NCBI RefSeq assembly: GCF_010672525.1
Contig: NZ_JAAHGH010000007.1
Location: 44,691-108,690, forward strand
From: Okeania sp. SIO2B3
GTDB taxonomy: Bacteria > Cyanobacteriota > Cyanobacteriia > Cyanobacteriales > Microcoleaceae
DNA: 64,000 nt
Reading direction: 5' to 3'
Under the pieces are notes generated by a model. That model saw only the letters and a program-made list of their open reading frames with translations. It was not told the DNA's origin and did no database searches. This document shows positions 1 through 64,000 of this stretch, piece by piece (position 1 is the first letter of the stretch; each line of letters begins with the position of its first letter). The position numbers and the translations under genes were made by a program.

Positions 1-1021
1 TGGCAAACGGAAACGGTTGGCTCAGATTATCAAGAACAAAACCGTCTTCTTCATAGTTAAACCCATGGTCTTGTGTATTTGCATCCTCATGTTTGAGGGA
101 TTCAAAGTCTATTATAACTGTTTCCCCATCTCCAGAACCAGGGTATGTTTGCTCCCATCCTGGTTGAAGTTCTTCTGCAATGGTGTAAGTTCCGGGGCTT
201 AAATCATCAAAGCTATAGTAACCATCTCCATCGGTGACAGTGGACATTTCGCCATCATCGAGTTCACCATTATTGTTCTCGTCTATGTATATTGTCCACC
301 CTTCGAGTCCCTGTTCATTGTCGTCCCAGATGCCATCGCCATCTAGGTCATTCCACTTGTAACCCGATATGGAACCCGGTTCTTGGTCTTCAGGTGTATA
401 GACCAAGTCATCAATGACAAACTGTGAAAAAGATGAAAACTGGATTTCATCAACATTAATAAAATTGAAATCAAACAGAGTTGGACCGGAGGTACTGACA
501 TTAACAGTCTCGGAATACAACTGGACTCCATCGTTCAAACCTATTACCTCAATATTCATGCCATCTGTCCACGCTGAAGTCAAATAGGCACTGTTGAATG
601 TAAAGTCTTCCTCTGAAGTAATGCTTACTGGGAGCGCACTCCAATTAAACCCAGTGTACGGTGGAGAAACGGTCCCATTCTCATATCCACTACCTGGGTG
701 ATGATCTCTATGAATAACTCCCCACGACTCACTCCAGAAAAAATCTCCAATTTGTTGGCCTCCAAATTGTTCTAGATCAAAAGTATCTGAGATTTCATCA
801 AAATCAAATACCTGCTGTCCCTCAGCAAGTACAAGTGGCTCTACGGCGATCGGGGTATTATCGGCGGCGGGAAATTCATTTTCAATTTCCCCATTTACAC
901 CAATACCAGAAGGGTCTTGTATCGTTAACCCTGACACTTCTTCTATGTTGTTGTCCTCCAAGTCCATATCTAAAAGACTATCTGAGGTAATTACATCTGC
1001 TGCTGCTTCTATTTTGTCCAT
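1..1021 (-). CDS. Large secreted/surface protein with SdrD_B-like domain, 5' part only
   Basis: A frame stays open from an ATG at 1021 to the window edge (340 codons); the stop lies outside. An AGGGG ribosome site sits about 10 bases before the ATG. Residues 1-60 are acidic and low-complexity with no signal peptide, as in cyanobacterial proteins exported by type I secretion. Residues 71-208 form a beta-rich, aromatic and acidic module. Residues 216-296 match an SdrD_B/Cna_B-like fold (GSISGYKWNDLDGDGIWD, later YYSFDDLSPGTYTIAE) with Asp/Asn-rich loops suited to calcium. From residue 302 (IDFESL) a second copy of the first module seems to begin, so the full protein is probably long and modular. 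A cell-surface, sheath or adhesive role is inferred from the domains. No operon partner is visible; about 900 bases of repeat-rich DNA lie upstream. Confidence 0.8.
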   Translation of the reverse strand, partial: MDKIEAAADVITSDSLLDMDLEDNNIEEVSGLTIQDPSGIGVNGEIENEFPAADNTPIAVEPLVLAEGQQVFDFDEISDTFDLEQFGGQQIGDFFWSESWGVIHRDHHPGSGYENGTVSPPYTGFNWSALPVSITSEEDFTFNSAYLTSAWTDGMNIEVIGLNDGVQLYSETVNVSTSGPTLFDFNFINVDEIQFSSFSQFVIDDLVYTPEDQEPGSISGYKWNDLDGDGIWDDNEQGLEGWTIYIDENNNGELDDGEMSTVTDGDGYYSFDDLSPGTYTIAEELQPGWEQTYPGSGDGETVIIDFESLKHEDANTQDHGFNYEEDGFVLDNLSQPFPFA

Positions 1022-1932
1022 AACAATATTCCCCTGATTATGATTATTGCTATTTTTATGAATACCTAATGCAAGCTCTTGCTTTATAGCGTCGGTGATT
1101 AATTCTATTTCTACGAAGAACCTCGGTTATGCAGTTTTGAATTTAGATACTTACTAAATTTCTAAAATTTTTAAAGCAATGATGGACATCTAAAGTAGAG
1201 GGTACTGTTAACGATGTACCATACGATATTGCAATGCGCGCTGGCATATTTAGACACTACATCAATTACAATAATGTAGTATGAAGGCTGCTACATGAGG
1301 TACTTTTTTCACAAATTATCCGATCGCCAAACCTCAAAATTTTACAGCAATTCCCGATGTTATGAGGTACACATTTAGTGGTGCACGAATCTAGGCCACA
1401 AGAGTTTTACTATTCGCTCCTTGTGGCTCATTTCTCCGAAATATGCTGTATTTACTTTAAGTTTAGCTTTGAATATTTCAGGCAACTCAAAACTTATAGT
1501 TTCTTAATTTGGCGTTGCTGAAGAGCGTGTATAATATTAACTTTAATTACTTAGGAGTCAACCCACCCGCGCGCCCAACCCACCCCCGCCCCTCCCAGGA
1601 GGGAAAGTCAGGAGGGAAGAAAGAAGAAGAAAGATGAATAGAAGGAGAGGCGTTGCATATTTGTGGGATGAATTGTATGCTTGGACAAATAAAGAAGTAT
1701 TAAGTATTAAGGATGAGATTTACCTGTTCAAAAAAGATTCATCCCGCCCCTCAGCAACGCCCTTAATTTTCAGCCCTCGTATCAAATCCGGCCAGTGTTT
1801 AATTTTAGATGTCTGAGGAGGAGGTACACTGATTAGCAGCCTTGATTCCAAATTATTGTAAAGTCTATACTTGCCTCAGTCTTTAGATATAAGGCTAGAC
1901 GCGCTAGTACTAACAAATCCGCAAATCAGGAT
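1022..1932. repeat. Gene-free stretch with a 251-bp inverted-repeat element
   Basis: No credible gene is present. Positions 1511-1761 are bounded by an exact 11-base inverted repeat, GGCGTTGCTGA and TCAGCAACGCC, as in a miniature inverted-repeat element. Its left end shares AATTTGGCGTTGCTGAA with the last codons of the P450 gene at 4975. Inside are a CCCACCCCCGCCCCTCCC/AGGAGGG motif (1575-1605), found at more than ten other places in the window, and a GAAAGAAGAAGAAAG purine run. Around 1215-1275 is a decayed piece related to the repeats at 24988 and 32311. Bases 1800-1930 may hold decayed ureC sequence upstream of the recognisable tail. Confidence 0.6.
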
Positions 1933-2061
1933 ATGAAGTTAAATGATGCTTTACAAAAAAAAATGTAGATTGACCCTGAAAGCTATGAAGTGAAAGCGGA
2001 TAAAAAGTTATTGAGCTGTGTATTTACTACAACTTTACGGATGGCGCAGCGATATTTTTAA
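1933..2061 (+). pseudogene. ureC: Relic of the urease alpha subunit C-terminus
   Basis: The frame reads MKLNDALQKKM, a TAG stop, then IDPESYEVKADKKLLSC and ...TTLRMAQRYF followed by TAA. This follows the known C-terminal tail of urease alpha subunits (MKLNDALP, then DPETYEV.ADGELL.C, then ATTLPMAQRYFLF), with one internal stop, several substitutions and loss of the final Leu-Phe. About 130 bases upstream, at 1800-1930, broken pieces in shifting frames (AAL..IP, then NKSANQDMK) may be earlier parts of the same gene. No ureA, ureB or accessory gene is nearby, so only the 3' end of a urease locus survives, or it was carried here by rearrangement. The match is from memory of the family. Confidence 0.6.
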
Positions 2062-2071
2062 CTCTAGTAAC

Positions 2072-2338
2072 ATGAGGATTTTCTTGATACTAGGTAAGCA
2101 TAGAGAATTTTATAATTGGACGCTACTTGGATTCTTTTCTATGGCTGATTCGCTACTTATAGCACTCATAATTTTCTTGAACGCAATGAGTAATATAGGA
2201 ATGATTGTTAGTGCCACCATCGGACAAACAATACATGAACAGGATTCACAAGCACAATTCATTGCTATCATGTGTGTCATTTTGTTATTGTTTCTAAGTA
2301 ATAGATTAGTCTACAATTATATAGTATTAAAAATATAA
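2072..2338 (+). CDS. Possible small membrane protein, unknown
   Basis: This 88-codon frame begins just after the ureC relic. It encodes two strongly hydrophobic segments (about residues 24-50 and 64-80) separated by a polar stretch containing TIHEQDSQAQ, and ends with a basic tail. No family is recognised and no clear Shine-Dalgarno site precedes the ATG. It could be a genuine two-helix membrane protein, the tail of a decayed permease, or chance coding in decayed DNA. The surroundings are all relic or repeat sequence, which lowers confidence. Confidence 0.25.
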   Translation: MRIFLILGKHREFYNWTLLGFFSMADSLLIALIIFLNAMSNIGMIVSATIGQTIHEQDSQAQFIAIMCVILLLFLSNRLVYNYIVLKI

Positions 2339-2617
2339 CTGCAATATTTTTAATAATTTCTTAAGATCTATTAACTTATTCTATGTTCATGGTTGTAATA
2401 CTCTTCTGTTTCTTTTTCGTTCACATTAAATACTAATACTAACTAAAGATTATATAATAGGGTTTGGGGGAATTTTTGCTACAAATATCTATTAAACCAA
2501 TATCTACTCCTACAGCAGTTTTGATATTATCTGTAGGAATTAGGCTAGGAACTGTTTGATATTCTCAACTAAAGCTGACATAATAACCATCAGCTTTTTT
2601 AGTTATCGTTATGAGTT

Positions 2618-2900
2618 AATTAGGGTTTGCGCTTCACTAGTCTTATGGGTAAGGGTAGGAGACAGCTATACTAGAGACAACCCACCCCTAACCCCTCCGG
2701 TGGAGGGGAAGATAGGAGAAATGGGAATTATAGAGGAGGTAGGAGAAAGAATAATCACTTGATTATTCTGCCCAACTATGCGCCTAATATGCGCTCTTTT
2801 TTGAACCATTAAGACCATTAAGCTTGGACTTTTTTTAACTAAAAAATGCGCTCAACCAATATAAGTCAATGCTTTTAGATTTAATCAGCAAGCCCTAATT
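2618..2900. mobile_element. MITE-like element, ends AATTAGGGTTTGC / GCAAGCCCTAATT
   Basis: The ends form a 13-base inverted repeat with one mismatch. Related copies lie near 50165-50374 and 53883-54134; they share internal blocks such as GGAGAAATGG and a TAGAGGAGGT-like run, and the first two share TTAATCAGCAAGCCCTA. Lone ends occur at 40977 (AGGGCTTGCTGATTAAAT) and 63872. No frame inside codes for a transposase, so it would be non-autonomous. The right end overlaps the last codons and the TAG stop of the 5'-nucleotidase gene, so insertion fixed that gene's present 3' end. Confidence 0.65.
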
Positions 2901-4556
2901 ACCAAAATATTTTTGATATAAATCTGGAACTAATTGTAATCCTCCTGAAGTAATAGTATCCGATTCAATGATCCCTTTATTCTTGACATATTCAGCAATG
3001 AATTCACGAATTTCTGTAGAAGATTGCCAAATTATTTTTCCTTCTTTAAACATCAAATAACCACCACCACCATTAGCACGATAACTATTCATAGCAACTC
3101 GTAAAACTTGATTTTGTTCAATATTTTTTCCATCTAACTGTAACTTAGTAATTCGTTTTCCCACTGGTTGAGTAATATCAACTATGTAATCAATTCCACT
3201 ATATAAATCCCAGTTATAACCAAGAGAATTTTCAGCTAAAACTTCTTCAGTAAGACAGGGTAAATCATCAATATTAACTTGTTTAAAATAAGCAGCATTT
3301 TTTTCTAATGCACAACGCAAAATATCCCCATTAATTTCTAGGACTAACAAATAATTATCGTAATTATAGACACTGTAAATATCTCTCCTAGTAATTTTTC
3401 CTGGAGTAATTTTACCAGTGTTATTAAAAATAGAAGTCAGAGAAATATTTACAGGATAACCTGCTGCTTCTGCCGCTTGTATTTGTACTTGATTGATTAA
3501 ATTTGACAGCTTGCTCTGATGAAAACGTGCTTTCATGCCACCATAAAATTCAGTTTGTGCCACACCAATAGGTTGATTGATATAACGTAAAGTTTGCTGA
3601 TGATATGGTAAAGAAAGTTGTAAGATTTTCTGTTCCGGTTTAATATCAGTAACATATAAATTAGTAGAATCTTTAGCAAGAACTTCCCACTTTTTACCCC
3701 GACGCTCTAATACTAAAGTATACTTACTTAAAGCTTTTCCCCAAAAAGAAGGTTCTGCAATTAAAACATTATTAACTATAGCTTTAGGAACATCGTGATG
3801 TGAATGTCCTGCCATAATTAGATCGATATCTTTTACCTGTTGCGCTAATTCTAAGGTGAGATTTGAACCAGGAATAGAGCCTGTTTCTTCCCACTCTTGA
3901 ATATCGGTTAACCAAGCAGAAGCCAGCCTTTTATCTTTTGGTACTTTAGAAAAACCACTATGTTGAACAATAGTAATTACATCTGCACCATCATTTCGCA
4001 TTTGAGGAATATATTTTTGAGCAGTATTTATGAGATTCTCAAAAGTTAATCCAGCTATATTTTCAGATGACACCCAGTTAGAAGTTGCAGTAGTAATAAA
4101 GCCAAGAATGCCAATTTTTATACCATCAACATTTTTAATGATATAAGGCTGAAAAGCAGGAGTGTCATCACTTTTTTGGATATTCGCACAAACTATGGGG
4201 AAATTAAGCTGACTTATCCAACGGGAAAGCACATTAGTACCATAGTCAAACTCATGGTTTCCTAAAGTAGCAGCATCAAATTTGAGAGCATTCATTGTTA
4301 CTGCCATCGGATGCACCGCTTCTGTGTCAATTCGATTATAGTAATAAGTTAATGGTGTTCCTTGAATAGTATCGCCGGCATCAATAAGCAATAAATTAGG
4401 ATTTTTAGCTCGTTCCTGTGCAATTAAATTAGCGACTTTTGCTAATCCCCATTCTGCGGGTTGGTTAGTATAGTAATCATAAGGCATAAGGTTGCCATGA
4501 AGATCGCTAGTTTCCAGAATGGTGATGGTTTTGGTTGGGGGTTTTGATGTTATCAA
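2895..4556 (-). CDS. 5'-nucleotidase / 2',3'-cyclic phosphodiesterase family metallophosphatase
   Basis: This is a 553-residue member of the UshA/CpdB family, which hydrolyses nucleotides or cyclic nucleotides, normally outside the cytoplasm. The N-terminal calcineurin-like domain shows the metal motifs ETSDLHGN, IDAGDTIQGT, TLGNHEFDYG and IMAGHSHHDVP. The C-terminal substrate domain (about residues 330-520) carries YSVYNYDN and AMNSYRANGGGGY. The start is odd. The first usable codon is a TTG giving MITSKPPTK, but the same frame continues upstream with a hydrophobic run (WLFTLVLIFIPL) that looks like a signal-peptide core. That run meets AAGGCAG-type heptamers before any ATG. The true 5' end may therefore have been damaged or an unusual start used. 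The stop codon lies inside a MITE end. Confidence 0.85.
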   Translation of the reverse strand: MITSKPPTKTITILETSDLHGNLMPYDYYTNQPAEWGLAKVANLIAQERAKNPNLLLIDAGDTIQGTPLTYYYNRIDTEAVHPMAVTMNALKFDAATLGNHEFDYGTNVLSRWISQLNFPIVCANIQKSDDTPAFQPYIIKNVDGIKIGILGFITTATSNWVSSENIAGLTFENLINTAQKYIPQMRNDGADVITIVQHSGFSKVPKDKRLASAWLTDIQEWEETGSIPGSNLTLELAQQVKDIDLIMAGHSHHDVPKAIVNNVLIAEPSFWGKALSKYTLVLERRGKKWEVLAKDSTNLYVTDIKPEQKILQLSLPYHQQTLRYINQPIGVAQTEFYGGMKARFHQSKLSNLINQVQIQAAEAAGYPVNISLTSIFNNTGKITPGKITRRDIYSVYNYDNYLLVLEINGDILRCALEKNAAYFKQVNIDDLPCLTEEVLAENSLGYNWDLYSGIDYIVDITQPVGKRITKLQLDGKNIEQNQVLRVAMNSYRANGGGGYLMFKEGKIIWQSSTEIREFIAEYVKNKGIIESDTITSGGLQLVPDLYQKYFGN

Positions 4557-4974
4557 GGGAATAAATATTAATACGAGTGTAAATAACCAAGGAAGACAGA
4601 GGGCAAAAGGCAGAAGGCAGAAGGCAGAAGGGAAAGAATAAGGTGAAAAGGTACAAAGTTTTTCATCAACTAATTAATTGTCCGGATTCCATATGAGGCT
4701 TTTAGCAATTATTAATTTTTAATCTGAAAATACAGGTCTAGAGCACTGCTATATCTAGCGTTGGTGATGCGTGGCTATGATTGTGCTTTAATGGCTATTG
4801 CCTAACTATTAACTGAAAAGCATTTTATATTTTGCCAAATTTAGGTTTCATAGTTTGATTCACCAACGCCGGGTTTGAAGTCGCAGATAATAGATTCTGT
4901 CTCCTGTATTCTGTCTCCTGTATTCTGTCTCCTGACTCCTTTTTCAAATAAAATAGTGGGATAGGTTCATACAT
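4557..4974. repeat. Intergenic repeats: heptamers and an inverted-repeat element
   Basis: Positions 4605-4632 hold AAGGCAG-type heptamers. Positions 4758-4869 are bounded by an exact 10-base inverted repeat, GCGTTGGTGA and TCACCAACGC, a variant of the GCGTTGCTGA ends seen at 1511. Positions 4890-4940 repeat a 14-base unit of the type ATTCTGTCTCCTGT. No gene or clear promoter was recognised. Confidence 0.55.
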
Positions 4975-6333
4975 TTATTCAGCAACGCCAAATTTCTGTT
5001 TAACAACCATTCGCATATTTCCTGGTGGTGCCATAGTTAACCCTCTACGGACAGGTTGGATAGATTTATGGGAAACTAACTTGAGTTCGCACTTTGATAA
5101 AATAGTTGCCAAAACTAATTTCATTTCAAATAAAGCAAAAGCTGAACCGATACAACGACGACTTCCTCCTCCAAAAGGTAAATATTCATAAGGTGAAAAT
5201 TGTCTTTCGAGAAAACGTTCTGGTTTAAATTTTTTAGGTTCTGGATAAATATCCTCTCTTTGATGAGTTAGATAAATAGAAGGAAGTACTACCATTCCTG
5301 GTTCAAGTTGATAACCCATAATTTCTACAGGTCTCTGGACAACTCTAGGAAAAGAAGTTATGACAATAGGATAGAGACGCAAAGTTTCTTGACAAACCGC
5401 ACTGAGGTAGGGAAGTTTAGTAATGGCAACTTTTTCTGGGTTAGTGGGAAGAGTCGCTAATTCTGCTAATAGTTTTTCCCGCACCACCGGAATTTTATCG
5501 ATCCAATATAATGCCCAAGCTAAAGCTGAAGCAGTAGTTTCGTGACCTGCAAAAAGCAAAGTCAGCAGTTCATCCTTAATTTCTTCGTCACTAATACGAT
5601 CGCCTACTTCGTCACGCGCTTCTAGCAGTAAACTGAGGATATCATCACGATGATTTGCTTCTTCCCTAGCAGTTTCAATTTCTGCGAATATTAGCTCATC
5701 AACTTTTTGCCTTTTTCTTAAAAATTTACCCCAGGGACTCCAAGGACCCCAGTCTTTTTGCAAGAAACGGAAGAAAAGAAAAGTGGAGGTTAAGGGAGAA
5801 CTAATGGAGTCGAGGACATCAGACAAAAGTATTCTCAGTTGTTCGTAACGTTCTCCTCGGTCTAAACCAAATACCGCCCCAAGGATAACTTTTAGGGATA
5901 TTTCTTGAGTAGACCTACGGATGGGGAAAGGTTTGTTTATTTGCCACCGATCCATAACATTAGAGGTAATATTGTATATTAAGTCCCCATAAGTACGCAT
6001 TCGATCGCCATGAAAAGGTGGCATTAATAATTTTCTTTGACGTTGATGGCGATCGCCGTTTTGCAGAAGTAGAGAATTTCTACCCACAAGGTATTGTAAA
6101 GCACCATTACCACCACCTGAGCTAAAGGTATTAGGGTCAGCAGTAAAAATTTGTTGAATAGCTTTAGGGTTACAGAAATAGATAAAAGGAGTCTTGGAGT
6201 TAGTATTAGTCCTGAAGATATCTCCGTATTGAGAATATCGCTCCTCTATTGTTTGTAAGGGACGAAAAATAAATTTCCAAGTCCGGAGTCTTCGTTGTAG
6301 AGGGGACAATGCTGGGCCATCAGGTAATACCAT
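4975..6333 (-). CDS. Cytochrome P450, CYP110-like
   Basis: The 452-residue length is normal for a soluble bacterial P450, a heme monooxygenase that hydroxylates small hydrophobic substrates. The I-helix oxygen-activating motif AGHETT is at 262-267, the ExxR motif ETLR at 316-319, and the heme-ligand signature FGGGSRRCIG places the cysteine at residue 394. The N-terminal LPDGPALSPLQ proline-rich start and overall pattern resemble the cyanobacterial CYP110 group, whose members act on fatty acids, terpenes or alkanes; the substrate here cannot be read from sequence. The ATG at 6333 has no strong ribosome site. The last residues, KFGVAE, and the stop fall in a dispersed repeat end (TTCAGCAACGCCAAATT) shared with position 1504-1521, so the C-terminus may have been rewritten by an insertion. 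Confidence 0.9.
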   Translation of the reverse strand: MVLPDGPALSPLQRRLRTWKFIFRPLQTIEERYSQYGDIFRTNTNSKTPFIYFCNPKAIQQIFTADPNTFSSGGGNGALQYLVGRNSLLLQNGDRHQRQRKLLMPPFHGDRMRTYGDLIYNITSNVMDRWQINKPFPIRRSTQEISLKVILGAVFGLDRGERYEQLRILLSDVLDSISSPLTSTFLFFRFLQKDWGPWSPWGKFLRKRQKVDELIFAEIETAREEANHRDDILSLLLEARDEVGDRISDEEIKDELLTLLFAGHETTASALAWALYWIDKIPVVREKLLAELATLPTNPEKVAITKLPYLSAVCQETLRLYPIVITSFPRVVQRPVEIMGYQLEPGMVVLPSIYLTHQREDIYPEPKKFKPERFLERQFSPYEYLPFGGGSRRCIGSAFALFEMKLVLATILSKCELKLVSHKSIQPVRRGLTMAPPGNMRMVVKQKFGVAE

Positions 6334-7509
<1,176 letters not shown>

Positions 7510-10050
7510 ATGAATCAATATATCAACCCTACTGCTGAAAATCAAATTCGGGTAGAAGACGATCGCACCGGAATGAGTGTTACTACTCTCAGACGTGCCC
7601 TAGCAGATAACCTGTTTTATTTGCAGGGGACCTATGAGTCCATGGCAAAACAAGATGATTTTTATCGTGCTCTGGCTTATACTATACGCGATCGCTTACT
7701 CCAACGCTTTCTTTCTACAATTCGTACTTATAATGAGAAAGATGTGAAGGTCGTATATTATCTCTCTGCCGAATTTCTCATGGGTCGTCACCTGGGTAAT
7801 AGTTTGATTAACCTGGGAATTTATGAAAAAATTCGTCAAGCTATCACCGAATCTGGGTTAGATTTAGATGAACTACTGGAACAAGAAGACGACCCTGGTT
7901 TAGGAAATGGTGGTTTGGGTAGATTAGCAGCTTGTTTTCTGGACTCTTTAGCTACTTTAGAAATTCCGGCGGTGGGTCATGGTATTCGTTATGAATTTGG
8001 CATTTTTACCCAAACTGTACAAGATGGTTGGCAAGCAGAAATCCCTGATAAGTGGTTACGTTTCGGCAACCCTTGGGAAATAGCTCGTCCTGCTGAAAAG
8101 GTAGAAATAAAGTTTGGAGGTCATACAGAAGGATACCATGATGATAAAGGGAACTATCGAGTAACTTGGGTTCCGGATGAAACTGTAATTGGTATCCCCT
8201 ATGATACCCCTGTTCCTGGCTATAAAGTAAATACTGTAAACCCTCTACGTTTGTGGCGAGCAGAAGCTAGTGTAGACTTTAAATTTGAAGAGTTCAATGC
8301 TGGAAACTATGACGGTGCGGTAGCAGATAAAATGAGTTCGGAGACGATCTCCAAAGTTCTCTATCCAAATGATAATACTCCTCAAGGTAAGGAACTCCGT
8401 CTGAAGCAACAATATTTCTTCGTTTCCTGTGCTTTACAGGACATCATCCGTAGGCATTTATTTCACAATAAAAATCTAGACAACTTATACGAGAAAGCAG
8501 CAATTCAACTTAATGATACTCACCCTGCTGTGGCGATCGCGGAGATGATGCGCTTGTTAATTGATGAGTACGATATGGACTGGGAGCGTGCTTGGCATAT
8601 TACTCAAAATACTTTTGCCTACACTAACCATACTTTGCTACCTGAAGCGTTAGAGCGTTGGGCAATTAGTTTATTTGGTCGCCTTCTCCCTCGCCACCTA
8701 GAAATTATCTATGAAATTAATCGGCGCTTTTTAACTCAAGTGCAAACTTGGTTTCCTAAAAATCCAGAATTGCTTGCCCGGGTTTCTCTAATTGAAGAGG
8801 GAGCAGAAAAATCTGTGCGGATGGCTAATTTGGCTACTGTTGGTAGTCATGCTGTCAATGGAGTAGCAGCACTGCACACAGAATTGTTGAAAAAAGGTGT
8901 GCTTAAAGATTTTTACCAACTTTTCCCAGACAAATTCTTCAATAAGACTAATGGAGTGACTCCCCGTCGTTGGGTTTTACTGAGTAACCCCAAACTTTCT
9001 GCCCTATTCTCTGAGAAACTGGGAGGAGATAGTTGGTTGCGAGATTTTGACCAACTAAGGCAACTAGAAAAATATGTGAATGATGCAGAATTTAGGAATC
9101 GTTGGCGAGCAATAAAGCAAGAGAATAAGGCTAAGTTGGCAGAGCGCATTCTCAAGCATAATCGAATTGAGGTAGATATTAATTCTCTATTTGATATTCA
9201 AGTCAAACGTATTCATGAGTACAAACGCCAACATTTGGATGTATTCAACATCATTACGATGTATAATCGCATTAAGCAAAACCCTAGCATTAATGTTACA
9301 CCCCGCACTTTTATTTTTGGTGGCAAAGCTGCTCCTGGTTACTATATGGCTAAGTTGATTATTAAATTGACTAATGCTGTTGCTGATGTGGTTAATAACG
9401 ATCCGGATGTACGCGGTCGCCTAAAAGTTGTCTTCTTGGCCAACTTTAATGCTTCCCTTGGTCAGATTATTTATCCTGCTGCTGACTTATCTGAGCAAAT
9501 TTCTACTGCTGGAAAAGAAGCATCCGGAACTGGTAATATGAAGTTTGCCATGAATGGAGCTATGACTATTGGCACTCTTGATGGAGCTAATATTGAGATC
9601 CGCGAAGAAGTTGGAGCAGAAAACTTTTTCTTATTTGGTATGACTGCTCAAGAAGTTTTCGATCTGAAAGCTAAGGGTTATAAACCTCTGGAATACTACA
9701 ATACTAATGCTGAACTCAAAGCAGTAATTGACCGAATTGCTAGCGGTCACTTTAGTGAAGGTAATCCTAATTTGTTCAAACCTTTGATTGATTCTCTACT
9801 GTACAATGACCAATATATGCTACTAGCTGATTATCAAAGCTATATTGAATGTCAGGAGCGGGTTGGTCAGGTTTTCCAAGACCAAGAAAAATGGACGAAA
9901 ATGTCTATCTATAATTCTGTTCGCATGGGTAAATTCTCTTCTGACCGAACAATTATGGAATATGCAAAGGAGATTTGGGGAGCACAACCAGTCAAGATCG
10001 ACCAAGAAACTTATATTCAAGATAATGCTGGTTTGAAGGTAGATTCTTAA
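7510..10050 (+). CDS. glgP: Glycogen phosphorylase
   Basis: This 846-residue enzyme releases glucose 1-phosphate from the ends of glycogen with pyridoxal phosphate. The sequence is colinear with bacterial and plant phosphorylases: VVYYLSAEFLMGR and GNGGLGRLAACF in the N-terminal half, AIQLNDTHPA and NHTLLPEALERW in the middle, and the cofactor site EASGTGNMKFAMNGA with the Schiff-base lysine at residue 678. A strong ribosome site, GGAGGAG, ends three bases before the ATG. The mammalian-type N-terminal phospho-regulatory segment is absent, as usual for bacteria. It stands alone and forward, between two repeat-filled gaps, so it is probably transcribed by itself. In cyanobacteria it feeds night-time and stress catabolism of stored glycogen. 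Confidence 0.97.
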   Translation: MNQYINPTAENQIRVEDDRTGMSVTTLRRALADNLFYLQGTYESMAKQDDFYRALAYTIRDRLLQRFLSTIRTYNEKDVKVVYYLSAEFLMGRHLGNSLINLGIYEKIRQAITESGLDLDELLEQEDDPGLGNGGLGRLAACFLDSLATLEIPAVGHGIRYEFGIFTQTVQDGWQAEIPDKWLRFGNPWEIARPAEKVEIKFGGHTEGYHDDKGNYRVTWVPDETVIGIPYDTPVPGYKVNTVNPLRLWRAEASVDFKFEEFNAGNYDGAVADKMSSETISKVLYPNDNTPQGKELRLKQQYFFVSCALQDIIRRHLFHNKNLDNLYEKAAIQLNDTHPAVAIAEMMRLLIDEYDMDWERAWHITQNTFAYTNHTLLPEALERWAISLFGRLLPRHLEIIYEINRRFLTQVQTWFPKNPELLARVSLIEEGAEKSVRMANLATVGSHAVNGVAALHTELLKKGVLKDFYQLFPDKFFNKTNGVTPRRWVLLSNPKLSALFSEKLGGDSWLRDFDQLRQLEKYVNDAEFRNRWRAIKQENKAKLAERILKHNRIEVDINSLFDIQVKRIHEYKRQHLDVFNIITMYNRIKQNPSINVTPRTFIFGGKAAPGYYMAKLIIKLTNAVADVVNNDPDVRGRLKVVFLANFNASLGQIIYPAADLSEQISTAGKEASGTGNMKFAMNGAMTIGTLDGANIEIREEVGAENFFLFGMTAQEVFDLKAKGYKPLEYYNTNAELKAVIDRIASGHFSEGNPNLFKPLIDSLLYNDQYMLLADYQSYIECQERVGQVFQDQEKWTKMSIYNSVRMGKFSSDRTIMEYAKEIWGAQPVKIDQETYIQDNAGLKVDS

Positions 10051-10511
10051 TTTACTAGATGGGGCGGGTTCATCTCAACTTAATGTTGCGCAATTAATTT
10101 AATGTGGAACCCGCTCAATACTCTAGGTTGGGTTAAGCGGCAGCGCAACCCAACAAAAATTAAGTGTCTGTTGGGTTTATCCTACAGTTAACGAAGTCAT
10201 AAGTCAGAAGTTATTTTTGTAACGGGGATTTGAGCAACTCTCCAAAAATATACTGAATTTTGCCCCCCTAACCCCCCAATTCTGGGGGGAACAAGAATCT
10301 ATTAACTGGTAAAAGTCCCCCAATTTTGGGGGATGCGCGGGGGCGCGTGATGTAGCAAATTAGACTTTTCAGACAACCTCTTAAAAAGTGGGGTTTTAGA
10401 CCCATATTATTTTGATAACCTGCGCTAACTTTCCTCAACCCAACCAGCAAAACTATAGAGCATTTATTATGCTATAATATACTTTATTTTTATTCTAAAT
10501 TCCTGAAAAAA
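10051..10511. repeat. Hairpins and a C/G-tract element downstream of glgP
   Basis: Positions 10065-10110 hold GCGGGTTC and GAACCCGC, a spaced inverted repeat that could end glgP transcription. Positions 10125-10156 form a GGTTGGGTT...AACCCAAC hairpin related to one at 11467. About 10236-10381 is a dispersed element with CCCCCCTAACCCCCC and CCCCCAATTTTGGGGG tracts, ending in TCAGACAACCTCT. A second copy, inverted, is at 19275-19427. The methyltransferase promoter presumably lies in the AT-rich bases 10460-10505. Confidence 0.55.
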
Positions 10512-11312
10512 ATGCAAGACAAAATACTAGAAAAAGAAAGACAATTCCACGATATCTGGGCATCAACTATTGATATAGAAGGTATCCGAGTAGTTGATTA
10601 TTTTGAAAGTTGTACGGCTCCAGAAAATAGATTTATTCTCCAACAAATGGGGGATTTAACTAATAAATATTTGTTAGATTTAGGCTGTGGTGCTGGGGAA
10701 AATAGTGTTTATTTTGCTAAAAAAGGAGCGCGGTGTGTGGCGACAGATTATTCTCCAGGAATGGTGGATGTTGCTGTTAAGTTGGCAGAAACAAATGGGG
10801 TACAAATTGAGGGGAAAGTGATGGATGCAATGGCTTTAGAATTTCCTGATAATACTTTTGATTTTGTTTATGCTTCTAACTTACTTCATCACTTACCAAA
10901 TCCTAAGTTAGCAATTAGAGAAATGCACCGCGTTCTTAAACCTGGTGGTAAAGCTTGTTTTTGGGATCCGTTGAAACATAATCCTGTGATTAATGTTTAT
11001 CGACGCATTGCTACAAAGGTTAGAACTGAGGATGAAATGCCTCTGGATATTAATCTTGTGAATTTTATTAAATCTCTCTATTCAGAAACAGCTTACGATA
11101 CATTTTGGTTAGCAACTTTGTGGATTTTTTTAAGGTTTTATTTGATTGAAAAAATCGATCCAAATAAAGAACGTTATTGGAAAAAAATTATTATTGAACA
11201 TCAAAGATTAGAACCAATGTATCGGAAATTAGAAAGATTAGATGGGGTATTAAAAAAATTGCCTTTGATGAAAAGATTTGCTTGGAATTTAGCAGTAGTT
11301 GCAACTAAATAA
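10512..11312 (+). CDS. SAM-dependent class I methyltransferase (Methyltransf_11 type)
   Basis: The 266-residue protein has a Rossmann-like SAM domain at about residues 45-160. Motif I reads LLDLGCGAGENSVYFAKKG, an acidic turn follows (CVATDYSPGM), and the post-core motifs are FVYASNLLHHLPNP and HRVLKPGGKACFWDP. A C-terminal helical region of about 100 residues, rich in aromatic and basic residues (LRFYLIEKIDPNKERYW), may hold the substrate or touch membrane. The acceptor cannot be named: lipid, quinone or small-molecule methylation are all possible. The ATG follows an AT-rich leader with no strong ribosome site. It is not obviously in an operon. Confidence 0.85.
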   Translation: MQDKILEKERQFHDIWASTIDIEGIRVVDYFESCTAPENRFILQQMGDLTNKYLLDLGCGAGENSVYFAKKGARCVATDYSPGMVDVAVKLAETNGVQIEGKVMDAMALEFPDNTFDFVYASNLLHHLPNPKLAIREMHRVLKPGGKACFWDPLKHNPVINVYRRIATKVRTEDEMPLDINLVNFIKSLYSETAYDTFWLATLWIFLRFYLIEKIDPNKERYWKKIIIEHQRLEPMYRKLERLDGVLKKLPLMKRFAWNLAVVATK

Positions 11313-11677
11313 TGCAGAAGGAAGAAGGAAGAAGGAAGAAGGAAGAAGGCGTTTAGTTATCTAAGAAAGAAGGAAAAATATGGTTTTATCTGAGTTTTAA
11401 GCTTTCGATATGTCCGCGCCCTTTGCTTCGACTGCTATACTTAATAATAAAAACCTTAAACTTTGTAGGTTGGGTTGAGCCTGAGAAACCCAACAAATAC
11501 TTATATCATGTCCGGATAATTAGTTATAAAAAAACTTTCTCCTTCAACTCCAGTTCTTCTTCTTTCTTCCCTCTTTCCTCCTGACTCGGTCCTTCCCCTC
11601 CACCGGAGGGGGAGGGGCGAGGGGTGGGTTAACTACTTCCTACTCCCTACTCCCTCTTTTCTGGAGATGTCTAATTG
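11313..11677. repeat. Intergenic repeats: GAAGGAA array, GGTTGGGTT hairpin, MITE end
   Basis: Bases 11316-11350 are GAAGGAA heptamers. A hairpin with GTTGGGTT and AACCCAAC arms lies at 11467-11492. ATCATGTCCGGATAATTAG at 11507-11526 is an end shared with the element at 38699 and a piece near 58890. A CCCCTCCACCGGAGGGGG motif is at 11596. GGAGATGTCT at 11663-11672 is the end of the AGACATCTCC family and sits just beyond the stop of the WD40 gene. Confidence 0.5.
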
Positions 11678-14600
11678 TCAACGTTCGGAGGATATTTTAG
11701 CAACATCATCACACAAACGCTTATCAGTTTCACTAACAGTGGGGTTATTTTCTAGGTAGTCGCGCATCCAGTCGCAGGCCCACTGATGGAGGCGATCGAA
11801 CGACTCTATATTTCGCCACAATTTTACTGTTTTATCAGCACTGACAGTGGCAATAGTCTTTCCATCCGGGCTAAATGCTATACCATTAACCCAATTCTGA
11901 TGCCCGGTGAGAGTCTGCAATAATTTCCCCTGTTGGTTCCACAATTTTACTGTTTTGTCAGCACTGGCAGTAGCAATAGTCTCTCCATCAGGACTAAATG
12001 CTATACCATTGACCCAATTCTGATGCCCGGTGAGAGTCTGCAATAATTTCCCCTGTTGGTTCCACAATTTTACTGTTTTGTCAGCACTGGCAGTAGCAAT
12101 AATTTCTCCATCGGGACTAAATGCTATACCCAAGACTGAATTATTATGACCGATGAGAGTTTGCAATAATTTTCCCTGTTGGTTCCACAATTTTACTGTT
12201 TTGTCAGCACTGGCAGTAGCAATAATTTCTCCATCCGGACTAAAGACTACACCATTGACCGAATTATCATGGCCGATGAGAGTCTGCAATAATTTTCCTT
12301 GTTGGTTCCACAATTTGACTGTTTTGTCAGCACTGGCAGTGGCAATAGTCTCTCCATCGGGACTAAATGCTATACCATTGACTGTATCCTCATGGTCGGC
12401 AAGAGTCTGCAATAATTTTCCCTTTTGGTTCCACAATTTTCCTGTATTATCACCACTGGCAGTGGCAATAGTCTTTCCATCCGGACTAAACGCTATACCT
12501 CTGACCCAATTCTGATGACCGGTGAGAGTCTGCAATAATTTCCCCTGTTGGTTCCACAATTTTACTGTTTTGTCAGCACTGGCAGTGGCAATAGTCTCTC
12601 CATCCGGACTAAATGCTATACCATTGACCCAATTCTGATGCCCGGTGAGAGTCTGCAATAATTTTCCCTTTTGGTTCCACAATTTTACTGTCTTGTCGTC
12701 ACTGGCAGTGGCAATAGTTTTTCCATCGGGGCTAAATGCTACACCCCAGACCCAATTTTGATGCCCGGAAAGAGTCTGCAATAATTTTCCTTTTTGGTTC
12801 CATAATTTGACTGTATTATCACTACTGGCAGTGGCAATAGTTTTTCCATCGGGGCTAAATGCTACACCCCAGACCCAATTTTGATGCCCGGAAAGAGTCT
12901 GCAATAATTTTCCTTTTTGGTTCCATAATTTGACTGTGTTATCACTACTGGCAGTGGCAATAGTTTCTCCATCAGGGCTAAAGACTACACCATTGACTGA
13001 ATTATCATGGTCGGAAAGAGTCTGCAATAATTTTCCTTTTTGGTTCCATAATTTGACTGTGTTATCACTACTGGCAGTGGCAATAGTTTCTCCATCCGGA
13101 CTAAAGACTACACCATTGACTGAATTATCATGGTCGGTGAGAGTCTGCAATAATTTTCCTTTTTGGTTCCACAATTTTACTGTTTTGTCAGCACTGGCAG
13201 TAGCAATAGTCTCTCCATCCGGACTAAATGCTACACCTCTAACCGTATCTTCATGGTCGGAAAGAGTCTGCAATAATTTTCCCTTTTGGCTCCACAATTT
13301 GACTGTATTGTCAGCACTGGCAGTAGCAATAGTCTTTCCATCAGGACTAAATGCTACACCTCTGACGTTATCCTCATGGCTGGTGAGAGTCTGCAACAGG
13401 TTTCCCTGACGGCTCCACAATTTGACTGTATTGTCAGCATGGCTGGTGAGAGTCTGCAACAGGTTTCCCTGACGGCTCCATAATTTGACTGTATTGTCAG
13501 CACTGGCAGTAGCAATAGTCTCTCCATCAGGACTAAATGTTACGCCAAAGACCCTATCCTCATGCCCCTGAAGGTAGTTAAGTTCTTGATACTTTCCATC
13601 ATCTGTATACATGGCTTGACTCAGAGCATCTGTAATTTGTATTTTGCTCTCAACCTGGGGTTGGAATATTAAATTAGACTTTGGTAGTTGTTTTACTGCT
13701 CTTAAAGCTTGCAGTGTTGCTTCCCAATGTTTATTTGACTCAGATAATAATTTAGCAGTAATACTGTTTCGCACTGCTTTTGCTTCTGCTACTTTGAGAC
13801 TTGCTCGCCAGACTGTGACTGCAGTAATAGTTGCTGCTATAAACGATATTACTAATACTGCAAAACTTATCCGCAGTCGCTTTTCTGCTTTCCGTTTCGC
13901 CTCATCCAATATTTGATTTGCCTTTGCCTGAGCATCCAATTTTATCTGTGCTTCCAACTTTTCCAGCTCGATCGCCTGTTTCTCCACTTCCTGAGCAGCA
14001 GCTAAAAATTGATAGTCGCGATCGCTCAGACTTTGATCTACCGACCACGCTAAAGCATCTGCTAATGCCTGACCCCGCAGCAGTCGTGACTTATCTTGAC
14101 ATTCGGACTCCACCCAAGCTGTAAATGCCTCTGAGTAGGGGCGCAATTTTGCTAACTCCTGCTCTACCCACTGGAGGTTAAATACTTCTTGATAAATACG
14201 GTTAGCAACTTGTAAGCGTCCTTCCTGTTTTATTACTAAACCTGTGAGGCGGAGTTCCATTTGTTCAGGGTTGTCATCTGCCTGGGTGTGGAACCCACCC
14301 CTTGCCCCTCCCAGGAGGGGAATATTGGGAGTGTGGGAGGTTTGGGGAGTATCACTTCTGACTTCTAAAGTGTGGAGAGTATCACTTCTGAGTTCTGAGT
14401 TCTGAGTTCTGACTTCTAAAGTGTGGGGGATTAAAACCTGCTGATACAGACCTAATAACCGACTCGCCCGTTTTTCATTGAATAAAAGGCGATCGCGAAT
14501 TGTCTTTAAATGTTCTGGGTCATCATGTACTTGCCAATTGTCTATTATTCTCTGTCTCACCAAACCTGTGACCCATTTGGTCTCTTGGTCATCAGGTACA

Positions 14601-15376
14601 ATTTCTGGACTATTTCTGATTAACTGACAAACTTTCTGAGTCAAAAATGGTTGACCTCCAGTCCAATCTAAAATTACCTCCATCAACTTATTAATATTGG
14701 TGGTTTTTTCTACTAAACCTTTTGCTAAGGGTTCTACTTCAGCTAACCGAAAACCTGTTAATTTTATGGGTTTACCAATATTAAAAGGAGTGTGTTTTTT
14801 CTCTTTAATTAAATCTGCTGGAGTTGCGACTCCTATCATGGCAAAAGTCAACCGTTGATAATCTGAATTATTTGCCCGTTTGTTATAACAATCTCGGACA
14901 ACTGCAAAAAAGTCATCAGTATTAAAAGGTAGGCTAAGTATACTATCTATTTCATCTACAAAAATCACTATTTTCTCAGAAATTGTCGGCAATAAAATTT
15001 CACCAATAAATTTACTAAATCGTTTTACATTAGAAAGTTGACTATTATTTTCCCACAGTTCTTCAATATCAAAATCATCGTCTAAATTTAAGCCAGTCAA
15101 AATAGTATCAATAATACTGGCATACCATTCTGAAGGGGTAATATCATGAGCACCAATTTCTGTCATATCAATACTGACGCAGGCAATATTTTCCTGTTGT
15201 AAGCGTTGCATGGTTTTGACCCGCAAACTAGATTTTCCCATTTGTCGGGAGTTTAAAACATAGCAAAAATCTCCATTTTTTAAACCTTGATATAAATCGT
15301 TATCAGCTTGTCTTTTGACATAAGTTGTGGCGTGAAGTGGGAGACTACCACCAAGATAATATTCGTAATTATTCAT
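11678..15376 (-). CDS. AAA-like (AAA_35) ATPase with membrane helix and 14 near-identical WD40 blades
   Basis: The protein has 1232 residues. Residues 8-320 are an AAA-like NTPase of the AAA_35 type, with phosphate loop SRQMGKSSL (43-51) and Walker B IVIFVDEID (136-144). Residues 317-363 are a repeat-derived linker. A winged-helix-like stretch (370-460) and a coiled coil (463-500) lead to one membrane helix at 503-523. From residue 600 there are 14 full WD40 repeats of 41 residues plus one stray half-repeat, and a Trp- and Cys-containing tail (DYLENNP.VSE.D..LCD). Fourteen blades fit two seven-bladed propellers. The blades are almost identical in DNA, unlike those of the diverged neighbour at 15607. 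Such proteins are thought to be signalling NTPases with WD40 sensors; the ligand is unknown. The ATG at 15376 gives MNNYEYYLGG, matching the paralogue. Confidence 0.88.
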   Translation of the reverse strand: MNNYEYYLGGSLPLHATTYVKRQADNDLYQGLKNGDFCYVLNSRQMGKSSLRVKTMQRLQQENIACVSIDMTEIGAHDITPSEWYASIIDTILTGLNLDDDFDIEELWENNSQLSNVKRFSKFIGEILLPTISEKIVIFVDEIDSILSLPFNTDDFFAVVRDCYNKRANNSDYQRLTFAMIGVATPADLIKEKKHTPFNIGKPIKLTGFRLAEVEPLAKGLVEKTTNINKLMEVILDWTGGQPFLTQKVCQLIRNSPEIVPDDQETKWVTGLVRQRIIDNWQVHDDPEHLKTIRDRLLFNEKRASRLLGLYQQVLIPHTLEVRTQNSELRSDTLHTLEVRSDTPQTSHTPNIPLLGGARGGFHTQADDNPEQMELRLTGLVIKQEGRLQVANRIYQEVFNLQWVEQELAKLRPYSEAFTAWVESECQDKSRLLRGQALADALAWSVDQSLSDRDYQFLAAAQEVEKQAIELEKLEAQIKLDAQAKANQILDEAKRKAEKRLRISFAVLVISFIAATITAVTVWRASLKVAEAKAVRNSITAKLLSESNKHWEATLQALRAVKQLPKSNLIFQPQVESKIQITDALSQAMYTDDGKYQELNYLQGHEDRVFGVTFSPDGETIATASADNTVKLWSRQGNLLQTLTSHADNTVKLWSRQGNLLQTLTSHEDNVRGVAFSPDGKTIATASADNTVKLWSQKGKLLQTLSDHEDTVRGVAFSPDGETIATASADKTVKLWNQKGKLLQTLTDHDNSVNGVVFSPDGETIATASSDNTVKLWNQKGKLLQTLSDHDNSVNGVVFSPDGETIATASSDNTVKLWNQKGKLLQTLSGHQNWVWGVAFSPDGKTIATASSDNTVKLWNQKGKLLQTLSGHQNWVWGVAFSPDGKTIATASDDKTVKLWNQKGKLLQTLTGHQNWVNGIAFSPDGETIATASADKTVKLWNQQGKLLQTLTGHQNWVRGIAFSPDGKTIATASGDNTGKLWNQKGKLLQTLADHEDTVNGIAFSPDGETIATASADKTVKLWNQQGKLLQTLIGHDNSVNGVVFSPDGEIIATASADKTVKLWNQQGKLLQTLIGHNNSVLGIAFSPDGEIIATASADKTVKLWNQQGKLLQTLTGHQNWVNGIAFSPDGETIATASADKTVKLWNQQGKLLQTLTGHQNWVNGIAFSPDGKTIATVSADKTVKLWRNIESFDRLHQWACDWMRDYLENNPTVSETDKRLCDDVAKISSER
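11800..13580 (-). repeat. 123-bp tandem repeats encoding WD40 blades
   Basis: The DNA repeats with a 123-base (41-codon) period through this span. Adjacent units often differ at only a few bases, including third positions, for example the pair with QNWVWGVAFSPDGKTIATAS. This points to recent expansion or gene conversion. The blade-face triplets after each GH or DH vary as DNS, QNW, EDT, NNS, which are top-surface positions likely to bind ligand. Confidence 0.85.
13376..13501 (-). repeat. 63-bp in-frame tandem duplication (half a WD40 blade)
   Basis: Bases 13376-13438 and 13439-13501 are nearly identical copies starting ATGGCTGGTGAGAG on the plus strand. They add 21 residues (ADNTVKLWSRQ, then GNLLQTLTSH) between blades 1 and 2 without breaking the frame. 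The extra half-blade does not fit a 41-residue repeat and suggests replication slippage. Confidence 0.85.
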
Positions 15377-15606
15377 AGTTAATATAATTAATATGTAAGC
15401 ATTCAGCCGTCAGCTATCAGCACTTCAGCTATTTCTTTTAGTTTAGGATAAAAGCAATATTTAATTGTCTTACTAGAAAAGTTGATTCCCTTGCCCTTAA
15501 AGTCAGTTGTTAATTTAAACACTGTCCTATATAAGATAGTCTTTTTGCTGAAGTCCGCAGCCAGTGAAACAAACCTGATAATTGATAACTGTTCACTGAA
15601 ATGACC
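15377..15606. repeat. Spacer between the WD40 paralogues with a GTAAGCATT-type element fragment
   Basis: GTAAGCATTCAGCCGTCAGC at 15392-15411 is the reverse complement of the right end of the element at 24561-24754, and TGCTGAAGTCCGCAG near 15548 matches the copy at 44820. The opposite terminus is not clear, so this is a partial copy. CACTGAAATGACCTCAC at 15595 resembles ends of another dispersed repeat. The promoter of the upstream-lying gene (start 15376) should be here. Confidence 0.45.
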
Positions 15607-18600
15607 TCACTCCCCAACACCATCACACAAATGGCGATCGCTTTCACTGACATTGGGGTTATTTTGCAGATAATCCCCTATCCATTCACAACCAAGTTTG
15701 ATCAGACTTTCGAGATTCAAATTCCACAAAATTACTTTGCCATCTGTGCTTCCAGAGGCAATCATCTGACCATCTGGACTAAAACAAATACTATTGAGAC
15801 CACGACGATACCCTTGAAAAGTATGTAACTTCCTGCCATTAAAATTCCAAAGCTTAATAGTTCTATCCATACTCGCAGAGGCAAGAATCTGACCATCAGG
15901 GCTAAAACAGAGGCTATAAATCCTACGACTATGCCCCTTAAAAGTTTGTAGTTTAATTCCCTCAAGACTCCAAAGTTTAATAGTATCATCATCACTAGCA
16001 GTAGCAAGTAGTTTCCCAGTAGGGTCGAAAGTAACTGCAATCACTGCATTTCCGTATTCTTGAAGAGTTTGTTCTTCCTTGTTATCCAAATGCCAAAGTT
16101 TGATACTACCATCCTTACTGACAGAAGCAATTATTCTGCCATCAGGACTAAAACTAACATTAAATACTACATCTCTATGTCCCTCAAAAGTTTGTATTTC
16201 TCCACTATCAATACTCCAAAGCTTCACAGTGCTGTCATAACTAACAGAAGCAAGGGTTTGACCGTCGGGGCTAAAACTAACATCATAAACTCGTTCTCTA
16301 TGTCCCTGAAAAGTTTGCAGTTCCTTGCCATCTAGACTCCAGAGTTTAATAGTTTTATCTTCACTAGCGGAGGCAATAATTTTTTGAGTCGGGCTGAAAC
16401 TCACACTATAAATTCTACCTGCATGACCATTAAGGGTTTTCAGTTTTTTACCCTGAATATTCCAAAGTTTAACAGTGCTGTCATAACTAGCGGAAGCAAT
16501 AGTTTGACCGTCAGGGCTAAAACTGACACTACTAACCTCATCGCTATGACCATTGAAAATATTTCGTTCTCTGCTTTTAAGTCTCCAGAGTCTAATTGTA
16601 TTGTCTCTAGAAGCAGAGGCAATAATTTGACCATCAGGGCTAAAACTGACGCTATAAATTCTATTACTATGTCCCTGAAAAGTTTGTAGTTCCTTGCCCT
16701 TAATATTCCATAATTTGATGATTTTGTCTGCACTAGCAGAAGCGATAGTTTGACCGTCAGGGCTAAAACTAACCCCATTTACCCAATCTCTGTTACCTCT
16801 AAAAGTTTTAAATTCTTTGCCATCTAAATTCCAGAGTTTGATAGTTGTGTCCGTACTTGCAGATGCAATAGTTTGACCATCAGGACTAAAACTGATGCTA
16901 TTAACGTGATAAGTGTGCCCAATAAAGGTTTTCAGTTCCCTACCATCTAAACTCCAGAGTTTGATAGTTTTGTCAGCACTGGCAGATGCAAGAGTTTGAG
17001 CATCTGGACTAAAACTGATGCTAGAGACCCGATTTTTATGTCCAACCAGAGTTTGTAATTCCCTGCCATCTAAACTCCAAAGTTTAATAGTTTGATCAAA
17101 ACTTCCAGAAGCAAGAGTTTGACCATCCGGACTGAAACTAACACTACTAACCAGATCGGTATGTCCTGTTGTAAAACTTTGTAATTCTGTTCCGTCAATA
17201 CCCCAAAGTTTAATGGTGCTGTCAGAACCCGCAGATGCAAGTATCTGACCATCAGGATGGAAACAGATGCTATGGATGCGATCGCTATTTCCCGTAAAAG
17301 TTTTTAATTCTCTACCACTGAGACTCCAAAGTTTCAGAGAATTATCCCTACTACCAGAAGCAATCAAAGTACCACTAGGGTTGAAACAAACACTATTTAC
17401 TCCATCTTTATGTCCTTCCAAGCGGTTACACTCTTTAACTCCATAGACTGCCTGATGCAATGCTGTTACCACCAGCATTTCAGCATCAGCTTTTGTTCTA
17501 ATTGATTTGGATAATGATTGTAGAATTTTTGCTGCCCTCAATGCTTCTAATAATGCTTCAAACTCTTGACCTGCTAGAAATAGTGTTTTTGATGAGGCAG
17601 TTTTGAGTAATACTTCTAATATCTGATTTGCCTCAGTTAATATTTGAGCTGCTCGTCTTTCTGCTGCCAATGTCTGTTGCATTTCTCGTTTATCTAGTTC
17701 TTGACTTGCCGTTAAAAATTGATAGTCGCGATCGCTCAGACTTTTATCTACCGCCCACGCCAAAGCATCTGCCAATGCTTGACCCCGTAAAAGTCGCGAC
17801 TCATCTTTACATCCGGACTCTTCCCAAGCACTAAACGCTTCAGAGTAGGGGCGCAACTTTCCCAACTCTTTTTCTACCCACTGCAAATTAAACACTTCTT
17901 GATAGATACGGTTCGCAACTTGTAACCGTCCTTCCTGTTTTACTACTAAACCTGTGAGACGTAACTCCATTTGTTCGGGGTTGTCATTTGCCTGGGTGTG
18001 GGAAGAGGGGGAAGAGGGGGGAGAGGGTGGAGAGGGGGAGGCAAGGGGGATTAAAATTTGCTGATATAGACCTAATAACCGACTTGCCCGTTTTTCATGG
18101 AATAAAAGGCGATCGCGAATGGTCTTTAAATGTTCTGGGTCATCATGTACTTGCCAATTGTCTATGATTTTCTGTCTGAGCAAATCGGCCACCCATTCGG
18201 CCTCCTGACCATCAGATACAATTTCTGGACTATCCTGAATTAATTTACAAACTTTCTGGGTCAAAAATGGTTGGCCTCCGGTCCAATCTAAAATTACCTC
18301 CATCAATTTATTAATATTGGCAGTTTTGTCAACTAAACCTTGTGCTAAGGGCTCTACTTCAGCTAACCGAAAACCTGTTAATTTTATCGCTCTACCAATA
18401 TTAAAAGGAGTACGTTTTTTCTCTTTAATTAAATCTGCTGGAGTTGCGACTCCTATCATGGCAAAAGTTAACTTTTGATAATCGGAATTATCAGCTCTTT
18501 TGTTATAACAATCTCGGACAACTGCAAAAAAATCATCAATATTAAAAGGTAGGCTAATGGTACTGTCTATTTCATCAATAAAAATCACAATATTTTGAGA

Positions 18601-18996
18601 AATAGATGGCAATAAAATTTCACCAATAAATTTACTAAATCGCCTGACATTAGAAAGTTGACTATTAGCTTCCCATAATTCTTCAATATCAAAATCATCA
18701 TCTAAATTTAAGCCTGTCAAAATAGTATCAATAATACTGGCATACCATTCTGAAGGGGTAATATCATGGGTGCCAATTTCTGTCATATCAATACTGACAC
18801 AGGCGATACTTTCCTGTTGTAAACGTTGTATTGTTTTGACCCGCAAACTAGATTTACCCATTTGTCGGGAGTTTAAAACATAGCAAAATTCTCCGTTTTT
18901 TAAACCTTGATATAAGTCTTCATCAGCTTGTCTTTTGACATAAGTTGTGGCGTGAAGTGGAAGACTACCACCAAGATAATATTCATAGTTATTCAT
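15607..18996 (-). CDS. AAA-like (AAA_35) ATPase with 14 diverged WD40 blades, soluble paralogue
   Basis: This 1129-residue protein is a paralogue of the 11678-15376 product. The N-terminal 310 residues are nearly the same: MNNYEYYLGG start, SRQMGKSSL phosphate loop, IVIFIDEIDS Walker B. I chose the ATG at 18996 because it matches the paralogue; the frame continues upstream only through repeat-derived codons. A linker at about 315-335 reads LASPSPPSPPSSPSS and comes from a purine-rich repeat at 17999-18048. No membrane helix follows the coiled coil, unlike the paralogue. Fourteen WD40 repeats fill about residues 545-1100, again two propellers' worth, but here each blade is individually diverged (for example FSPDGQTLASGSFDQTIKLW). 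The tail WIGDYLQNNP.VSESD..LCD is conserved. The two genes are co-directional and 230 bases apart. Confidence 0.88.
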   Translation of the reverse strand: MNNYEYYLGGSLPLHATTYVKRQADEDLYQGLKNGEFCYVLNSRQMGKSSLRVKTIQRLQQESIACVSIDMTEIGTHDITPSEWYASIIDTILTGLNLDDDFDIEELWEANSQLSNVRRFSKFIGEILLPSISQNIVIFIDEIDSTISLPFNIDDFFAVVRDCYNKRADNSDYQKLTFAMIGVATPADLIKEKKRTPFNIGRAIKLTGFRLAEVEPLAQGLVDKTANINKLMEVILDWTGGQPFLTQKVCKLIQDSPEIVSDGQEAEWVADLLRQKIIDNWQVHDDPEHLKTIRDRLLFHEKRASRLLGLYQQILIPLASPSPPSPPSSPSSHTQANDNPEQMELRLTGLVVKQEGRLQVANRIYQEVFNLQWVEKELGKLRPYSEAFSAWEESGCKDESRLLRGQALADALAWAVDKSLSDRDYQFLTASQELDKREMQQTLAAERRAAQILTEANQILEVLLKTASSKTLFLAGQEFEALLEALRAAKILQSLSKSIRTKADAEMLVVTALHQAVYGVKECNRLEGHKDGVNSVCFNPSGTLIASGSRDNSLKLWSLSGRELKTFTGNSDRIHSICFHPDGQILASAGSDSTIKLWGIDGTELQSFTTGHTDLVSSVSFSPDGQTLASGSFDQTIKLWSLDGRELQTLVGHKNRVSSISFSPDAQTLASASADKTIKLWSLDGRELKTFIGHTYHVNSISFSPDGQTIASASTDTTIKLWNLDGKEFKTFRGNRDWVNGVSFSPDGQTIASASADKIIKLWNIKGKELQTFQGHSNRIYSVSFSPDGQIIASASRDNTIRLWRLKSRERNIFNGHSDEVSSVSFSPDGQTIASASYDSTVKLWNIQGKKLKTLNGHAGRIYSVSFSPTQKIIASASEDKTIKLWSLDGKELQTFQGHRERVYDVSFSPDGQTLASVSYDSTVKLWSIDSGEIQTFEGHRDVVFNVSFSPDGRIIASVSKDGSIKLWHLDNKEEQTLQEYGNAVIAVTFDPTGKLLATASDDDTIKLWSLEGIKLQTFKGHSRRIYSLCFSPDGQILASASMDRTIKLWNFNGRKLHTFQGYRRGLNSICFSPDGQMIASGSTDGKVILWNLNLESLIKLGCEWIGDYLQNNPNVSESDRHLCDGVGE

Positions 18997-19548
18997 AGTT
19001 AATTTGAAGAAGGAAAAGGGAAGAAGCAAGAAGTAAGAAGTGGATGGAAATTCTAACTCCAAGCTGATAGCTCAAAGCTTTTATTTGACAGCGAGTTAAA
19101 GTATTAATCTTTAGATTTCTACCAACAGACTAAAGCATCATAGCAATATTGTATGAAATTGGTATAAGTTTAGCTTCGTCTCAATTTATTAGATATGATA
19201 TTCATCAGTAAGATACATCTATTTTAATTCTTTCTATTTTTATTATTTTCTGTTTCCTAAAATATCGGTAATTAAGAGGTTGTCTGAGAAGTCTTATTTG
19301 CTACATCAAAGCCCCCTAAATCCCCCAATTTTGGGGTAATTTTAGCAGCTAATGGATTCTTGTTCCCCCCATAATTGAGGGGCTAGGGGGGCAAAATTCA
19401 GTATTAAAAACTTTTCAGATATCCTCTAAATCTTGCCAAAAAATTATTATGTTATAATTATTAGAATAAAGAACAAAGAAAATATTAGAGTTAAGGTTCC
19501 ATTTTTGATTATACACCTACATCTAATCAACTTAACTTCATCTGACTC
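18997..19548. mobile_element. Intergenic region with a MITE-like element at 19275-19427
   Basis: The element has ends AGAGGTTGTCTGA and TCAGATATCCTCT (imperfect inverted repeat) and an interior with CCCCCTAAATCCCCC, CCCCAATTTTGGGG and TTGTTCCCCCC tracts. It is the inverse of the element at about 10236-10381, sharing GAATTTTGCCCCCCTA and TTTGCTACATCA blocks. Bases 18997-19270 are AT-rich with a short GAAGGAAAAG run and should contain the promoter for the WD40 gene. Bases 19432-19548 precede the DUF2059 gene. Confidence 0.55.
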
Positions 19549-20148
19549 ATGTTTAAACAAATATTGCTAATTAGTTTAACTTCATCATTGTTTTTCCTAA
19601 ATTCTGAAGTTGCTAACTCTCAAATTTTTCCTAATTATTCTGAATCTAATCAGAGAATATCCCAGAAAATTTCTACAAAAAAACAACAACTGATCGATCA
19701 ATATCTGGAACTTACAGGAGGAGAAAAAACATTTCAAGAAGTAATTCGAGCTATGTTGTCTCAGATGGAACAACAATTCAGTTCTATTTTTACTTCTGAG
19801 TTGCTTGAAAATTAACAAATTTCTCCCGAAAAAAGGCAACAAGTTACAAATAAATTTAACCAAGAAATAACCAGTATTGTCCAGAAATCTAATCAGATGT
19901 TTCTCGAACGTATTAGCTACGAACAAATTGTTGAAGAAGTTTACTATCCTATCTATGATAAGTATTTTACAGAAGAAGATTTGCAGGCATTAATTGAATT
20001 TTATCAAACTCCAACTGGCAGAAAAACTATTGAAGTTATGGCACAATTGTTTCAAGAATCTATGCAAAGAACAGCTCAGGTACTCAACTCAAAAATTAAG
20101 AGTGTTATGCAAGAGATTGTCGCTGAGGAATTACAGCGTATCAACTAA
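19549..20148 (+). pseudogene. DUF2059 exported protein split by one in-frame stop
   Basis: Two pieces lie in the same frame, 19549-19815 and 19816-20148, separated only by a TAA at 19813-19815. Reading through gives a 199-residue DUF2059-type protein. It has a signal peptide (MFKQILLISLTSSLFFLNS), then a helical region (QLIDQYLELTGGEKTFQEVI), then after the stop the conserved FTEEDLQALIEFYQTPTGRK segment. DUF2059 proteins are small exported helical proteins of unknown role. The rest of the frame is intact and the second half is well conserved, so the nonsense change looks recent; a sequencing error or readthrough is also possible. The 3' end is the first copy of a tandem duplication. Confidence 0.75.
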
Positions 20149-20720
20149 TAAATTAAATTCCCATCATTAAGTTTGGACTTCCTATTCACTTTTAAGTTTA
20201 TAAAATATTACTTTTTCCCTCTTCCTTCTTCCTTCTTCCCTCTTCCATAACTGGCAGAAAAACTATTGAATTTATGGCACAATTATTTCAAGAATCTATG
20301 CAAAGAACAGCTCAGGTAATCAACCCAAAAATTAAGAGTGTTATGCAAGAGATTATCCCTGAGGAGTTACAGCGTATCAACTAATAAATTAAAGTCCTAT
20401 CATTAAGTTTTGACTTCCTATTCACTTTTAAGTTTATAAAATATTACTTTTTCCCTCTTCCTTCTTCCTTCTTTCCTCTTTCATAACTGGCAGAAAAACT
20501 ATTGAATTTATGGCACAATTATTTCAAGAATCTATGCAAAGAACAGCTCAGGTAATCAACCCAAAAATTAAGAGTGTTATGCAAGAGATTATCCCTGAGG
20601 AGTTACAGCGTATCAACTAATAAATTAAAGTCCTATCATTAAGTTTTGACTTCCTATTCACTTTTAAGTTTATAAAATATTACTTTTTCCCTATTCCTTC
20701 TTCCTTCTTCCTTATTCCCT
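20013..20720 (+). repeat. Three tandem copies of a 236-bp unit (gene tail plus downstream DNA)
   Basis: Units start at 20013, 20249 and 20485 (AACTGGCAGAAAAACTATTG). Each holds the last 45 codons of the DUF2059 gene, its stop TAATAAATTAAA, about 60 bases of AT-rich DNA and a CTTCCTT heptamer run. Copies 2 and 3 share changes absent from copy 1 (GAATTTATGGC, GTAATCAACCC, GATTATCCCTGAG), so copy 2 was duplicated after diverging from copy 1. Copies 2 and 3 have no start and are non-coding relics. Confidence 0.9.
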
Positions 20721-20730
20721 CTTCACTTCT

Positions 20731-22704
20731 TCAAACATGAACTCGAAAATATTCTCTATATAAACCACACAAAGGTATCACAGCATTTCCACGAAATTTA
20801 ACTAATCCCATACTGCGTAATTTAAATCCTTCAATTGTACCAATTTCCACAGGAGTTTCTGCATTAACAACTTTTGTAATTGCTGTCTGCAAATTTTCAT
20901 CTTTTTGCAAGTTCAACAAATGTCGATGCAAGTGATTATAGTAAGGTCCTTCATCCATTGGTGCCAGTTCTAAAAGTTGCTCTAAAGTCATTTTTCCACT
21001 AGCAATTTCATAGAGTGCTAGACGTACTAAATAAGGATGCCCTCCTAACATTTCCATTAGTCTTTCTATTTGTTCATCAGACCAGATTAAGCCATGTCTT
21101 TGTACTAAATCTTTTACCTGTTCTAAGTTAAATTCTGGTAACTCAATTCCTAATCCCACATTGAAGGGAGACTGATTAATATTCAGAGGAATATAAACCT
21201 CCTTAGAGTGAACAATTATTAATCGTAATCTTTGCCAATCAGGATTATTTTTTCCTTGTTCATGCCAAGCTCTTAATAAGGCAAAAAATTGTGTTGCTAA
21301 ATCGGGATTTTGGAAAACTTGATCGACTTCATCTAACCCCAAAACTATCTGTTTCTTAATTTCAGTCAACAGATATTTCTCAAAATATTTAGTGCATCGC
21401 TTTTTGACTCCTAAAACTTTTTTCCAATATTTATCTAACTGTTCCTCTAAATTCAATTCATCACTAACATTCGCACAAAACCACTGCAGAAATTGGTCTA
21501 AATTTTCTATAAATTCTGGATCTATAGTTTGAAAATCTAAATAAACTGTCCGATAATCTTGTTGACTAGCATAATCTAAAATTCGGGATAATAAAGAACT
21601 TTTTCCCATTTGCCGAGAAGCTTTAATTCTAATTAAAGCATCTGGCTTCAGAATAGCTTGAAAACATTCCGATTCAATAGGCGTTCGCGACAGCGGAACG
21701 GAGTTATATCGCTCGATATAAAAATGAGAATTTAGAGGAACTTGACCTGAAGGTGTTTCTAATTGTGATTCGGGAGGCTGAGTAATATTATTACTACTAA
21801 TATTGCTAATAATTGGAGGGTCTATTTTAATAGTTTCTGCCTGTTCTTGCTGATGTATTAATGATTCTAAGTTTGGTTTGATATTCAATAATTCTGCCAA
21901 AGCAACTTGAGCATTTGGGTAGCGCTGATGCCAGTTAACTTTTACCATTTTTATTAATATATTGGCTAGGTCATTATTAATACCAGAAAGTAGAGTTTCA
22001 CATTCTATTTCTCCAGAAATATTTTGGGGAAATTTTTGAGGTGATTTTCCTACTAAAGCTTGAATAGCAGTTACTCCAACTGCATAGATATCGCTAGCAA
22101 ATTGAGGTCTACCTTGTAGTTGTTCCACAGGTATATAACCAGGAGTTCCAATAGTAATAGTGCTAGTAGGTTGCCCATCATCACCAACTACTATTGTCCT
22201 CACTTCTTTCACAGCCCCAAAGTCAATTAATACTAATTTTCTATCACTTTTGCGCCTCATAATATTGCCAGGCTTAATATCACGATGAATCACATTATTC
22301 TCGTGAACAAAAATTAGTAATTCCAGAATTTCTGCTAAAAATTCTACGACTTTAGATTCACTCCAACCGCGATTTATTTCTTTAGTTAAATCCTCACCTT
22401 CTATAAGTTCTTGAACTAGGTAAAATTCATGGTCATCTTCAAAATAAGCATATAAAGTTGGGATTTGAGGATGGCTACCTAATTTATTTAAAGTTCGACC
22501 TTCTTGCTCAAATAACCTCTGAACTTCTAAACTTTTTTGTGTCGGTTTTAGCCTCTTAACAACACATTTTGGTTTAGGAATTTCCGGTATATCTAAATCT
22601 TCTGCAAGATAAGTTTCACCAAACCCACCACCTTTGCCTAATTTGTCGATAATTTGATAACGTTGACGTAGAATTTTTCCTATAAGAAAATTATTTTCAG
22701 ACAT
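20731..22704 (-). CDS. Ser/Thr protein kinase fused to an AAA-like (AAA_35) ATPase domain
   Basis: The 657-residue protein starts with a Hanks-type kinase: Gly-rich loop GKGGGFGETY (23-32), Lys50 in CVVKRLKP, HRDIKPGN (140-147), DFG (161-163) and TIGTPGYIPVEQ. The loop carries one Gly more than the usual GxGGFG. After a Gln/Pro/Asn-rich linker (about 285-320) comes the AAA-like domain with phosphate loop SRQMGKSSL (363-371) and a Walker B-like IVLGLDEVD near 440, then a winged-helix-like C-terminus. The same phosphate-loop sequence occurs in both WD40 proteins upstream. I chose the ATG at 22704 (MSENNFLIGK); the frame allows a TTG four codons earlier. The kinase probably acts in the cytoplasm; targets are unknown. 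The cluster suggests shared signalling. Confidence 0.88.
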   Translation of the reverse strand: MSENNFLIGKILRQRYQIIDKLGKGGGFGETYLAEDLDIPEIPKPKCVVKRLKPTQKSLEVQRLFEQEGRTLNKLGSHPQIPTLYAYFEDDHEFYLVQELIEGEDLTKEINRGWSESKVVEFLAEILELLIFVHENNVIHRDIKPGNIMRRKSDRKLVLIDFGAVKEVRTIVVGDDGQPTSTITIGTPGYIPVEQLQGRPQFASDIYAVGVTAIQALVGKSPQKFPQNISGEIECETLLSGINNDLANILIKMVKVNWHQRYPNAQVALAELLNIKPNLESLIHQQEQAETIKIDPPIISNISSNNITQPPESQLETPSGQVPLNSHFYIERYNSVPLSRTPIESECFQAILKPDALIRIKASRQMGKSSLLSRILDYASQQDYRTVYLDFQTIDPEFIENLDQFLQWFCANVSDELNLEEQLDKYWKKVLGVKKRCTKYFEKYLLTEIKKQIVLGLDEVDQVFQNPDLATQFFALLRAWHEQGKNNPDWQRLRLIIVHSKEVYIPLNINQSPFNVGLGIELPEFNLEQVKDLVQRHGLIWSDEQIERLMEMLGGHPYLVRLALYEIASGKMTLEQLLELAPMDEGPYYNHLHRHLLNLQKDENLQTAITKVVNAETPVEIGTIEGFKLRSMGLVKFRGNAVIPLCGLYREYFRVHV

Positions 22705-23692
22705 GAGTAATATCAATTTGATAAATGTTTGCTACAAATAACTAGGGTATTTCTTAGAAGTCAGGAGTCAGGAGTCAGGAGTCATATCAAATCCGGTAGC
22801 ATCGGTGTAATTAGATGGTGAGTAGGGGAGTAGGGGAGTAGGGGAGATAGAGAGATGGGGAGATCGAGAAATATTTGGTAATGGTTGAAGATGGAACATT
22901 TTTTTATACCGAATTAAACGGATTTGAGATCAGAATTAATGACTTCAATGCCAGTTTTTAGGCCGGAAATTCTCTTTTTTGTCAAAGGGACATCTTCTTT
23001 AAAGTCTTTTAATCATAGTTATTATTAGTAACATTCTTTTTTCAAAATGGTACAAAAATTTTATCAAAATTTTAATTATTTCAAGAAGGAAGAAGGAAGA
23101 AGGCGTTTAGTTATCTCGGAGATAAGGTGGATTATTAATATTTGATTATTTCTCCTGCGAAGTGCTAACCAAGCAGCTATTCCATAAGTTAAGAGTAGTC
23201 ATAATGACTGCTATATATAAATATTATTCTGAGTTTTTTAGGTATGCTAGAAATTTGTTAATCAAGCGATCGCTTTCCTTTTCTTCCTTTTCTTCCTTTT
23301 CTCGGTTTCGGTCATTTTCCAGAAAATTTAGATGCCTTTTCTCTCTATTAATACCTCTTAATATCTCTATTCAATTTTTTAGCTTGCTTGTTCATTCCAT
23401 CGAGACTTTAATTGTAGTGATTTTTGAATAGATAGACTACAGTGACCAAAGCATTTTCCTACTCCCTAACCTAGTAGTTTACTAAAATGAATTGCGCTGT
23501 AAAATAATCTTTTTATTTTGGATTTAATACCCCACCCTCTACAGGATATTGACAATTGGTTGGGGTTTATTTCCCATCAATTTTTTCTTCCTTCTTCCTT
23601 TTTCCTTCTTCCTTCTTCAAGGTGCATTTTGCACACGCCACATATTTTGCGGAGCAAAACACACCCTATTAAACTTCTATAAAATCAGTAAA
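22705..23692. repeat. Gene-free stretch with heptamers and the GACAATTGGTT dispersed repeat
   Basis: Positions 22758-22786 are AGTCAGG heptamers; 22819-22852 repeat GGGGAGTA. Positions 23515-23625 hold a dispersed repeat (TTTAATACCCCACCC, GACAATTGGTTGGGGTTTAT, then CTTCCTT heptamers). Relatives of it lie inside the giant membrane protein gene at 56467 and 57983. ATCAAATCCGGTAGCATCGG at 22788 is shared with 38050. A frame with many Ser/Phe codons at 23162-23431 looks like chance. No gene is recognised. Confidence 0.55.
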
Positions 23693-24220
23693 TTACTCTT
23701 GTACTCGTACGTCAATCACACTAGCATTAAAATTATAATCCGCACCCTCCAACTCAATTGTCATACCAATTTTTATTTTAATATTTCCCAATACAGGACC
23801 ATCATCAGTCACTCTACCTTTACCTTCCAAAGTTAACAAAAGATTCCGACTAAAAAGTTCTTTCTCTCTAGGATCGGGTAAAGCTTTTACCGAGCCATCA
23901 GGCTGAGGAACTGCCACTTTTCGAGTCAAAAATTCCACAGACTTTAGGTCAACTTTTCCATAAGGTTGATTTCTAATAATTAATTGAGTTTTCTCTCCTT
24001 CCCTTAATAACTTTTCAGGGTTGCGCCCTTTTAAACCTAAAGCAATAGCATCTACTTCCATTGGTTTAGTAATAATATTACCCACTTGAGCAACAGAAGT
24101 TTTATTAGTACCAGGAACGATAAATATTCCTAGTAATACCATTAAAATTATTAACACAGCGCCCACATCTAAGACACTGACTTTACCAAATAATCGTCCT
24201 TGAGAATCCAGAATTTTCAT
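23693..24220 (-). CDS. DUF4330 membrane-anchored protein
   Basis: The 175-residue protein begins with MKILDSQGRLFGKVSVLDVG, then one membrane helix (about 18-36, VLDVGAVLIILMVLLGIFIV), followed by a non-cytoplasmic beta-rich domain of about 135 residues. This layout and start are typical of DUF4330, a family found widely in cyanobacteria with no known function. The helix is close to the N-terminus and uncleaved, so the protein is probably tethered in the plasma or thylakoid membrane with its domain outside the cytoplasm. Length is normal. It stands alone, with a repeat-rich kilobase on each side. Confidence 0.8.
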   Translation of the reverse strand: MKILDSQGRLFGKVSVLDVGAVLIILMVLLGIFIVPGTNKTSVAQVGNIITKPMEVDAIALGLKGRNPEKLLREGEKTQLIIRNQPYGKVDLKSVEFLTRKVAVPQPDGSVKALPDPREKELFSRNLLLTLEGKGRVTDDGPVLGNIKIKIGMTIELEGADYNFNASVIDVRVQE

Positions 24221-25232
24221 AATTTCATCAACTAATAATTACAAGTGATATTGGGTATCATTATATTGCCATTCTTTTGTCGCTAACCAGGATGGTTAGG
24301 TAATATAGATAATTTTCATTCAGAAAATCTCTTCTTACAGATATTACCACTTAATATCATGTTTAGCAAAGCACCAATAATAGAGTTTTATAATTGTACA
24401 TTTAACACAATAAATCTCATTAAAATTTGCTAGCGTAACTATAAATAAAGATTTGTCTATCGGTCATTAAATTGACTTTATTCACGTGGTAAATTGTAGA
24501 TTTTAGGTGATACTTATATATTTTTTTCGACGATAATATTATTTTCAAAATAAGCTCAATGTAAGCATTTCCTGCGGAATGCTGCGCAAACAGCTATTAG
24601 ATTTCAGCTCTCAGCAAAAGGAAGGGATTTTAATGAATATAGACTTTAAAGCCAACTTTTATAGTTAAGTATAAATTCTGCCTCAATTAATAAAGTTTTT
24701 ATCTAAAACTAAAAGCAATAGCTGATTGCTGATTGCTGACGGCTGAATGCTTACAGTTCAATGGATGAAGATAAGGAGGTTTTTTATTAACTAAACTCCC
24801 TTATCTTCGGTAGTAAAATCAAATTTTAACTTTGCGGAAAAGCTATCAACAACTGTTGTAGTAAATGACAAGAACAAGCAAATATCATTCGCTAATTTAT
24901 TTGTAATAGCAGTTGAAGGAAAAATTAGGACATATAGCAGTCGAAGGAAAGGTTAGGACAAATCAAAAGCTTAAAATTAAGACAAGGTATAGCACTGCGT
25001 GCAGGCAACAGGCAACAGGCAACAGGCAACAGGCAACAGCTCATCTGGGGGAATAAATTGCCGATAATATAAGATTTTAGCTCTCGGACACCTCCTGTAA
25101 TTTGTAAATATGCCAGCGCACATTGCTATAAGATTTTTCCTTCTTCTTTCTTTCTTCTTCTTTCTTCCTTCTTCCTTCTTCCTTCCTTCTGCAATAAATC
25201 TAAAATCTAGTATCTTTATAATCTAAAAGCTT
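24221..25232. mobile_element. Intergenic region with two small inverted-repeat elements
   Basis: Element one, 24561-24754, runs from GTAAGCATTTCC to GGCTGAATGCTTAC with internal AAACAGCTAT/AATAGCTG arms; its sister is at 44820-45026 with long shared blocks (AAAACTAAAAGCAATAGCTG). Element two, 24988-25130, runs from TATAGCACTGCG to CGCACATTGCTATA, carries AGGCAAC heptamers inside and is related, inverted, to 32311-32441. Also present are TATAGCAGTCGAAGGAAAGG (24930) and a run of CTTCTTT/CTTCCTT (25140-25190). The M48 protease promoter should lie in 25190-25232. Confidence 0.6.
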
Positions 25233-26087
25233 ATGTTGAAAAAACTATCTCTAATCACTCGTTCTTCCTTTCGTCAAGCATCATACCCATTAATATCTGT
25301 AATGGTCGCTGCTGGTTTATGTGCAGGTACAGCATCTCCCAGTCAAGCTATCCCCTGGAGAGAATTAATTTTCCAGAGTATTCAGATGATTCAAATTTCT
25401 AACCTGTCTGACCGCCAAGAAGTTGAACTTGGTAAACAAATTAATCAACAATTATTAAAACAGAGAAATCTTAAAATTTATCGCGATCGCGCAGCTAACG
25501 AATATATTAATAGAATTGGCCAAAGATTGGCAGCAGCAAGTCCCCGTCCAGACATTCCTTATACTTTTCAAGTAGTAGAGGATGACAGTATAAATGCTTT
25601 TGCCACTATGGGAGGTTTTGTCTATATCAATACTGGTTTAATGAAAGCTGCAGAGAACGAAGCAGAATTAGCTAGTGTTGTTTCTCACGAAATTGCCCAT
25701 ATTGCTAGTCGTCATGCGGTCAAACAGTTACGTCAGACATTATTGGCCCAGGGTTTAGCTACTGCAGCAGGTGTGGATGATAGTGTTGCTGTCCAAGTTG
25801 GGGTAGAATTAGCATTACGGCGGCCTAACAGTAGGGAGGCAGAATTTGAAGCTGATGGAATAGGTATTGAAACATTAGGCAGAGCGGGATATGCTCAGTA
25901 TGGTGCAATTACATTTATGGAAAAATTGCTAAAAAAAGGTTCTCCACCATCTTTTCTTAGCACCCATCCAGCAACATCGGCAAGGATCGAGCAAATGAAA
26001 CAAATGATTGATCCGGAATTTGCTTACAATGGTGATGGGTTAGATGATAGACGTTATCAGGTTATTGTCAGTCAATTAATTCCGTAG
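25233..26087 (+). CDS. Exported M48 family zinc metalloprotease
   Basis: This 284-residue protein has an N-terminal basic patch and hydrophobic segment (about 15-37) ending in ASPSQA, a plausible signal-peptidase site, so it should act in the periplasm or lumen. The zinc motif HEIAH has ligands His152 and His156 and catalytic Glu153, and the third ligand is offered by REAEFEADGIG. Other family blocks are INAFATMGGFVYINTGL and FLSTHPATSARIEQM. This is the BepA/LoiP-like, Peptidase_M48 architecture without the tetratricopeptide repeats of BepA. Such enzymes degrade misfolded exported proteins. It is flanked by repeats and appears monocistronic. Confidence 0.93.
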   Translation: MLKKLSLITRSSFRQASYPLISVMVAAGLCAGTASPSQAIPWRELIFQSIQMIQISNLSDRQEVELGKQINQQLLKQRNLKIYRDRAANEYINRIGQRLAAASPRPDIPYTFQVVEDDSINAFATMGGFVYINTGLMKAAENEAELASVVSHEIAHIASRHAVKQLRQTLLAQGLATAAGVDDSVAVQVGVELALRRPNSREAEFEADGIGIETLGRAGYAQYGAITFMEKLLKKGSPPSFLSTHPATSARIEQMKQMIDPEFAYNGDGLDDRRYQVIVSQLIP

Positions 26088-26501
26088 TTAGGAGTTAGGG
26101 AGTGGGGGAGTAGGGGAGAAGAAAACATAAGGATAATGAATATTAAATCAGCTAAAATTCGCAAAAAAGTGATTTGGCTTCTGCTAATTAGTTGATAACT
26201 GAAGTATTGCGCTAAGTATAGTACAAATGCATGGGAATTGGTATGAGATAGTTATATCTATTTACCGAAAAATCGTGGTCTAAAGTCTCCCCTTTTAAGG
26301 GGATAAAAAAAAGAGAATTCCGTATTTCAAGCCTCCTTATTTCAGAGGTACTGATAACTGATAACTGAAATGACTTTTTATAGCAGTCGAAGGAAAGTTT
26401 AGGGCAGCTCAAAAGCTCAAAAGCTTAAAACTCAAACAACATAATATTTTTCCTTCTTTCTTCTTCCTTCTGCTATACCTATTTTTTTCTTCAATGTCTG
26501 T
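26088..26501. repeat. Intergenic repeats between M48 protease and bufC
   Basis: Bases 26130-26247 match part of the element at 36721-36964 (AAAAAAGTGATTT, GTTGATAACTGAAGTATTGC, ATGGGAATTGGTAT). Bases 26255-26375 hold another dispersed repeat (TTTACCGAAAAATCGTG, TTCAAGCCTCCTTATTTCAG, AACTGAAATGAC) with a fuller copy at 59265-59402 and a fragment inserted in the ABM gene at 33657. A CTTCTTCC purine/pyrimidine run follows. No gene is recognised. Confidence 0.55.
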
Positions 26502-27314
26502 TTATTCTTCCTTCTTCCCTCTTCCTTCTTCCTTCTTGATACAAAAATTACTAATCCAACCTCGCTGTACAAATAATGGAAGTAATGAACCAACATCAAC
26601 TTTAAGCTCCAGATCGGCGACTTTTTCACAAACAATTTCAAATGGATAATTCTCTTGAAAAATCTTTAGTAATTCCCATTCTTCATTGTTTGGTAAATCA
26701 ATTCGCATATCATAACCCTGTCGCCACAAAAATATTTTTACTCCACCTTCATCTAGACTTACCATTTTATCCCCTTGATAATCAGGTTGATTTACTTGCC
26801 AAATCCTATGAATAGGATAAATAGACTCTAATAAAACACTATTTTTCGGTAAATACAAAATCAACTCTCCCCATTTTTCTTGAGGAACTTCACCCAAAGC
26901 TTGAAAATCTAAACCCTTTGTATCTTCACCACAAAAAACTCGATGCCAATGCCATTCTAAACGGGCAATATCTGGCAGATATGGTAAATGTTTTACTGGT
27001 TCAAAATCTGCCAGGAAATCTGCAAACTCCTCTCCATAATCTCCTAAATCAGGTGATAAACAAGGAAATTGATTAATAAACTTTAATGCAGTTGCTTCAA
27101 AAAATTTTTCTCCCACTAACTGACATAACACAGGATAAATTGACATTAATGTATTACTCAAATTCCCAACAACATTACCCCTGTAAATTGCCAAACCTTC
27201 CGCAGGTGTTAAATTATTTGGTGCCTTAATATGTTTACTTAATTCTTCTATACTAATACTGTCTTTTTCCCAAACAGCTTGGAGAAATAAATTTTGTAGA
27301 GTAATATTTTCCAT
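26502..27314 (-). CDS. bufC: BufC-like DUF2063 protein, partner of the DUF692 enzyme
   Basis: The 270-residue protein has the DUF2063 (HvfC/BufC N-terminal) pattern at about residues 5-95: LQNLFLQAV, AEGLAIYRGNVVGNLSNTL, YPVLCQLVGEKFF. A C-terminal domain follows, with WHWHRVFCGED, probably the substrate-delivery part. In bufferin loci, BufC is thought to bring the precursor to the DUF692 enzyme. I chose the ATG at 27314 (MENITLQ); the frame extends 17 codons upstream through unrelated AT-rich DNA. The last residues, KKEEGRGKKEE, are coded by GAAGGAA-type heptamers rather than family sequence, so the C-terminus has been extended or rewritten. It lies co-directionally 607 bases after bufB. Confidence 0.82.
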   Translation of the reverse strand: MENITLQNLFLQAVWEKDSISIEELSKHIKAPNNLTPAEGLAIYRGNVVGNLSNTLMSIYPVLCQLVGEKFFEATALKFINQFPCLSPDLGDYGEEFADFLADFEPVKHLPYLPDIARLEWHWHRVFCGEDTKGLDFQALGEVPQEKWGELILYLPKNSVLLESIYPIHRIWQVNQPDYQGDKMVSLDEGGVKIFLWRQGYDMRIDLPNNEEWELLKIFQENYPFEIVCEKVADLELKVDVGSLLPLFVQRGWISNFCIKKEEGRGKKEE

Positions 27315-27921
27315 TATCAAATAATTAATAATTAAATAATTCAGATTAAAAGCCTCCCCTTTCAAGGGGAAAAAATTAACGCGTGTCAGAAGTCAGAAGT
27401 TAACCTACCCCTAACCCAACCCCGCCCCTCTATGCTTTATAAACATCTTTCTTAACATAAAACTTGACAAAAATATCATTTAATGAATTAGAGTCTGAAA
27501 GCTCCTAGTGTCGTTGCGATCGCAACGACAAAAAACAACTTTTAGGAGTACACAAGTTAGTCAATTTGTCAAAGCTTGTAAAACCAACAAAATGCTCTTC
27601 ATTAATTGATAATTGATAATTGATAATGGATAATTACCTCTGGTTAAAACCGTTCTTGATTGAACATAAGGAAATATTATTTCTTTATTTTCCCCTTGTA
27701 GAGCGACAGCTCGCGGCGCAGCCAAGGGGAGGCAGAGTAAGCTTACCTAATAATTAATAATGATTAATTATTAATTATTAGGTAAGCTTTTGATAATAAG
27801 CATTATCCACTTTTGTAAATAATTTTGCTTATAATGGATAGCTTTTAGGGAAAGGTAATTATCCATTATTCATTATTCATTATCCATTATTCATTATTCA
27901 TTATTCATTATTCATTATTCA
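27315..27921. repeat. bufB-bufC spacer: palindromes and CATTATT heptamers
   Basis: GTCGTTGCGATCGCAACGAC at 27510-27529 is a perfect 20-base palindrome around a GCGATCGC core, inside wider CTCCTA/TAGGAG arms. A TATGCTTTATAAACATC block at 27430 also occurs at 49863. Positions 27739-27789 form a long AT-rich palindrome, AAGCTTACCTAATAATT to AATTATTAGGTAAGCTT. Positions 27860-27938 are CATTATT/CATTATC heptamers running up to the bufB stop. Such insertions explain why bufB and bufC are far apart here. Confidence 0.6.
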
Positions 27922-28839
27922 TTATCCATTATCCATTAATGAACTGACCTTTTGCAACAATTTTTCAGCTTTATTTGCTTCTGCCATTAACACTTCAAAA
28001 CTCGGAATATCTGTATCCCATTCTATTAAAGTAGGTATACTGCCAAATCTGACTAAAGCTTCTTCATACAACTCCCAAACTGGAGGATGAACTGGATAAC
28101 CGTGAGTATCTAATAGATAATTTTCCTTTTCTTCATAACCTGCTAAATGAATTTGTTTAACCCTTGTTGGTGGAATACTATCCAGATATTTTAGAGGGTC
28201 AATTCCATTATTTATAGCATTAACATAAAGATTATTTATATCCAGAAGTAAGTAACAGTCAGCTTTTTTTACTAATCCCTCAATAAACTCCCATTCCGAC
28301 ATAGTTGAATCTGTAAAAGTTAAATATGGGGAAGGATTTTCAATTAAAATTTCCCTACCTAAAAACTCTTGTACTTGCAGAATACGGGATGCCACAAAAT
28401 CCATCACCTTTTCTGTATAAACAAGCGGAATTAAATCGTTAAGATAGTGACCCTTAACAGATATCCAAGATAAATGATCGGATATTAGAGCAGGTTCAAC
28501 TTTTGCTGCTAAATTTTTTAAGCGAGTTAAATAATCTAAATTTAATGGGTCTGTTGAACCCAAAGACATTCCTACTCCATGTAAAGTAACAGGATAATCT
28601 TGACGAATTTTTTCTAAATTAAATAGTGGCAAACCACCAGCACAAAAATAGTTATCTGATAAAACTTCAAACCAATTTACTTTCGGTTTTTCAGTCAGAA
28701 TATATTGATAATGGAGCGAACGTAAGGCAATTCCTGAACCTTGAATTGATGATGACTGAATGTAGGGTAAATCTCCCTTACTTTGCCACTTTGGATTAAC
28801 ATCAAATTCTAGTTTTTGAGATTCTATTTTGGTTGTCAT
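27922..28839 (-). CDS. bufB: BufB-like DUF692/MNIO peptide-modifying iron enzyme
   Basis: This 305-residue protein is a DUF692 (MNIO) TIM-barrel enzyme. The family oxidises cysteines or amides in ribosomal peptides using a multinuclear iron site. Likely metal ligands in conserved blocks are Glu58 (WFEVLSDNY), His87 (TLHGVGMSLGS), Asp121/His122 (ISDHLSW), Glu167 (IENPSPY), Asp200 (LDINNLYVN), His231 (IHLAGY), Asp244/His246 (DTHGYP) and Glu273 (IEWD). The His expected in HLAGH of many DUF692 proteins is Tyr here. I chose the ATG at 28839 (MTTKIESQ); the frame continues upstream only through Phe/Ser-rich codons made by CTTCTTCC repeats. Lying between bufA and bufC on the same strand, it is the probable modifier of the bufferin precursor. 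Confidence 0.88.
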   Translation of the reverse strand: MTTKIESQKLEFDVNPKWQSKGDLPYIQSSSIQGSGIALRSLHYQYILTEKPKVNWFEVLSDNYFCAGGLPLFNLEKIRQDYPVTLHGVGMSLGSTDPLNLDYLTRLKNLAAKVEPALISDHLSWISVKGHYLNDLIPLVYTEKVMDFVASRILQVQEFLGREILIENPSPYLTFTDSTMSEWEFIEGLVKKADCYLLLDINNLYVNAINNGIDPLKYLDSIPPTRVKQIHLAGYEEKENYLLDTHGYPVHPPVWELYEEALVRFGSIPTLIEWDTDIPSFEVLMAEANKAEKLLQKVSSLMDNG

Positions 28840-29486
28840 AAACTGTTTTTTATGAAGAAGAAAGAAGGAAGAAGGAAGAAGAAAAAACCGAATAACTGGA
28901 AAAGTAGATTTGGTCGAAAAGTTGTCTCTACACATCTACAAACCCCAATTGAGTGGATATTATATTTGTAAAAACACTTTTTTTCTATTCCTTATTATAC
29001 CAATTCCCATGCATTAGTGCTATACTTGCGCAATACTTCAGTTATCAACTAATTAGCAGAAACAGAATCATTTTTTTGCTAATCTTAGCTAATTTAATAT
29101 TCATTATTATTATGTTTTTTTCTCCCTGTACGGACACCCTTATGCAACGTCCCTACCCACTCCCCTATTTCCCCTCCTGGGAGGGGGAGGGGCTAGGGGT
29201 AGGTCCCCTGCTCAACAAAATGTAGAAAAGTTTTTGAGAAATGGTATTACCTATTCCCTATTCCCTAAAAGCAATAAATTTTTGGCTTTATTCACGCATT
29301 GAGATGTACCCATAAAAAAATATGGCATTCTTGAATTTTTATGTGATTTGATTCAACAGAGATAAATAGAGGAAAAGGTATCTATCTATAGAAAATTTTC
29401 CTCTGCTATACTCTATGAATCAAATCATGACTCTATTCAAAGATGCCACAAATTTTGTTATAATCACTGAAAATTTTAGTTGATAT
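28840..29486. mobile_element. bufA-bufB spacer carrying a 251-bp element (28997-29247)
   Basis: The element begins ATACCAATTCCCATGCATTA and ends GAGAAATGGTAT, a short imperfect inverted repeat. A sister copy in the opposite orientation is at 36721-36964, sharing CTCCCTGTACGGAC, the CCCCTCCTGGGAGGGG motif and GACCC/GGGTCC blocks. A partial copy is at 26130-26247. The remaining bases, 29250-29486, are AT-rich with no recognised gene. The element separates the precursor gene from its modifying enzyme. Confidence 0.6.
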
Positions 29487-29771
29487 CTATTTAGATTCTG
29501 GAACATAAATTCTTGCACCAACAATTTTCTCGCAAGTACCCTCAGCAACATAAATCCACTCATTAGGATCTGAATCTTTTGCAGCCTTACCTGCACAGTC
29601 ATGGCCATTAGCACCACAATCATTCATACCTTTTTTCACAATACCAGCACATTTTTCCATACCTTCTTTGCCAGCAAGAGCTTCCTGACTATTACCAAAA
29701 GTAGTAAGACCAACAGCTAAGACACCAGTTATTGCACTAGCTACAACTAACTTTTTGTTGATGTTTTTCAT
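29487..29771 (-). CDS. bufA1: Bufferin-type RiPP precursor (DUF2282 family)
   Basis: The 94-residue protein has a signal peptide (KK at 6-7, hydrophobic core 9-24, ALA before Gly34) and a core with four cysteines at 41, 52, 59 and 80 in [19 protein letters not shown] and EGTCEKI. This is the DUF2282 pattern, now known as bufferin precursors, in which a DUF692 enzyme turns core cysteines into copper-binding thiooxazoles. It would be exported and would sequester copper outside the cytoplasm. The ATG at 29771 is preceded by a GGAGAA ribosome site. bufB and bufC follow on the same strand, which supports the call. No BufD-like DoxX protein is seen here. Function in this organism is inferred. Confidence 0.87.
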
Positions 29772-30247
29772 AATATTATTTTCTCCAATTAATTTAGTTC
29801 AACCTTACACTTATAAAGTATTTAGTATCGATATTAAGATAGTCTATGAAAAATCTGAGATTCACCTGAGAAAGTGGTAAAGAGTTAGTGAGTATTTTTT
29901 GCACTAAGGTCTGGTCATTCCTACAGAACTTCAGAACTTAGTTAAACCCTATTCCTCATCAGATAAAATTTGCTTAATTGATAAATAATTATTAGGTAAT
30001 TTATTCTGATTTCTCCTCTACCTTCTATTCAACGACTATTCAAAAGAATGAAATTTTAGATGCTTGTTTTCAGTTAATCAAGTTGATGATATTAATTTAA
30101 CTAATAAAACGAAGGTTTTCCTCAGCAGTTATATTTATGGAAATTCTATTTCATTAATTTATACCAAAAAAGATGGCAGTCATAACATAAGTACAAAACT
30201 ATTAAATAATTTGTGACAACTGATAACTGAAATGACTATCCTAGCTT
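29772..30247. other. Region upstream of bufA; nothing firmly recognised
   Basis: The bases just upstream of 29771 should hold the bufA promoter on the minus strand, but no clear boxes or copper-responsive operator were identified. Around 30080-30215 an open stretch in one plus-strand frame (QVDDINLTNKTKVFLSSYIYG...) lacks a start and may be a gene relic of unknown identity. AACTGATAACTGAAATGAC at 30219 is the end of a dispersed repeat found also at 26355. Confidence 0.35.
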
Positions 30248-31576
30248 CTACTTCTTAGCATGGATATAATCAACAAAGTAAAATTGAGGAATTAACCACA
30301 ATTTTAACCAACCATAAATTCCTATTCCTAAAACTGCTGTAATTACTAAAGGCAAACCTATTTTGATTCGCAAATTATCTGGAAAAATAGCTACTCCAGA
30401 CACAATAATTATGAAATAAGTTAGAAGTAAAATTTGTAATCTTTGTAGATTTTTCAATGCCTGCCGACAACTACTACAATGCTGAGTATGTTGTTGATAA
30501 CGATCCAATAAGAAGGCATGATTATTATTTATTAGATAACTATTGGAATCACTAATTCCGACTTCACTCCAAGGTAATTTACCATCACAATACTTATCAA
30601 ACCAACTCCTAAATTGAATCACTAAACGGTCTGCACTTGTAGGTAACTTATAAGCTGTTTTCCAACTTTCACTTAGTTGCCTTTTTTGCAGTAAATGCTC
30701 TTGCTGGTTTAGTAGAATCATATCTCCATCTATAAGCAAATTTCGAGTTTTAATATGATCCCACCAACGGGGTTTAAACCTGTGAAGTGTTTTGCCAAAA
30801 TTCCTAGCAGATTGAGCAATAATTCTAGATTTACCAGGAGATACTGGTATACAATAAGTAACAAGTGCCACTTTCTTACCACTATCACCAATAGTAGTTG
30901 CATATTCTAACCTACAAGGAGGTTCAAAAGTAATTTTTGTGAAGCCTTTTGAAATAGAAACTTCAACTAAATTAATTGTAGATTGCAGAATCTCCATAGG
31001 TATAGGTCTTGCTTTATCTCTACTACCCAGTACACCATGATGAGCAAAAGGAGCATGACTAGGATCTGCTAAATTTTCGACTAAAATTTCCCAACCATAT
31101 TCCAGATCGCGGACATAAGAAGACCACACAAAACCTTTTTCAGCATCTATTTGTGGTGACAATGGTAGGGGTGTAGTAGCAGCTAGGTCTGCTGTTTTCG
31201 CATCAGGCCAAACCCAGAGTAAATCCTTTTCCTGACGCACTGGTAACGCAGTTACACAGAAATTTTGTTGATTTTTTGCTATAATTTGCTGATTTTCAGC
31301 TTGGGGAATATGAGTACAAATTCCTTGAGCATCAAATTGCCAACCATGATAACTACACATTAAATTACCAGTTTTCTCATCAACACGACCTTCACTTAAT
31401 GGTGCTAAACGGTGAGGACATGAATCTAAAAATACCTGGTAATTCTCAGAATATCTTGGCTTCCAGATGACTAGACGTATTCCCAGCAGAGTTACCGGAA
31501 CAGGTATTTCTGGATCGAGGTCTTCAATGGGAGAAAGAGGATACCAGTGCTGAAAAAAATTAAATTCGGTTTGCAT
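30248..31576 (-). CDS. Rieske [2Fe-2S] oxygenase, pheophorbide a oxygenase/Tic55-like
   Basis: The 442-residue protein carries a Rieske domain with ligands Cys53, His55, Cys74 and His77 (CPHRLAPLSEGRV, CSYHGWQF). A catalytic domain follows with the mononuclear iron motif ENLADPSHAPFAHHG (about 167-181). Near 367-370 is a CSSC pair, and two C-terminal membrane helices (about 383-400 and 405-425) complete the layout. Rieske plus PAO-type catalytic domain, CxxC and C-terminal membrane anchor is the arrangement of chlorophyll-related oxygenases PaO, Tic55 and PTC52. The substrate here is not known; chlorophyll or pheophorbide derivatives are possible. It is probably membrane-bound in thylakoid or plasma membrane. 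It appears monocistronic. Confidence 0.88.
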   Translation of the reverse strand: MQTEFNFFQHWYPLSPIEDLDPEIPVPVTLLGIRLVIWKPRYSENYQVFLDSCPHRLAPLSEGRVDEKTGNLMCSYHGWQFDAQGICTHIPQAENQQIIAKNQQNFCVTALPVRQEKDLLWVWPDAKTADLAATTPLPLSPQIDAEKGFVWSSYVRDLEYGWEILVENLADPSHAPFAHHGVLGSRDKARPIPMEILQSTINLVEVSISKGFTKITFEPPCRLEYATTIGDSGKKVALVTYCIPVSPGKSRIIAQSARNFGKTLHRFKPRWWDHIKTRNLLIDGDMILLNQQEHLLQKRQLSESWKTAYKLPTSADRLVIQFRSWFDKYCDGKLPWSEVGISDSNSYLINNNHAFLLDRYQQHTQHCSSCRQALKNLQRLQILLLTYFIIIVSGVAIFPDNLRIKIGLPLVITAVLGIGIYGWLKLWLIPQFYFVDYIHAKK

Positions 31577-31797
31577 TTTATTTTAGGTAGTAGTTTTTAG
31601 GTCAATTTGTCTCATCTATACCAATTTACTGTAAGGATGTCACAAATAGTCAGCAACTGATGATGTGGAATCATAGGCTGAAATTATTGTAAGCGTCAAT
31701 ACTTTAAGTCTATCAAATTTCACTTCGCCCATTCTGACTTCCATGAAATCATGTTTTTAGAGAGCTTAACGACTTTAACGAGTTAATTTTTATTACT

Positions 31798-32154
31798 TTA
31801 CAAAGACGAGGACTCATCACATTTTACATTCATATGCTTGGCACCCCAATCTCTCATAGAAATCATAATTGGCTCCAGAGTACGACCATAATTTGTCAGG
31901 GAATATTCTACTCGTGGCGGCACTTCAGCATAGACTTTTCGCGCGACAATATTATCTTTTTCCAATTCGCGTAATTGATTAACAAGCATACGCTGCGTAA
32001 CGCCTTGAATTTTTTTCTTCAATTCGCCCAAGCGTAAAACATCATTCTGCAAGAGATTAAAAATAATAACAGGTTTCCACCGCCCACCAATCACCGATAA
32101 AGTGGCTTCGACAGAACACCCATAGGGATGATCGTAATTATTTTTCTGCGTCAT
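31798..32154 (-). CDS. HxlR family winged-helix transcription regulator
   Basis: The 118-residue protein is a single HxlR domain: YGCSVEATLSVIGGRWKPVI, then the recognition region GELKKKIQGVTQRMLVNQLR, the wing EVPPRVEYSLT, and the dimerising end LEPIMISMRDWG. Cys13, just before the first helix, is at the position used for electrophile or oxidant sensing in redox-active HxlR proteins. It is transcribed away from the crotonase gene at 32730 and heads the redox cassette on the other strand, so it probably controls that cassette in response to quinones, aldehydes or similar stress. The regulatory link is inference from position. Confidence 0.9.
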   Translation of the reverse strand: MTQKNNYDHPYGCSVEATLSVIGGRWKPVIIFNLLQNDVLRLGELKKKIQGVTQRMLVNQLRELEKDNIVARKVYAEVPPRVEYSLTNYGRTLEPIMISMRDWGAKHMNVKCDESSSL

Positions 32155-32729
32155 AATTCTCTAAACCTTTCAATAGTTACTTTTAACTCACTATATAAAA
32201 AAAATGTACGTACTTGTCATTATTTGCATTTTTATTATACTTTTAATCATATAACTCATAAACGAAGGCAGAGGGAAGAAGGAACAATTGGTTTTATTTC
32301 GCGGACACTTATGTAGCAATGAGCGCTGGTATATTTACAAATTGCAGGAGGGGCTAAATAGCTAAAATCTTATATTGTCAGCAATTTATTCCCCCAGATG
32401 AGCTGTTGCCAGATGAGCTGTTGCTTGCGCACAGCGCTATAACTGTTCTGCAATTGTTCCTTTGTGAGCTGAAGCTACGCAGTTTCCCAATTATCAAAAT
32501 CATAAGGGTCGCGCAACCCCGCTTTTTAAGGCGCAATATTTTTGGAGCGAAGCTCAAATCCCCTACTTCCCCTCCTGGCTCCCCTCCTGGGAGGGGCGGG
32601 GGTGGGTTAACTTCTGTACGGGCGAATGGCCATTCGCCCCTACTGACTTCTGACTTTTGACTTCGTTATGTATCCCATGAGTAAACTTTTAGATGTTCAA
32701 TTTTTAACAACTTGCAAAAGGAGATAGAT
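32155..32729. promoter_or_regulatory. Divergent control region of the HxlR gene and redox cassette, with repeats
   Basis: Close to the HxlR gene, GTTACTTTTAAC (32175-32186) and GTACGTAC (32206-32213) are short palindromes that could be HxlR operators; this is a guess from symmetry and place. The rest is invaded by repeats: a GAAGGAA run (32270), an element at 32311-32441 related to 24988-25130, two CCCCTCCTGG motifs (32565-32590) and a GGGCGAATGGCCATTCGCCC hairpin (32619-32638). A good ribosome site, AAAAGGAGA, sits at 32716 before the crotonase ATG. Confidence 0.4.
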
Positions 32730-33575
32730 ATGACTTATGACAACTACACTACATTCAAGGCGACAAAAGATGGAGCAATCCTTACTGTTACTTTTGATTA
32801 CCCTCCTGTGAATGTTCAAGGCATTCCTATGCTAGACGATCTAAATCTTTTGGCGGAAAATCTTGAAGGCGATCGCAGCATCAAAGTTGTTGTTTTCCAG
32901 TCTGCCCACCCAGAGATTTTTGTAGCTCATGCCGATACTAATTTCCTCAAAGATATGTCTACAACAGCAGTATCGCGCGACGAGGTAGAACTGCTCTATC
33001 TACAGACAACACTGGAGCGTATTAGTAAACTGCCACAGGCGACTATCGCTAAAATCGAAGGGTTCGCACGGGGTGGCGGCCATGAATTTGCACTAGCTTG
33101 TGATATGCGCTTTGCAGCTCGTGGTAAGGCAAAGTTCATGCAGATGGAAGTTGGTATGGGCATCCTGCCTTGTGGTGGTGGCGCATCACGCATGGCGCGT
33201 CAGGCAGGTTTGGGCCGGGCATTGGAAATTATTTTAAGTGCCCGTGATTTTGATGCGGACGAAGCAGAAGCCTATGGCACTATTAATAAAGCTCTCGATG
33301 CGGATAAAATTGGTGCTTATGTTGATGAGTTAGCAAAACGCATTGCCCATTTCCCCGCTGATTCGATTAATGCTTGTAAGCAGGCAGTCTATGCTTCAAT
33401 TGATAAACCAATCGAAGAAGCGCTAAAGGAAGAAGCTTACTGGCTCTATCAGGCAACAAGCAAAACACCAGCAATTAAGCGTTTCCAAATCGCAGATGAC
33501 ACAAGCCTTCAAAATGATATAGAGAACCAGCGTAACTGGGAGCAAGGAGTTATTGCTATTCAGGAAATCGAATAA
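32730..33575 (+). CDS. Enoyl-CoA hydratase/isomerase (crotonase) family protein
   Basis: The 281-residue protein has the crotonase fold: FDYPPVNVQGIPMLDDL near the N-terminus, the oxyanion-hole region PEIFVAHADTNFL, then KIEGFARGGGHEFALACDMRFAA and EVGMGILPCGGGASRMARQ. The family binds acyl-CoA thioesters and adds water, isomerises or cleaves them. The exact reaction is not clear, because the usual hydratase glutamate pair is not fully kept. The ATG at 32730 is chosen over an in-frame TTG six codons earlier because AAAAGGAGA lies six bases before it. It is the first gene of the forward cassette and divergent from HxlR. Its base composition is richer in G+C than flanking DNA. Confidence 0.85.
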   Translation: MTYDNYTTFKATKDGAILTVTFDYPPVNVQGIPMLDDLNLLAENLEGDRSIKVVVFQSAHPEIFVAHADTNFLKDMSTTAVSRDEVELLYLQTTLERISKLPQATIAKIEGFARGGGHEFALACDMRFAARGKAKFMQMEVGMGILPCGGGASRMARQAGLGRALEIILSARDFDADEAEAYGTINKALDADKIGAYVDELAKRIAHFPADSINACKQAVYASIDKPIEEALKEEAYWLYQATSKTPAIKRFQIADDTSLQNDIENQRNWEQGVIAIQEIE

Positions 33576-33607
33576 TGAGCATAAACTCGAAAACAAAGGA
33601 GAAACTG

Positions 33608-33983
33608 ATGTTTGAGAATATAGGATGGATAGTCGAAGCAAAAATCAAAGATGGTCATTTCAGTTATCAGTTATCAGTTATCAGTTATCAGTTATCAGTA
33701 CCTCCAGCTTTAGTCGGAGGCTTGAAATACTGAAAAAGAAGGTACGTTAAACTATCAATATTACGTTTCTGATAACGGCGATGTTTTAGTCTACGAACGT
33801 TTCAACGATATTGAAGCCGCACATATTCATGTGGACACATGGGACCGCCATGCAGAGCGTTGGGTTGCGGCAGCAGAACCTACACGCATGGTACATCTGG
33901 GTGACCTACCGGAGAGCTTACGAGAACGTCACGCTGCTCTAAATCCACTTTTGCTCAAACCTTTTGGTGGTTTTGCGAAATAA
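33608..33983 (+). pseudogene. ABM-domain (quinol) monooxygenase broken by inserted repeats
   Basis: A ribosome site AAAGGAGA precedes the ATG at 33608, which reads MFENIGWIVEAKIKDGHF, a normal start for small antibiotic-biosynthesis-monooxygenase proteins. At about 33657 the gene runs into TTATCAG heptamers and a dispersed-repeat piece. From about 33731, in another frame, it resumes with TEKEGTLNYQYYVSDNG, YERFNDIEAAHIHVDTW and an intact end, FGGFAK then TAA at 33981. The two halves are offset by one base, and about a dozen original codons appear lost. ABM monomers are about 100 residues and oxidise quinols or aromatics without cofactors. Its place between the crotonase and LLM genes shows that the cassette once had this activity. 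Confidence 0.75.
33657..33731. repeat. TTATCAG heptamers and dispersed-repeat fragment inside the ABM gene
   Basis: CATTTCAG is followed by about five TTATCAG units, then TACCTCCAGCTTTAGTCGG and AGGCTTGAAATA. In reverse complement this matches TTCAAGCCTCC...GAGGTACTGATAACTGATAACTGAAATGAC at 26326-26375 and the copy at 59338-59393. It is therefore a small mobile repeat that landed in a gene. Confidence 0.75.
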
Positions 33984-34021
33984 GGCTAATGGCCAAAAGG
34001 CTATACTGACTGGAATTTAAA

Positions 34022-34990
34022 ATGCTTGAGAAAACAAACAAGTTAGGATTTCAATCCATTAACAAGGGATACAATTCAGTATTTCGTTTGGGACGGCTGA
34101 GTGTTGGATTAGTGGTACCAATCGAGAATTACTCATCAGGGGCGGTGCCTTCCATGGTTCAACACATAGAACACATTCAATTGGCAGAAGAACTTGGATT
34201 TTCTGCTGTTTGGTTGCGTGATGTACCATTTAATGTGCCATCTTTTGGTGACGCTGGTCAAATCTATGACCCTTTTGTCTATTTAGGTTTGCTCGCTGGT
34301 CAAACTGAGCGAATTGCACTTGGTGTTGCTAGTATTATTTTACCATTGAGGCATCCAGCTCACGTTGCCAAAGCCGCTGCTAGCGCTGATGTATTGTCAG
34401 GTGGAAGACTCATTTTAGGCATTGCCTCTGGCGATCGACCACAAGAGTATCCAGCACTAAACTTACCTTTTGCCGATCGCGGAAAACGATTTCGTGAAAG
34501 CTATGACTATATTAGGTTCATGGGCGATAATGCACCTAGTTTTGAGAACACCTATGGTGGCACGAATGGCTCTATAGATATGTTGCCCAAGCCTAGTTCA
34601 AGAAAACTGCCACTGCTTATTACAGGAAATAGTCAGCAAAGCCATGAATGGATTGCACAAAATGGAGATGGCTGGATGCTCTATCCCCGTAATGCTGCAT
34701 TGCAGGCACAAATAATCAAAGATTGGCAAAAGCTAGTTCGGAAAGTAGGAAGGTCTGCCCAACCCATTATGGAACCACTTTATATTGATTTGGTCGAATC
34801 ACCTAATACCCCTCCCCAACCTATCCACTTAGGATTTCGCCTGGGAGTCAACTATCTTCGAGATTATTTGAAATCACGGGAAGATATCGGTGTAAATCAT
34901 GTTGCACTGAACCTGCGCTTTAATAGAGCTGATATTGATACAACACTAAAACGTTTAGCATATGAGATCCTGCCAGAATTCAATGGATAA
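34022..34990 (+). CDS. LLM-class flavin-dependent oxidoreductase (luciferase-like)
   Basis: This 322-residue TIM-barrel protein is of the bacterial luciferase-like family, which uses reduced FMN or F420 for oxygenation or reduction. Diagnostic blocks are GRLSVGLVVPIENYSSG, RDVPFNVPSFGDAGQI, ALGVASIILPLRHPAH and SGGRLILGIASGDRP. Together these resemble the BA3436-type luciferase-like subfamily. FMN is more likely than F420, but this is inference. The ATG at 34022 gives a plausible N-terminus, with a weak ribosome site. It is followed by the SDR gene after 13 bases, so the two are almost certainly co-transcribed. Confidence 0.9.
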   Translation: MLEKTNKLGFQSINKGYNSVFRLGRLSVGLVVPIENYSSGAVPSMVQHIEHIQLAEELGFSAVWLRDVPFNVPSFGDAGQIYDPFVYLGLLAGQTERIALGVASIILPLRHPAHVAKAAASADVLSGGRLILGIASGDRPQEYPALNLPFADRGKRFRESYDYIRFMGDNAPSFENTYGGTNGSIDMLPKPSSRKLPLLITGNSQQSHEWIAQNGDGWMLYPRNAALQAQIIKDWQKLVRKVGRSAQPIMEPLYIDLVESPNTPPQPIHLGFRLGVNYLRDYLKSREDIGVNHVALNLRFNRADIDTTLKRLAYEILPEFNG

Positions 34991-35003
34991 AGGAGACAAA
35001 GCC

Positions 35004-35801
35004 ATGCAAAAAACTATTTTAATTACTGGCTCTACCGATGGTATTGGACTGGAAACAGCGAAGATGCTGACTTCACTGGGGCACCATGTGTTATTGCATG
35101 GTCGTAATCCAAAAAAGCTCGAACAAGTGCAAAAAACGCTTCTTGAACTCAAAGGTAGCGGACGTATTGAAATCTATGTGGCCGATCTGTCGATTATGGA
35201 TAATGTCGAGGTGCTAGCGAAAACTGTGGCAGAAAAGCACTCTAAGCTTGATGTGCTAATCAATAATGCAGGTGTCTATAATGCGTCCGAGCCGATCACC
35301 CAGGATGGACTTGATGTACGCTTTGCTGTCAATACCATCGCTCCTTATTTGCTTACACAAAAGCTATTACCACTGCTCGGTACTTCAGGAAGGGTGATTA
35401 ATCTTTCCTCCGCTGCTCAATCAACCGTTCAAGCAGAAGCACTGGCTGGACGAGTCAAGTTGTCCGACGGAGCAGCCTATGCACAAAGCAAACTAGCGCT
35501 TACAATGTGGTCGCGCAGTCTAGCAGTTTCCCTTGAGGGTAACGGTCCTATGATCGTCGCAATTAACCCTGGATCGATGCTTGGCAGCAAAATGGTAAAG
35601 CAGGCATTTGGAGTAGCTGGTGGCGATATCCGCATCGGAGCAGAAATACTGACTCGTGCAGCACTAACGGATGAGTTCAAAACTGCTTCAGGCAAGTATT
35701 TCGACAACGATTTAGGTCAGTTTGTCTCTCCCCATCCCGATGTACTTAATACACGGAAATGCCAAGATATTGTACGTGTTATTGAGATGGTTTTAGCTTA
35801 A
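35004..35801 (+). CDS. Short-chain dehydrogenase/reductase
   Basis: The 265-residue SDR has the NAD(P)-binding motif TGSTDGIG at 8-15, NNAG near 87, the catalytic serine in INLSSAAQ and the Tyr-x3-Lys pair YAQSK (Tyr159, Lys163). The ATG at 35004 is preferred because GGAGA lies seven bases upstream; the frame also extends backwards into the LLM gene, which I regard as chance. The length and motifs fit a classical reductase, possibly retinol-dehydrogenase-like, but the substrate is unknown. The 13-base gap to the LLM gene indicates one operon. The gene is noticeably richer in G+C than the genes outside the cassette. Confidence 0.9.
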   Translation: MQKTILITGSTDGIGLETAKMLTSLGHHVLLHGRNPKKLEQVQKTLLELKGSGRIEIYVADLSIMDNVEVLAKTVAEKHSKLDVLINNAGVYNASEPITQDGLDVRFAVNTIAPYLLTQKLLPLLGTSGRVINLSSAAQSTVQAEALAGRVKLSDGAAYAQSKLALTMWSRSLAVSLEGNGPMIVAINPGSMLGSKMVKQAFGVAGGDIRIGAEILTRAALTDEFKTASGKYFDNDLGQFVSPHPDVLNTRKCQDIVRVIEMVLA

Positions 35802-35845
35802 ACTTTAGTAGTACATTAAATAAGTGATTACCAAAAATTTTCCCC

Positions 35846-36709
35846 ATGAAGAATATAAGAAGGTTTTTATTACTCGCACTTGCACTCTTCGTAACCGCTT
35901 TGGGTTGCGCGCAGGTAACATCCCAAAGCATCGAGCCGGAATTAGTAGCCAAGCCAACCTCTGAGGTCGTCTTGAGGTCCGAAGTCGAGTGGGGACCCCT
36001 CAACCCCGCCCGTGGCGACCAAAGCCCGAGGGCTGGTACTCTTTGGGGCGATCGCACTGGCTCCGGGCCGTCAGGCTTCCTCGTTCAGTTTGTGGACGGC
36101 TTCTCGTCCCCACCTCACATTCACAATATCACCTACCGTGGAGTGGCTATTAGTGGCACAGTTCACAACGATGACCCGAATGCGGAGAAGATGTGGCTGC
36201 CGACGGGTTCTTTCTGGACGCAGCCAGCCGGAGGTGTACACATTACTGCTGCCGAGGGTAGCAACAACCTGGCATACATAGAGATCGATGAAGGGCCGTA
36301 TCTTGTCCTTCCCACTGAGGAGGCGTTTCCTAGCGATGATAAGCCGATTAACGTGGACCCATCGAACATTGTTTGGATTGACCAGCCCGGAATGCCAGCC
36401 TCTGCCAATGGACCAAAGGTAGCTTTTCTTTGGGGCAACCCGCAGGACAATCAATTATACGGGAGTTTTGTCAAGCTACCGGCTGGATTTACTGGTAAGA
36501 TACTTAGCCACGGCTCGACATTCCACGCTGTGGTAATCCAAGGTCAACCACAGTACCAAGTGACGAGTGAGACCGATCTCAAGACCTTAGTGCCGGGCAG
36601 TTATTTCAGCTTGAAGGAAGAGTCGGTGCATCAAGTCTCGTCTAAAGCAACAGAGGAGAGCATCATCTATGTACGCACTAATGGTAAGTTTGATGTTATT
36701 CCTGCGTAG
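35846..36709 (+). CDS. DUF4437 cupin-like exported protein
   Basis: The 287-residue protein has a signal peptide ([20 protein letters not shown]) with a cysteine directly after, CAQ, so it may be a lipoprotein, although ALGC is a weak lipobox. The mature part has two cupin-like halves: [19 protein letters not shown] (about 88-106) and [19 protein letters not shown] (about 212-230), each with His residues that could bind metal. This matches the DUF4437 family, whose role is unknown. Its base composition is clearly G+C-richer than most of the window, with codons such as CTG, GCC and CCG, suggesting acquisition. It is 44 bases after the SDR gene and likely belongs to the same transcript. Confidence 0.82.
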
Positions 36710-36720
36710 CCCAAGAAGTA

Positions 36721-36964
36721 ATACCATTTCTCCAAAACTTTTCTACCTTTTATTGAGCAGGGGACCCACCCCTAACCCCTCCCAGGAGGGGAAATAGGGT
36801 AGTAGGTAGGGACGTTGTATGCAAAGTCCGTACAGGGAGAAGCAAACATCAGAGTAATTAACATTAACTTAGCTAAAATTAGCAAAAAAGTGATTTTGCT
36901 TGTACCGATTAGTTGACAACTGAAGTATTGCCCAAGTATAGCGCTAATGTATGGGAATTAGTAT
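36721..36964. mobile_element. MITE-like element between the cupin and dehydrogenase genes
   Basis: It starts ATACCATTTCTCC 11 bases after the cupin stop and ends GGGAATTAGTAT. It is a close sister, in opposite orientation, of the element at 28997-29247 between bufA and bufB. It holds the motif CCCCTCCCAGGAGGGG and ACTGAAGTATTGC. Its right end lies about 55 bases before the next gene's start and may have displaced or supplied promoter sequence. Confidence 0.6.
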
Positions 36965-37018
36965 CATCTCGGCCGTTCCTAATAACCTAATAATATTTAA
37001 AATTTGGAGGTAAAATCG

Positions 37019-38038
37019 ATGAAAGCAGTAGGTTTAACTCAATATTTACCCATTAACAACGAAAATAGTCTGTTAGACGTTGAAATCCCTAAACCCACAG
37101 CTAAGGGCAAAGATTTACTGGTACAGGTTAAAGCTATTTCTGTTAACCCAGTAGATTATAAAGTCCGCTCTCCTCAAGATAAGATTGAATCCGAACCCCG
37201 CATTCTTGGTTGGGATGCAGCAGGTGTAGTGGTAGAAGTTGGAGAAGCAGTAACAGAATTTCAAGCGGGAGATGAGGTTTATTATGCAGGAGATATTACT
37301 CGTCCTGGTAGCAACAGTGAATTTCATTTGGTGGATGCCAGAATTGTTGGTCGCAAACCCCAGAATTTAGATTTTGCTCATGCAGCAGCTTTTCCTCTTA
37401 CTGGTATCACTGCTTGGGAAGCTCTTTTTGAAAGATTGAATATTGATAAAAAAGGAGCAGATGCAGGCAAATCAATTTTAATTATCAATGGTGCAGGGGG
37501 AGTGGGTTCTATTGCGATTCAAATAGCGAAAAAGTTAGCCAAACTTAATGTTATTGCTACAGCTTCTCGTCCTGAAACTATTGCTTGGTGTCAAAAAATG
37601 GGTGCCGATGAAGTGGTCAATCATCGCAATAATCTTGCGGAGGAAATCGAGAAAATTGGTTATCAAAATGTCGATTATATTCTGTGCTTGAATGACACTG
37701 ATGGTCACTGGCAAGCTATGACTAAAGCTATTAAACCCCAAGGCACGATTTGTTCTATTGTGGAAAACGAACAACCCTTAGACATGGAAACTTTAAAGAG
37801 TAAGAGTGCTGGCTTTGTTTGGGAATTTATGTTCACTCGCTCCATGTATCAAACAAAAGATATGGTAGAGCAAGGTAATTTACTTAATGAGTTGAGTCAA
37901 CTGATCGAAGATGGTGTAATTATTACAACTTGCAATGAGGTAGTCAAACCGATCAATGCTAAAAACTTACGGGATGTTCATCAACGTCTTGAAAAGGGTA
38001 GAAGTATCGGAAAAATTGTTTTAGCTGAATGGAATTAA
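37019..38038 (+). CDS. Zinc-independent quinone oxidoreductase-like alcohol dehydrogenase family protein
   Basis: The 339-residue medium-chain dehydrogenase/reductase has a GroES-like N-terminus (SVNPVDYKVRSP, LGWDAAGVVVEVG) and a nucleotide-binding fold with GAGGVGSIAIQIAKK near 160-174. The cysteine cluster of the structural zinc lobe is absent, as in quinone oxidoreductases and the 'zinc-binding alcohol dehydrogenase family' group. It probably reduces quinones or reactive carbonyls with NADPH. The ATG at 37019 is chosen over an in-frame TTG five codons earlier because GGAGG at 37006-37010 is well spaced. In many bacteria this group sits beside HxlR-type regulators, which supports the idea of a single electrophile-response cassette. 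Confidence 0.9.
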   Translation: MKAVGLTQYLPINNENSLLDVEIPKPTAKGKDLLVQVKAISVNPVDYKVRSPQDKIESEPRILGWDAAGVVVEVGEAVTEFQAGDEVYYAGDITRPGSNSEFHLVDARIVGRKPQNLDFAHAAAFPLTGITAWEALFERLNIDKKGADAGKSILIINGAGGVGSIAIQIAKKLAKLNVIATASRPETIAWCQKMGADEVVNHRNNLAEEIEKIGYQNVDYILCLNDTDGHWQAMTKAIKPQGTICSIVENEQPLDMETLKSKSAGFVWEFMFTRSMYQTKDMVEQGNLLNELSQLIEDGVIITTCNEVVKPINAKNLRDVHQRLEKGRSIGKIVLAEWN

Positions 38039-38185
38039 TCTTGAACAACTTATATCATGTCCGGTAGCATCGGTATTGTATAGAGAAGGTAAGGAAGAAG
38101 GAAGAAGCTTTAAGCCTACATTCCGCACGACAAAACGTAGCATAAAAATATAAGTCAAAAGTCAAAAGTCAAAAGTCAAGAAGTT

Positions 38186-38274
38186 AGGACTTACGCAGAT
38201 ACGCTATATATAGTACTCATAACTATTGTCCAATAGTTACTGGACTCTATACAAAGTGTCTTTGCGTAAGTCCT
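38186..38274. mobile_element. 89-bp MITE, perfect 12-base ends AGGACTTACGCA / TGCGTAAGTCCT
   Basis: The perfect 12-base inverted ends bound an AT-rich interior with no coding frame. A second copy with the same ends and a different interior is at 41094-41176. Elements with these ends are too short to move alone and would need a transposase elsewhere in the genome. Confidence 0.75.
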
Positions 38275-38488
38275 GTTATATCAAATCCGGTTAAATAACC
38301 TCACAATCAATAGACCTAGAAAAGAGGGAGTAGGGAGTAGGGAAGCCCTAACCCCTCCTGGGAGGGGAAGAATTGATAATTTATCTAGAACAATTGATTT
38401 TATTTTTTATTATTGGAGATGTCTAATAGCTTAAAATCCTGATTATGACGTTATTGGATCTATGTGCAATTAGGCGGATTTGATATTA

Positions 38489-38583
38489 TATAGTCATTTC
38501 AAATAAGAATGATACAAAGATTTAGCTATGAAGGCTATCATCACAAGGCAGTAGGCATCTCACTTTAAATTGAAATGACTATA
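38489..38583. mobile_element. 95-bp MITE, perfect 14-base ends TATAGTCATTTCAA / TTGAAATGACTATA
   Basis: The 14-base ends are exact reverse complements. The core TGAAATGAC also ends repeats at 15595, 26369, 30230, 33655 and 59386, so it belongs to a wider family here. The interior contains no frame. Confidence 0.7.
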
Positions 38584-38873
38584 CTAAAAATCTGATTAAA
38601 TTTATTTAATATCTAAGCAATCGTTAATCTTTTAAGCATAAATCTAACAAAACATAAAAGTTTTTAACTAAACTTTTACATCTTTCTATCCAAGAATTAT
38701 ATCATGTCCGGATAATTAGTGATAAAAAAATTTTCTCCTTTTTCTTCTTTCTTCCCTCCTGACTCCTGACTCCTTAATCGTTTATTTATAACTGTTCAAC
38801 CGAACATGATATTACTTCTCTCTAGAACCCATCTGTACTAAACCGAAACAAAACCTAAAGGTGTGATAAAATC

Positions 38874-39728
38874 ATGTTTGATGAGATAAAAGAAATAAAT
38901 TCTAAGCCTAAGCCATTTGAATTTTATACAGCCAATGAATTGTGGACGAATGAGCATACAGCTAATGTTATGCTGGAATATCATTTAAGTGAAGATATTG
39001 ACCTTTCTTCTCGAAACAAGGCTTTTATAGATCGCTCCGCTAAATGGATAACTGAATATTTTAACATAGATGAGAACTGCTCTATTGCTGATTTTGGTTG
39101 TGGCCCTGGTTTGTATACAACAAGATTTGCCCAAAAAGGCGCATCAGTAACAGGAATTGATTTTTCAAAAAATTCTCTGAACTATGCTCAACAGGTAGCA
39201 AAAGAAAATAGTTTGAAAATCAATTATGTAAATACAAATTATTTAGACTTTCAAACATCTGAAAAATTTGATCTAATCACCATGATAATGTGTGATTTTT
39301 GTGCACTGAGTCCAGAACAAAGGAAAACACTACTTCAAAAATTTTCATCGCTATTAAAACAGAATGGTTCTCTTTTACTTGATGTCTATTCAATAAAAAG
39401 TTTCAACAAAAAACAAGAGTCAGCATTTTATGAACATAATCATCTAAATAATTTTTGGTCGTCAGAAGAATACTATTGTTTTGTAAATTTATTCATATAT
39501 GAAATCGAAAAAGTAAGTTTAGACAAATACACAATCATTGAAAAAAACAAAAAACGTATTGTTTACAACTGGCTACAGTATTTCAGTACAGAAACACTAA
39601 AAAATGAATTAGAAAGTAATGGCTTTGTTGTTAATGAGTTTTTTGCAAATGTTGCCGGAGATAAATATGAATCTAATTTGCTTGAGTTTGCAATTACTGC
39701 CAAAAAATATAACAATACCAAATTTTGA
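38874..39728 (+). CDS. SAM-dependent class I methyltransferase
   Basis: The 284-residue protein has SAM motif I at about 80-100 (IADFGCGPGLYTTRFAQKG), the acidic turn VTGIDFSKNS, then LITMIMCDFCALSPEQRKTLL and LKQNGSLLLDVYS. An N-terminal extension of about 70 residues (ELWTNEHTANVMLEYHL) and a C-terminal beta region likely shape the acceptor site. The substrate is unknown. AAAGGTG lies about nine bases before the ATG. Its codon use is very A/T-rich, unlike the cassette just upstream, and it is not part of that operon. It is only distantly similar to the methyltransferase at 10512. Confidence 0.85.
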   Translation: MFDEIKEINSKPKPFEFYTANELWTNEHTANVMLEYHLSEDIDLSSRNKAFIDRSAKWITEYFNIDENCSIADFGCGPGLYTTRFAQKGASVTGIDFSKNSLNYAQQVAKENSLKINYVNTNYLDFQTSEKFDLITMIMCDFCALSPEQRKTLLQKFSSLLKQNGSLLLDVYSIKSFNKKQESAFYEHNHLNNFWSSEEYYCFVNLFIYEIEKVSLDKYTIIEKNKKRIVYNWLQYFSTETLKNELESNGFVVNEFFANVAGDKYESNLLEFAITAKKYNNTKF

Positions 39729-39836
39729 CACTCCACGCCCTGATTCCTTCTTCTGAGCTTTCGACGGTGAGGAGAAATTTAGGCATCCAAGAGTGCAGCA
39801 CATCGATGGCTCAAATGCTGGGAATTAGAATATTTG

Positions 39837-39860
39837 TAGTGCGGGCATCTTGCCCGCGAT
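39837..39860. repeat. Dispersed hairpin GCGGGCATCTTGCCCGC
   Basis: The short hairpin, preceded by TTTGTAGT, recurs at about 43268-43292 in the trpE-psaD spacer. It lies 29 bases before the end of the convergent Spy-like gene and could act as a bidirectional terminator, though no T-run follows. Confidence 0.5.
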
Positions 39861-39888
39861 TAATCACCAAAGTGGAATCCGCTGTAAA

Positions 39889-40833
39889 TTACTGATTTTT
39901 TAGTAGTCGTATTTGTCTTTGTTGACGAAATTGCCCAAGTTGTTCTTCAGTGAAAATATTTGCAATTTGTTGGCGTGATGACTGCATGATTTCCCGGACT
40001 TGAGTTTTTTGCTCTCCAGAGAAATTTAACTGCTTAATTGCTTCTCGTCTTTGTTGAGCTTGTGAAGTTAAAGTTTGGAACTGTTCTTGCTGTTCGGGGG
40101 TGAGAATATTTTGAATTTGAGCTTTGGTTTGTGCCCTAATTTCTTCCCACTGAGTTTTCTGTTCAGGAGTCAGATTCAAATTTTCAATTTGGGCAAGAAC
40201 TCTCAGGCGAAATTGCCCAAATTGTTCTTCAGTTAAAACATTTGCTATTTTTTGGCGTAATGACTGCATGATTTCGCGCATTTGAGTTTTTTGCTCTCCA
40301 GAAAGATTTAATTGCTTAATTGCTTCTCGTTTTCCTTGACCTTGTGAAGTTAAAGTTTGGAACTGTTCCTGCTGCTCGGGGGTGAGAATATTTTGAATTT
40401 GAGCTTTAGTTTGTACCCTGATTTCTTCTGACTGAGTTTTTTGTTCGGGAGTCAGATTCAAATTTTCACGTTGGGCAAGAACTTTCAGACGAAATTGCTC
40501 TAGTTGTTCTTCAGTTAAAACATTTCTCATTTGTGGGCGTGATGACTGTATGATTTCGCGTACTTGAGTTTTTTGCTCTTCAGAGAGATTTAACTGCTGA
40601 ATTCCTTCTCGTCTTCGTTCACCTTGTGAAGTTAAAATTTGGAACTGTTCCTGCTGTTCGGGGGCTAGAATATTTTGAATTTGAGCTTTGGTTTGCGTCC
40701 TAATTTCTTCCCACTGAGTTTTTTGTTCGGGAGTCAGATTCAAATTTTGAGGTTGGGCAAGAACTTTCAAAGGATTAGCAAAAAGAATGATGGCAATAAT
40801 GCCAAATAATATAGCCAAAGAACGACGTTTCAT
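39889..40833 (-). CDS. Exported Spy/CpxP-like protein made of three tandem repeats
   Basis: This 314-residue protein has a signal peptide (MKRRSLAILFGIIAIILFAN...VLAQ). It then has three copies of a 94-residue, Gln/Glu-rich helical unit, each holding LNLTPEQKTQ, KAQIQNIL.PEQQEQF, LN.S.EQKTQ and LTEEQ..QFR. The LTxEQ-type motifs recall Spy/CpxP (LTxxQ), periplasmic chaperone and metal-stress proteins, where a single copy of about 150 residues is normal. Here triplication has built one long helical array. The ATG at 40833 is preferred over an upstream in-frame TTG. Function as a periplasmic chaperone is inferred from the motif. Confidence 0.78.
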   Translation of the reverse strand: MKRRSLAILFGIIAIILFANPLKVLAQPQNLNLTPEQKTQWEEIRTQTKAQIQNILAPEQQEQFQILTSQGERRREGIQQLNLSEEQKTQVREIIQSSRPQMRNVLTEEQLEQFRLKVLAQRENLNLTPEQKTQSEEIRVQTKAQIQNILTPEQQEQFQTLTSQGQGKREAIKQLNLSGEQKTQMREIMQSLRQKIANVLTEEQFGQFRLRVLAQIENLNLTPEQKTQWEEIRAQTKAQIQNILTPEQQEQFQTLTSQAQQRREAIKQLNFSGEQKTQVREIMQSSRQQIANIFTEEQLGQFRQQRQIRLLKNQ

Positions 40834-41361
40834 TGTGTTTATTCCCAATTAATTTTTTTGATTGAGTGTTTACTTATGTTCTATCCTACAAGTAGCGACT
40901 ATTAAATAACCTGAGATCAAAGTCCTAAATTCTTCTAGGACTTTAGTCCTACAATTATCTGATTAGATGTTTATTTAGGGCTTGCTGATTAAATATCAAA
41001 CTCTTTACATATAAATGTTTTAGCCTTTTTAAGTACTAATAAAATCCTAGCTTTTAGGTGGTAATGGTTCAAAAATCTAGGATTTTCAGCAACAGGACTT
41101 ACGCAAAATACGAAATTATACACCATTTGTAGGGGCAAACGGCCGTTTGCCCCTACTATAGTTATGCGTAAGTCCTAAGCAAGATAGTGGAAGAAAACCA
41201 AGGGAAGATTTTTCTGGCTACCTCTTCTATAATTCTCATTACTCCTGTTTGTGGAGCATTCCGTAGGAAATTCTGGCTCCTCTCAAAGGGGAGCATCGGG
41301 AGAGCGCGGGTCTCCAACCAATCTTGAGATCAAGAGTGGAGCTAAATTTTTGGCAAAAATT
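40834..41361. mobile_element. Intergenic region with an 83-bp MITE (41094-41176) and repeat ends
   Basis: The MITE has perfect ends AGGACTTACGCA and TGCGTAAGTCCT and a palindromic interior, GTAGGGGCAAACGGCCGTTT then GCCCCTAC. Just upstream is an AGGGCTTGCTGATTAAAT end (40977), related to the 2618 element, and a TCCTAGGACT-type hairpin around 40920-40955. Near 41280, GGGAGAGCGCGGGTCTCC forms another short hairpin. No gene is recognised. Confidence 0.6.
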
Positions 41362-42897
41362 TTAACTATTTTTCAAACACCTAATTGCCTCCAACAAACC
41401 TCTAGCTTTATTAATACTTTCCTCATACTCTGTTTCCGGCACAGAATCAGCAACCAAACCAGCTCCTGCTTGCACAGTTACCGTGTGTTTACCATCATTT
41501 TTCGGCCGAACAACCATAGTTCTAATCGTAATAGCACTATTCAACTGACCCTCAAAATCATAATGTCCATAAACCCCAGAATAAGCACCCCGGCGACAAG
41601 GTTCTAATTCATTAATAATTTCCATCGCCCGAATTTTCGGCGCACCGCTAACAGTACCCGCTGGAAAACAAGCCTTCAATAAATCCCAAGCAGTTTTATC
41701 ATCTGCCAATTCTCCCACCACATTACTAACAATGTGCATCACATGAGAATAACGTTCAATTATCATTAACTCGTCAACTTTTACCGTTCCTACTCGGCAA
41801 ACACGACCCAAATCATTCCGACCTAGATCGACTAACATAATATGTTCCGCTCTTTCTTTTGGGTCTTGCAACAACTCCTCAGCTAAAGCATTATCTTCTG
41901 CATAAGTTTTACCACGAGGACGAGTTCCGGCAATTGGTCTAACCGTAGCAAGACGTTTGCCATCAGGGGTATTTTCTGCTTTCACCATAACTTCCGGACT
42001 CGAACCAATGATTTGCCAATCACCAAAATTAAAATAAGCCATGTAGGGAGAAGGATTAATTAATCGTAGGGAACGATAAAGAGCAAATGGCTCCCCTGTA
42101 TATTCCGTTGAAAGTTGTTGCGAGATAACTACTTGAAAAATATCTCCTGCTTTGATGTAGTCTTTAGCTTTTTCCACGTTGGCACAAAATTGTTCGCGGG
42201 GTGTATTACTACTATAAATGTCTCCAACTTCTCGACTTTTTCCACCTGGTGGTTGCCATTCTAGTAAAGTATCTTGTTGTGATAGAGGAGATTGCAATTT
42301 ATCTACTAACTGAGAAACACGATCGCACGCTTGTTGATAAGCTGCCTCTAAATTTACCTCTGGAGAGCGGAGGTCTGCATAGGCGATCGCCCAAATCTTC
42401 CGTTTTACCTGGTCAAAAACCAAAAGATTATCAACCTGCATCCACAAACCATCAGGTAAATCATTTTCAGTAGATGGGTAAACAGTTACACGAGGTTCGA
42501 TCCACCGAATCAACTCATAACCCCAAAAACCAAATAAGCCACCAATATCAGGTGGTAGTTGAGGTAGTTTGACAGGTTGATAGTTTCGCAGACAGTTATC
42601 TAGAGTATCAAATGGGTCGCCTTCAAAAATTTTTACCGTACCATCCCGGTAGGTTTGGGTAGTGCGATCGCCTCTTGCTTCCAATGTCCACAATGGGTCA
42701 CAGCCAAGAAAACTATAGCGTCCGATTTTCTCCCCACCTTCAACTGATTCTAGTAAAAAACTGTATGGTTGACCCGCGCAGACACGATACCAAGCAGAAA
42801 CAGGAGTATCGAGGTCTGCTACCCATTCTTGGTAGACAGGAACAAAGTTACCTTGTTTTGCTAGTTGGGAAAATTGGGAGAAGTCTGGGAATATCAT
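41362..42897 (-). CDS. trpE: Anthranilate synthase component I
   Basis: The 511-residue protein converts chorismate and glutamine-derived ammonia to anthranilate, the first step of tryptophan synthesis, together with TrpG. The N-terminal domain shows [20 protein letters not shown], part of the tryptophan-binding region. The chorismate-binding domain contains [44 protein letters not shown] and [18 protein letters not shown]. Length is normal for stand-alone TrpE. The ATG at 42897 follows a weak ribosome site. No trpG or other trp gene is adjacent, as common in cyanobacteria where trp genes are scattered. A paralogous aminodeoxychorismate or salicylate synthase is less likely given the feedback-site motif. 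Confidence 0.93.
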
Positions 42898-43729
42898 AAA
42901 TTTTGAAGTCTTAGATTTGAGATTCAGCAGCGACTCTGATAGAACCCATTTGGTATCTTTGTCAGCGATTCAGTTTCTTGCCCAGGAGTCAGAAGTCAGT
43001 CCTCAGGAGTCAGGAGGTAGAGGGTAGGCATAAGGAAAGAAGGTTGAAAAATACTCCCCTATTCCCCTACTACCCAACTCCGCAGCTCCCCAACTTCCCA
43101 TCTCTTTTTAAATAGATCTCAAATGGGTTCTATAGCAGAAGGTAGCTATGCTGTTTGGGCAGCATGACCTAGGAAAAGCAGAAGGAAAAATCTGGCGTTG
43201 TCTGAGTTTTCAGCTTTTGATACAGCAGATTCGGTCGTATATTAAGTACAGATATTAACGAGAGAATGTTTGTAGTGCGGGCATCTTGCCCGCTGTACCT
43301 CACGTCTGATGGAATTTGCTGTATGTCCTCACCTTTCCTTCAACTGCTATAAAATTAAAACCTCAGCCTCAGATGAAATATCTGGAAGCCAAGGTGTTGA
43401 TATTGAATTGATAGGAATTCACATTCTTACCGTTAAATCATGCAATTATAACGGAAGATTTTGTTTTGCTAACGCAACACTCCGCGGTATCAAACGCATA
43501 GCTAAACACAGATTCTTAAATAGATGCAAATAAGTTAGTATTAAACAAACTTACTCATATCCTTGCCCAACCTTCTTTACAAGCTTTCTTGCTCCGTCTT
43601 GATGCGGAGGAAACCTCAACGCAGGCGGTGGGTTTTATCTACTGGACATTTCCAGAAAAGGTTTTGAAATCCTGATAGGTGCTTCTCCAAAATTGGTATT
43701 TTTGGAGAGGTCTACTGATTAATTACAAC
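42898..43729. repeat. trpE-psaD spacer: repeats, hairpins, no recognised gene
   Basis: It has CAGGAGTCAG-type heptamers (42985-43020), a GCGGGCATCTTGCCCGC hairpin (43277-43293, sister of 39837), a TATAGCAG-type repeat (43315-43350), and a possible terminator for psaD at 43685-43707. Bases 43370-43640 are mixed sequence in which a 74-codon frame looks like chance. Confidence 0.5.
43685..43707 (-). terminator. Stem-loop 22 bases downstream of psaD
   Basis: CTCCAAAA and TTTTGGAG form an 8-base stem with a short loop, positioned directly after the psaD stop. There is no T-run, so it may serve as an mRNA-stabilising 3' hairpin rather than a classical rho-independent terminator. Confidence 0.4.
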
Positions 43730-44158
43730 TTATGGGTCGTATGATTTCTTACCAGTAAACTTGAGAGCAGCAGGTTCTGGGTTACTGCCAATGTTGCGGT
43801 CGATCTTACCTACATAAGGACGTCCTTCATTAACCTTTTCAGGGAAGACTCCATCTTTCGGATGTAGGTACTCGGTAGAACCATCAGGGAAAATCCGATA
43901 GATTTTGAAGTCCTCAATTTTGGGCTTAAATTTAGTCCTTAGTTGAGTGCCGAGGGCCAAGCATTGCTCTTTGCGAGCCAAGTATAGTAGGTTTTCACCT
44001 TCATTCATAATAGCTGCACCACCTGTAGGCATTTCAAATACCTGCTCTTTTGAGCTAGTCCAGGTAATAGCGTACTTTTCTTCAACTTCGGCCTTGGTCA
44101 GTAAGCCACCAGTACTGCCACCGAAAATAGGGGGTTGACCTGTTAGTTCGTCTGCCAT
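43730..44158 (-). CDS. psaD: Photosystem I subunit II
   Basis: The 142-residue PsaD lies on the stromal/cytoplasmic side of photosystem I and forms the ferredoxin docking site with PsaC and PsaE. The sequence has the full family pattern: [17 protein letters not shown], the basic [16 protein letters not shown] segment, [20 protein letters not shown], and the end [12 protein letters not shown]. Length is normal for cyanobacteria and the start MADELTGQ is typical, with no transit peptide. It is a single-gene unit on the minus strand. This is the clearest sign that the host is an oxygenic phototroph. Confidence 0.98.
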
Positions 44159-44204
44159 AGATTTTTGATATGAACCTTTTTATGGAATCCTATCACCACA
44201 GTTA

Positions 44205-44235
44205 CCCAGGTTTAAGAAATTGTAAGGTTCTGTTA
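44205..44235 (-). promoter_or_regulatory. Possible HLR1-like (RpaB) site upstream of psaD
   Basis: On the minus strand, about 50-75 bases before the ATG, the sequence reads TTACAATTTCTTAAAC, two TTACAA-like hexamers in direct repeat. HLR1 sites of this form control photosystem I genes through RpaB in cyanobacteria. The second half is imperfect and the transcription start is unknown, so this is tentative. Confidence 0.3.
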
Positions 44236-44239
44236 CAAA

Positions 44240-45478
44240 AGGATAATTTAGGACTCTGGCCACTCTACAGGCCATTAATATCATGTACCGAACATCATAT
44301 AACTACTGGACTGACACACCTTAAATGGTGCATTAGGGAGTAGGGGAGCAGGGGAGTAGGGGAGTAGGGGACAACTAGAGACAAAAATCTATTAGACATC
44401 TCCAAAAGTCAAACATCAAATCAATTCTGATCCATAAATTATCAATTATTCCCCTCCTGGGAGGGGCGGGGGTGGGTTGGGTTAGGGGTGGGTCCCTGTT
44501 CCCAGCTCCGGTGTTCCCTATGCATGTAGGAGATGTCTATTGCACAGTTTTAGCTGTGGAGCGTCTACTACTAATTGCCATTGACTCAAGAGAGTATCAT
44601 TCTTTTTTTTCGGTTATAGTTAAAGTAAAAAAAGAGGGTAATTGCAATAGTCCTCTTGAATTTTACTATGATTTAATTTTAGTCTAGATAAATAATTGAA
44701 TAATAACACTATATTGTTAATTACTCTATTGAGAGTAATCCCAAATTATTTCTGATCAATTAACGACTTTTTACTCTTAGTTAAGCTGTTCTCTAAAGGT
44801 CTACAATATCTCACAACTCGTAAGCATTTCCTGCTGAATGCTGCGCAAACAGCTATTAATTGTCAGCTCTCAGCTCTCATGAGGAAAGTTTAAATAAATA
44901 TAGACTGTTTCAGCCAGCTTTTGTAGTAAGTATAAATTCTGACTCAATTATTAAAGCTTTTATATAAAACTAAAAGCAATAGCTGAAGTCCGCAGTTCCT
45001 CCCCAGGAGGCTGGCTGAATGCTTACCACAACTCAAATTAAGATTGCTACATATAGCATTTTTTGAGGGCTTTGTTGCCTTTTGATTTTTTCAGAATATT
45101 TTGGCATAACCGAAAGATAATTGCTATAGATATTTTTGGTAGAATAAAAAACCGCAATATTTGTGTTTATTGGAAATACTATAGTAACTAATTTTTGGTG
45201 AAAGCTAATAATTACCGATTACACTTGATTAGCAATTTTTAATACTAGACATCTTGCATAAATCAATTGGAGGGAATAAATATCCTATTTCTTCTTTGTG
45301 ATAAGCCTTTTTCTACGGCTTTCTTAGTGATTTTACCCAATAGTTAACGCTCTGATCGCCACCTCACAATGACATCTTAAGATCAAAAAAGTCGCGGGTT
45401 TTCCTAACTTATGCAAGAGAAGTTCTATAAAACGAAAAGCTATTTTTCACCTTCATTTATTTAATTACAACGGACTAT
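44240..45478. mobile_element. Repeat-rich gap with two inverted-repeat elements (44394-44538, 44820-45026)
   Basis: 44394-44538 is bounded by AGACATCTCC and GGAGATGTCT (perfect 10 bases) and holds the CCCCTCCTGGGAGGGG motif; relatives lie at 60982-61110, 58971 (left end) and 38415 and 11663 (right ends). 44820-45026 runs from GTAAGCATTTCC to GGCTGAATGCTTAC, a sister of 24561-24754. GGGGAGTA repeats are at 44342-44370. Bases 45030-45478 are AT-rich upstream DNA of the STAS gene. No gene is recognised. Confidence 0.6.
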
Positions 45479-45808
45479 ATGAAAGCAATTTTATTTCGCC
45501 CTCAAGGCAACTTAGATTTCAAGAGAAGTCATCAACTAAAGCAAATAGTAGACAAACTAATCGACAAAACACGAAATTTCTACTGTATAATAGATATGGG
45601 GTTAGTCAACAAAATTAATAACTTTGGATTAACTACTTTAGTTATTATCCGCAAAATATCGGAAAAAAGAGGATGTTTATTATATCTATTCAATATCCAA
45701 GATGATATTCAATTAGTTTTTCAACTAACTGGATTAGACCAAGAATTTCATTTTTTAGAAGACAAATCATTTCTCTATTCATTAAAACCTAAACTACTAC
45801 TTTGCTAG
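45479..45808 (+). CDS. STAS-domain protein, anti-sigma antagonist-like
   Basis: This 109-residue single-domain protein has the STAS outline: a first strand FRPQGNLDFKRSHQLKQIV, central strand FYCIIDMGLVNKI, helix FGLTTLVIIRKISEKRGC, then LYLFNIQDDIQLVFQLTGLD. In active anti-anti-sigma factors the loop reads DSSG, with a Ser phosphorylated by the partner kinase; here the same loop reads NNFG, without the phosphorylatable residue. It may therefore bind a partner constitutively or have another role. The next gene, on the opposite strand, is a sensor kinase that ends 16 bases away; a functional link is only possible. Confidence 0.65.
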   Translation: MKAILFRPQGNLDFKRSHQLKQIVDKLIDKTRNFYCIIDMGLVNKINNFGLTTLVIIRKISEKRGCLLYLFNIQDDIQLVFQLTGLDQEFHFLEDKSFLYSLKPKLLLC

Positions 45809-45824
45809 CTACTAAGTTGATGAA

Positions 45825-47903
45825 TTAGGTTTGTTTCTTATTTTTTGATTTTCCTTCTCTATTTTGTTCACTATTACTAACAATTGGAATTGTAAAGTGA
45901 AACTGACTACCACGATTTTTCCCCTCTGACTTTGCCCAAATTTTTCCTCCCAAACGAGTAATAATCTGCCGACAAATAGCTAAACCTAAACCTGTACCAC
46001 CAACACTTCGTCGTAAAGCACCTTCCTCTTGATAAAAACGATCAAATACAGCTTCTAGGCGCTTAGGTTCAATGCCACGGCCAGTATCAGAGACCGTCAC
46101 TTCTAACATATTATTCCCGTTAGAAGTAGCTCCAATCATTACTGTTCCTTCAGACTGAGTAAACTTACAAGCATTATCCAGAAGTTTTGACAATACCTCC
46201 ACTAACCATTCTCCATCAGCTAAGACTAAAGGTAGTTCTGTCGATACCTCAGTAGTAATATTCGGTAAATCTTTTTGTGAGTGATGGGCACGAATACTAC
46301 TCAGAGCCAAATCAACACATTCTAATAGAGGCAGATATTCTACATTCCACTCAACCGTACCACTCTCTAAATGAGACAATGTTAAGAAATCTTGCACAAG
46401 ATGACGCATTCTATCTGCATCTGCTAGGGCAGTTTCCAACATAACTTGACGTAACTCTGCAGGCATATCTGGTTCTTGACTCAAACTTTCAAGGCAAACT
46501 TGAATAGTGGATAAAGGTGTCCGTAGCTCATGGCCAGTAATTGCAATTAAATTACTACGAGTCCGGTCCAGAGCTTCTAATTGTTGATTTAATTCTTCCA
46601 AGTGGACATAAGTTTCCGCCTGGATCAAAGTTATACCTAATTGAGTAGCGATCGCTTGTACTAAATCTATTTTGTCATCAGACCAATTATGGGGATATGA
46701 TCCACAGTGGTGTAGTTCCACCATACCTAACAGTCTTCCTTGATAAAGCAAAGGTACCATTAACCAGCTCTTAATTTCCCATTGAGATATTAATGTTTCG
46801 ATACAGTTTTTGGCCTGAAATTTAGATCCTTGTGATGTTTCTGTCAAACAATAATTAGGTAGTAAGCTTGTATCTTCTACATAGACATACTCTTGAATTT
46901 GAACAACCTTTTGAAATAAAGGATTATCTTGTAAAGGCCATTCTTGATTAACCACAGATGTAACTGATGAACTTAAATATTCATGTGTAATAGTTGCTGT
47001 GGCATCTAAAGCTCGACATTGATAAATTAAACATCGGCAAGCTAAAAGTGCTTCTCCCAATTCTTGCACTGCTACTCTAATAATCTCATCAGGGTCTAGC
47101 GATCGCCTCATGGCATTAGAAATAATATTAATCAGGCGCTGTTTTTGTTCCTGAGCGGCGATCGAGCGATATGCTTTAAGTAACTTATATTGACTTGCCT
47201 GTAAATAAGTCACCAAACGTTGGGCAAAAGGATCGTGGAATTGAGGGTTTTGAGTAACTACTTTTGAGACTTTATTTTGGTAACGACGATTAGAGCTAGA
47301 TTTGATTTTGCCAGATTTTCTTCCCATCCCTACATCAACATTGATGCCATAAATTTCTCGTGCTGCTTGTACTTTTTCTTCTAATTCTGGTCTATACTTA
47401 ACAATTCTATTCAGTAAAAATATAGCAGCTTGGACACATACTTGACGGTCAAAAGTCCAGAGACCTTCAAACCGACGTGCCTGATCCATAGCAATTAACT
47501 TATATGTTTCATCATTGCCAGAATTAACACACTCATTACAAATCAAGCAACTTGAATACTGTTGACCAAGTACCAGTAAATTCCATTCCTTACTTAGAGT
47601 CTCTTGAGTACTGAAAGCTATTGTTTCGTAATACTCAGAAGAATTTTTAAATGCTGTTTCTGGTGCTGCTAGTACATATACTTGGGATGTTAGGTTAGCA
47701 ATTCGTCGATAACGATGAGCTTCCTGACGATAAAAACGCTCTTGCTGAAAAGTTGCAATTACCAGAGGTTGATCAGAGCTTGCTAAGACCTGGTCTTCCA
47801 TTGCATGAGATAGAGCAGTCAGGGATGTCTTAAAGTAAATTTGTGGTCTCAACTGCGGAATCTCTTGCACCAGTTCTGCCAATACGGATTTAGGGATGGT
47901 CAT
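45825..47903 (-). CDS. Hybrid-input sensor histidine kinase (DICT-GAF-HisKA-HATPase)
   Basis: The 692-residue protein begins with a DICT-like sensory domain (about 10-190; LTALSHAMEDQVLASSDQPL, ATFQQERFYRQEAHRY), followed by a GAF domain (about 265-430; LDPDEIIRVAVQELGEALLA, WSDDKIDLVQAIATQLG). The HisKA domain has AITGHELRTPLSTIQ with phospho-acceptor His about 458. The ATPase domain has N box LLDNACKFT, G1 DTGRGIEP and G2 GGTGLGLAICRQI, so it looks fully active. A Cys cluster, SSCLICNECVNSG, in the N-terminal part could bind metal or sense redox. No membrane segment is seen, so it should be cytoplasmic. The cognate regulator is not nearby. A MITE sits 32 bases upstream of the start. Confidence 0.88.
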   Translation of the reverse strand: MTIPKSVLAELVQEIPQLRPQIYFKTSLTALSHAMEDQVLASSDQPLVIATFQQERFYRQEAHRYRRIANLTSQVYVLAAPETAFKNSSEYYETIAFSTQETLSKEWNLLVLGQQYSSCLICNECVNSGNDETYKLIAMDQARRFEGLWTFDRQVCVQAAIFLLNRIVKYRPELEEKVQAAREIYGINVDVGMGRKSGKIKSSSNRRYQNKVSKVVTQNPQFHDPFAQRLVTYLQASQYKLLKAYRSIAAQEQKQRLINIISNAMRRSLDPDEIIRVAVQELGEALLACRCLIYQCRALDATATITHEYLSSSVTSVVNQEWPLQDNPLFQKVVQIQEYVYVEDTSLLPNYCLTETSQGSKFQAKNCIETLISQWEIKSWLMVPLLYQGRLLGMVELHHCGSYPHNWSDDKIDLVQAIATQLGITLIQAETYVHLEELNQQLEALDRTRSNLIAITGHELRTPLSTIQVCLESLSQEPDMPAELRQVMLETALADADRMRHLVQDFLTLSHLESGTVEWNVEYLPLLECVDLALSSIRAHHSQKDLPNITTEVSTELPLVLADGEWLVEVLSKLLDNACKFTQSEGTVMIGATSNGNNMLEVTVSDTGRGIEPKRLEAVFDRFYQEEGALRRSVGGTGLGLAICRQIITRLGGKIWAKSEGKNRGSQFHFTIPIVSNSEQNREGKSKNKKQT

Positions 47904-48505
47904 CTGGCGGTTAATCTTTACCCTACTGCACTACTATAGCGCTACGCGCATAGGGGAGCCGTCGGATTGGCGACGTACAGAAGTCAGAAGTAATCCCTGA
48001 CACTCGTTTGAGCATTTATAAACGTCCTAACCTATTTGCGTAGTGCTATAATATCAAATATACATTGTTAATGTTAACACTGTAGAGTCTTTTATTCTTT
48101 AGTTTTATTCGATCCCTTGTTTATAGTCGGGCATTTTGTACAAGTATAAATTATTTTATCGCACTACGGATTTAGGTTAGAACACTACTAAACCCTGTTT
48201 GCGGAGCATTGACCTAGGAAAAACGAGCGTCAAAGATTACTTTTGACTTTTGAGTTTTGACTTCTAACTTGCGCGTAGCGCTATATCTCAAATATTTGGC
48301 ATTTTAAAATTATAAAAATAACTTGCTATTATCAGTTTTTTTGAAACAAAGCAATAGCAAGTTTTTAAGTTTTTATCAATTTTCTGCTACATCAATTATC
48401 AATGTGATTGTACAAAAAATACATGATAACTAGATAATTAAGCGTTTTAGACTTTTGATGTATATCTTGGGATTTTTACAAATTTTGCATTGGTTGCTGT
48501 CGTTT
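47904..48505. mobile_element. Gap with a 116-bp element (47935-48050) upstream of the sensor kinase
   Basis: The element has ends TATAGCGCTACGCGCA and TTTGCGTAGTGCTATA (imperfect inverted repeat). Similar ends, GCGCGTAGCGCTATA, occur at 48273 and 7414. Inside is TCCCTGACACTCGTTTGAGC, shared with 6440. The rest is AT-rich. Since it lies directly upstream of the kinase start it may affect that gene's expression. No gene is recognised. Confidence 0.55.
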
Positions 48506-48823
48506 TTATTGATCCTTCTCATCTCTAGTTTCACTACTAGATTCCAGCTCAGAATTATAAATAGCATCCAACTGTTGACGAGCTTCTTGTACATTAACGG
48601 AACGCATCACCAATAAAGGTTCATCAATAAAATTCCCAGATTCATCTAATAGTTCCGGATGTGGAATTCTACGAGACTGAGAATAAGAATCACCAGAAGA
48701 CCATCCTCGGTTTGAGGGGGAAGATTGAGACTCAAGGCCCACAGTTAATAGACTACGGATTAAATTACGAACAGCCAAAACAGCAACAGTAGTAAAGGCT
48801 AGGATATAAAGCAGATGTAACAT
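48506..48823 (-). CDS. DUF2973 small membrane protein
   Basis: The 105-residue protein starts with one membrane helix (MLHLLYILAFTTVAVLAVRN) followed by a Ser-rich linker and the conserved block HPELLDESGNFIDEPLLVMR and ARQQLDAIYNS. This is the DUF2973 pattern, found in cyanobacteria with unknown function. The ATG at 48823, preceded by GGAGAAA, is preferred over an in-frame codon 11 residues upstream. It lies 258 bases downstream of the DUF2605 gene on the same strand; the two families commonly neighbour each other, so a joint function at a membrane is likely. Confidence 0.8.
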   Translation of the reverse strand: MLHLLYILAFTTVAVLAVRNLIRSLLTVGLESQSSPSNRGWSSGDSYSQSRRIPHPELLDESGNFIDEPLLVMRSVNVQEARQQLDAIYNSELESSSETRDEKDQ

Positions 48824-49081
48824 AGTTTTCTCCAGGGCCATATAGGCACTTAGCAAATTTTAAAAAAGTTTAAACAATTTTTCTTATTTTATCTCTACTT
48901 AACTCTAGATGAACTTGATGGCCATAAATTATCTGGGTCAGTCATCATCATTTCCAGAGAAGATAGTGCTTTTAGAATAAATTAACATTTATCAAATCAT
49001 CAACTTTTATTGTTAAAAGTTAACTCAATCTGATTTCTTGGTTCAGGACTTGATACCTAAGTTTGAGTGTAATGAGCAATT

Positions 49082-49399
49082 CTATCTAGATTGTTCTTTG
49101 CGGAATCGCATTGAAACTTGCCAACATTCCGTTAGTAAGTGATGCCAAGGCATAAGCACTGTAGTTTCTACCCCAACTTGACCTTCAGTTGCATGAAAAA
49201 GAGTTTGTGCTGTACTCACTTCTTGTTGAGCTTGCTTAACTCTGTTAAGTAGGTCGAATTGTTCAGTGCTACTCAGAAAAGGAATTTTTTCTCTTTCCAA
49301 TAACTGACGGGAACGCTCAAACCAATACTGAAAATCTTCTAACAAGGGTTGCAGTACTGCTTTAAGTAAATCTGGTTCAGGCAGTTTTGGATTTATCAT
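49082..49399 (-). CDS. DUF2605 small helical protein
   Basis: This is a 105-residue, mainly helical, soluble protein: PEPDLLKAVLQPLLEDFQYW, then FLSSTEQFDLLNRVKQAQQE and VGVETTVLMPWHHLLTECWQ. It matches the cyanobacterial DUF2605 family in length and conserved Trp/His positions. Function is unknown. It precedes the DUF2973 gene, with which it may form a transcriptional unit. No signal peptide or membrane segment is present. Confidence 0.8.
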   Translation of the reverse strand: MINPKLPEPDLLKAVLQPLLEDFQYWFERSRQLLEREKIPFLSSTEQFDLLNRVKQAQQEVSTAQTLFHATEGQVGVETTVLMPWHHLLTECWQVSMRFRKEQSR

Positions 49400-50533
49400 T
49401 TTTCTAAATTAATTTCTTAGTTCTATCATCTTAATCTTAACACTCTTTACAATTTTTAATATTTTCCAGAATAGATGTTTTTCAAGGGAGCTTGAGACTT
49501 GAAAACTAAGGGAGTAAGAATTTTAGAGCCAAAGCCAGTCACCTTTGATAATCATTTTATCCCAAAAATATGATTAATTTATACAAATTAAAAGTATAAA
49601 AAATGCTATTGCTGACAAAAATTATTGTGAATTTCGTTACATACTACTTTTTGTCCCACACTTAGCAGCATAAAAAGTAGTATGTAAATCCGCAGCTTAG
49701 TAGGTATTTATACTATGCAAATCATCTCAATTACTTTTTTCGTTGATCAAATTCTGAGTCAAAAATTTACGCATAAATACTTGCTTAATTGATTACTCAA
49801 TCACGGCAGCTATGATTTTCTTCAGAATTGCTGTCTCCTGTCTTCCCCTCCCCTCCTGGGAGCTATGCTTTATAAACATCTTTCTTAACATAAACGTAGA
49901 CAAAAAAGACAAGTTATGGGTAAGTCTGGGAGCGGCTTTTTCGGGAGAAAATTGTATTGAAAAATACACTATAAGTGAGGACTGTAGACAAAATTCTTAC
50001 TCCCCCCTCTTCCCCCTCTACTCTGACTAAATTAGGTCAAATAACAAAAATTCGTTAATTTACCTTCAAGGATAATTGATAAATTTGGCCGAAATCCTGA
50101 CTATTTTTCCAAAATTTTCCTGTTATACCCATCTATCTATCTCCTCCTCTGTTTTTCGCGAGAATGAAACAGCCCTGCTCCCAGGAGGGGAGAAATGGGA
50201 ATGAGCGAGAAAGTAGGAGTAAGAATTATCCCAAGATTGTTCTGCCCAACTATGAGCCTAAAATACGCTCCTTTTTGAGCGTTTTAGACGTGATACTAGG
50301 CACTTTTTAAAGACCCCAAAAAGGCACTTGTCTTTATATGTCAATGCTTTGAGATTTAATCAGCAAGCCCTATTTAAAGGAGAAAAAGCGGTCGAGGGAT
50401 GGCGAGGTCTCCTCGCCATATCCAATCGACCAAGAGAAGAAAAAATTTTCCTTAAGCTTAAATCCTCTTCTTTTCAAGGAAAGGTAATTATTAATTATTA
50501 ATTATTAATTATTAATTATTGAAAGTTCCCTAC
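49400..50533. repeat. Gap with hairpins and a truncated copy of the 2618-type element
   Basis: Positions 49636-49690 hold TTACATACTACTTTTT and AAAAAGTAGTATGTAA, a strong inverted repeat. TATGCTTTATAAACATC (49863) is shared with 27430. About 50165-50374 matches the element at 2618-2900 and ends TTAATCAGCAAGCCCTATT; its left end is lost. GGTCGA...GGCGAGGTCTCCTCGCC...TCGACC (50390-50431) is a strong long hairpin about 100 bases after the kinase-like gene and may terminate it. TTAATTA heptamers fill 50486-50519. No gene is recognised. Confidence 0.55.
50390..50431. terminator. Long stem-loop downstream of the kinase-like gene
   Basis: The arms GGTCGA/TCGACC and GGCGAGG/CCTCGCC stack into one long hairpin with small bulges. 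It could end transcription from the minus-strand gene at 50534, but no T-run follows on that strand, and similar GGCGAGG hairpins occur as dispersed repeats in cyanobacteria. Confidence 0.35.
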
Positions 50534-51352
50534 TTAATAAAGTGGCAGAGTTAAAATATATCGATAGCCTAATTCTGTAGAACCTTGAACCCAGAAAGAG
50601 CCACCATTTTGTTCAGCTAACTGACAACTTAATAATAATGCTAATAGATCGCGGGTAGGGTTAGCTGCAACATTTTCTCCTTGTGTTGACATTTTGCCAA
50701 AAACTATTGTTGTTAGCTCATCAAATGTTAGCTGTAATCTATTTAGCATTAAGCTAGACTGATTGTCCTGATTTTCAATTTCTGATAACTTTTGGTAATA
50801 TAGTTGAGCATGAGGAAGATTATCTCCAAGAATAGGATGAGAAACCCACACTGCAATATTAAATTCTTCTTGCTTTTCAGACAAATGAATTTTTACTCCA
50901 CTCCCTGAACCTGTAGATTTAATTACACTATAAATTAAGTTGTATAATGTTTGTTCTAAAATTATTTTATCAAAAAAACAAACCCGATCGCTAGACCCAG
51001 CTAATAACTGAACTTTTATCTGCTGATGAACTATTTCTGGCTCTAGGTCTCTTACTATCTGCTGACAGATATTTTTCACATCAACGGGAGTTTTTTCTGA
51101 AGTTTGGCCAGACTCATCTAGTTTTGTTAAGGCAATAATTTCTTCAACTAGCAATTGTAAATATCGACTTCTTTCATTAATAACTTCTACATATTTTCTC
51201 TGTTTATCAGTTAGAGAACCATAGATTTCTTGGTTGAGAACACTTGCCATCCCCATCACAGAAGTTAACGGAGTTAACATTTCTTGGGTCAAAAGACTGA
51301 GTAGCTTATTTTTAACTATATTAGAAGATTGAGTAATAGATTCTTTAGTCAT
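50534..51352 (-). CDS. Histidine kinase-like protein lacking catalytic residues
   Basis: The 272-residue protein follows the HisKA plus HATPase layout (LLSLLTQEMLTPLTSVMG; YLQLLVEEIIALTKLDES; ILEQTLYNLIYSVIKSTG). However, the phospho-acceptor His in the usual HELRTPL is replaced by Gln23 (TQEMLTPL). The N-box asparagine region reads YSVIK instead of NAIK. The DxGxG ATP lid motif is not found (FNIAVWVSHPILGDN in its place). It should therefore be unable to autophosphorylate and may be a pseudokinase, scaffold or decoy. It has no sensor domain or membrane segment. The frame is intact, so it is probably still under selection. The start ATG at 51352 has no strong ribosome site. Confidence 0.78.
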   Translation of the reverse strand: MTKESITQSSNIVKNKLLSLLTQEMLTPLTSVMGMASVLNQEIYGSLTDKQRKYVEVINERSRYLQLLVEEIIALTKLDESGQTSEKTPVDVKNICQQIVRDLEPEIVHQQIKVQLLAGSSDRVCFFDKIILEQTLYNLIYSVIKSTGSGSGVKIHLSEKQEEFNIAVWVSHPILGDNLPHAQLYYQKLSEIENQDNQSSLMLNRLQLTFDELTTIVFGKMSTQGENVAANPTRDLLALLLSCQLAEQNGGSFWVQGSTELGYRYILTLPLY

Positions 51353-51599
51353 TACAAAAAATTAAGTGGGAGATAGTTATTGTTAAGTTGTATTCGTGGC
51401 ATTAATGCACTCAAATTATTTCACAAATAATTCAATATTTAATATGTGAAATAATTTGATAAATTTATTTTCAAAGAAAGCTTTTAGTCTATATATTCAT
51501 GATTTTAATTTTTAACTTTTGATATCTGTATTAAGTAGTTATACCAAATTAATTGTATATTTTATAGTCTGGTTAAATAGGTAGGCAAAATTATTTTTA
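51353..51599. other. Short AT-rich upstream region, nothing recognised
   Basis: The bases before the kinase-like gene are AT-rich, with AATTATTTCACAAATAATT and AATATGTGAAATAATT forming loose inverted repeats. No promoter boxes were confidently assigned. Confidence 0.3.
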
Positions 51600-51895
51600 C
51601 CGAAAAGCGAGCTTGAAAGCCCCCGTGTTTTAACCGGGGGATGAAAACAAGCGAGTCGTTTAGAATAGACAACTAAAGTTGTCCTGTGCTATTATCTTAA
51701 TATAGAAATGTTTAGACAAAAGTAAACAGAAGGCTAGGGTTAAACTTAAGCCGACTGTGTAGGGGGCACAATTAAATTGTCCCCAAAGAGTTTATCTTTG
51801 GTCAGCTAAGAAAAAACGAAGCAACAAGGATTTATCCTGTTGCGCGGTATCAACTTAGAATCCCCTCGGCAACAGCTGCGGGGAGTAGTCAAAAC
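51600..51895 (+). mobile_element. Non-autonomous IS200/IS605-type relic with apparent TnpB omegaRNA
   Basis: The left end is a hairpin, CCCCCG TGTTTTAAC CGGGGG (51620-51640), followed by ATGAAAACAAGCGAGTCG, as at IS200/IS605 left ends. From about 51730 the sequence resembles the guide RNA that overlaps the tnpB 3' end: GGCTAGGGTTAAACTTAAGCC, GTAGGGGGCACAATTAAATTG, TTTGGTCAGCTAAGAAAAAA, CGAAGCAACAAGG. It finishes with the right-end hairpin TCCCCTCGGC...GCGGGGAGTAGTC (51861-51890). No tnpA or tnpB frame lies between. It looks like an internal-deletion derivative that kept both recognition ends and perhaps a transcribed omegaRNA. The identification rests on remembered features of the family. Confidence 0.55.
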
Positions 51896-52145
51896 TACTA
51901 CTAAAGTATACAAGTATATTTTATTCTTGGTGGTGGTGCATTGTAATGGTGGTATATTGTCAGTATTTTGGTCAAGGACAAAAGTAGTGGGAGCATCTTA
52001 CTCCTTTGCTCATATCTTGCTCCCATGAAGCACTGTTGTTCATCCCCATCTACCATTACGCGAGGATGACTCTTATGCTCTATTCCTTTTTTCCTACTAA
52101 CAAATGTTAAATTAATTTTTTGTAAAAATTTTGCACAGATACCGA

Positions 52146-53552
52146 TCATTTAATCGTTTCTTCTAGGGCTTTTTGCAAATCTTGAGTCAGTTCTGATATG
52201 GCTGTACGACGTTTAGTTTTGTAACTCTCCCAACGCTGGGAAACAGAAATTGGTTGTCCTACTGTCATGTATACTTTTTGTTTTCCTAGTATCGGACGCT
52301 TGAGAGGATTACCGCCCTTAATACGATTAATCATATCCCATATTAGTAGAGTTGTATCTGCAAACCTTTCTACTGTCGGTTTTTCGGTAATATATTTGCC
52401 ACTAACCGCAACAAAACTTTCGACTAATCTCATGTGCCACATTCGCAGACTAGCTTCTTGTGCAAGTCGGTCAGCAAGACCTCTGTCTACAGGAGAAAGA
52501 GTGGCTAAATTTTCAATATCTTCTCTATATATACAATCCCAGCCTGCTTGTTCTAAACGACGACAACGATCTATAAAATTACCGTTGGCCTGAATTTGAA
52601 AATATTCTTCTGCCACTTCCAAAGCAACATTGAGAAGAGCATTGAGGCGAGTGGCGATCGTTTCATTAATTTGGTCATCTGTTAAAGATTGTTGGGAAGA
52701 ACTTTCTTGAGTTGACTTGGGTAAGTCTCGGTGGTAATTTTTTCTATAAAATTCTTCCATTTTTTCTAATAAATGACCTCCTAATCTCAAAAGTCGTTGG
52801 TATAGTGCAGAAGGTGCTAGTTTTTGCTGATCGGGAAGATTTTCTGAACCTGAAAACAAACCACTATCTTTTTCCAGCTTAGTTAAAAGTTTCTCTACAT
52901 TTTCCCATGGTTCGCCCAAGTACTTGTATTGAATACCTATTGGCACGATTAAAACTTCTTCAGAACGAGTGGCTTTATATATATCTTCAACACACCAAAA
53001 TCCCATCTGGGCAATACCAGGCTCTAAGGGACTGACTCTTTCATTATGGCCATTAGTACTTCCTTCTGGAGCAGCCATCATAGGTAAACTGCCATTAGCA
53101 AATAATTCACGAGCTGATTTTAGTCCCTGACGGTCTATTTTTCCTCGGTGAATTGAACTTCCTCCCAAATATGAATACCATTTACCGACAAAATTACCTG
53201 CCCATAAAGGAATACCTCGGTCAAAGATAAAATGATAGTGGAGAAGAGATGGAAGGGTAATTCCTTGTTGTTTGGCAAATTTGGGCAATAGATACCAGAT
53301 CATATATCCCAGACAGTAAGGATCGTTGGCATTAGGATGACGGAATGCCATTAGAAAGCGGTTTTTCCCCTGATGGAAGTTTTGATATAGTTGGGCTAGG
53401 GTTTCTAGGTTATCTGCTTGTATGTCGGCGACAGATATTCCGCACTTCAGCCACCAAGGTAACATTAGTTTTGTACCTGTTCTTACCAGGGGCTTAAAGT
53501 TGGGTGGAATAAATTTTAGGGGTGGTTGAACCTGGATAGTTGAGTTGGACAT
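52146..53552 (-). CDS. PlsC-like glycerophospholipid acyltransferase domain protein
   Basis: The 468-residue protein carries the acyltransferase motifs in its first half. The HxxxxD box is HPNAND (His72 to Asp77), followed by LGGSSIHRGKIDRQG and the PEGSTNGHNE block near 160-170. LIVPIGIQYKYLG follows. The family moves fatty acyl groups to glycerol phosphate or lysophosphatidate. The second half (about 230-468) is a helical domain seen in a cyanobacterial subgroup and is of unknown role. There is no strong membrane segment, so it is probably peripheral to membrane. Exact acceptor is not known. The gene stands alone on the minus strand. Confidence 0.82.
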   Translation of the reverse strand: MSNSTIQVQPPLKFIPPNFKPLVRTGTKLMLPWWLKCGISVADIQADNLETLAQLYQNFHQGKNRFLMAFRHPNANDPYCLGYMIWYLLPKFAKQQGITLPSLLHYHFIFDRGIPLWAGNFVGKWYSYLGGSSIHRGKIDRQGLKSARELFANGSLPMMAAPEGSTNGHNERVSPLEPGIAQMGFWCVEDIYKATRSEEVLIVPIGIQYKYLGEPWENVEKLLTKLEKDSGLFSGSENLPDQQKLAPSALYQRLLRLGGHLLEKMEEFYRKNYHRDLPKSTQESSSQQSLTDDQINETIATRLNALLNVALEVAEEYFQIQANGNFIDRCRRLEQAGWDCIYREDIENLATLSPVDRGLADRLAQEASLRMWHMRLVESFVAVSGKYITEKPTVERFADTTLLIWDMINRIKGGNPLKRPILGKQKVYMTVGQPISVSQRWESYKTKRRTAISELTQDLQKALEETIK

Positions 53553-54403
53553 TAAAATTTATCAGTTAATTATGGGTTAAATTTGACACTCCCGTCGTTA
53601 AATCAAAAATTATGACGGGAGTCCTCTGGCAATATTTTTAGATAGATTGTCCTATGGGCTATTTGCTTATTGCCTACTTTCTAATACTTATATCCTTTTT
53701 TCTAGTAACAGAATTCTACAAATTTAGAGGTATACTATCTTTATTCTTAAGATGAAAATATCTCCTGTAATAATACAAAGAATTGACACATTAATTCTAG
53801 ATCAAATGTTGTATACATAGGTATATTAGAATCGGTCCATCAGTCAAATCAAAAGTAATACAGCAATCCTTCAACAATTAATAATTAGGGTTTGCGTATG
53901 GAAAGTCTGTTGGTAGGGGTAGGAGACAAGAGACAGGAGACAGGAGACAGGAGAAATGGAAATCATAGAGGAGGTCGGAGTAAGAATTGTCTCTCAATTT
54001 TTCTGTCCGAAGGTTTGCCTTTTATGCTAAATTTTTGAGATTTTTAGACTAAAATAAGCGCACAAATTGGGAATCTAAGAAGGCTCAAACCTTTACTTTA
54101 AAATGGTTTTAAAATTGATCGGTAAGCCCTAATTAATAATTACCTCTCCTTGAAAAGAAGAGGATTGACTCAAAGGACAATTTTTGCTTGTTTCTCCTTT
54201 AAAAGAGAGGCTTTAAACCTTAATTATTTGGTAAATAGCTATTTATAAATTATTTATACACAAATATATATTTTTGATTTTTTTTCATATAGAATCTGCT
54301 CATATAATATATCTTTATAATTTTATAATTACTTCAATATTCAATCTCCCCATCCCCGCGTCCCCGCGTCTCCGTGTCCTCAAGAACCCGCGTCCCCGCG
54401 TCC
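53553..54403. mobile_element. Gap with a 252-bp element (53883-54134) and CGCGTCC repeats
   Basis: The element starts AATTAGGGTTTGCG and ends TAAGCCCTAATT, with an interior containing GGAGACA heptamers (53930-53952) and ATAGAGGAGGT, related to the element at 2618-2900. Positions 54352-54405 hold CGCGTCC/CCCGCGT heptamers that run up to the stop of the giant membrane protein. Bases 53590-53880 are AT-rich upstream DNA. No gene is recognised. Confidence 0.6.
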
Positions 54404-57400
54404 CTACTCCCACTCTTCTAATTCTTCTATCCAATTTTGCAATAAGTTATTAATTTGTTCTCGTCGAGTTTCAAAACTTGCAGCTATCCAAATAAAGAAA
54501 ATTCCTACTATTAGACCAATTATCCATTTGAAAAAAGAGTAAAGAAAGTTCAGGATAATTAGTTGGTTAAAAGCGTTGATTAAAAATGTGACTGTTCCTA
54601 CATAAAGAAAAGCTCTAGTTTGTAATCCTAATCCTGCGAAAATGGCAATTACACTAATTATTCCTGGTAGTAAACCAGTCCATTGATTTTCTAATAAAGC
54701 GATAAAACAAATTATTCCACTGCCAAAAAGTCGTAAGTTATGCCGAAGATTTTTGTTTTTAGATAATTTCAGAATTGGATCGACTTTGGCGATATAAAGT
54801 AATGATAATCCGATGGGAGTAATGTAAATTAATGTCTGAAGAGATGCTCCTAAATTATTTAGCCAAATCACAAAAGCGCAATTCATTAAACCGACACTAA
54901 TATAAGTTAATCGTATTTGCTGATTTACTTTGGCAATTACAATATAAAATCCTGAAGTTATGAGAATTGAAGCATACCAATACCAAGGTGGAGGGGTGTC
55001 TAATTTTAAGTTGGTAATAAATATAGTTGCTATTGGCATAATTACAGCAATTCGTCGCCAAGGTTGTAGTGGCCATCCCCAATTTTCCCAAGGTAATAAA
55101 TAGATAAAGTAAGAAATTATGGCAGTTATTGCACTTAGCCAATATCGTAAAATTTCTGTGATGGAAAGTAGGTTAATTATATAGATGGCAACAGCATATC
55201 CTTCTAAAAATCCTACATAAATCCAGGTTTCTGCTTGTTGTAAATTGGAATTATTTTTGCCTTGCATAATTGCATAGCGAGTTAACAGTATTGCTGTGGT
55301 TAATCCTAATATTGGATTTGATTTGAGATTAGATATTACTAATAAAAGTAAGATTGAGCTGCTGGCTGCCCAATGTATATTGGCAATATTTTTAATTTCT
55401 GTTTCTCTGATTTTTAAGTAATCTAATAACCAAGGAGATAATAATCGATAACTATAAGTGATGGTTGTTCCAAGGCTGGCATAAGCAATTAATTTATCTG
55501 CTAATGGCAGGGAAGAAATTTGAGATAAAAGTATTTCGGCAGCAGCACAGGATATTCCGATAATTCCTAAGTACAATATTGGTTTTAATGTGGTTTTTCT
55601 CCTGCCTATTCCAATCAATATAAATGATAGAGCTAAGGAAGTTAAGCCAGTCCAATTTTCAAAAGTACCTACACGGAATAAAGCACCTAAAATACCATAA
55701 AGTAATGGCATGACTTGCCAGCATCTAGGCAAATTATTAATACCTGTTTTTCTTTGTAACCAATCTCCTAAAATTTGAGTTGATAATCCTAATCCAATAT
55801 TAGCTATTGCTAGATTTATTGCTGATTTATCTACAAATCCTAAAGTTTCAACTATTAGTAATTCTAAAGCCCAACCAACACTATAAACTGTGGCGCTAGA
55901 CTGAACAAAATTATGGAGACTAAATGTAATTGATGAGTTTTCTGTTGTTTGTTTAATTGAGCCTCGATAGCTAATGGCAAATAAGAGGAAAATAGTAGAA
56001 GTAATTACTGTGATTGAGGGATTAATAGTCTGCCAATAAATGCCGAAGGAGTGGATTGTTAAGAAGATTAATTCTAAACTACAGAGGATAATTGCCCAAC
56101 CATCTATTGCTTGAGTATAAATATTAAATAACTGCCCTGGTAATCTAATTATTCGAGAGTACAAAAACCACAAAATTACTAAAAATATACTAATGGTTAA
56201 TAACCACCCCGCTCCAGAAACAGGAGGCAAACCTAATACTCTTTCACCCAGGCAAAAACTTACGAAAATTAAGATGAAGCCTACTGTAATATTTGACGCT
56301 GTTTGAGTTAGTAAGTCTTTAGTATTAACTAACATTAAAGCTGTACCTAAACCCAAACCAATTAATCGAATTTCTGGCTGCCATAAGGTTAAAGTTTGTA
56401 GCATAATTACAGCCACCACACTTAAGCCACTTACTCTTTTTCTAAAAGATATTATTTGATTTTTTTCTTTTGGGTTTAATACCCCCTCGTCACCCGCTGT
56501 GTTTACAATTTGTTGGAGTTTGAGTCCCCACCCACTTTTTCCAACTTCGCTCCTTCCTCTCTTGGTGCGCATTCCCTTGCGTCTGTCGCCGACGCGGGGT
56601 CGCACCGCTTCTTCCTTCTTCCTTCTTCCTTCTTCAAGGGTTTGAGTCCCCATCGACTTTTTCCCACTTTGCTCCTGTTTCCTTCTTTCTTCTTCTTTCT
56701 TCCTTCTTCCTTCTTCACTAGCAATAATTGTTAGAGCTAGAGGGGTAATAAACCAAATAATTCCCCATTTTGCTGATAATTGGCAATTCATAACCATGCA
56801 AAAATCAGATGGGAAAATTTCTAATTTACTCAACCATAAAATATAACTAATAACTGCTAAAACTAAACCAAGATGCCAAGAACTTAAACAGAAACAATTT
56901 AATAGTGAAATAGAGGATATAGGTGTGACAATTGTTCTTTCTGCTGTTATCTTTGCCTGGAAACTAAATATTCCCCATTCAGCCACCATAATTACTGATA
57001 AAATTATTGCCCATATTTCTACACTTATACTGGGCAAGAAATAATTAATCCCAGAAAATATTGATAATAAACCAGTTATATGAGTTAGATAAACAAGCCT
57101 AACTTTGATAGGTTGACGACGAGAGGTAAAAATAACAAGAATAATAGTTGAACCTAAGAAATTTATAAATATAGCTAGAGGGTTTTGCCAAGATAATATA
57201 TTTAAAAATACTCCAAAACCTAAGCAAATTTTCTCGCTAAACTTAGCTAGGTTAATTTGTTGACGATGATAAATCCAATCTGTCACCCAGACCATAAATA
57301 CTAAGTAGGGAAACCAAGCTAAACTAAGCAATGATTCTGGTGAATTTTGGGCGTTTAAAATTTGGGTTGTTGTAGTAATTAACGTTTGTCGAGTGGCAAT

Positions 57401-58705
57401 TGGAATTAATCGCCATCCTAACCAAGTTATTTGTAAACCCATCAGAAAAATTGCAGATAGGTTAATACCTCGCCAAGATTTTTGCAGATTTTCTGCTAAT
57501 AAGAATAAACCAATAATACTAATGATGAATGCCTGCCAAGGTTGAGTAGCTACAGAAACTAACCACCCAATTAACAGTAAACTAATCCCAATCCAATTTT
57601 GTACAAATAATTTGCTTTTAATCTGATGATTCTTTAATAAAATCCATCCACTTATTCCTAAAGCTAATCCTAACTTTGTAATATCTACATTGGCAATAAA
57701 AATTGCTCGAACTAACAAAATTCCTAAAGCATAAATTACAATCGCAATTCCTGTTAATGGGTCGCCAGTAGTACTTTGATTTTCAACTTCTCTGATTTTT
57801 TTACTAGATGGAGTTTGGTTCTGATAAATAGTAGCGATCGCTGTACCAATAACTCCTAAATAAATTGCCAAAATTGGAAATCCTGAAAATCTCCAACCAT
57901 AATGTAAATAACTCAGACTTAATAAGTTCAGCGTAGCAATTGAAATCCAATTTGTAGAGACAGAATTATTTGATTTTTTATCTTTTTCTTTTTGGTTTAA
58001 TACATCGCTATCTACAGGGTTTTGACAATTGGTTAGGGTTTGAGTCCCCATCCACTTTTTCCTTCTTCCTTCTTCCTTCTTTATTCTTCCTTCTTCAACA
58101 AAATAAATGATTATGCTAGTTAGTAAGAAGCAAGCGATCGCTACTATTAACCATTCCCCAATATTTCCCCACAAACCTAAACCATCTATTGCCCAAAAAT
58201 TTACAGGTACTAATAGTAATGTCACCAATCGTAACGTCTCAGAAGTTAATCGCAAACCTCCGATTTTTCTAGTCCAAAATGTCGCTCCCCAAAAGCATAA
58301 TGTATATGCTAAAAGTACTAAATATTGTCCGGTGAGTGGAAATTTTTCCCACTGACTAGCAGCAAGTAATCCAGAAGATACGACCACCATAAATAAACCT
58401 AAAAAAAGTAGCCATCGGAGGCTAATTTCTGCCATCAATGACTGTAATAATTGAGCGATTAAATTAGGAGATTTTTTGGTGGAACTATTAGAAATACTAG
58501 GGCGTGAGTTTGCTTCTTTTTGAGATGTTTGAATATTAGTTGCTAATGTGGGTTTAGTTTCGATAAGTTGTGGTTGTGGCAGTGGAGAACTTAGATATTT
58601 TTGGCATAGTTTTCTAACTTCATCGTCAGAAATTAAACCTAAGCGTAACCAAATATCTAAACCTTCTAATAGTTGTGGATGAGTTCGATCAATATTGATT
58701 AACAT
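54404..58705 (-). CDS. Giant polytopic membrane protein with repeat-derived insertions
   Basis: This 1433-residue protein has more than 30 probable membrane helices, beginning with WLLFLGLFMVVVSSGLLAAS near residue 95 after a soluble N-terminus (GLDIWLRLGLISDDEVRKLC) of DUF2157-like character. Such large multi-pass proteins occur in cyanobacteria with unknown function; a transport or lipid/glycan role cannot be read. Two soluble loops are unusual. About residues 202-243 and 662-747 are very basic and acidic (EEGRRKKEE and similar), coded by GAAGGAA heptamers and by a dispersed repeat also found at 23515. Both keep the frame open, and both contain VLN[PQ]KEK. They look like in-frame repeat invasions of cytoplasmic loops. 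The ATG at 58705 has no clear ribosome site. Confidence 0.7.
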   Translation of the reverse strand: MLINIDRTHPQLLEGLDIWLRLGLISDDEVRKLCQKYLSSPLPQPQLIETKPTLATNIQTSQKEANSRPSISNSSTKKSPNLIAQLLQSLMAEISLRWLLFLGLFMVVVSSGLLAASQWEKFPLTGQYLVLLAYTLCFWGATFWTRKIGGLRLTSETLRLVTLLLVPVNFWAIDGLGLWGNIGEWLIVAIACFLLTSIIIYFVEEGRIKKEEGRRKKWMGTQTLTNCQNPVDSDVLNQKEKDKKSNNSVSTNWISIATLNLLSLSYLHYGWRFSGFPILAIYLGVIGTAIATIYQNQTPSSKKIREVENQSTTGDPLTGIAIVIYALGILLVRAIFIANVDITKLGLALGISGWILLKNHQIKSKLFVQNWIGISLLLIGWLVSVATQPWQAFIISIIGLFLLAENLQKSWRGINLSAIFLMGLQITWLGWRLIPIATRQTLITTTTQILNAQNSPESLLSLAWFPYLVFMVWVTDWIYHRQQINLAKFSEKICLGFGVFLNILSWQNPLAIFINFLGSTIILVIFTSRRQPIKVRLVYLTHITGLLSIFSGINYFLPSISVEIWAIILSVIMVAEWGIFSFQAKITAERTIVTPISSISLLNCFCLSSWHLGLVLAVISYILWLSKLEIFPSDFCMVMNCQLSAKWGIIWFITPLALTIIASEEGRRKKEEERRKQEQSGKKSMGTQTLEEGRRKKEEAVRPRVGDRRKGMRTKRGRSEVGKSGWGLKLQQIVNTAGDEGVLNPKEKNQIISFRKRVSGLSVVAVIMLQTLTLWQPEIRLIGLGLGTALMLVNTKDLLTQTASNITVGFILIFVSFCLGERVLGLPPVSGAGWLLTISIFLVILWFLYSRIIRLPGQLFNIYTQAIDGWAIILCSLELIFLTIHSFGIYWQTINPSITVITSTIFLLFAISYRGSIKQTTENSSITFSLHNFVQSSATVYSVGWALELLIVETLGFVDKSAINLAIANIGLGLSTQILGDWLQRKTGINNLPRCWQVMPLLYGILGALFRVGTFENWTGLTSLALSFILIGIGRRKTTLKPILYLGIIGISCAAAEILLSQISSLPLADKLIAYASLGTTITYSYRLLSPWLLDYLKIRETEIKNIANIHWAASSSILLLLVISNLKSNPILGLTTAILLTRYAIMQGKNNSNLQQAETWIYVGFLEGYAVAIYIINLLSITEILRYWLSAITAIISYFIYLLPWENWGWPLQPWRRIAVIMPIATIFITNLKLDTPPPWYWYASILITSGFYIVIAKVNQQIRLTYISVGLMNCAFVIWLNNLGASLQTLIYITPIGLSLLYIAKVDPILKLSKNKNLRHNLRLFGSGIICFIALLENQWTGLLPGIISVIAIFAGLGLQTRAFLYVGTVTFLINAFNQLIILNFLYSFFKWIIGLIVGIFFIWIAASFETRREQINNLLQNWIEELEEWE
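56467..56720 (-). repeat. Repeat cluster inside the giant membrane protein gene
   Basis: On the plus strand it starts TTTGGGTTTAATACCCCC, continues with ACAATTTGTTGGAGTTTGAG, and includes CTTCCTT heptamers around a second GGGTTTGAGTCCCCATCG copy at 56639. It encodes residues about 662-747. A higher-G+C patch (CGTCTGTCGCCGACGCGGGG) lies inside. Confidence 0.75.
57983..58100 (-). repeat. Second dispersed-repeat copy inside the giant membrane protein gene
   Basis: On the plus strand it reads TTTTTGGTTTAATACATCGC, GACAATTGGTTAGGGTTTGA, GTCCCCATCCACTTTTT and then CTTCCTT heptamers. The same order is seen in the non-coding copy at 23515-23625. It encodes residues about 202-243. Confidence 0.75.
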
Positions 58706-59462
58706 TCAATTTCTCTTCTAACTTCCTCAATTTCAATATTATGAATTTTACAGAAATTTGACAACAGTCCCTAAAAGTTCTTCTGGTTTCTTGCATTCGT
58801 CTTTAAATAGAAATAAACAATGGAGGAGTCAGGAGTCATAAGTCAGGAGGAAAAAAAGAACAACAGAGGAAAGTAGAAGGAGAAAATTTTTTATCACTAA
58901 TTAAACGGACATGATATCAAAACTCAGACAAAACTAGATTCTTGCTTCTGTGGTAGATAACTAAATAAATAGACATCTCCAAAAATCAAAAATTAAATCA
59001 ATTCTTATCCATAAATTATCAATTATTCCCCTCCTGGGAGGGGTTAGGGGTGGGTAGCCTGTTGCCCGTTACCCGTTGCCTGTTCCCTGTTCCCTGCTAT
59101 ATAAGTTTATAATTCTACTTCTTTAAAGCATAAAGCAAAAAATTTAGTATTTTCGTCCTGGTAAATGCAGGAACTTTTAGTATAATGAAAATAGGTAATC
59201 CTAAAAATGTAAAAATATTAGTTGCTACATCCCTTGAACGATCGGGAGGTATACGATAAAAATCATTACTTGTTTACCGAAAAATTGTGCTCTAAGCCCT
59301 CTCCTTTTAAGGGGATAAAAAAAGAGAATATACCTTATTTCAAGCCTCCTTATTGCAGAGGTACTGACCGCTGATAACTGATGACTGAAATGACCGCTTT
59401 CTGAAAATGTAATCTAAAAGTTTATCGCTCATTTTATTCAACAATTAAAATAGAAAAAAATA
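58706..59462. repeat. Repeat-filled gap upstream of the HNH operon
   Basis: It holds GGAGTCA heptamers (58823-58850), a TTAATTAGTGATAAAAAATT-type end in reverse (58888-58916), an AGACATCTCC end (58971) followed by ATTATCAATTATTCCCC and the CCCCTCCTGGGAGGGG motif, and CCCGTTG/CCTGTTC heptamers (59060-59098). The dispersed repeat TTTACCGAAAAATTGTG ... CTGAAATGACC spans 59272-59393. The operon promoter should lie within 59400-59460. No gene is recognised. Confidence 0.55.
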
Positions 59463-60083
59463 ATGAAATTAAGTAAAAAAGATAGAAAAGATAAGATTCG
59501 CATAATAGCCAAAAATTCAGGAATAAGACAAGAATACCTGGATTTAAAGCTGACAGATGACGAAATCTTAGAAGTGTATGAAAATCTACGTCCTTTGCAA
59601 ATTGTTAAACCTGCCAATACTTACAACAGATATATGTTAAGTCAAAATACAGGTAAAGCAAATAAAAAGGCAAAGCTAGCAGAAACCAAAGCTAATGCAG
59701 AAAAAGAAAGAGCAGATCGAGCTGAGAGTCAACTACAGCAATTTTTAAATCCAGAAAATTCTGAACTTTTACAAATAGGTCGATGGTTAAAAAATGCACT
59801 ATCTCAAGTAGGTAAAGAACGTGCTGAATTATTACAAGAAAAAGACTTAGTGCATAAGACTGACTACGAACATCATGTAGAAGATATAAAAGATGCTATG
59901 GAAGAGCATCAACAAATTGCAGAGGAAGTTGTTTTAGAAAGTCATCAACTCAAAAAAGAAATTAACACTAAACTTGATGTATTAAGACATCAACAAAATA
60001 TGACCAAGAAATATATTATCAAGCATTACGGTATAGATGTATGGCAGAAAATTGAATATTATTTTGATAAAAAAGTAGTTTAA
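59463..60083 (+). CDS. Coiled-coil protein, first gene of an HNH operon, unknown family
   Basis: The 206-residue protein has a basic N-terminus (MKLSKKDRKDKIR) and a small helical domain to about residue 60 (GIRQEYLDLKLTDDEILEVY). A long coiled coil (about 70-175) follows, rich in Lys, Glu and Ala (KANKKAKLAETKANAEKERA), then a short tail with YGIDVWQKIEYYF. No family is recognised. Coiled-coil partners of nucleases often serve as sensors, scaffolds or DNA-length rulers. It is 14 bases before the second gene on the same strand, with the third overlapping, so all three should be made together. Codon use is strongly A-rich, which may reflect foreign origin. Confidence 0.72.
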   Translation: MKLSKKDRKDKIRIIAKNSGIRQEYLDLKLTDDEILEVYENLRPLQIVKPANTYNRYMLSQNTGKANKKAKLAETKANAEKERADRAESQLQQFLNPENSELLQIGRWLKNALSQVGKERAELLQEKDLVHKTDYEHHVEDIKDAMEEHQQIAEEVVLESHQLKKEINTKLDVLRHQQNMTKKYIIKHYGIDVWQKIEYYFDKKVV

Positions 60084-60097
60084 AAAGGGTAGTTTCA

Positions 60098-60505
60098 ATG
60101 AAGATAGTTCAAGGTTTAAATTATCGGCAATGGCAACAAAGAAATACAGATAAATTCAAAACTCTGACAGTTGCACAACAAAAAGAAGCTCGAACACAAG
60201 GATTTTTCAATCGAGGATGGGATAAAGTTCAAAAATCATGGGACATACTTATACCTTTTGTCAATATAGTGAATAACAATGTTGTCACTATGTTCGACCA
60301 TAAACTGAACAAAGGGGATCTTATTGGTGCCATCGATCACTCTCTCCATGAAACAGAACATATTGAAGAAGTTTTAGACCAGCAAGTTGACAAAATTGAC
60401 CAAATTTTGCAGAAAGCAACAGATATATTTAAGAAAACTAAAAAACGGTTTGCCACTTACGAAACAGCAATGGAGCATAGATACAATGAGCAAAATAAGA
60501 CTTGA
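60098..60505 (+). CDS. Small helical protein, second gene of the HNH operon, unknown family
   Basis: The 135-residue protein begins MKIVQGLNYRQWQQRNTDKF and is mostly helical. A middle segment, SWDILIPFVNIVNNNVVTMF, is amphipathic rather than clearly membrane spanning, and the Glu/Asp/Lys-rich C-terminal half (HSLHETEHIEEVLDQQVDKI) looks like a coiled coil. The ATG follows AAAGGGTAG, a fair ribosome site. The last 20 bases overlap the start of the HNH gene, which implies translational coupling. I do not recognise the family. Confidence 0.7.
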   Translation: MKIVQGLNYRQWQQRNTDKFKTLTVAQQKEARTQGFFNRGWDKVQKSWDILIPFVNIVNNNVVTMFDHKLNKGDLIGAIDHSLHETEHIEEVLDQQVDKIDQILQKATDIFKKTKKRFATYETAMEHRYNEQNKT

Positions 60506-61007
60506 TAAACTATATACACTATATGACGCTTCTGAAATCAAAGATATTTGGAATGCAGCTCAAACAGTACCCTGTATCAAAGACCCAAAAGAAGGTTTTA
60601 TCAGTCCATATAAGTATCGAACTAATAAAAGCTCAAAACCATGTCCCTATTGTGGAAAAAAAATGGTGCATGGTAAACAATATTCTACTCAGTCCAAGGA
60701 AGAAGCTAAAAAACGAGGTTATGAGTACAAAACAATTGATGGGAAATCATACATAAATCAAGCGGGTTCATCTTACTATCACGAACATTACGTTACCATT
60801 GACCACAAATTGAATAAAGCACGTTTCCCAGAAAAAATGTTTGATTATGATAATCTAGAAGCAATTTGTTGGCGTTGCAATAATGAAAAAAGTGATAATC
60901 TGATATTTGAATTAGAACACAAACTAGAACATCTTAAATCATTAAAGAAGTCTGTTTTTAACAGATATCCAAATGCACATCAGACATCTCCAGAAAAGAG
61001 GCAGTAG
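60486..61007 (+). CDS. HNH endonuclease with zinc-binding cysteines
   Basis: The 173-residue protein has a zinc-knuckle pair CPYCGKK (Cys53, Cys56) and CWRCNNEKSDN (Cys128, Cys131). The HNH core is in TIDHKLNKARFP (Asp106-His107) and YDNLEAICWRCNNEKS (Asn123, with Asn133). This is the HNH fold of restriction, homing and phage-defence nucleases; DNA nicking or cutting is likely. The start ATG at 60486 lies inside the previous gene, 20 bases before its stop; a GGAG lies about 10 bases before it. The last eight residues (QTSPEKRQ) and the stop come from a MITE end, so the native C-terminus was probably cut at about residue 165, after the catalytic part. Confidence 0.85.
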   Translation: MSKIRLDKLYTLYDASEIKDIWNAAQTVPCIKDPKEGFISPYKYRTNKSSKPCPYCGKKMVHGKQYSTQSKEEAKKRGYEYKTIDGKSYINQAGSSYYHEHYVTIDHKLNKARFPEKMFDYDNLEAICWRCNNEKSDNLIFELEHKLEHLKSLKKSVFNRYPNAHQTSPEKRQ

Positions 61008-61110
61008 GCAGTAGGCAGTAGGGAACCCACCCCTAACCCCTCCCAGGAGGGGAAATAATTGATAATTTCTGTGTGATAATTGATTTGATTTTTTATTATA
61101 GGAGATGTCT
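60982..61110. mobile_element. 129-bp MITE, ends AGACATCTCC / GGAGATGTCT
   Basis: The perfect 10-base inverted ends enclose CAGTAGG heptamers, the CCCACCCCTAACCCCTCCC AGGAGGGG motif and AATAATTGATAATTT. A close relative, inverted, is at 44394-44538, with single ends at 58971, 38415 and 11663. The left end is inside the HNH gene's final codons. Confidence 0.75.
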
Positions 61111-61387
61111 ATTAATGAAATATTTGGTATAGGGGAGTTGCTCGCTAGTGCCAAGGAATTTTATAGTTAAATTTTTACAGCCACTAGCGATAAACTGTAA
61201 TATGAAATCCGGTTATACAGTTATCGCACTTTCTACTTCCATTCAATGCAGATATAAAATGCCGGAATATCTCCATATAATTCCCACTCTCATCCTTCTT
61301 TTCTCCTGACTCCTGACTCCTACTCCTGACTCCTAACTCGGAGAGCGATACGATAACTAATTACCCGGATTTTATATAAAACTCTAT
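61111..61387. repeat. Short repeat-bearing spacer
   Basis: ATATGAAATCCGGTTATAC at 61199 relates to the ATCAAATCCGGT repeat at 38280, and 61303-61340 carries CTCCTGA heptamers. Nothing else was recognised. Confidence 0.4.
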
Positions 61388-61621
61388 CTAAAGTATTATG
61401 AGTTCTTCCTTCTTTTTCCATTCAGCTATTTTGACATCACACTCCAGACAACTAGAATTTTCTATTTTCAACTGCTTGATTTTATCGAACAACCCGCCAT
61501 AGAATTCCTGATTAATTGTTACAAATAATAATGAATTAACTACCACAATAATTTGACTGATAACTGTTAGTGTAGTTCCTCTGTAGGAAGCTAACTTTTC
61601 GCTGAAATGACCTATTTTCAT
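61388..61621 (-). CDS. Possible small single-helix membrane protein, unknown
   Basis: This 77-codon frame encodes a soluble N-terminus (MKIGHFSEKLASYRG), one hydrophobic helix (about 17-37, LTVISQIIVVVNSLLFV) and a charged C-terminal part with CLEC, a possible metal or disulfide pair. No family is recognised and the ribosome site is poor. It is not made of repeats, unlike most stray frames nearby, so it could be real. It lies between the HNH operon and the cyclase gene, on the cyclase strand. Confidence 0.35.
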   Translation of the reverse strand: MKIGHFSEKLASYRGTTLTVISQIIVVVNSLLFVTINQEFYGGLFDKIKQLKIENSSCLECDVKIAEWKKKEELIIL

Positions 61622-61764
61622 TGGGCTTAATTTGATTGTGCTTCATTAAAACTGCTTATTTCTGTTATGACCCTAAATATTTATATATGACTTATTTCTT
61701 TATGCTTAATTCAGGTTTTTTTAATATTTCTTAATTGAAAAAAATTATCAAATCAAGATTAGGT

Positions 61765-63768
61765 TTACTGTTTTAATTGATACAAAACAACTTGATTACG
61801 CCCTGCTTTCTTCGCCTGATATAAAGCTTCATCCGCTCGTTGAATAATCTTTTCTCCTGTAGTTCCATGTAGAGGAAAACAGGCAACTCCAAGAGAAGCA
61901 GTAATATATGGCAGAGTTTCTCCTTGATTTTGTAATGATAATTTCCTTACTCCAGAACAAATAATTTCTGCTCTTTGTTGAGCAATTTTTAGAGGAGTAT
62001 TAGTTAATATCACAGTCATTTCTTCTCCACCGTAACGACAAACAATATCATATTGTCTAACTTGTTTCTGTAAAAAATGCGCTACTTTTTGGAGCACAAT
62101 ATCTCCTACATCGTGACCATAAGTATCATTAAACTTTTTAAAGCGATCAACATCCACCATGATAATACTTAGAGGTTGTTGATAACGTTTCGCTTTGATA
62201 ATTTCTTGCTTGAGAGATTCATCTAAATAGCGTCGATTAAATAAACCTGTTAGGGAATCACGAATACTTTCATTTCTTAATTTTTCTCTAAGTTTGAGGT
62301 TGTACAGTCCTAAAGAAATTTGTTCGGCGACAGTACGAGCTAACTCTCGTTGATAATTACTAATTCCTTGTGGCAGTTCACTTCGTAGGTAAAATATCCC
62401 CCAAGCTTTACCTTGAGCTAACAGAGGTATACAAATAGTACCAGTAAGTTGAGAGTCCTGATAAGTATGAGGACAAAATAATTCTGGTTGATTATTGCTA
62501 GCAATATGAATTTTTTGATGGCGCAATGCCCAACAATCATTAAATTCAAGCAACATTTCACTATCGGCTAAATTGCCATAATGACTAACACTTTCAAATT
62601 TATGGTTATGTTCATCTCTTGATAACACAGTGCCAGAAAAACCTGGAAACAATTTTTTGATAAATTCTGTTAGCAATTTATTCGCATCTTCAATTTTTTC
62701 GCAAGCTTGTAAAAAATCTATCATTTGGTTAATAATTGCCATTTCTTGGTTGCGTTGCTCCAGTCTATGTACTGATTCTTGCAAACGCTGTACCTGTTGT
62801 TCTAAATTATTATTATTACGATGCAACATTTCAATTTTCTCAGTTTGTAGGCGATCGACTTCCTCTTGCAATATCTGAATCATGCCATACATATCCACAG
62901 AATTCAGATTTTCCAACAAGCTAGTTTGTGTGACGATCCCTAACAATTGGTCATCATCACCACATACAACTAATCGCCTTATTCCCAATTTTTGCATTTT
63001 TTGATGAGCTTTCCATAAGCTATCAAACGGAGTCAAACTCTGTAAAGGTGTACTCATAACTTCTGAAGCTTTGAATTGTTTGATATTCATCCCCAGCGCT
63101 TGAAATTGCACAATATCTCTTTCTGTGACAATTCCAATGGGATATAACTTCTGTTGTGGATCTGTGCGAACTATTACGATAGAACTCACTCGATACTTTG
63201 CCATTTTTTCTATCAAAGCAAATATAGATAAATCAGGGGGTCCATGAATAACATTAGTAGTCATCACTTCTTTCACCTGTCGATGTTTGAGTAAATCAAC
63301 TGATTTTAAAGAATTGCGGAGACTTGCTACTGTAATCAAACCTACTAATTCTCCTGTCTTGGATAATACTGGTAGATGACGAATTTTATGCTGCCGAAAA
63401 CAATTAATAACTGTGAAAATATTCTCGTTCTCTGAAGCAACTATTGTAATCAACTCCCGAGTCATCACATCATTTATTTTTACATTTTCCATAGAAATTT
63501 CTTGGGCAATTAAGCGTACTATATCTCGCTCGGTTAGTATTCCTAATAGTTGATTATTTTCTACTACTAATAAACAACTCGATCGCTTGCTTGACTCTAT
63601 ACTTTGATTTGATTTTGTAACTACATCAATCCCCTCATCTTTGTTTCTGGGTTTACTAAGCTGATTTATTGCTTCAGTCAGTGACATATCTGAAGTAACG
63701 ATTAGAGGATTTCGCTCAATTGCTACCTCAATCTGTGAATTTAAAAATTGACCTTTGTTAATAGACAT
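61765..63768 (-). CDS. Diguanylate cyclase with four CBS domains and a GAF domain
   Basis: The 667-residue protein has two CBS pairs in about residues 15-285 (LGILTERDIVRLIAQ, VGLITVASLRNSL, IGIVTERDIVQFQAL, LGIVTQTSLLENL). A coiled coil (300-345), a GAF domain (about 350-495) and a GGDEF domain (about 505-660) follow. The active-site motif is GGEEM at 580-584, a GGEEF variant, and the inhibitory c-di-GMP site RQYD (571-574) is present, as are RDSLTGLFNRRYLDE and DVDRFKKFNDTYGHDVGD. It should make c-di-GMP under control of adenine nucleotides (CBS) and a small ligand (GAF). No membrane helix is present, so it is cytoplasmic. The ATG at 63768 gives MSINKGQF. Confidence 0.9.
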   Translation of the reverse strand: MSINKGQFLNSQIEVAIERNPLIVTSDMSLTEAINQLSKPRNKDEGIDVVTKSNQSIESSKRSSCLLVVENNQLLGILTERDIVRLIAQEISMENVKINDVMTRELITIVASENENIFTVINCFRQHKIRHLPVLSKTGELVGLITVASLRNSLKSVDLLKHRQVKEVMTTNVIHGPPDLSIFALIEKMAKYRVSSIVIVRTDPQQKLYPIGIVTERDIVQFQALGMNIKQFKASEVMSTPLQSLTPFDSLWKAHQKMQKLGIRRLVVCGDDDQLLGIVTQTSLLENLNSVDMYGMIQILQEEVDRLQTEKIEMLHRNNNNLEQQVQRLQESVHRLEQRNQEMAIINQMIDFLQACEKIEDANKLLTEFIKKLFPGFSGTVLSRDEHNHKFESVSHYGNLADSEMLLEFNDCWALRHQKIHIASNNQPELFCPHTYQDSQLTGTICIPLLAQGKAWGIFYLRSELPQGISNYQRELARTVAEQISLGLYNLKLREKLRNESIRDSLTGLFNRRYLDESLKQEIIKAKRYQQPLSIIMVDVDRFKKFNDTYGHDVGDIVLQKVAHFLQKQVRQYDIVCRYGGEEMTVILTNTPLKIAQQRAEIICSGVRKLSLQNQGETLPYITASLGVACFPLHGTTGEKIIQRADEALYQAKKAGRNQVVLYQLKQ

Positions 63769-64000
63769 GGATCGTAAGTATAAAATTACAAATATACAAT
63801 TTTAGCTTTAATCTTATTGGGGACTTAATCCCTACCAATTGTGGACAACGCAGCTTGGTTTTAGGGTGTTCAGCAAGCCCTATTTAGGTATTAGGTAAAC
63901 TTTTATCATAATAAGTAGAAAAATCAAATTATTTATATATTTTTTGTATATTGACTGTTGAATGATATTTCTTTCCTGGAGAACGTTTAAACAAATTTAT
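63769..64000. repeat. End of window: lone repeat end
   Basis: TTCAGCAAGCCCTATTTAGG at 63869-63888 is a right end of the 2618-type element and is followed by ATTAGGTAAACTTTTATCAT, related to the palindrome flank at 27778. No gene is visible. Confidence 0.4.

Follow-up and report, generated by a model that had tools for sequence, protein, structure and literature searches.

A Buf1-type bufferin locus in the cyanobacterium Okeania sp. SIO2B3, with a conserved direct-repeat box before its precursor gene

Organisation of the locus

The analysed window, a stretch of 64,000 nucleotides from the ~10 Mb, Okeania-type genome of Okeania sp. SIO2B3, carries three linked genes on its minus strand. These are bufA (29487..29771), encoding a 94-aa precursor of the DUF2282 (Buf1) family; bufB (27922..28839), encoding an MNIO enzyme of 305 aa when read from the start common to its relatives; and bufC (26502..27314), encoding a 270-aa partner protein with DUF2063 and RRE-type domains. 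The longest open reading frames extend further, to 28935 for bufB and to 27365 for bufC. The gene order A-B-C on a single strand is the Buf1 arrangement, and the first-pass annotation, which had read a precursor, an MNIO and a DUF2063 gene in this order on the minus strand, was borne out for all three frames and their coordinates. A profile search of the host genome returned one MNIO match and one DUF2282 match.

The genes are loosely spaced on that strand, with 647 bp between bufA and bufB (28840..29486) and 607 bp between bufB and bufC (27315..27921). The latter spacer contains tandem ATTATTC-type repeats and a perfect palindrome with 23-bp arms (27739-27789). Scanning the window for Rfam families and tRNAs gave no matches, and a PHROGs search likewise returned none. 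A sigma-70-like sequence matching at 10 of 12 positions lies upstream of bufB, at 28987-28959; it was given no weight, as matches of this quality number 28 in the region and 17.9 in shuffled sequence.

The earlier remark that a BufD is missing also holds: no DoxX was found among the tested neighbours, and two DoxX matches lie elsewhere in the genome. According to the available text of PMC12452194, DoxX (BufD) is frequent and is counted to the bufferin core, yet is not a condition of membership. Of the 13 neighbouring ORFs other than buf genes in the 20-40 kb region, 12 were run against Pfam, and neither a sigma factor nor NrsF was among these 12. Among the genes run against Pfam at the window and 14 compared loci, only bufABC itself recurs, apart from two chance-like pairs and an M48-peptidase gene that lies downstream in the window and also at locus L039. 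Transporter neighbours occur at single loci: an ABC ATPase (L051), a small multidrug type (L067), FeoB (L044) and, in Acaryochloris (L060), a cation-efflux gene that sits with an ArsR-type regulator 2.4-3.5 kb past bufC.

The precursor, the enzyme and the partner protein

All three proteins score above the Pfam gathering cut-offs (PF10048, PF05114 and PF09836 in the profile check that the first-pass annotation had proposed), so their family assignments are not due to chance. BufA, previously described as DUF2282-like, belongs to that family with 76.3 bits against a cut-off of 22.4 (PF10048, E 1.7e-21). The four cysteines at 41, 52, 59 and 80, and the EGTCEKI motif, which occupies residues 77-83, are present as first reported, and C41, C52, C59 and C80 are invariant in the chosen 26-row alignment. 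BufA shares the core EKCxGIxKxGxNDCxxxxHxCxG...GTC with proteobacterial precursors. Judged by eye only, a lysine-containing N-terminus, a hydrophobic stretch and ALA-G suggest a putative signal peptide of about residues 1-33 (29673-29771), cut after ALA. The predicted model of BufA is confident in the middle and low at both the N-terminus and the C-terminus, and a PDB search gave a single match (E 0.1), over the signal region only.

BufB matches PF05114 (MbnB_TglH_ChrH) with E 1.7e-105 and exceeds the NCBIfam MNIO_BufB cut-off (NF050167; 368.2 bits against 310). It also matches PDB 3bww (E 4e-48). Conserved residues include H87, H122, E167, N203, H231, D244, H246 and E273. In HvfB, D242 and H244 are essential, as far as the available text of PMC13419390 states, and they correspond, by motif only, to D244 and H246 of Okeania BufB. 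The first-pass annotation had singled out a tyrosine in place of the histidine of HLAGH. The residue is indeed there, and it is nothing special: of 80 aligned enzymes, 42 have Tyr, 28 Phe and 10 His at this position, making Tyr the most frequent residue in the Buf1-type set. In solved MbnB chains this stretch reads HVAGY or HIAGF. HLAGY was therefore dropped as a candidate for an odd active site.

BufC carries DUF2063 (PF09836, E 4.3e-22), and its predicted model reaches a pLDDT of 90.6. Over its whole length the model matches PDB 8hi7, 8hci and 3dee; the MNIO partners TglI and NGO1945 are its sole PDB matches at E<=0.001, and the modelled fold of BufC is that of TglI/NGO1945. A sequence profile of BufC found no PDB match at E 0.001, while single-sequence matches were only to TAL-effector repeats, via a short motif, and were disregarded.

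The membership of BufA in DUF2282, the score of BufB over the bufferin-maturase cut-off and a BufC model that matches only TglI/NGO1945 at E<=0.001 together place this Okeania locus, as judged from sequence, in the Buf1 type. The first-pass reading of a bufA-bufB-bufC-type locus is thus upheld in each component and in their order. Among five loci of the genus, dN/dS is 0.09-0.26 for bufB and bufC and 0.18-0.83 for bufA, which evolves faster than the other two genes.

Distribution and origin

Buf1 is not general in cyanobacteria, with DUF2282 in only two of 386 sampled genomes of the phylum, the Okeania genome included. BufB is present in all five sampled genomes of the genus; this, together with the M48-peptidase gene common to the window and L039, led us to reject contamination as the source of the gene.

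In phylogenetic trees, cyanobacterial BufBs nest inside proteobacterial BufBs. The 82-row tree omitted L077 (broken), L089 and L099, and the careful 58-row tree omitted 24 more rows (three distant MNIOs and 21 proteobacterial sequences). L053 and L097 were trimmed to 310 residues, at the cost of part of the L097 BufB. A 57-row quick tree without L097 still grouped the window in sets of 5, 8 and 11, and the cyanobacteria plus Thiotrichaceae were again set apart. Cyanobacteria probably acquired the locus from proteobacteria in one or a few transfers. Some copies among its relatives have decayed: in Microcoleaceae MO_207 (L042) BufA lacks Cys1 and Cys3 and bufC is split, and in a Trichodesmium MAG (L077) bufB and bufC are in pieces. 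A further BufA (L075) has three cysteines as called.

A direct-repeat box before bufA

In operators of the OmpR/PhoB type, half-sites follow one another in tandem upstream of the gene, at intervals of one helical turn (11 bp). A box of this geometry, TCTCAG-N5-TCTCAG-N5-TCATAG-N5-CTTAAT with a period of 11 bp, lies on the minus strand at 29833..29871, 100 to 62 bp upstream of the bufA start. Its repeat geometry suggests a putative response-regulator operator of the OmpR/PhoB type.

Across loci, the box has the direct-repeat consensus TCTCAG-N5-TCTCAG-N5-TCAwAG. The first two half-sites are present with at most one mismatch in 12 positions at 14 of 28 cyanobacterial loci, and the box is absent (at least three mismatches) at 12 of the 28. 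All seven loci of the Acaryochloris/Synechococcus/Cyanobium clade are without it. Within 449,604 bases of these 28 loci, the window excluded, 13 of the 14 sites with at most one mismatch in 12 precede bufA on the same strand.

The box occurs without mismatch in all five genomes of the genus, and in each the bufA site is the sole three-half-site match with no mismatch. With looser patterns, three half-sites with up to three mismatches gave 36 matches in the five genomes against 12 in the control, and two half-sites with one mismatch gave 18 in the Okeania genome, on a par with 15 for the reversed pattern. When four further genomes were scanned, bufA was the best site in two. In Oscillatoria SIO1A7 the third half-site is too divergent for the pattern, and in Paraprochloron SP5 the pattern was not matched and the third half-site is absent.

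A search for further copies of the box did not lead to the regulator. Among 14 response-regulator loci examined, in a genome with 74 receiver-domain matches, the box (up to two mismatches) was not found in the 350 bp before ORFs of at least 170 aa. Of ten other box-like sites viewed by eye, eight from the five-genome scan and two from the two-half-site scan of the Okeania genome, six fall inside ORFs, and no response-regulator gene was seen after any of the ten as far as viewed. One lead is a two-half-site copy with one mismatch (L130), some 30-50 bp upstream of a sensor-kinase gene (HisKA). It may be there by chance, as the reversed-pattern control gives similar match numbers; its 7-kb surroundings (L196) held no response-regulator ORF among closed ORFs. 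A literature search for TTCTCAG with response regulators returned nothing related.

Proposed function and alternatives

We consider it likely that this Buf1-type bufferin locus makes a periplasmic copper-binding thiooxazole protein. The sequences themselves establish family membership, conserved catalytic residues and the modelled fold of BufC, together with low dN/dS for bufB and bufC, an occurrence that is genus-wide and rare across the phylum, and the conserved box; thiooxazole chemistry, export and copper binding are extended to Okeania from the characterisation of the Caulobacter bufferin that is cited in the available parts of PMC12452194 and PMC13097082. BufA would be synthesised with a signal for Sec. 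BufC, through its DUF2063 and RRE domains, would present it in the cytoplasm to BufB, an iron oxidase expected to oxidise the central C52 and C59 to thiooxazoles. Sec would then export the modified BufA, in which a C41-C80 disulphide may form, and periplasmic BufA would bind excess copper. A response regulator may control bufA via the box. Telling against the overall reading are the faster evolution of bufA, the decayed copies in kin, the absence of the box at 12 of 28 loci and its absence from the regulator loci examined.

The same chemistry might instead serve mainly another soft metal or thiol/oxidative stress, with copper incidental, which we regard as unlikely. Bufferin domains fused to MerC are reported (PMC12452194), and inducers of such pathways are said to include gold and oxidative stress (PMC13097082), as far as these sources were available. 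The lack of recurrent neighbours beyond those noted above, and the ArsR-type regulator and cation-efflux gene close to bufC at L060, also suit this reading. Against it, the cited Buf1 work, in its available parts, concerns copper. Further, the core motif in Okeania BufA is unchanged.

Cyanobacteria require copper, and open water is copper-poor. These circumstances would suit copper acquisition rather than protection, with the product a chalkophore for plastocyanin or cytochrome oxidase, and methanobactins, another MNIO product class, do scavenge copper (available text of PMC12452194); nevertheless, among the part of the neighbours run against Pfam, neither a transporter nor a receptor family is found repeatedly next to the window and the 14 loci, and we judge this improbable. 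That the locus is what remains of a laterally acquired operon, no longer expressed and in decay, as the long spacers, the repeat-rich B-C spacer and the broken copies at L042 and L077 might suggest, is about as improbable given the low dN/dS of bufB and bufC, BufB in five of five genus genomes and a mismatch-free box in all five.

Returning to copper buffering, we offer one tentative extension, which we think possible and rather less than even in its chances. In Okeania, Moorena, Symploca and Trichodesmium kin, a proteobacterial bufferin with a dedicated two-component regulator and an operator nearly private to bufA may provide a thiooxazole copper buffer in the periplasmic role that CopM (DUF305) has in other cyanobacteria. 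DUF305 is found in none of the five genomes of the genus and in nine of the 12 sampled genomes of the family, own genome included; given a phylum rate of 100 in 386, its absence from the genus is suggestive only.

The cyanobacterial copper defences that we found described (CopMRS, CopBAC), in the sources as available, stem from Synechocystis. A copper-buffering RiPP with a common control element in marine filamentous genera would offer a testable handle on copper tolerance in those genera and on bufferin control outside proteobacteria. No such cyanobacterial locus was found in print within the part of the literature covered. The main text of PMC12452194, in its available form, does not contain 'cyanobacter', although cyanobacterial Buf1 may already be included in the taxonomic figures and supplements of that paper.

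Comparison with known systems

The bufferin kit is already known; the cyanobacterial case is rare in its group and often has a common control sequence upstream. In the available text of PMC12452194, Buf1 is defined by DUF2282, four cysteines, a Sec signal, the order A-B-C and a DUF2063-RRE partner. The Okeania locus resembles that of bufferin 1 of Caulobacter vibrioides (Buf1) in its precursor domain, four cysteines, signal-like start, A-B-C order, and MNIO with DUF2063-RRE partner. It differs in its wide gaps, in the direct-repeat box before bufA and in having no DoxX (BufD), sigma factor or NrsF among the tested neighbours.

Other MNIO systems are more distant. With Buf_EGKCG/oxazolin (HvfABC) the locus shares a related MNIO and partner, but its precursor is without EGKCG repeats, and the NCBIfam models score below their cut-offs (HvfB 240 bits against 360 on the enzyme; HvfC 54 against 142 on the partner). 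Bufferin family 2 (BufA2, with 6/12 cysteines) likewise has a secreted MNIO substrate; here the BufA2 model reaches 18.9 bits against a cut-off of 60, and the precursor has four cysteines, not six. The ChrH-type MNIOs described in the available text of PMC12636315 also occur in cyanobacteria, yet their precursors end in CPACGMG, and the ChrH model gives 46.9 bits against a cut-off of 600.

A bufferin locus in Okeania

Three minus-strand genes at 26502-29771 follow the transcriptional order that the first-pass annotation had given them: bufA (29487-29771), bufB (27922-28839) and bufC (26502-27314). In profile searches, their products all exceed the Pfam cut-offs for the proposed families, namely DUF2282 for the precursor BufA (76.3 bits; cut-off 22.4), MbnB_TglH_ChrH for the MNIO enzyme BufB (352.5; cut-off 25) and DUF2063 for the RRE partner BufC (78.6; cut-off 27.2). 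The 94-residue BufA also bears out that annotation, having a signal-like start, cysteines at 41, 52, 59 and 80, and an EGTCEKI motif. BufB further exceeds the cut-off of the NCBIfam bufferin-maturase model (368.2 vs 310) and scores under those of the HvfB, ApyH, MbnB and ChrH models, while BufA and BufC score under the cut-offs for BufA2 and HvfC, respectively. The genome (10.0 Mb in 249 contigs) contains one MNIO match and one DUF2282 match. This is a genuine bufferin family 1 (Buf1) locus in an Okeania-type cyanobacterium, of a kind already known and in an unusual host. By analogy, its function is most likely periplasmic copper buffering.

Across 26 chosen precursor rows, E39, K40, C41, G43, K46, N50, D51, C52, C59, G61, G78, C80, K82 and I83 are invariant. 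Among 83 rows, the four-Cys core is disrupted in L042 and, in the sequences as called, in L075 and the truncated L089. According to PMC12452194, modification in Buf1 falls on the central cysteines, and a disulphide joins the outer pair. Rough NG86 estimates of dN/dS for these short genes, from the window, L037, L039, L040 and L041, are 0.10-0.26 for bufB, 0.09-0.24 for bufC and 0.18-0.65 for bufA, the last widening to 0.18-0.83 once L044 and L046 are added.

Two relatives appear to be decaying. L042 (2557-4777) has a BufA with an internal repeat and without Cys1 and Cys3, along with a split bufC; L077 has fragmented bufB and bufC. These defects are possibly MAG errors. In a Prochloraceae MAG (L056:2383-6762), DoxX is followed by three consecutive bufA copies, bufB and bufC, and the one bufA copy tested holds two DUF2282 stretches.

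Distribution and copper context

BufB is present at 93-100% identity in all five sampled genomes of the genus, this one included. Among 386 genomes sampled from the phylum, an MNIO of any kind occurs in 28 (two below cut-off), 26 of which have no DUF2282 match; DUF2282 is found in two of the 386, this genome and G360, whose BufB is 71% identical. A scan of genomes of 84,980 species returned 356 relatives, and the best 80 of these were used. By record title, cyanobacteria account for 27 of those 80, many of them MAGs, and include Okeania, Trichodesmium, Symploca, Moorena, Oscillatoria, Prochloraceae, Acaryochloris, Synechococcus, Cyanobium and Cyanothece; the named BufBs closest to this one, from which the genus name is inferred, come from Okeania sp. 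SIO2C9 (96%), O. hirsuta (95%) and Okeania SIO3B5 (94%). In this set, 26 of the 27 cyanobacterial loci have bufA, and 26 have bufC, entire or fragmented. The two misses, L050 (bufA) and L055 (bufC), lie at contig ends.

CopM-type DUF305 was found in none of the five genomes of the genus, in 100 of the 386 phylum genomes and in 9 of 12 in the family, this one counted. Both DUF2282-bearing genomes of the phylum sample are without DUF305, an outcome expected by chance about half the time; the DUF305 pattern is suggestive at most.

Origin of BufB

In a 58-row tree, the window's BufB falls within starred sets of 5, 8 and 11 rows, all cyanobacterial. A starred 40-row set comprises 28 cyanobacterial, two Thiotrichaceae (L057 and Thiomargarita L059) and 10 proteobacterial rows, the last mostly gammaproteobacterial; its surround is all proteobacterial bar one Nitrospinota row. 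Sampling is biased to close kin, because rows are the best matches to two cyanobacterial queries. We infer from the tree that BufB may have been gained from proteobacteria by one or few transfers, with direction unproved, and perhaps passed once back to Thiotrichaceae. The branch that sets cyanobacteria plus Thiotrichaceae apart is weakly supported (73/70); a single clade of all 28 cyanobacterial rows is not rejected (p-AU 0.474), nor is it established. The clustering of the Thiotrichaceae enzymes (L057 and L059, including Thiomargarita nelsonii) with cyanobacterial BufBs reflects either transfer or a misbinned contig.

A conserved element before bufA

Upstream alignment reveals a single conserved block amid DNA that aligns poorly. 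In the window this box runs on the minus strand from 29871 down to 29833 (TCTCAGGTGAA TCTCAGATTTT TCATAGACTAT CTTAAT), 100 to 62 bp upstream of the bufA start, with TCTCAG-type half-sites repeated directly at an 11-bp period. OmpR/PhoB-family regulators bind direct half-sites of this period. Scoring used the first two half-sites, at their 12 fixed positions, within the 300 bp before bufA (~120 in L048, ~230 in L052). The 28 cyanobacterial loci, which supply 31 upstream regions, divide into 14 that have a site with at most one mismatch, 2 with two mismatches and 12 with at least three. Those 14 sites lie 91-163 bp upstream of script-assigned bufA starts. Outside cyanobacteria, 1 of 50 loci with bufA has a box at this threshold (L098, at -297; L089 was too short to score). 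Across 449,604 bases of 28 cyanobacterial loci, a set that excludes the window, both strands hold 14 such sites, 13 before bufA and 1 elsewhere.

A window-wide scan at up to two mismatches found 3 sites against 4.6 expected. Since this is no richer than chance, the argument for the box is its conservation. Carriers include Okeania, Oscillatoria SIO1A7, Moorena, Symploca SIO2C1, a Trichodesmium MAG, Paraprochloron SP5 and uncultured Microcoleaceae, close relatives being non-independent. The box is a newly noticed, conserved putative control element. Elsewhere in the genome (L130 / L196:1776-3509), a one-mismatch variant, TTATCAGGGTTTTCTCAG, precedes a sensor-kinase gene, a weak lead to a candidate regulator, or chance.

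Spacing and neighbours

Spacing was measured from gene end to shared motif, in a subset of loci, as the motif was missed in many more distant ones. In the six loci of the genus or titled Okeania, the bufB motif lies 489-817 bases past bufA; the bufC motif lies 295-623 bases past bufB in five of them and 27 past it in L044. Compact relatives such as L057, L060 and L068 have 93-111 and 6-15 bases, respectively. Wide gaps also occur in L047 and L071 (before bufB) and L051 (after bufB). The overall pattern reads as growth of spacers rather than a different system. Between bufB and bufC, 27739-27789 is a perfect palindrome (23-bp arms, 5-nt loop) with no further copy in the window at up to three mismatches.

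Upstream neighbours at 30248-32154 are a Rieske/pheophorbide-a-oxygenase-like gene and an HxlR-type regulator, for which no copper link was seen. In Okeania SIO3I5 (L044:5900-10883), FeoA and FeoB genes follow the locus and bufC is partly duplicated. In an Acaryochloris MAG (L060:5864-6932), genes for an ArsR-type regulator and for cation efflux lie 2.4-3.5 kb beyond bufC.

Comparison with known systems

Published Buf1 clusters can include sigma-factor and NrsF genes, according to PMC12452194. Pfam searches found neither among 12/13 non-buf ORFs at 20-40 kb of the window, nor among 10 neighbours from seven related loci, 5 of which matched no family. Buf1 in print keeps a strict A-B-C order, from which seven Burkholderia/Paraburkholderia loci (L082, L084, L091, L096, L100, L105 and L106) seem to depart: the DUF2282 gene detected lies ~2 kb downstream of bufC, and none was detected directly before bufB, where a precursor was possibly overlooked.

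The BufC AlphaFold model (mean pLDDT 90.6) matches three PDB chains at E <= 0.001: the partner chains of TglHI (8hi7 and 8hci) and NGO1945 (3dee). Excerpts of PMC12452194 describe NGO1945 as a typical DUF2063-RRE partner and TglI as the partner of the MNIO TglH. In Moorena bouillonii PNG (L053:4992-6881), a single 629-residue frame joins BufB and BufC in a natural MNIO-DUF2063 fusion, with Pfam matches at 12-273 and 376-471 and a linker of ~100 residues. In G382 (L006:2353-3684), a 443-residue Cys-containing ORF ends directly before an MNIO gene with HLAGP, and is possibly a large candidate substrate of a different kind.

The first-pass annotation had pointed to the Tyr of the BufB HLAGY motif, where many DUF692 proteins have His. 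Among 80 Buf1-type enzymes, the residue after HLAG is Tyr in 42, Phe in 28 and His in 10, so Tyr is no mark of an altered active site. BufB H87, H122, E167, N203, H231, D244, H246 and E273 are conserved both in Buf1-type enzymes (79-80 of 80) and in the phylum's other MNIOs (24-25 of 25). In HvfB, N175, D242 and H244 are reported to be essential (PMC13419390), and the DxH motif formed by D242 and H244 is shared with D244 and H246 of BufB.
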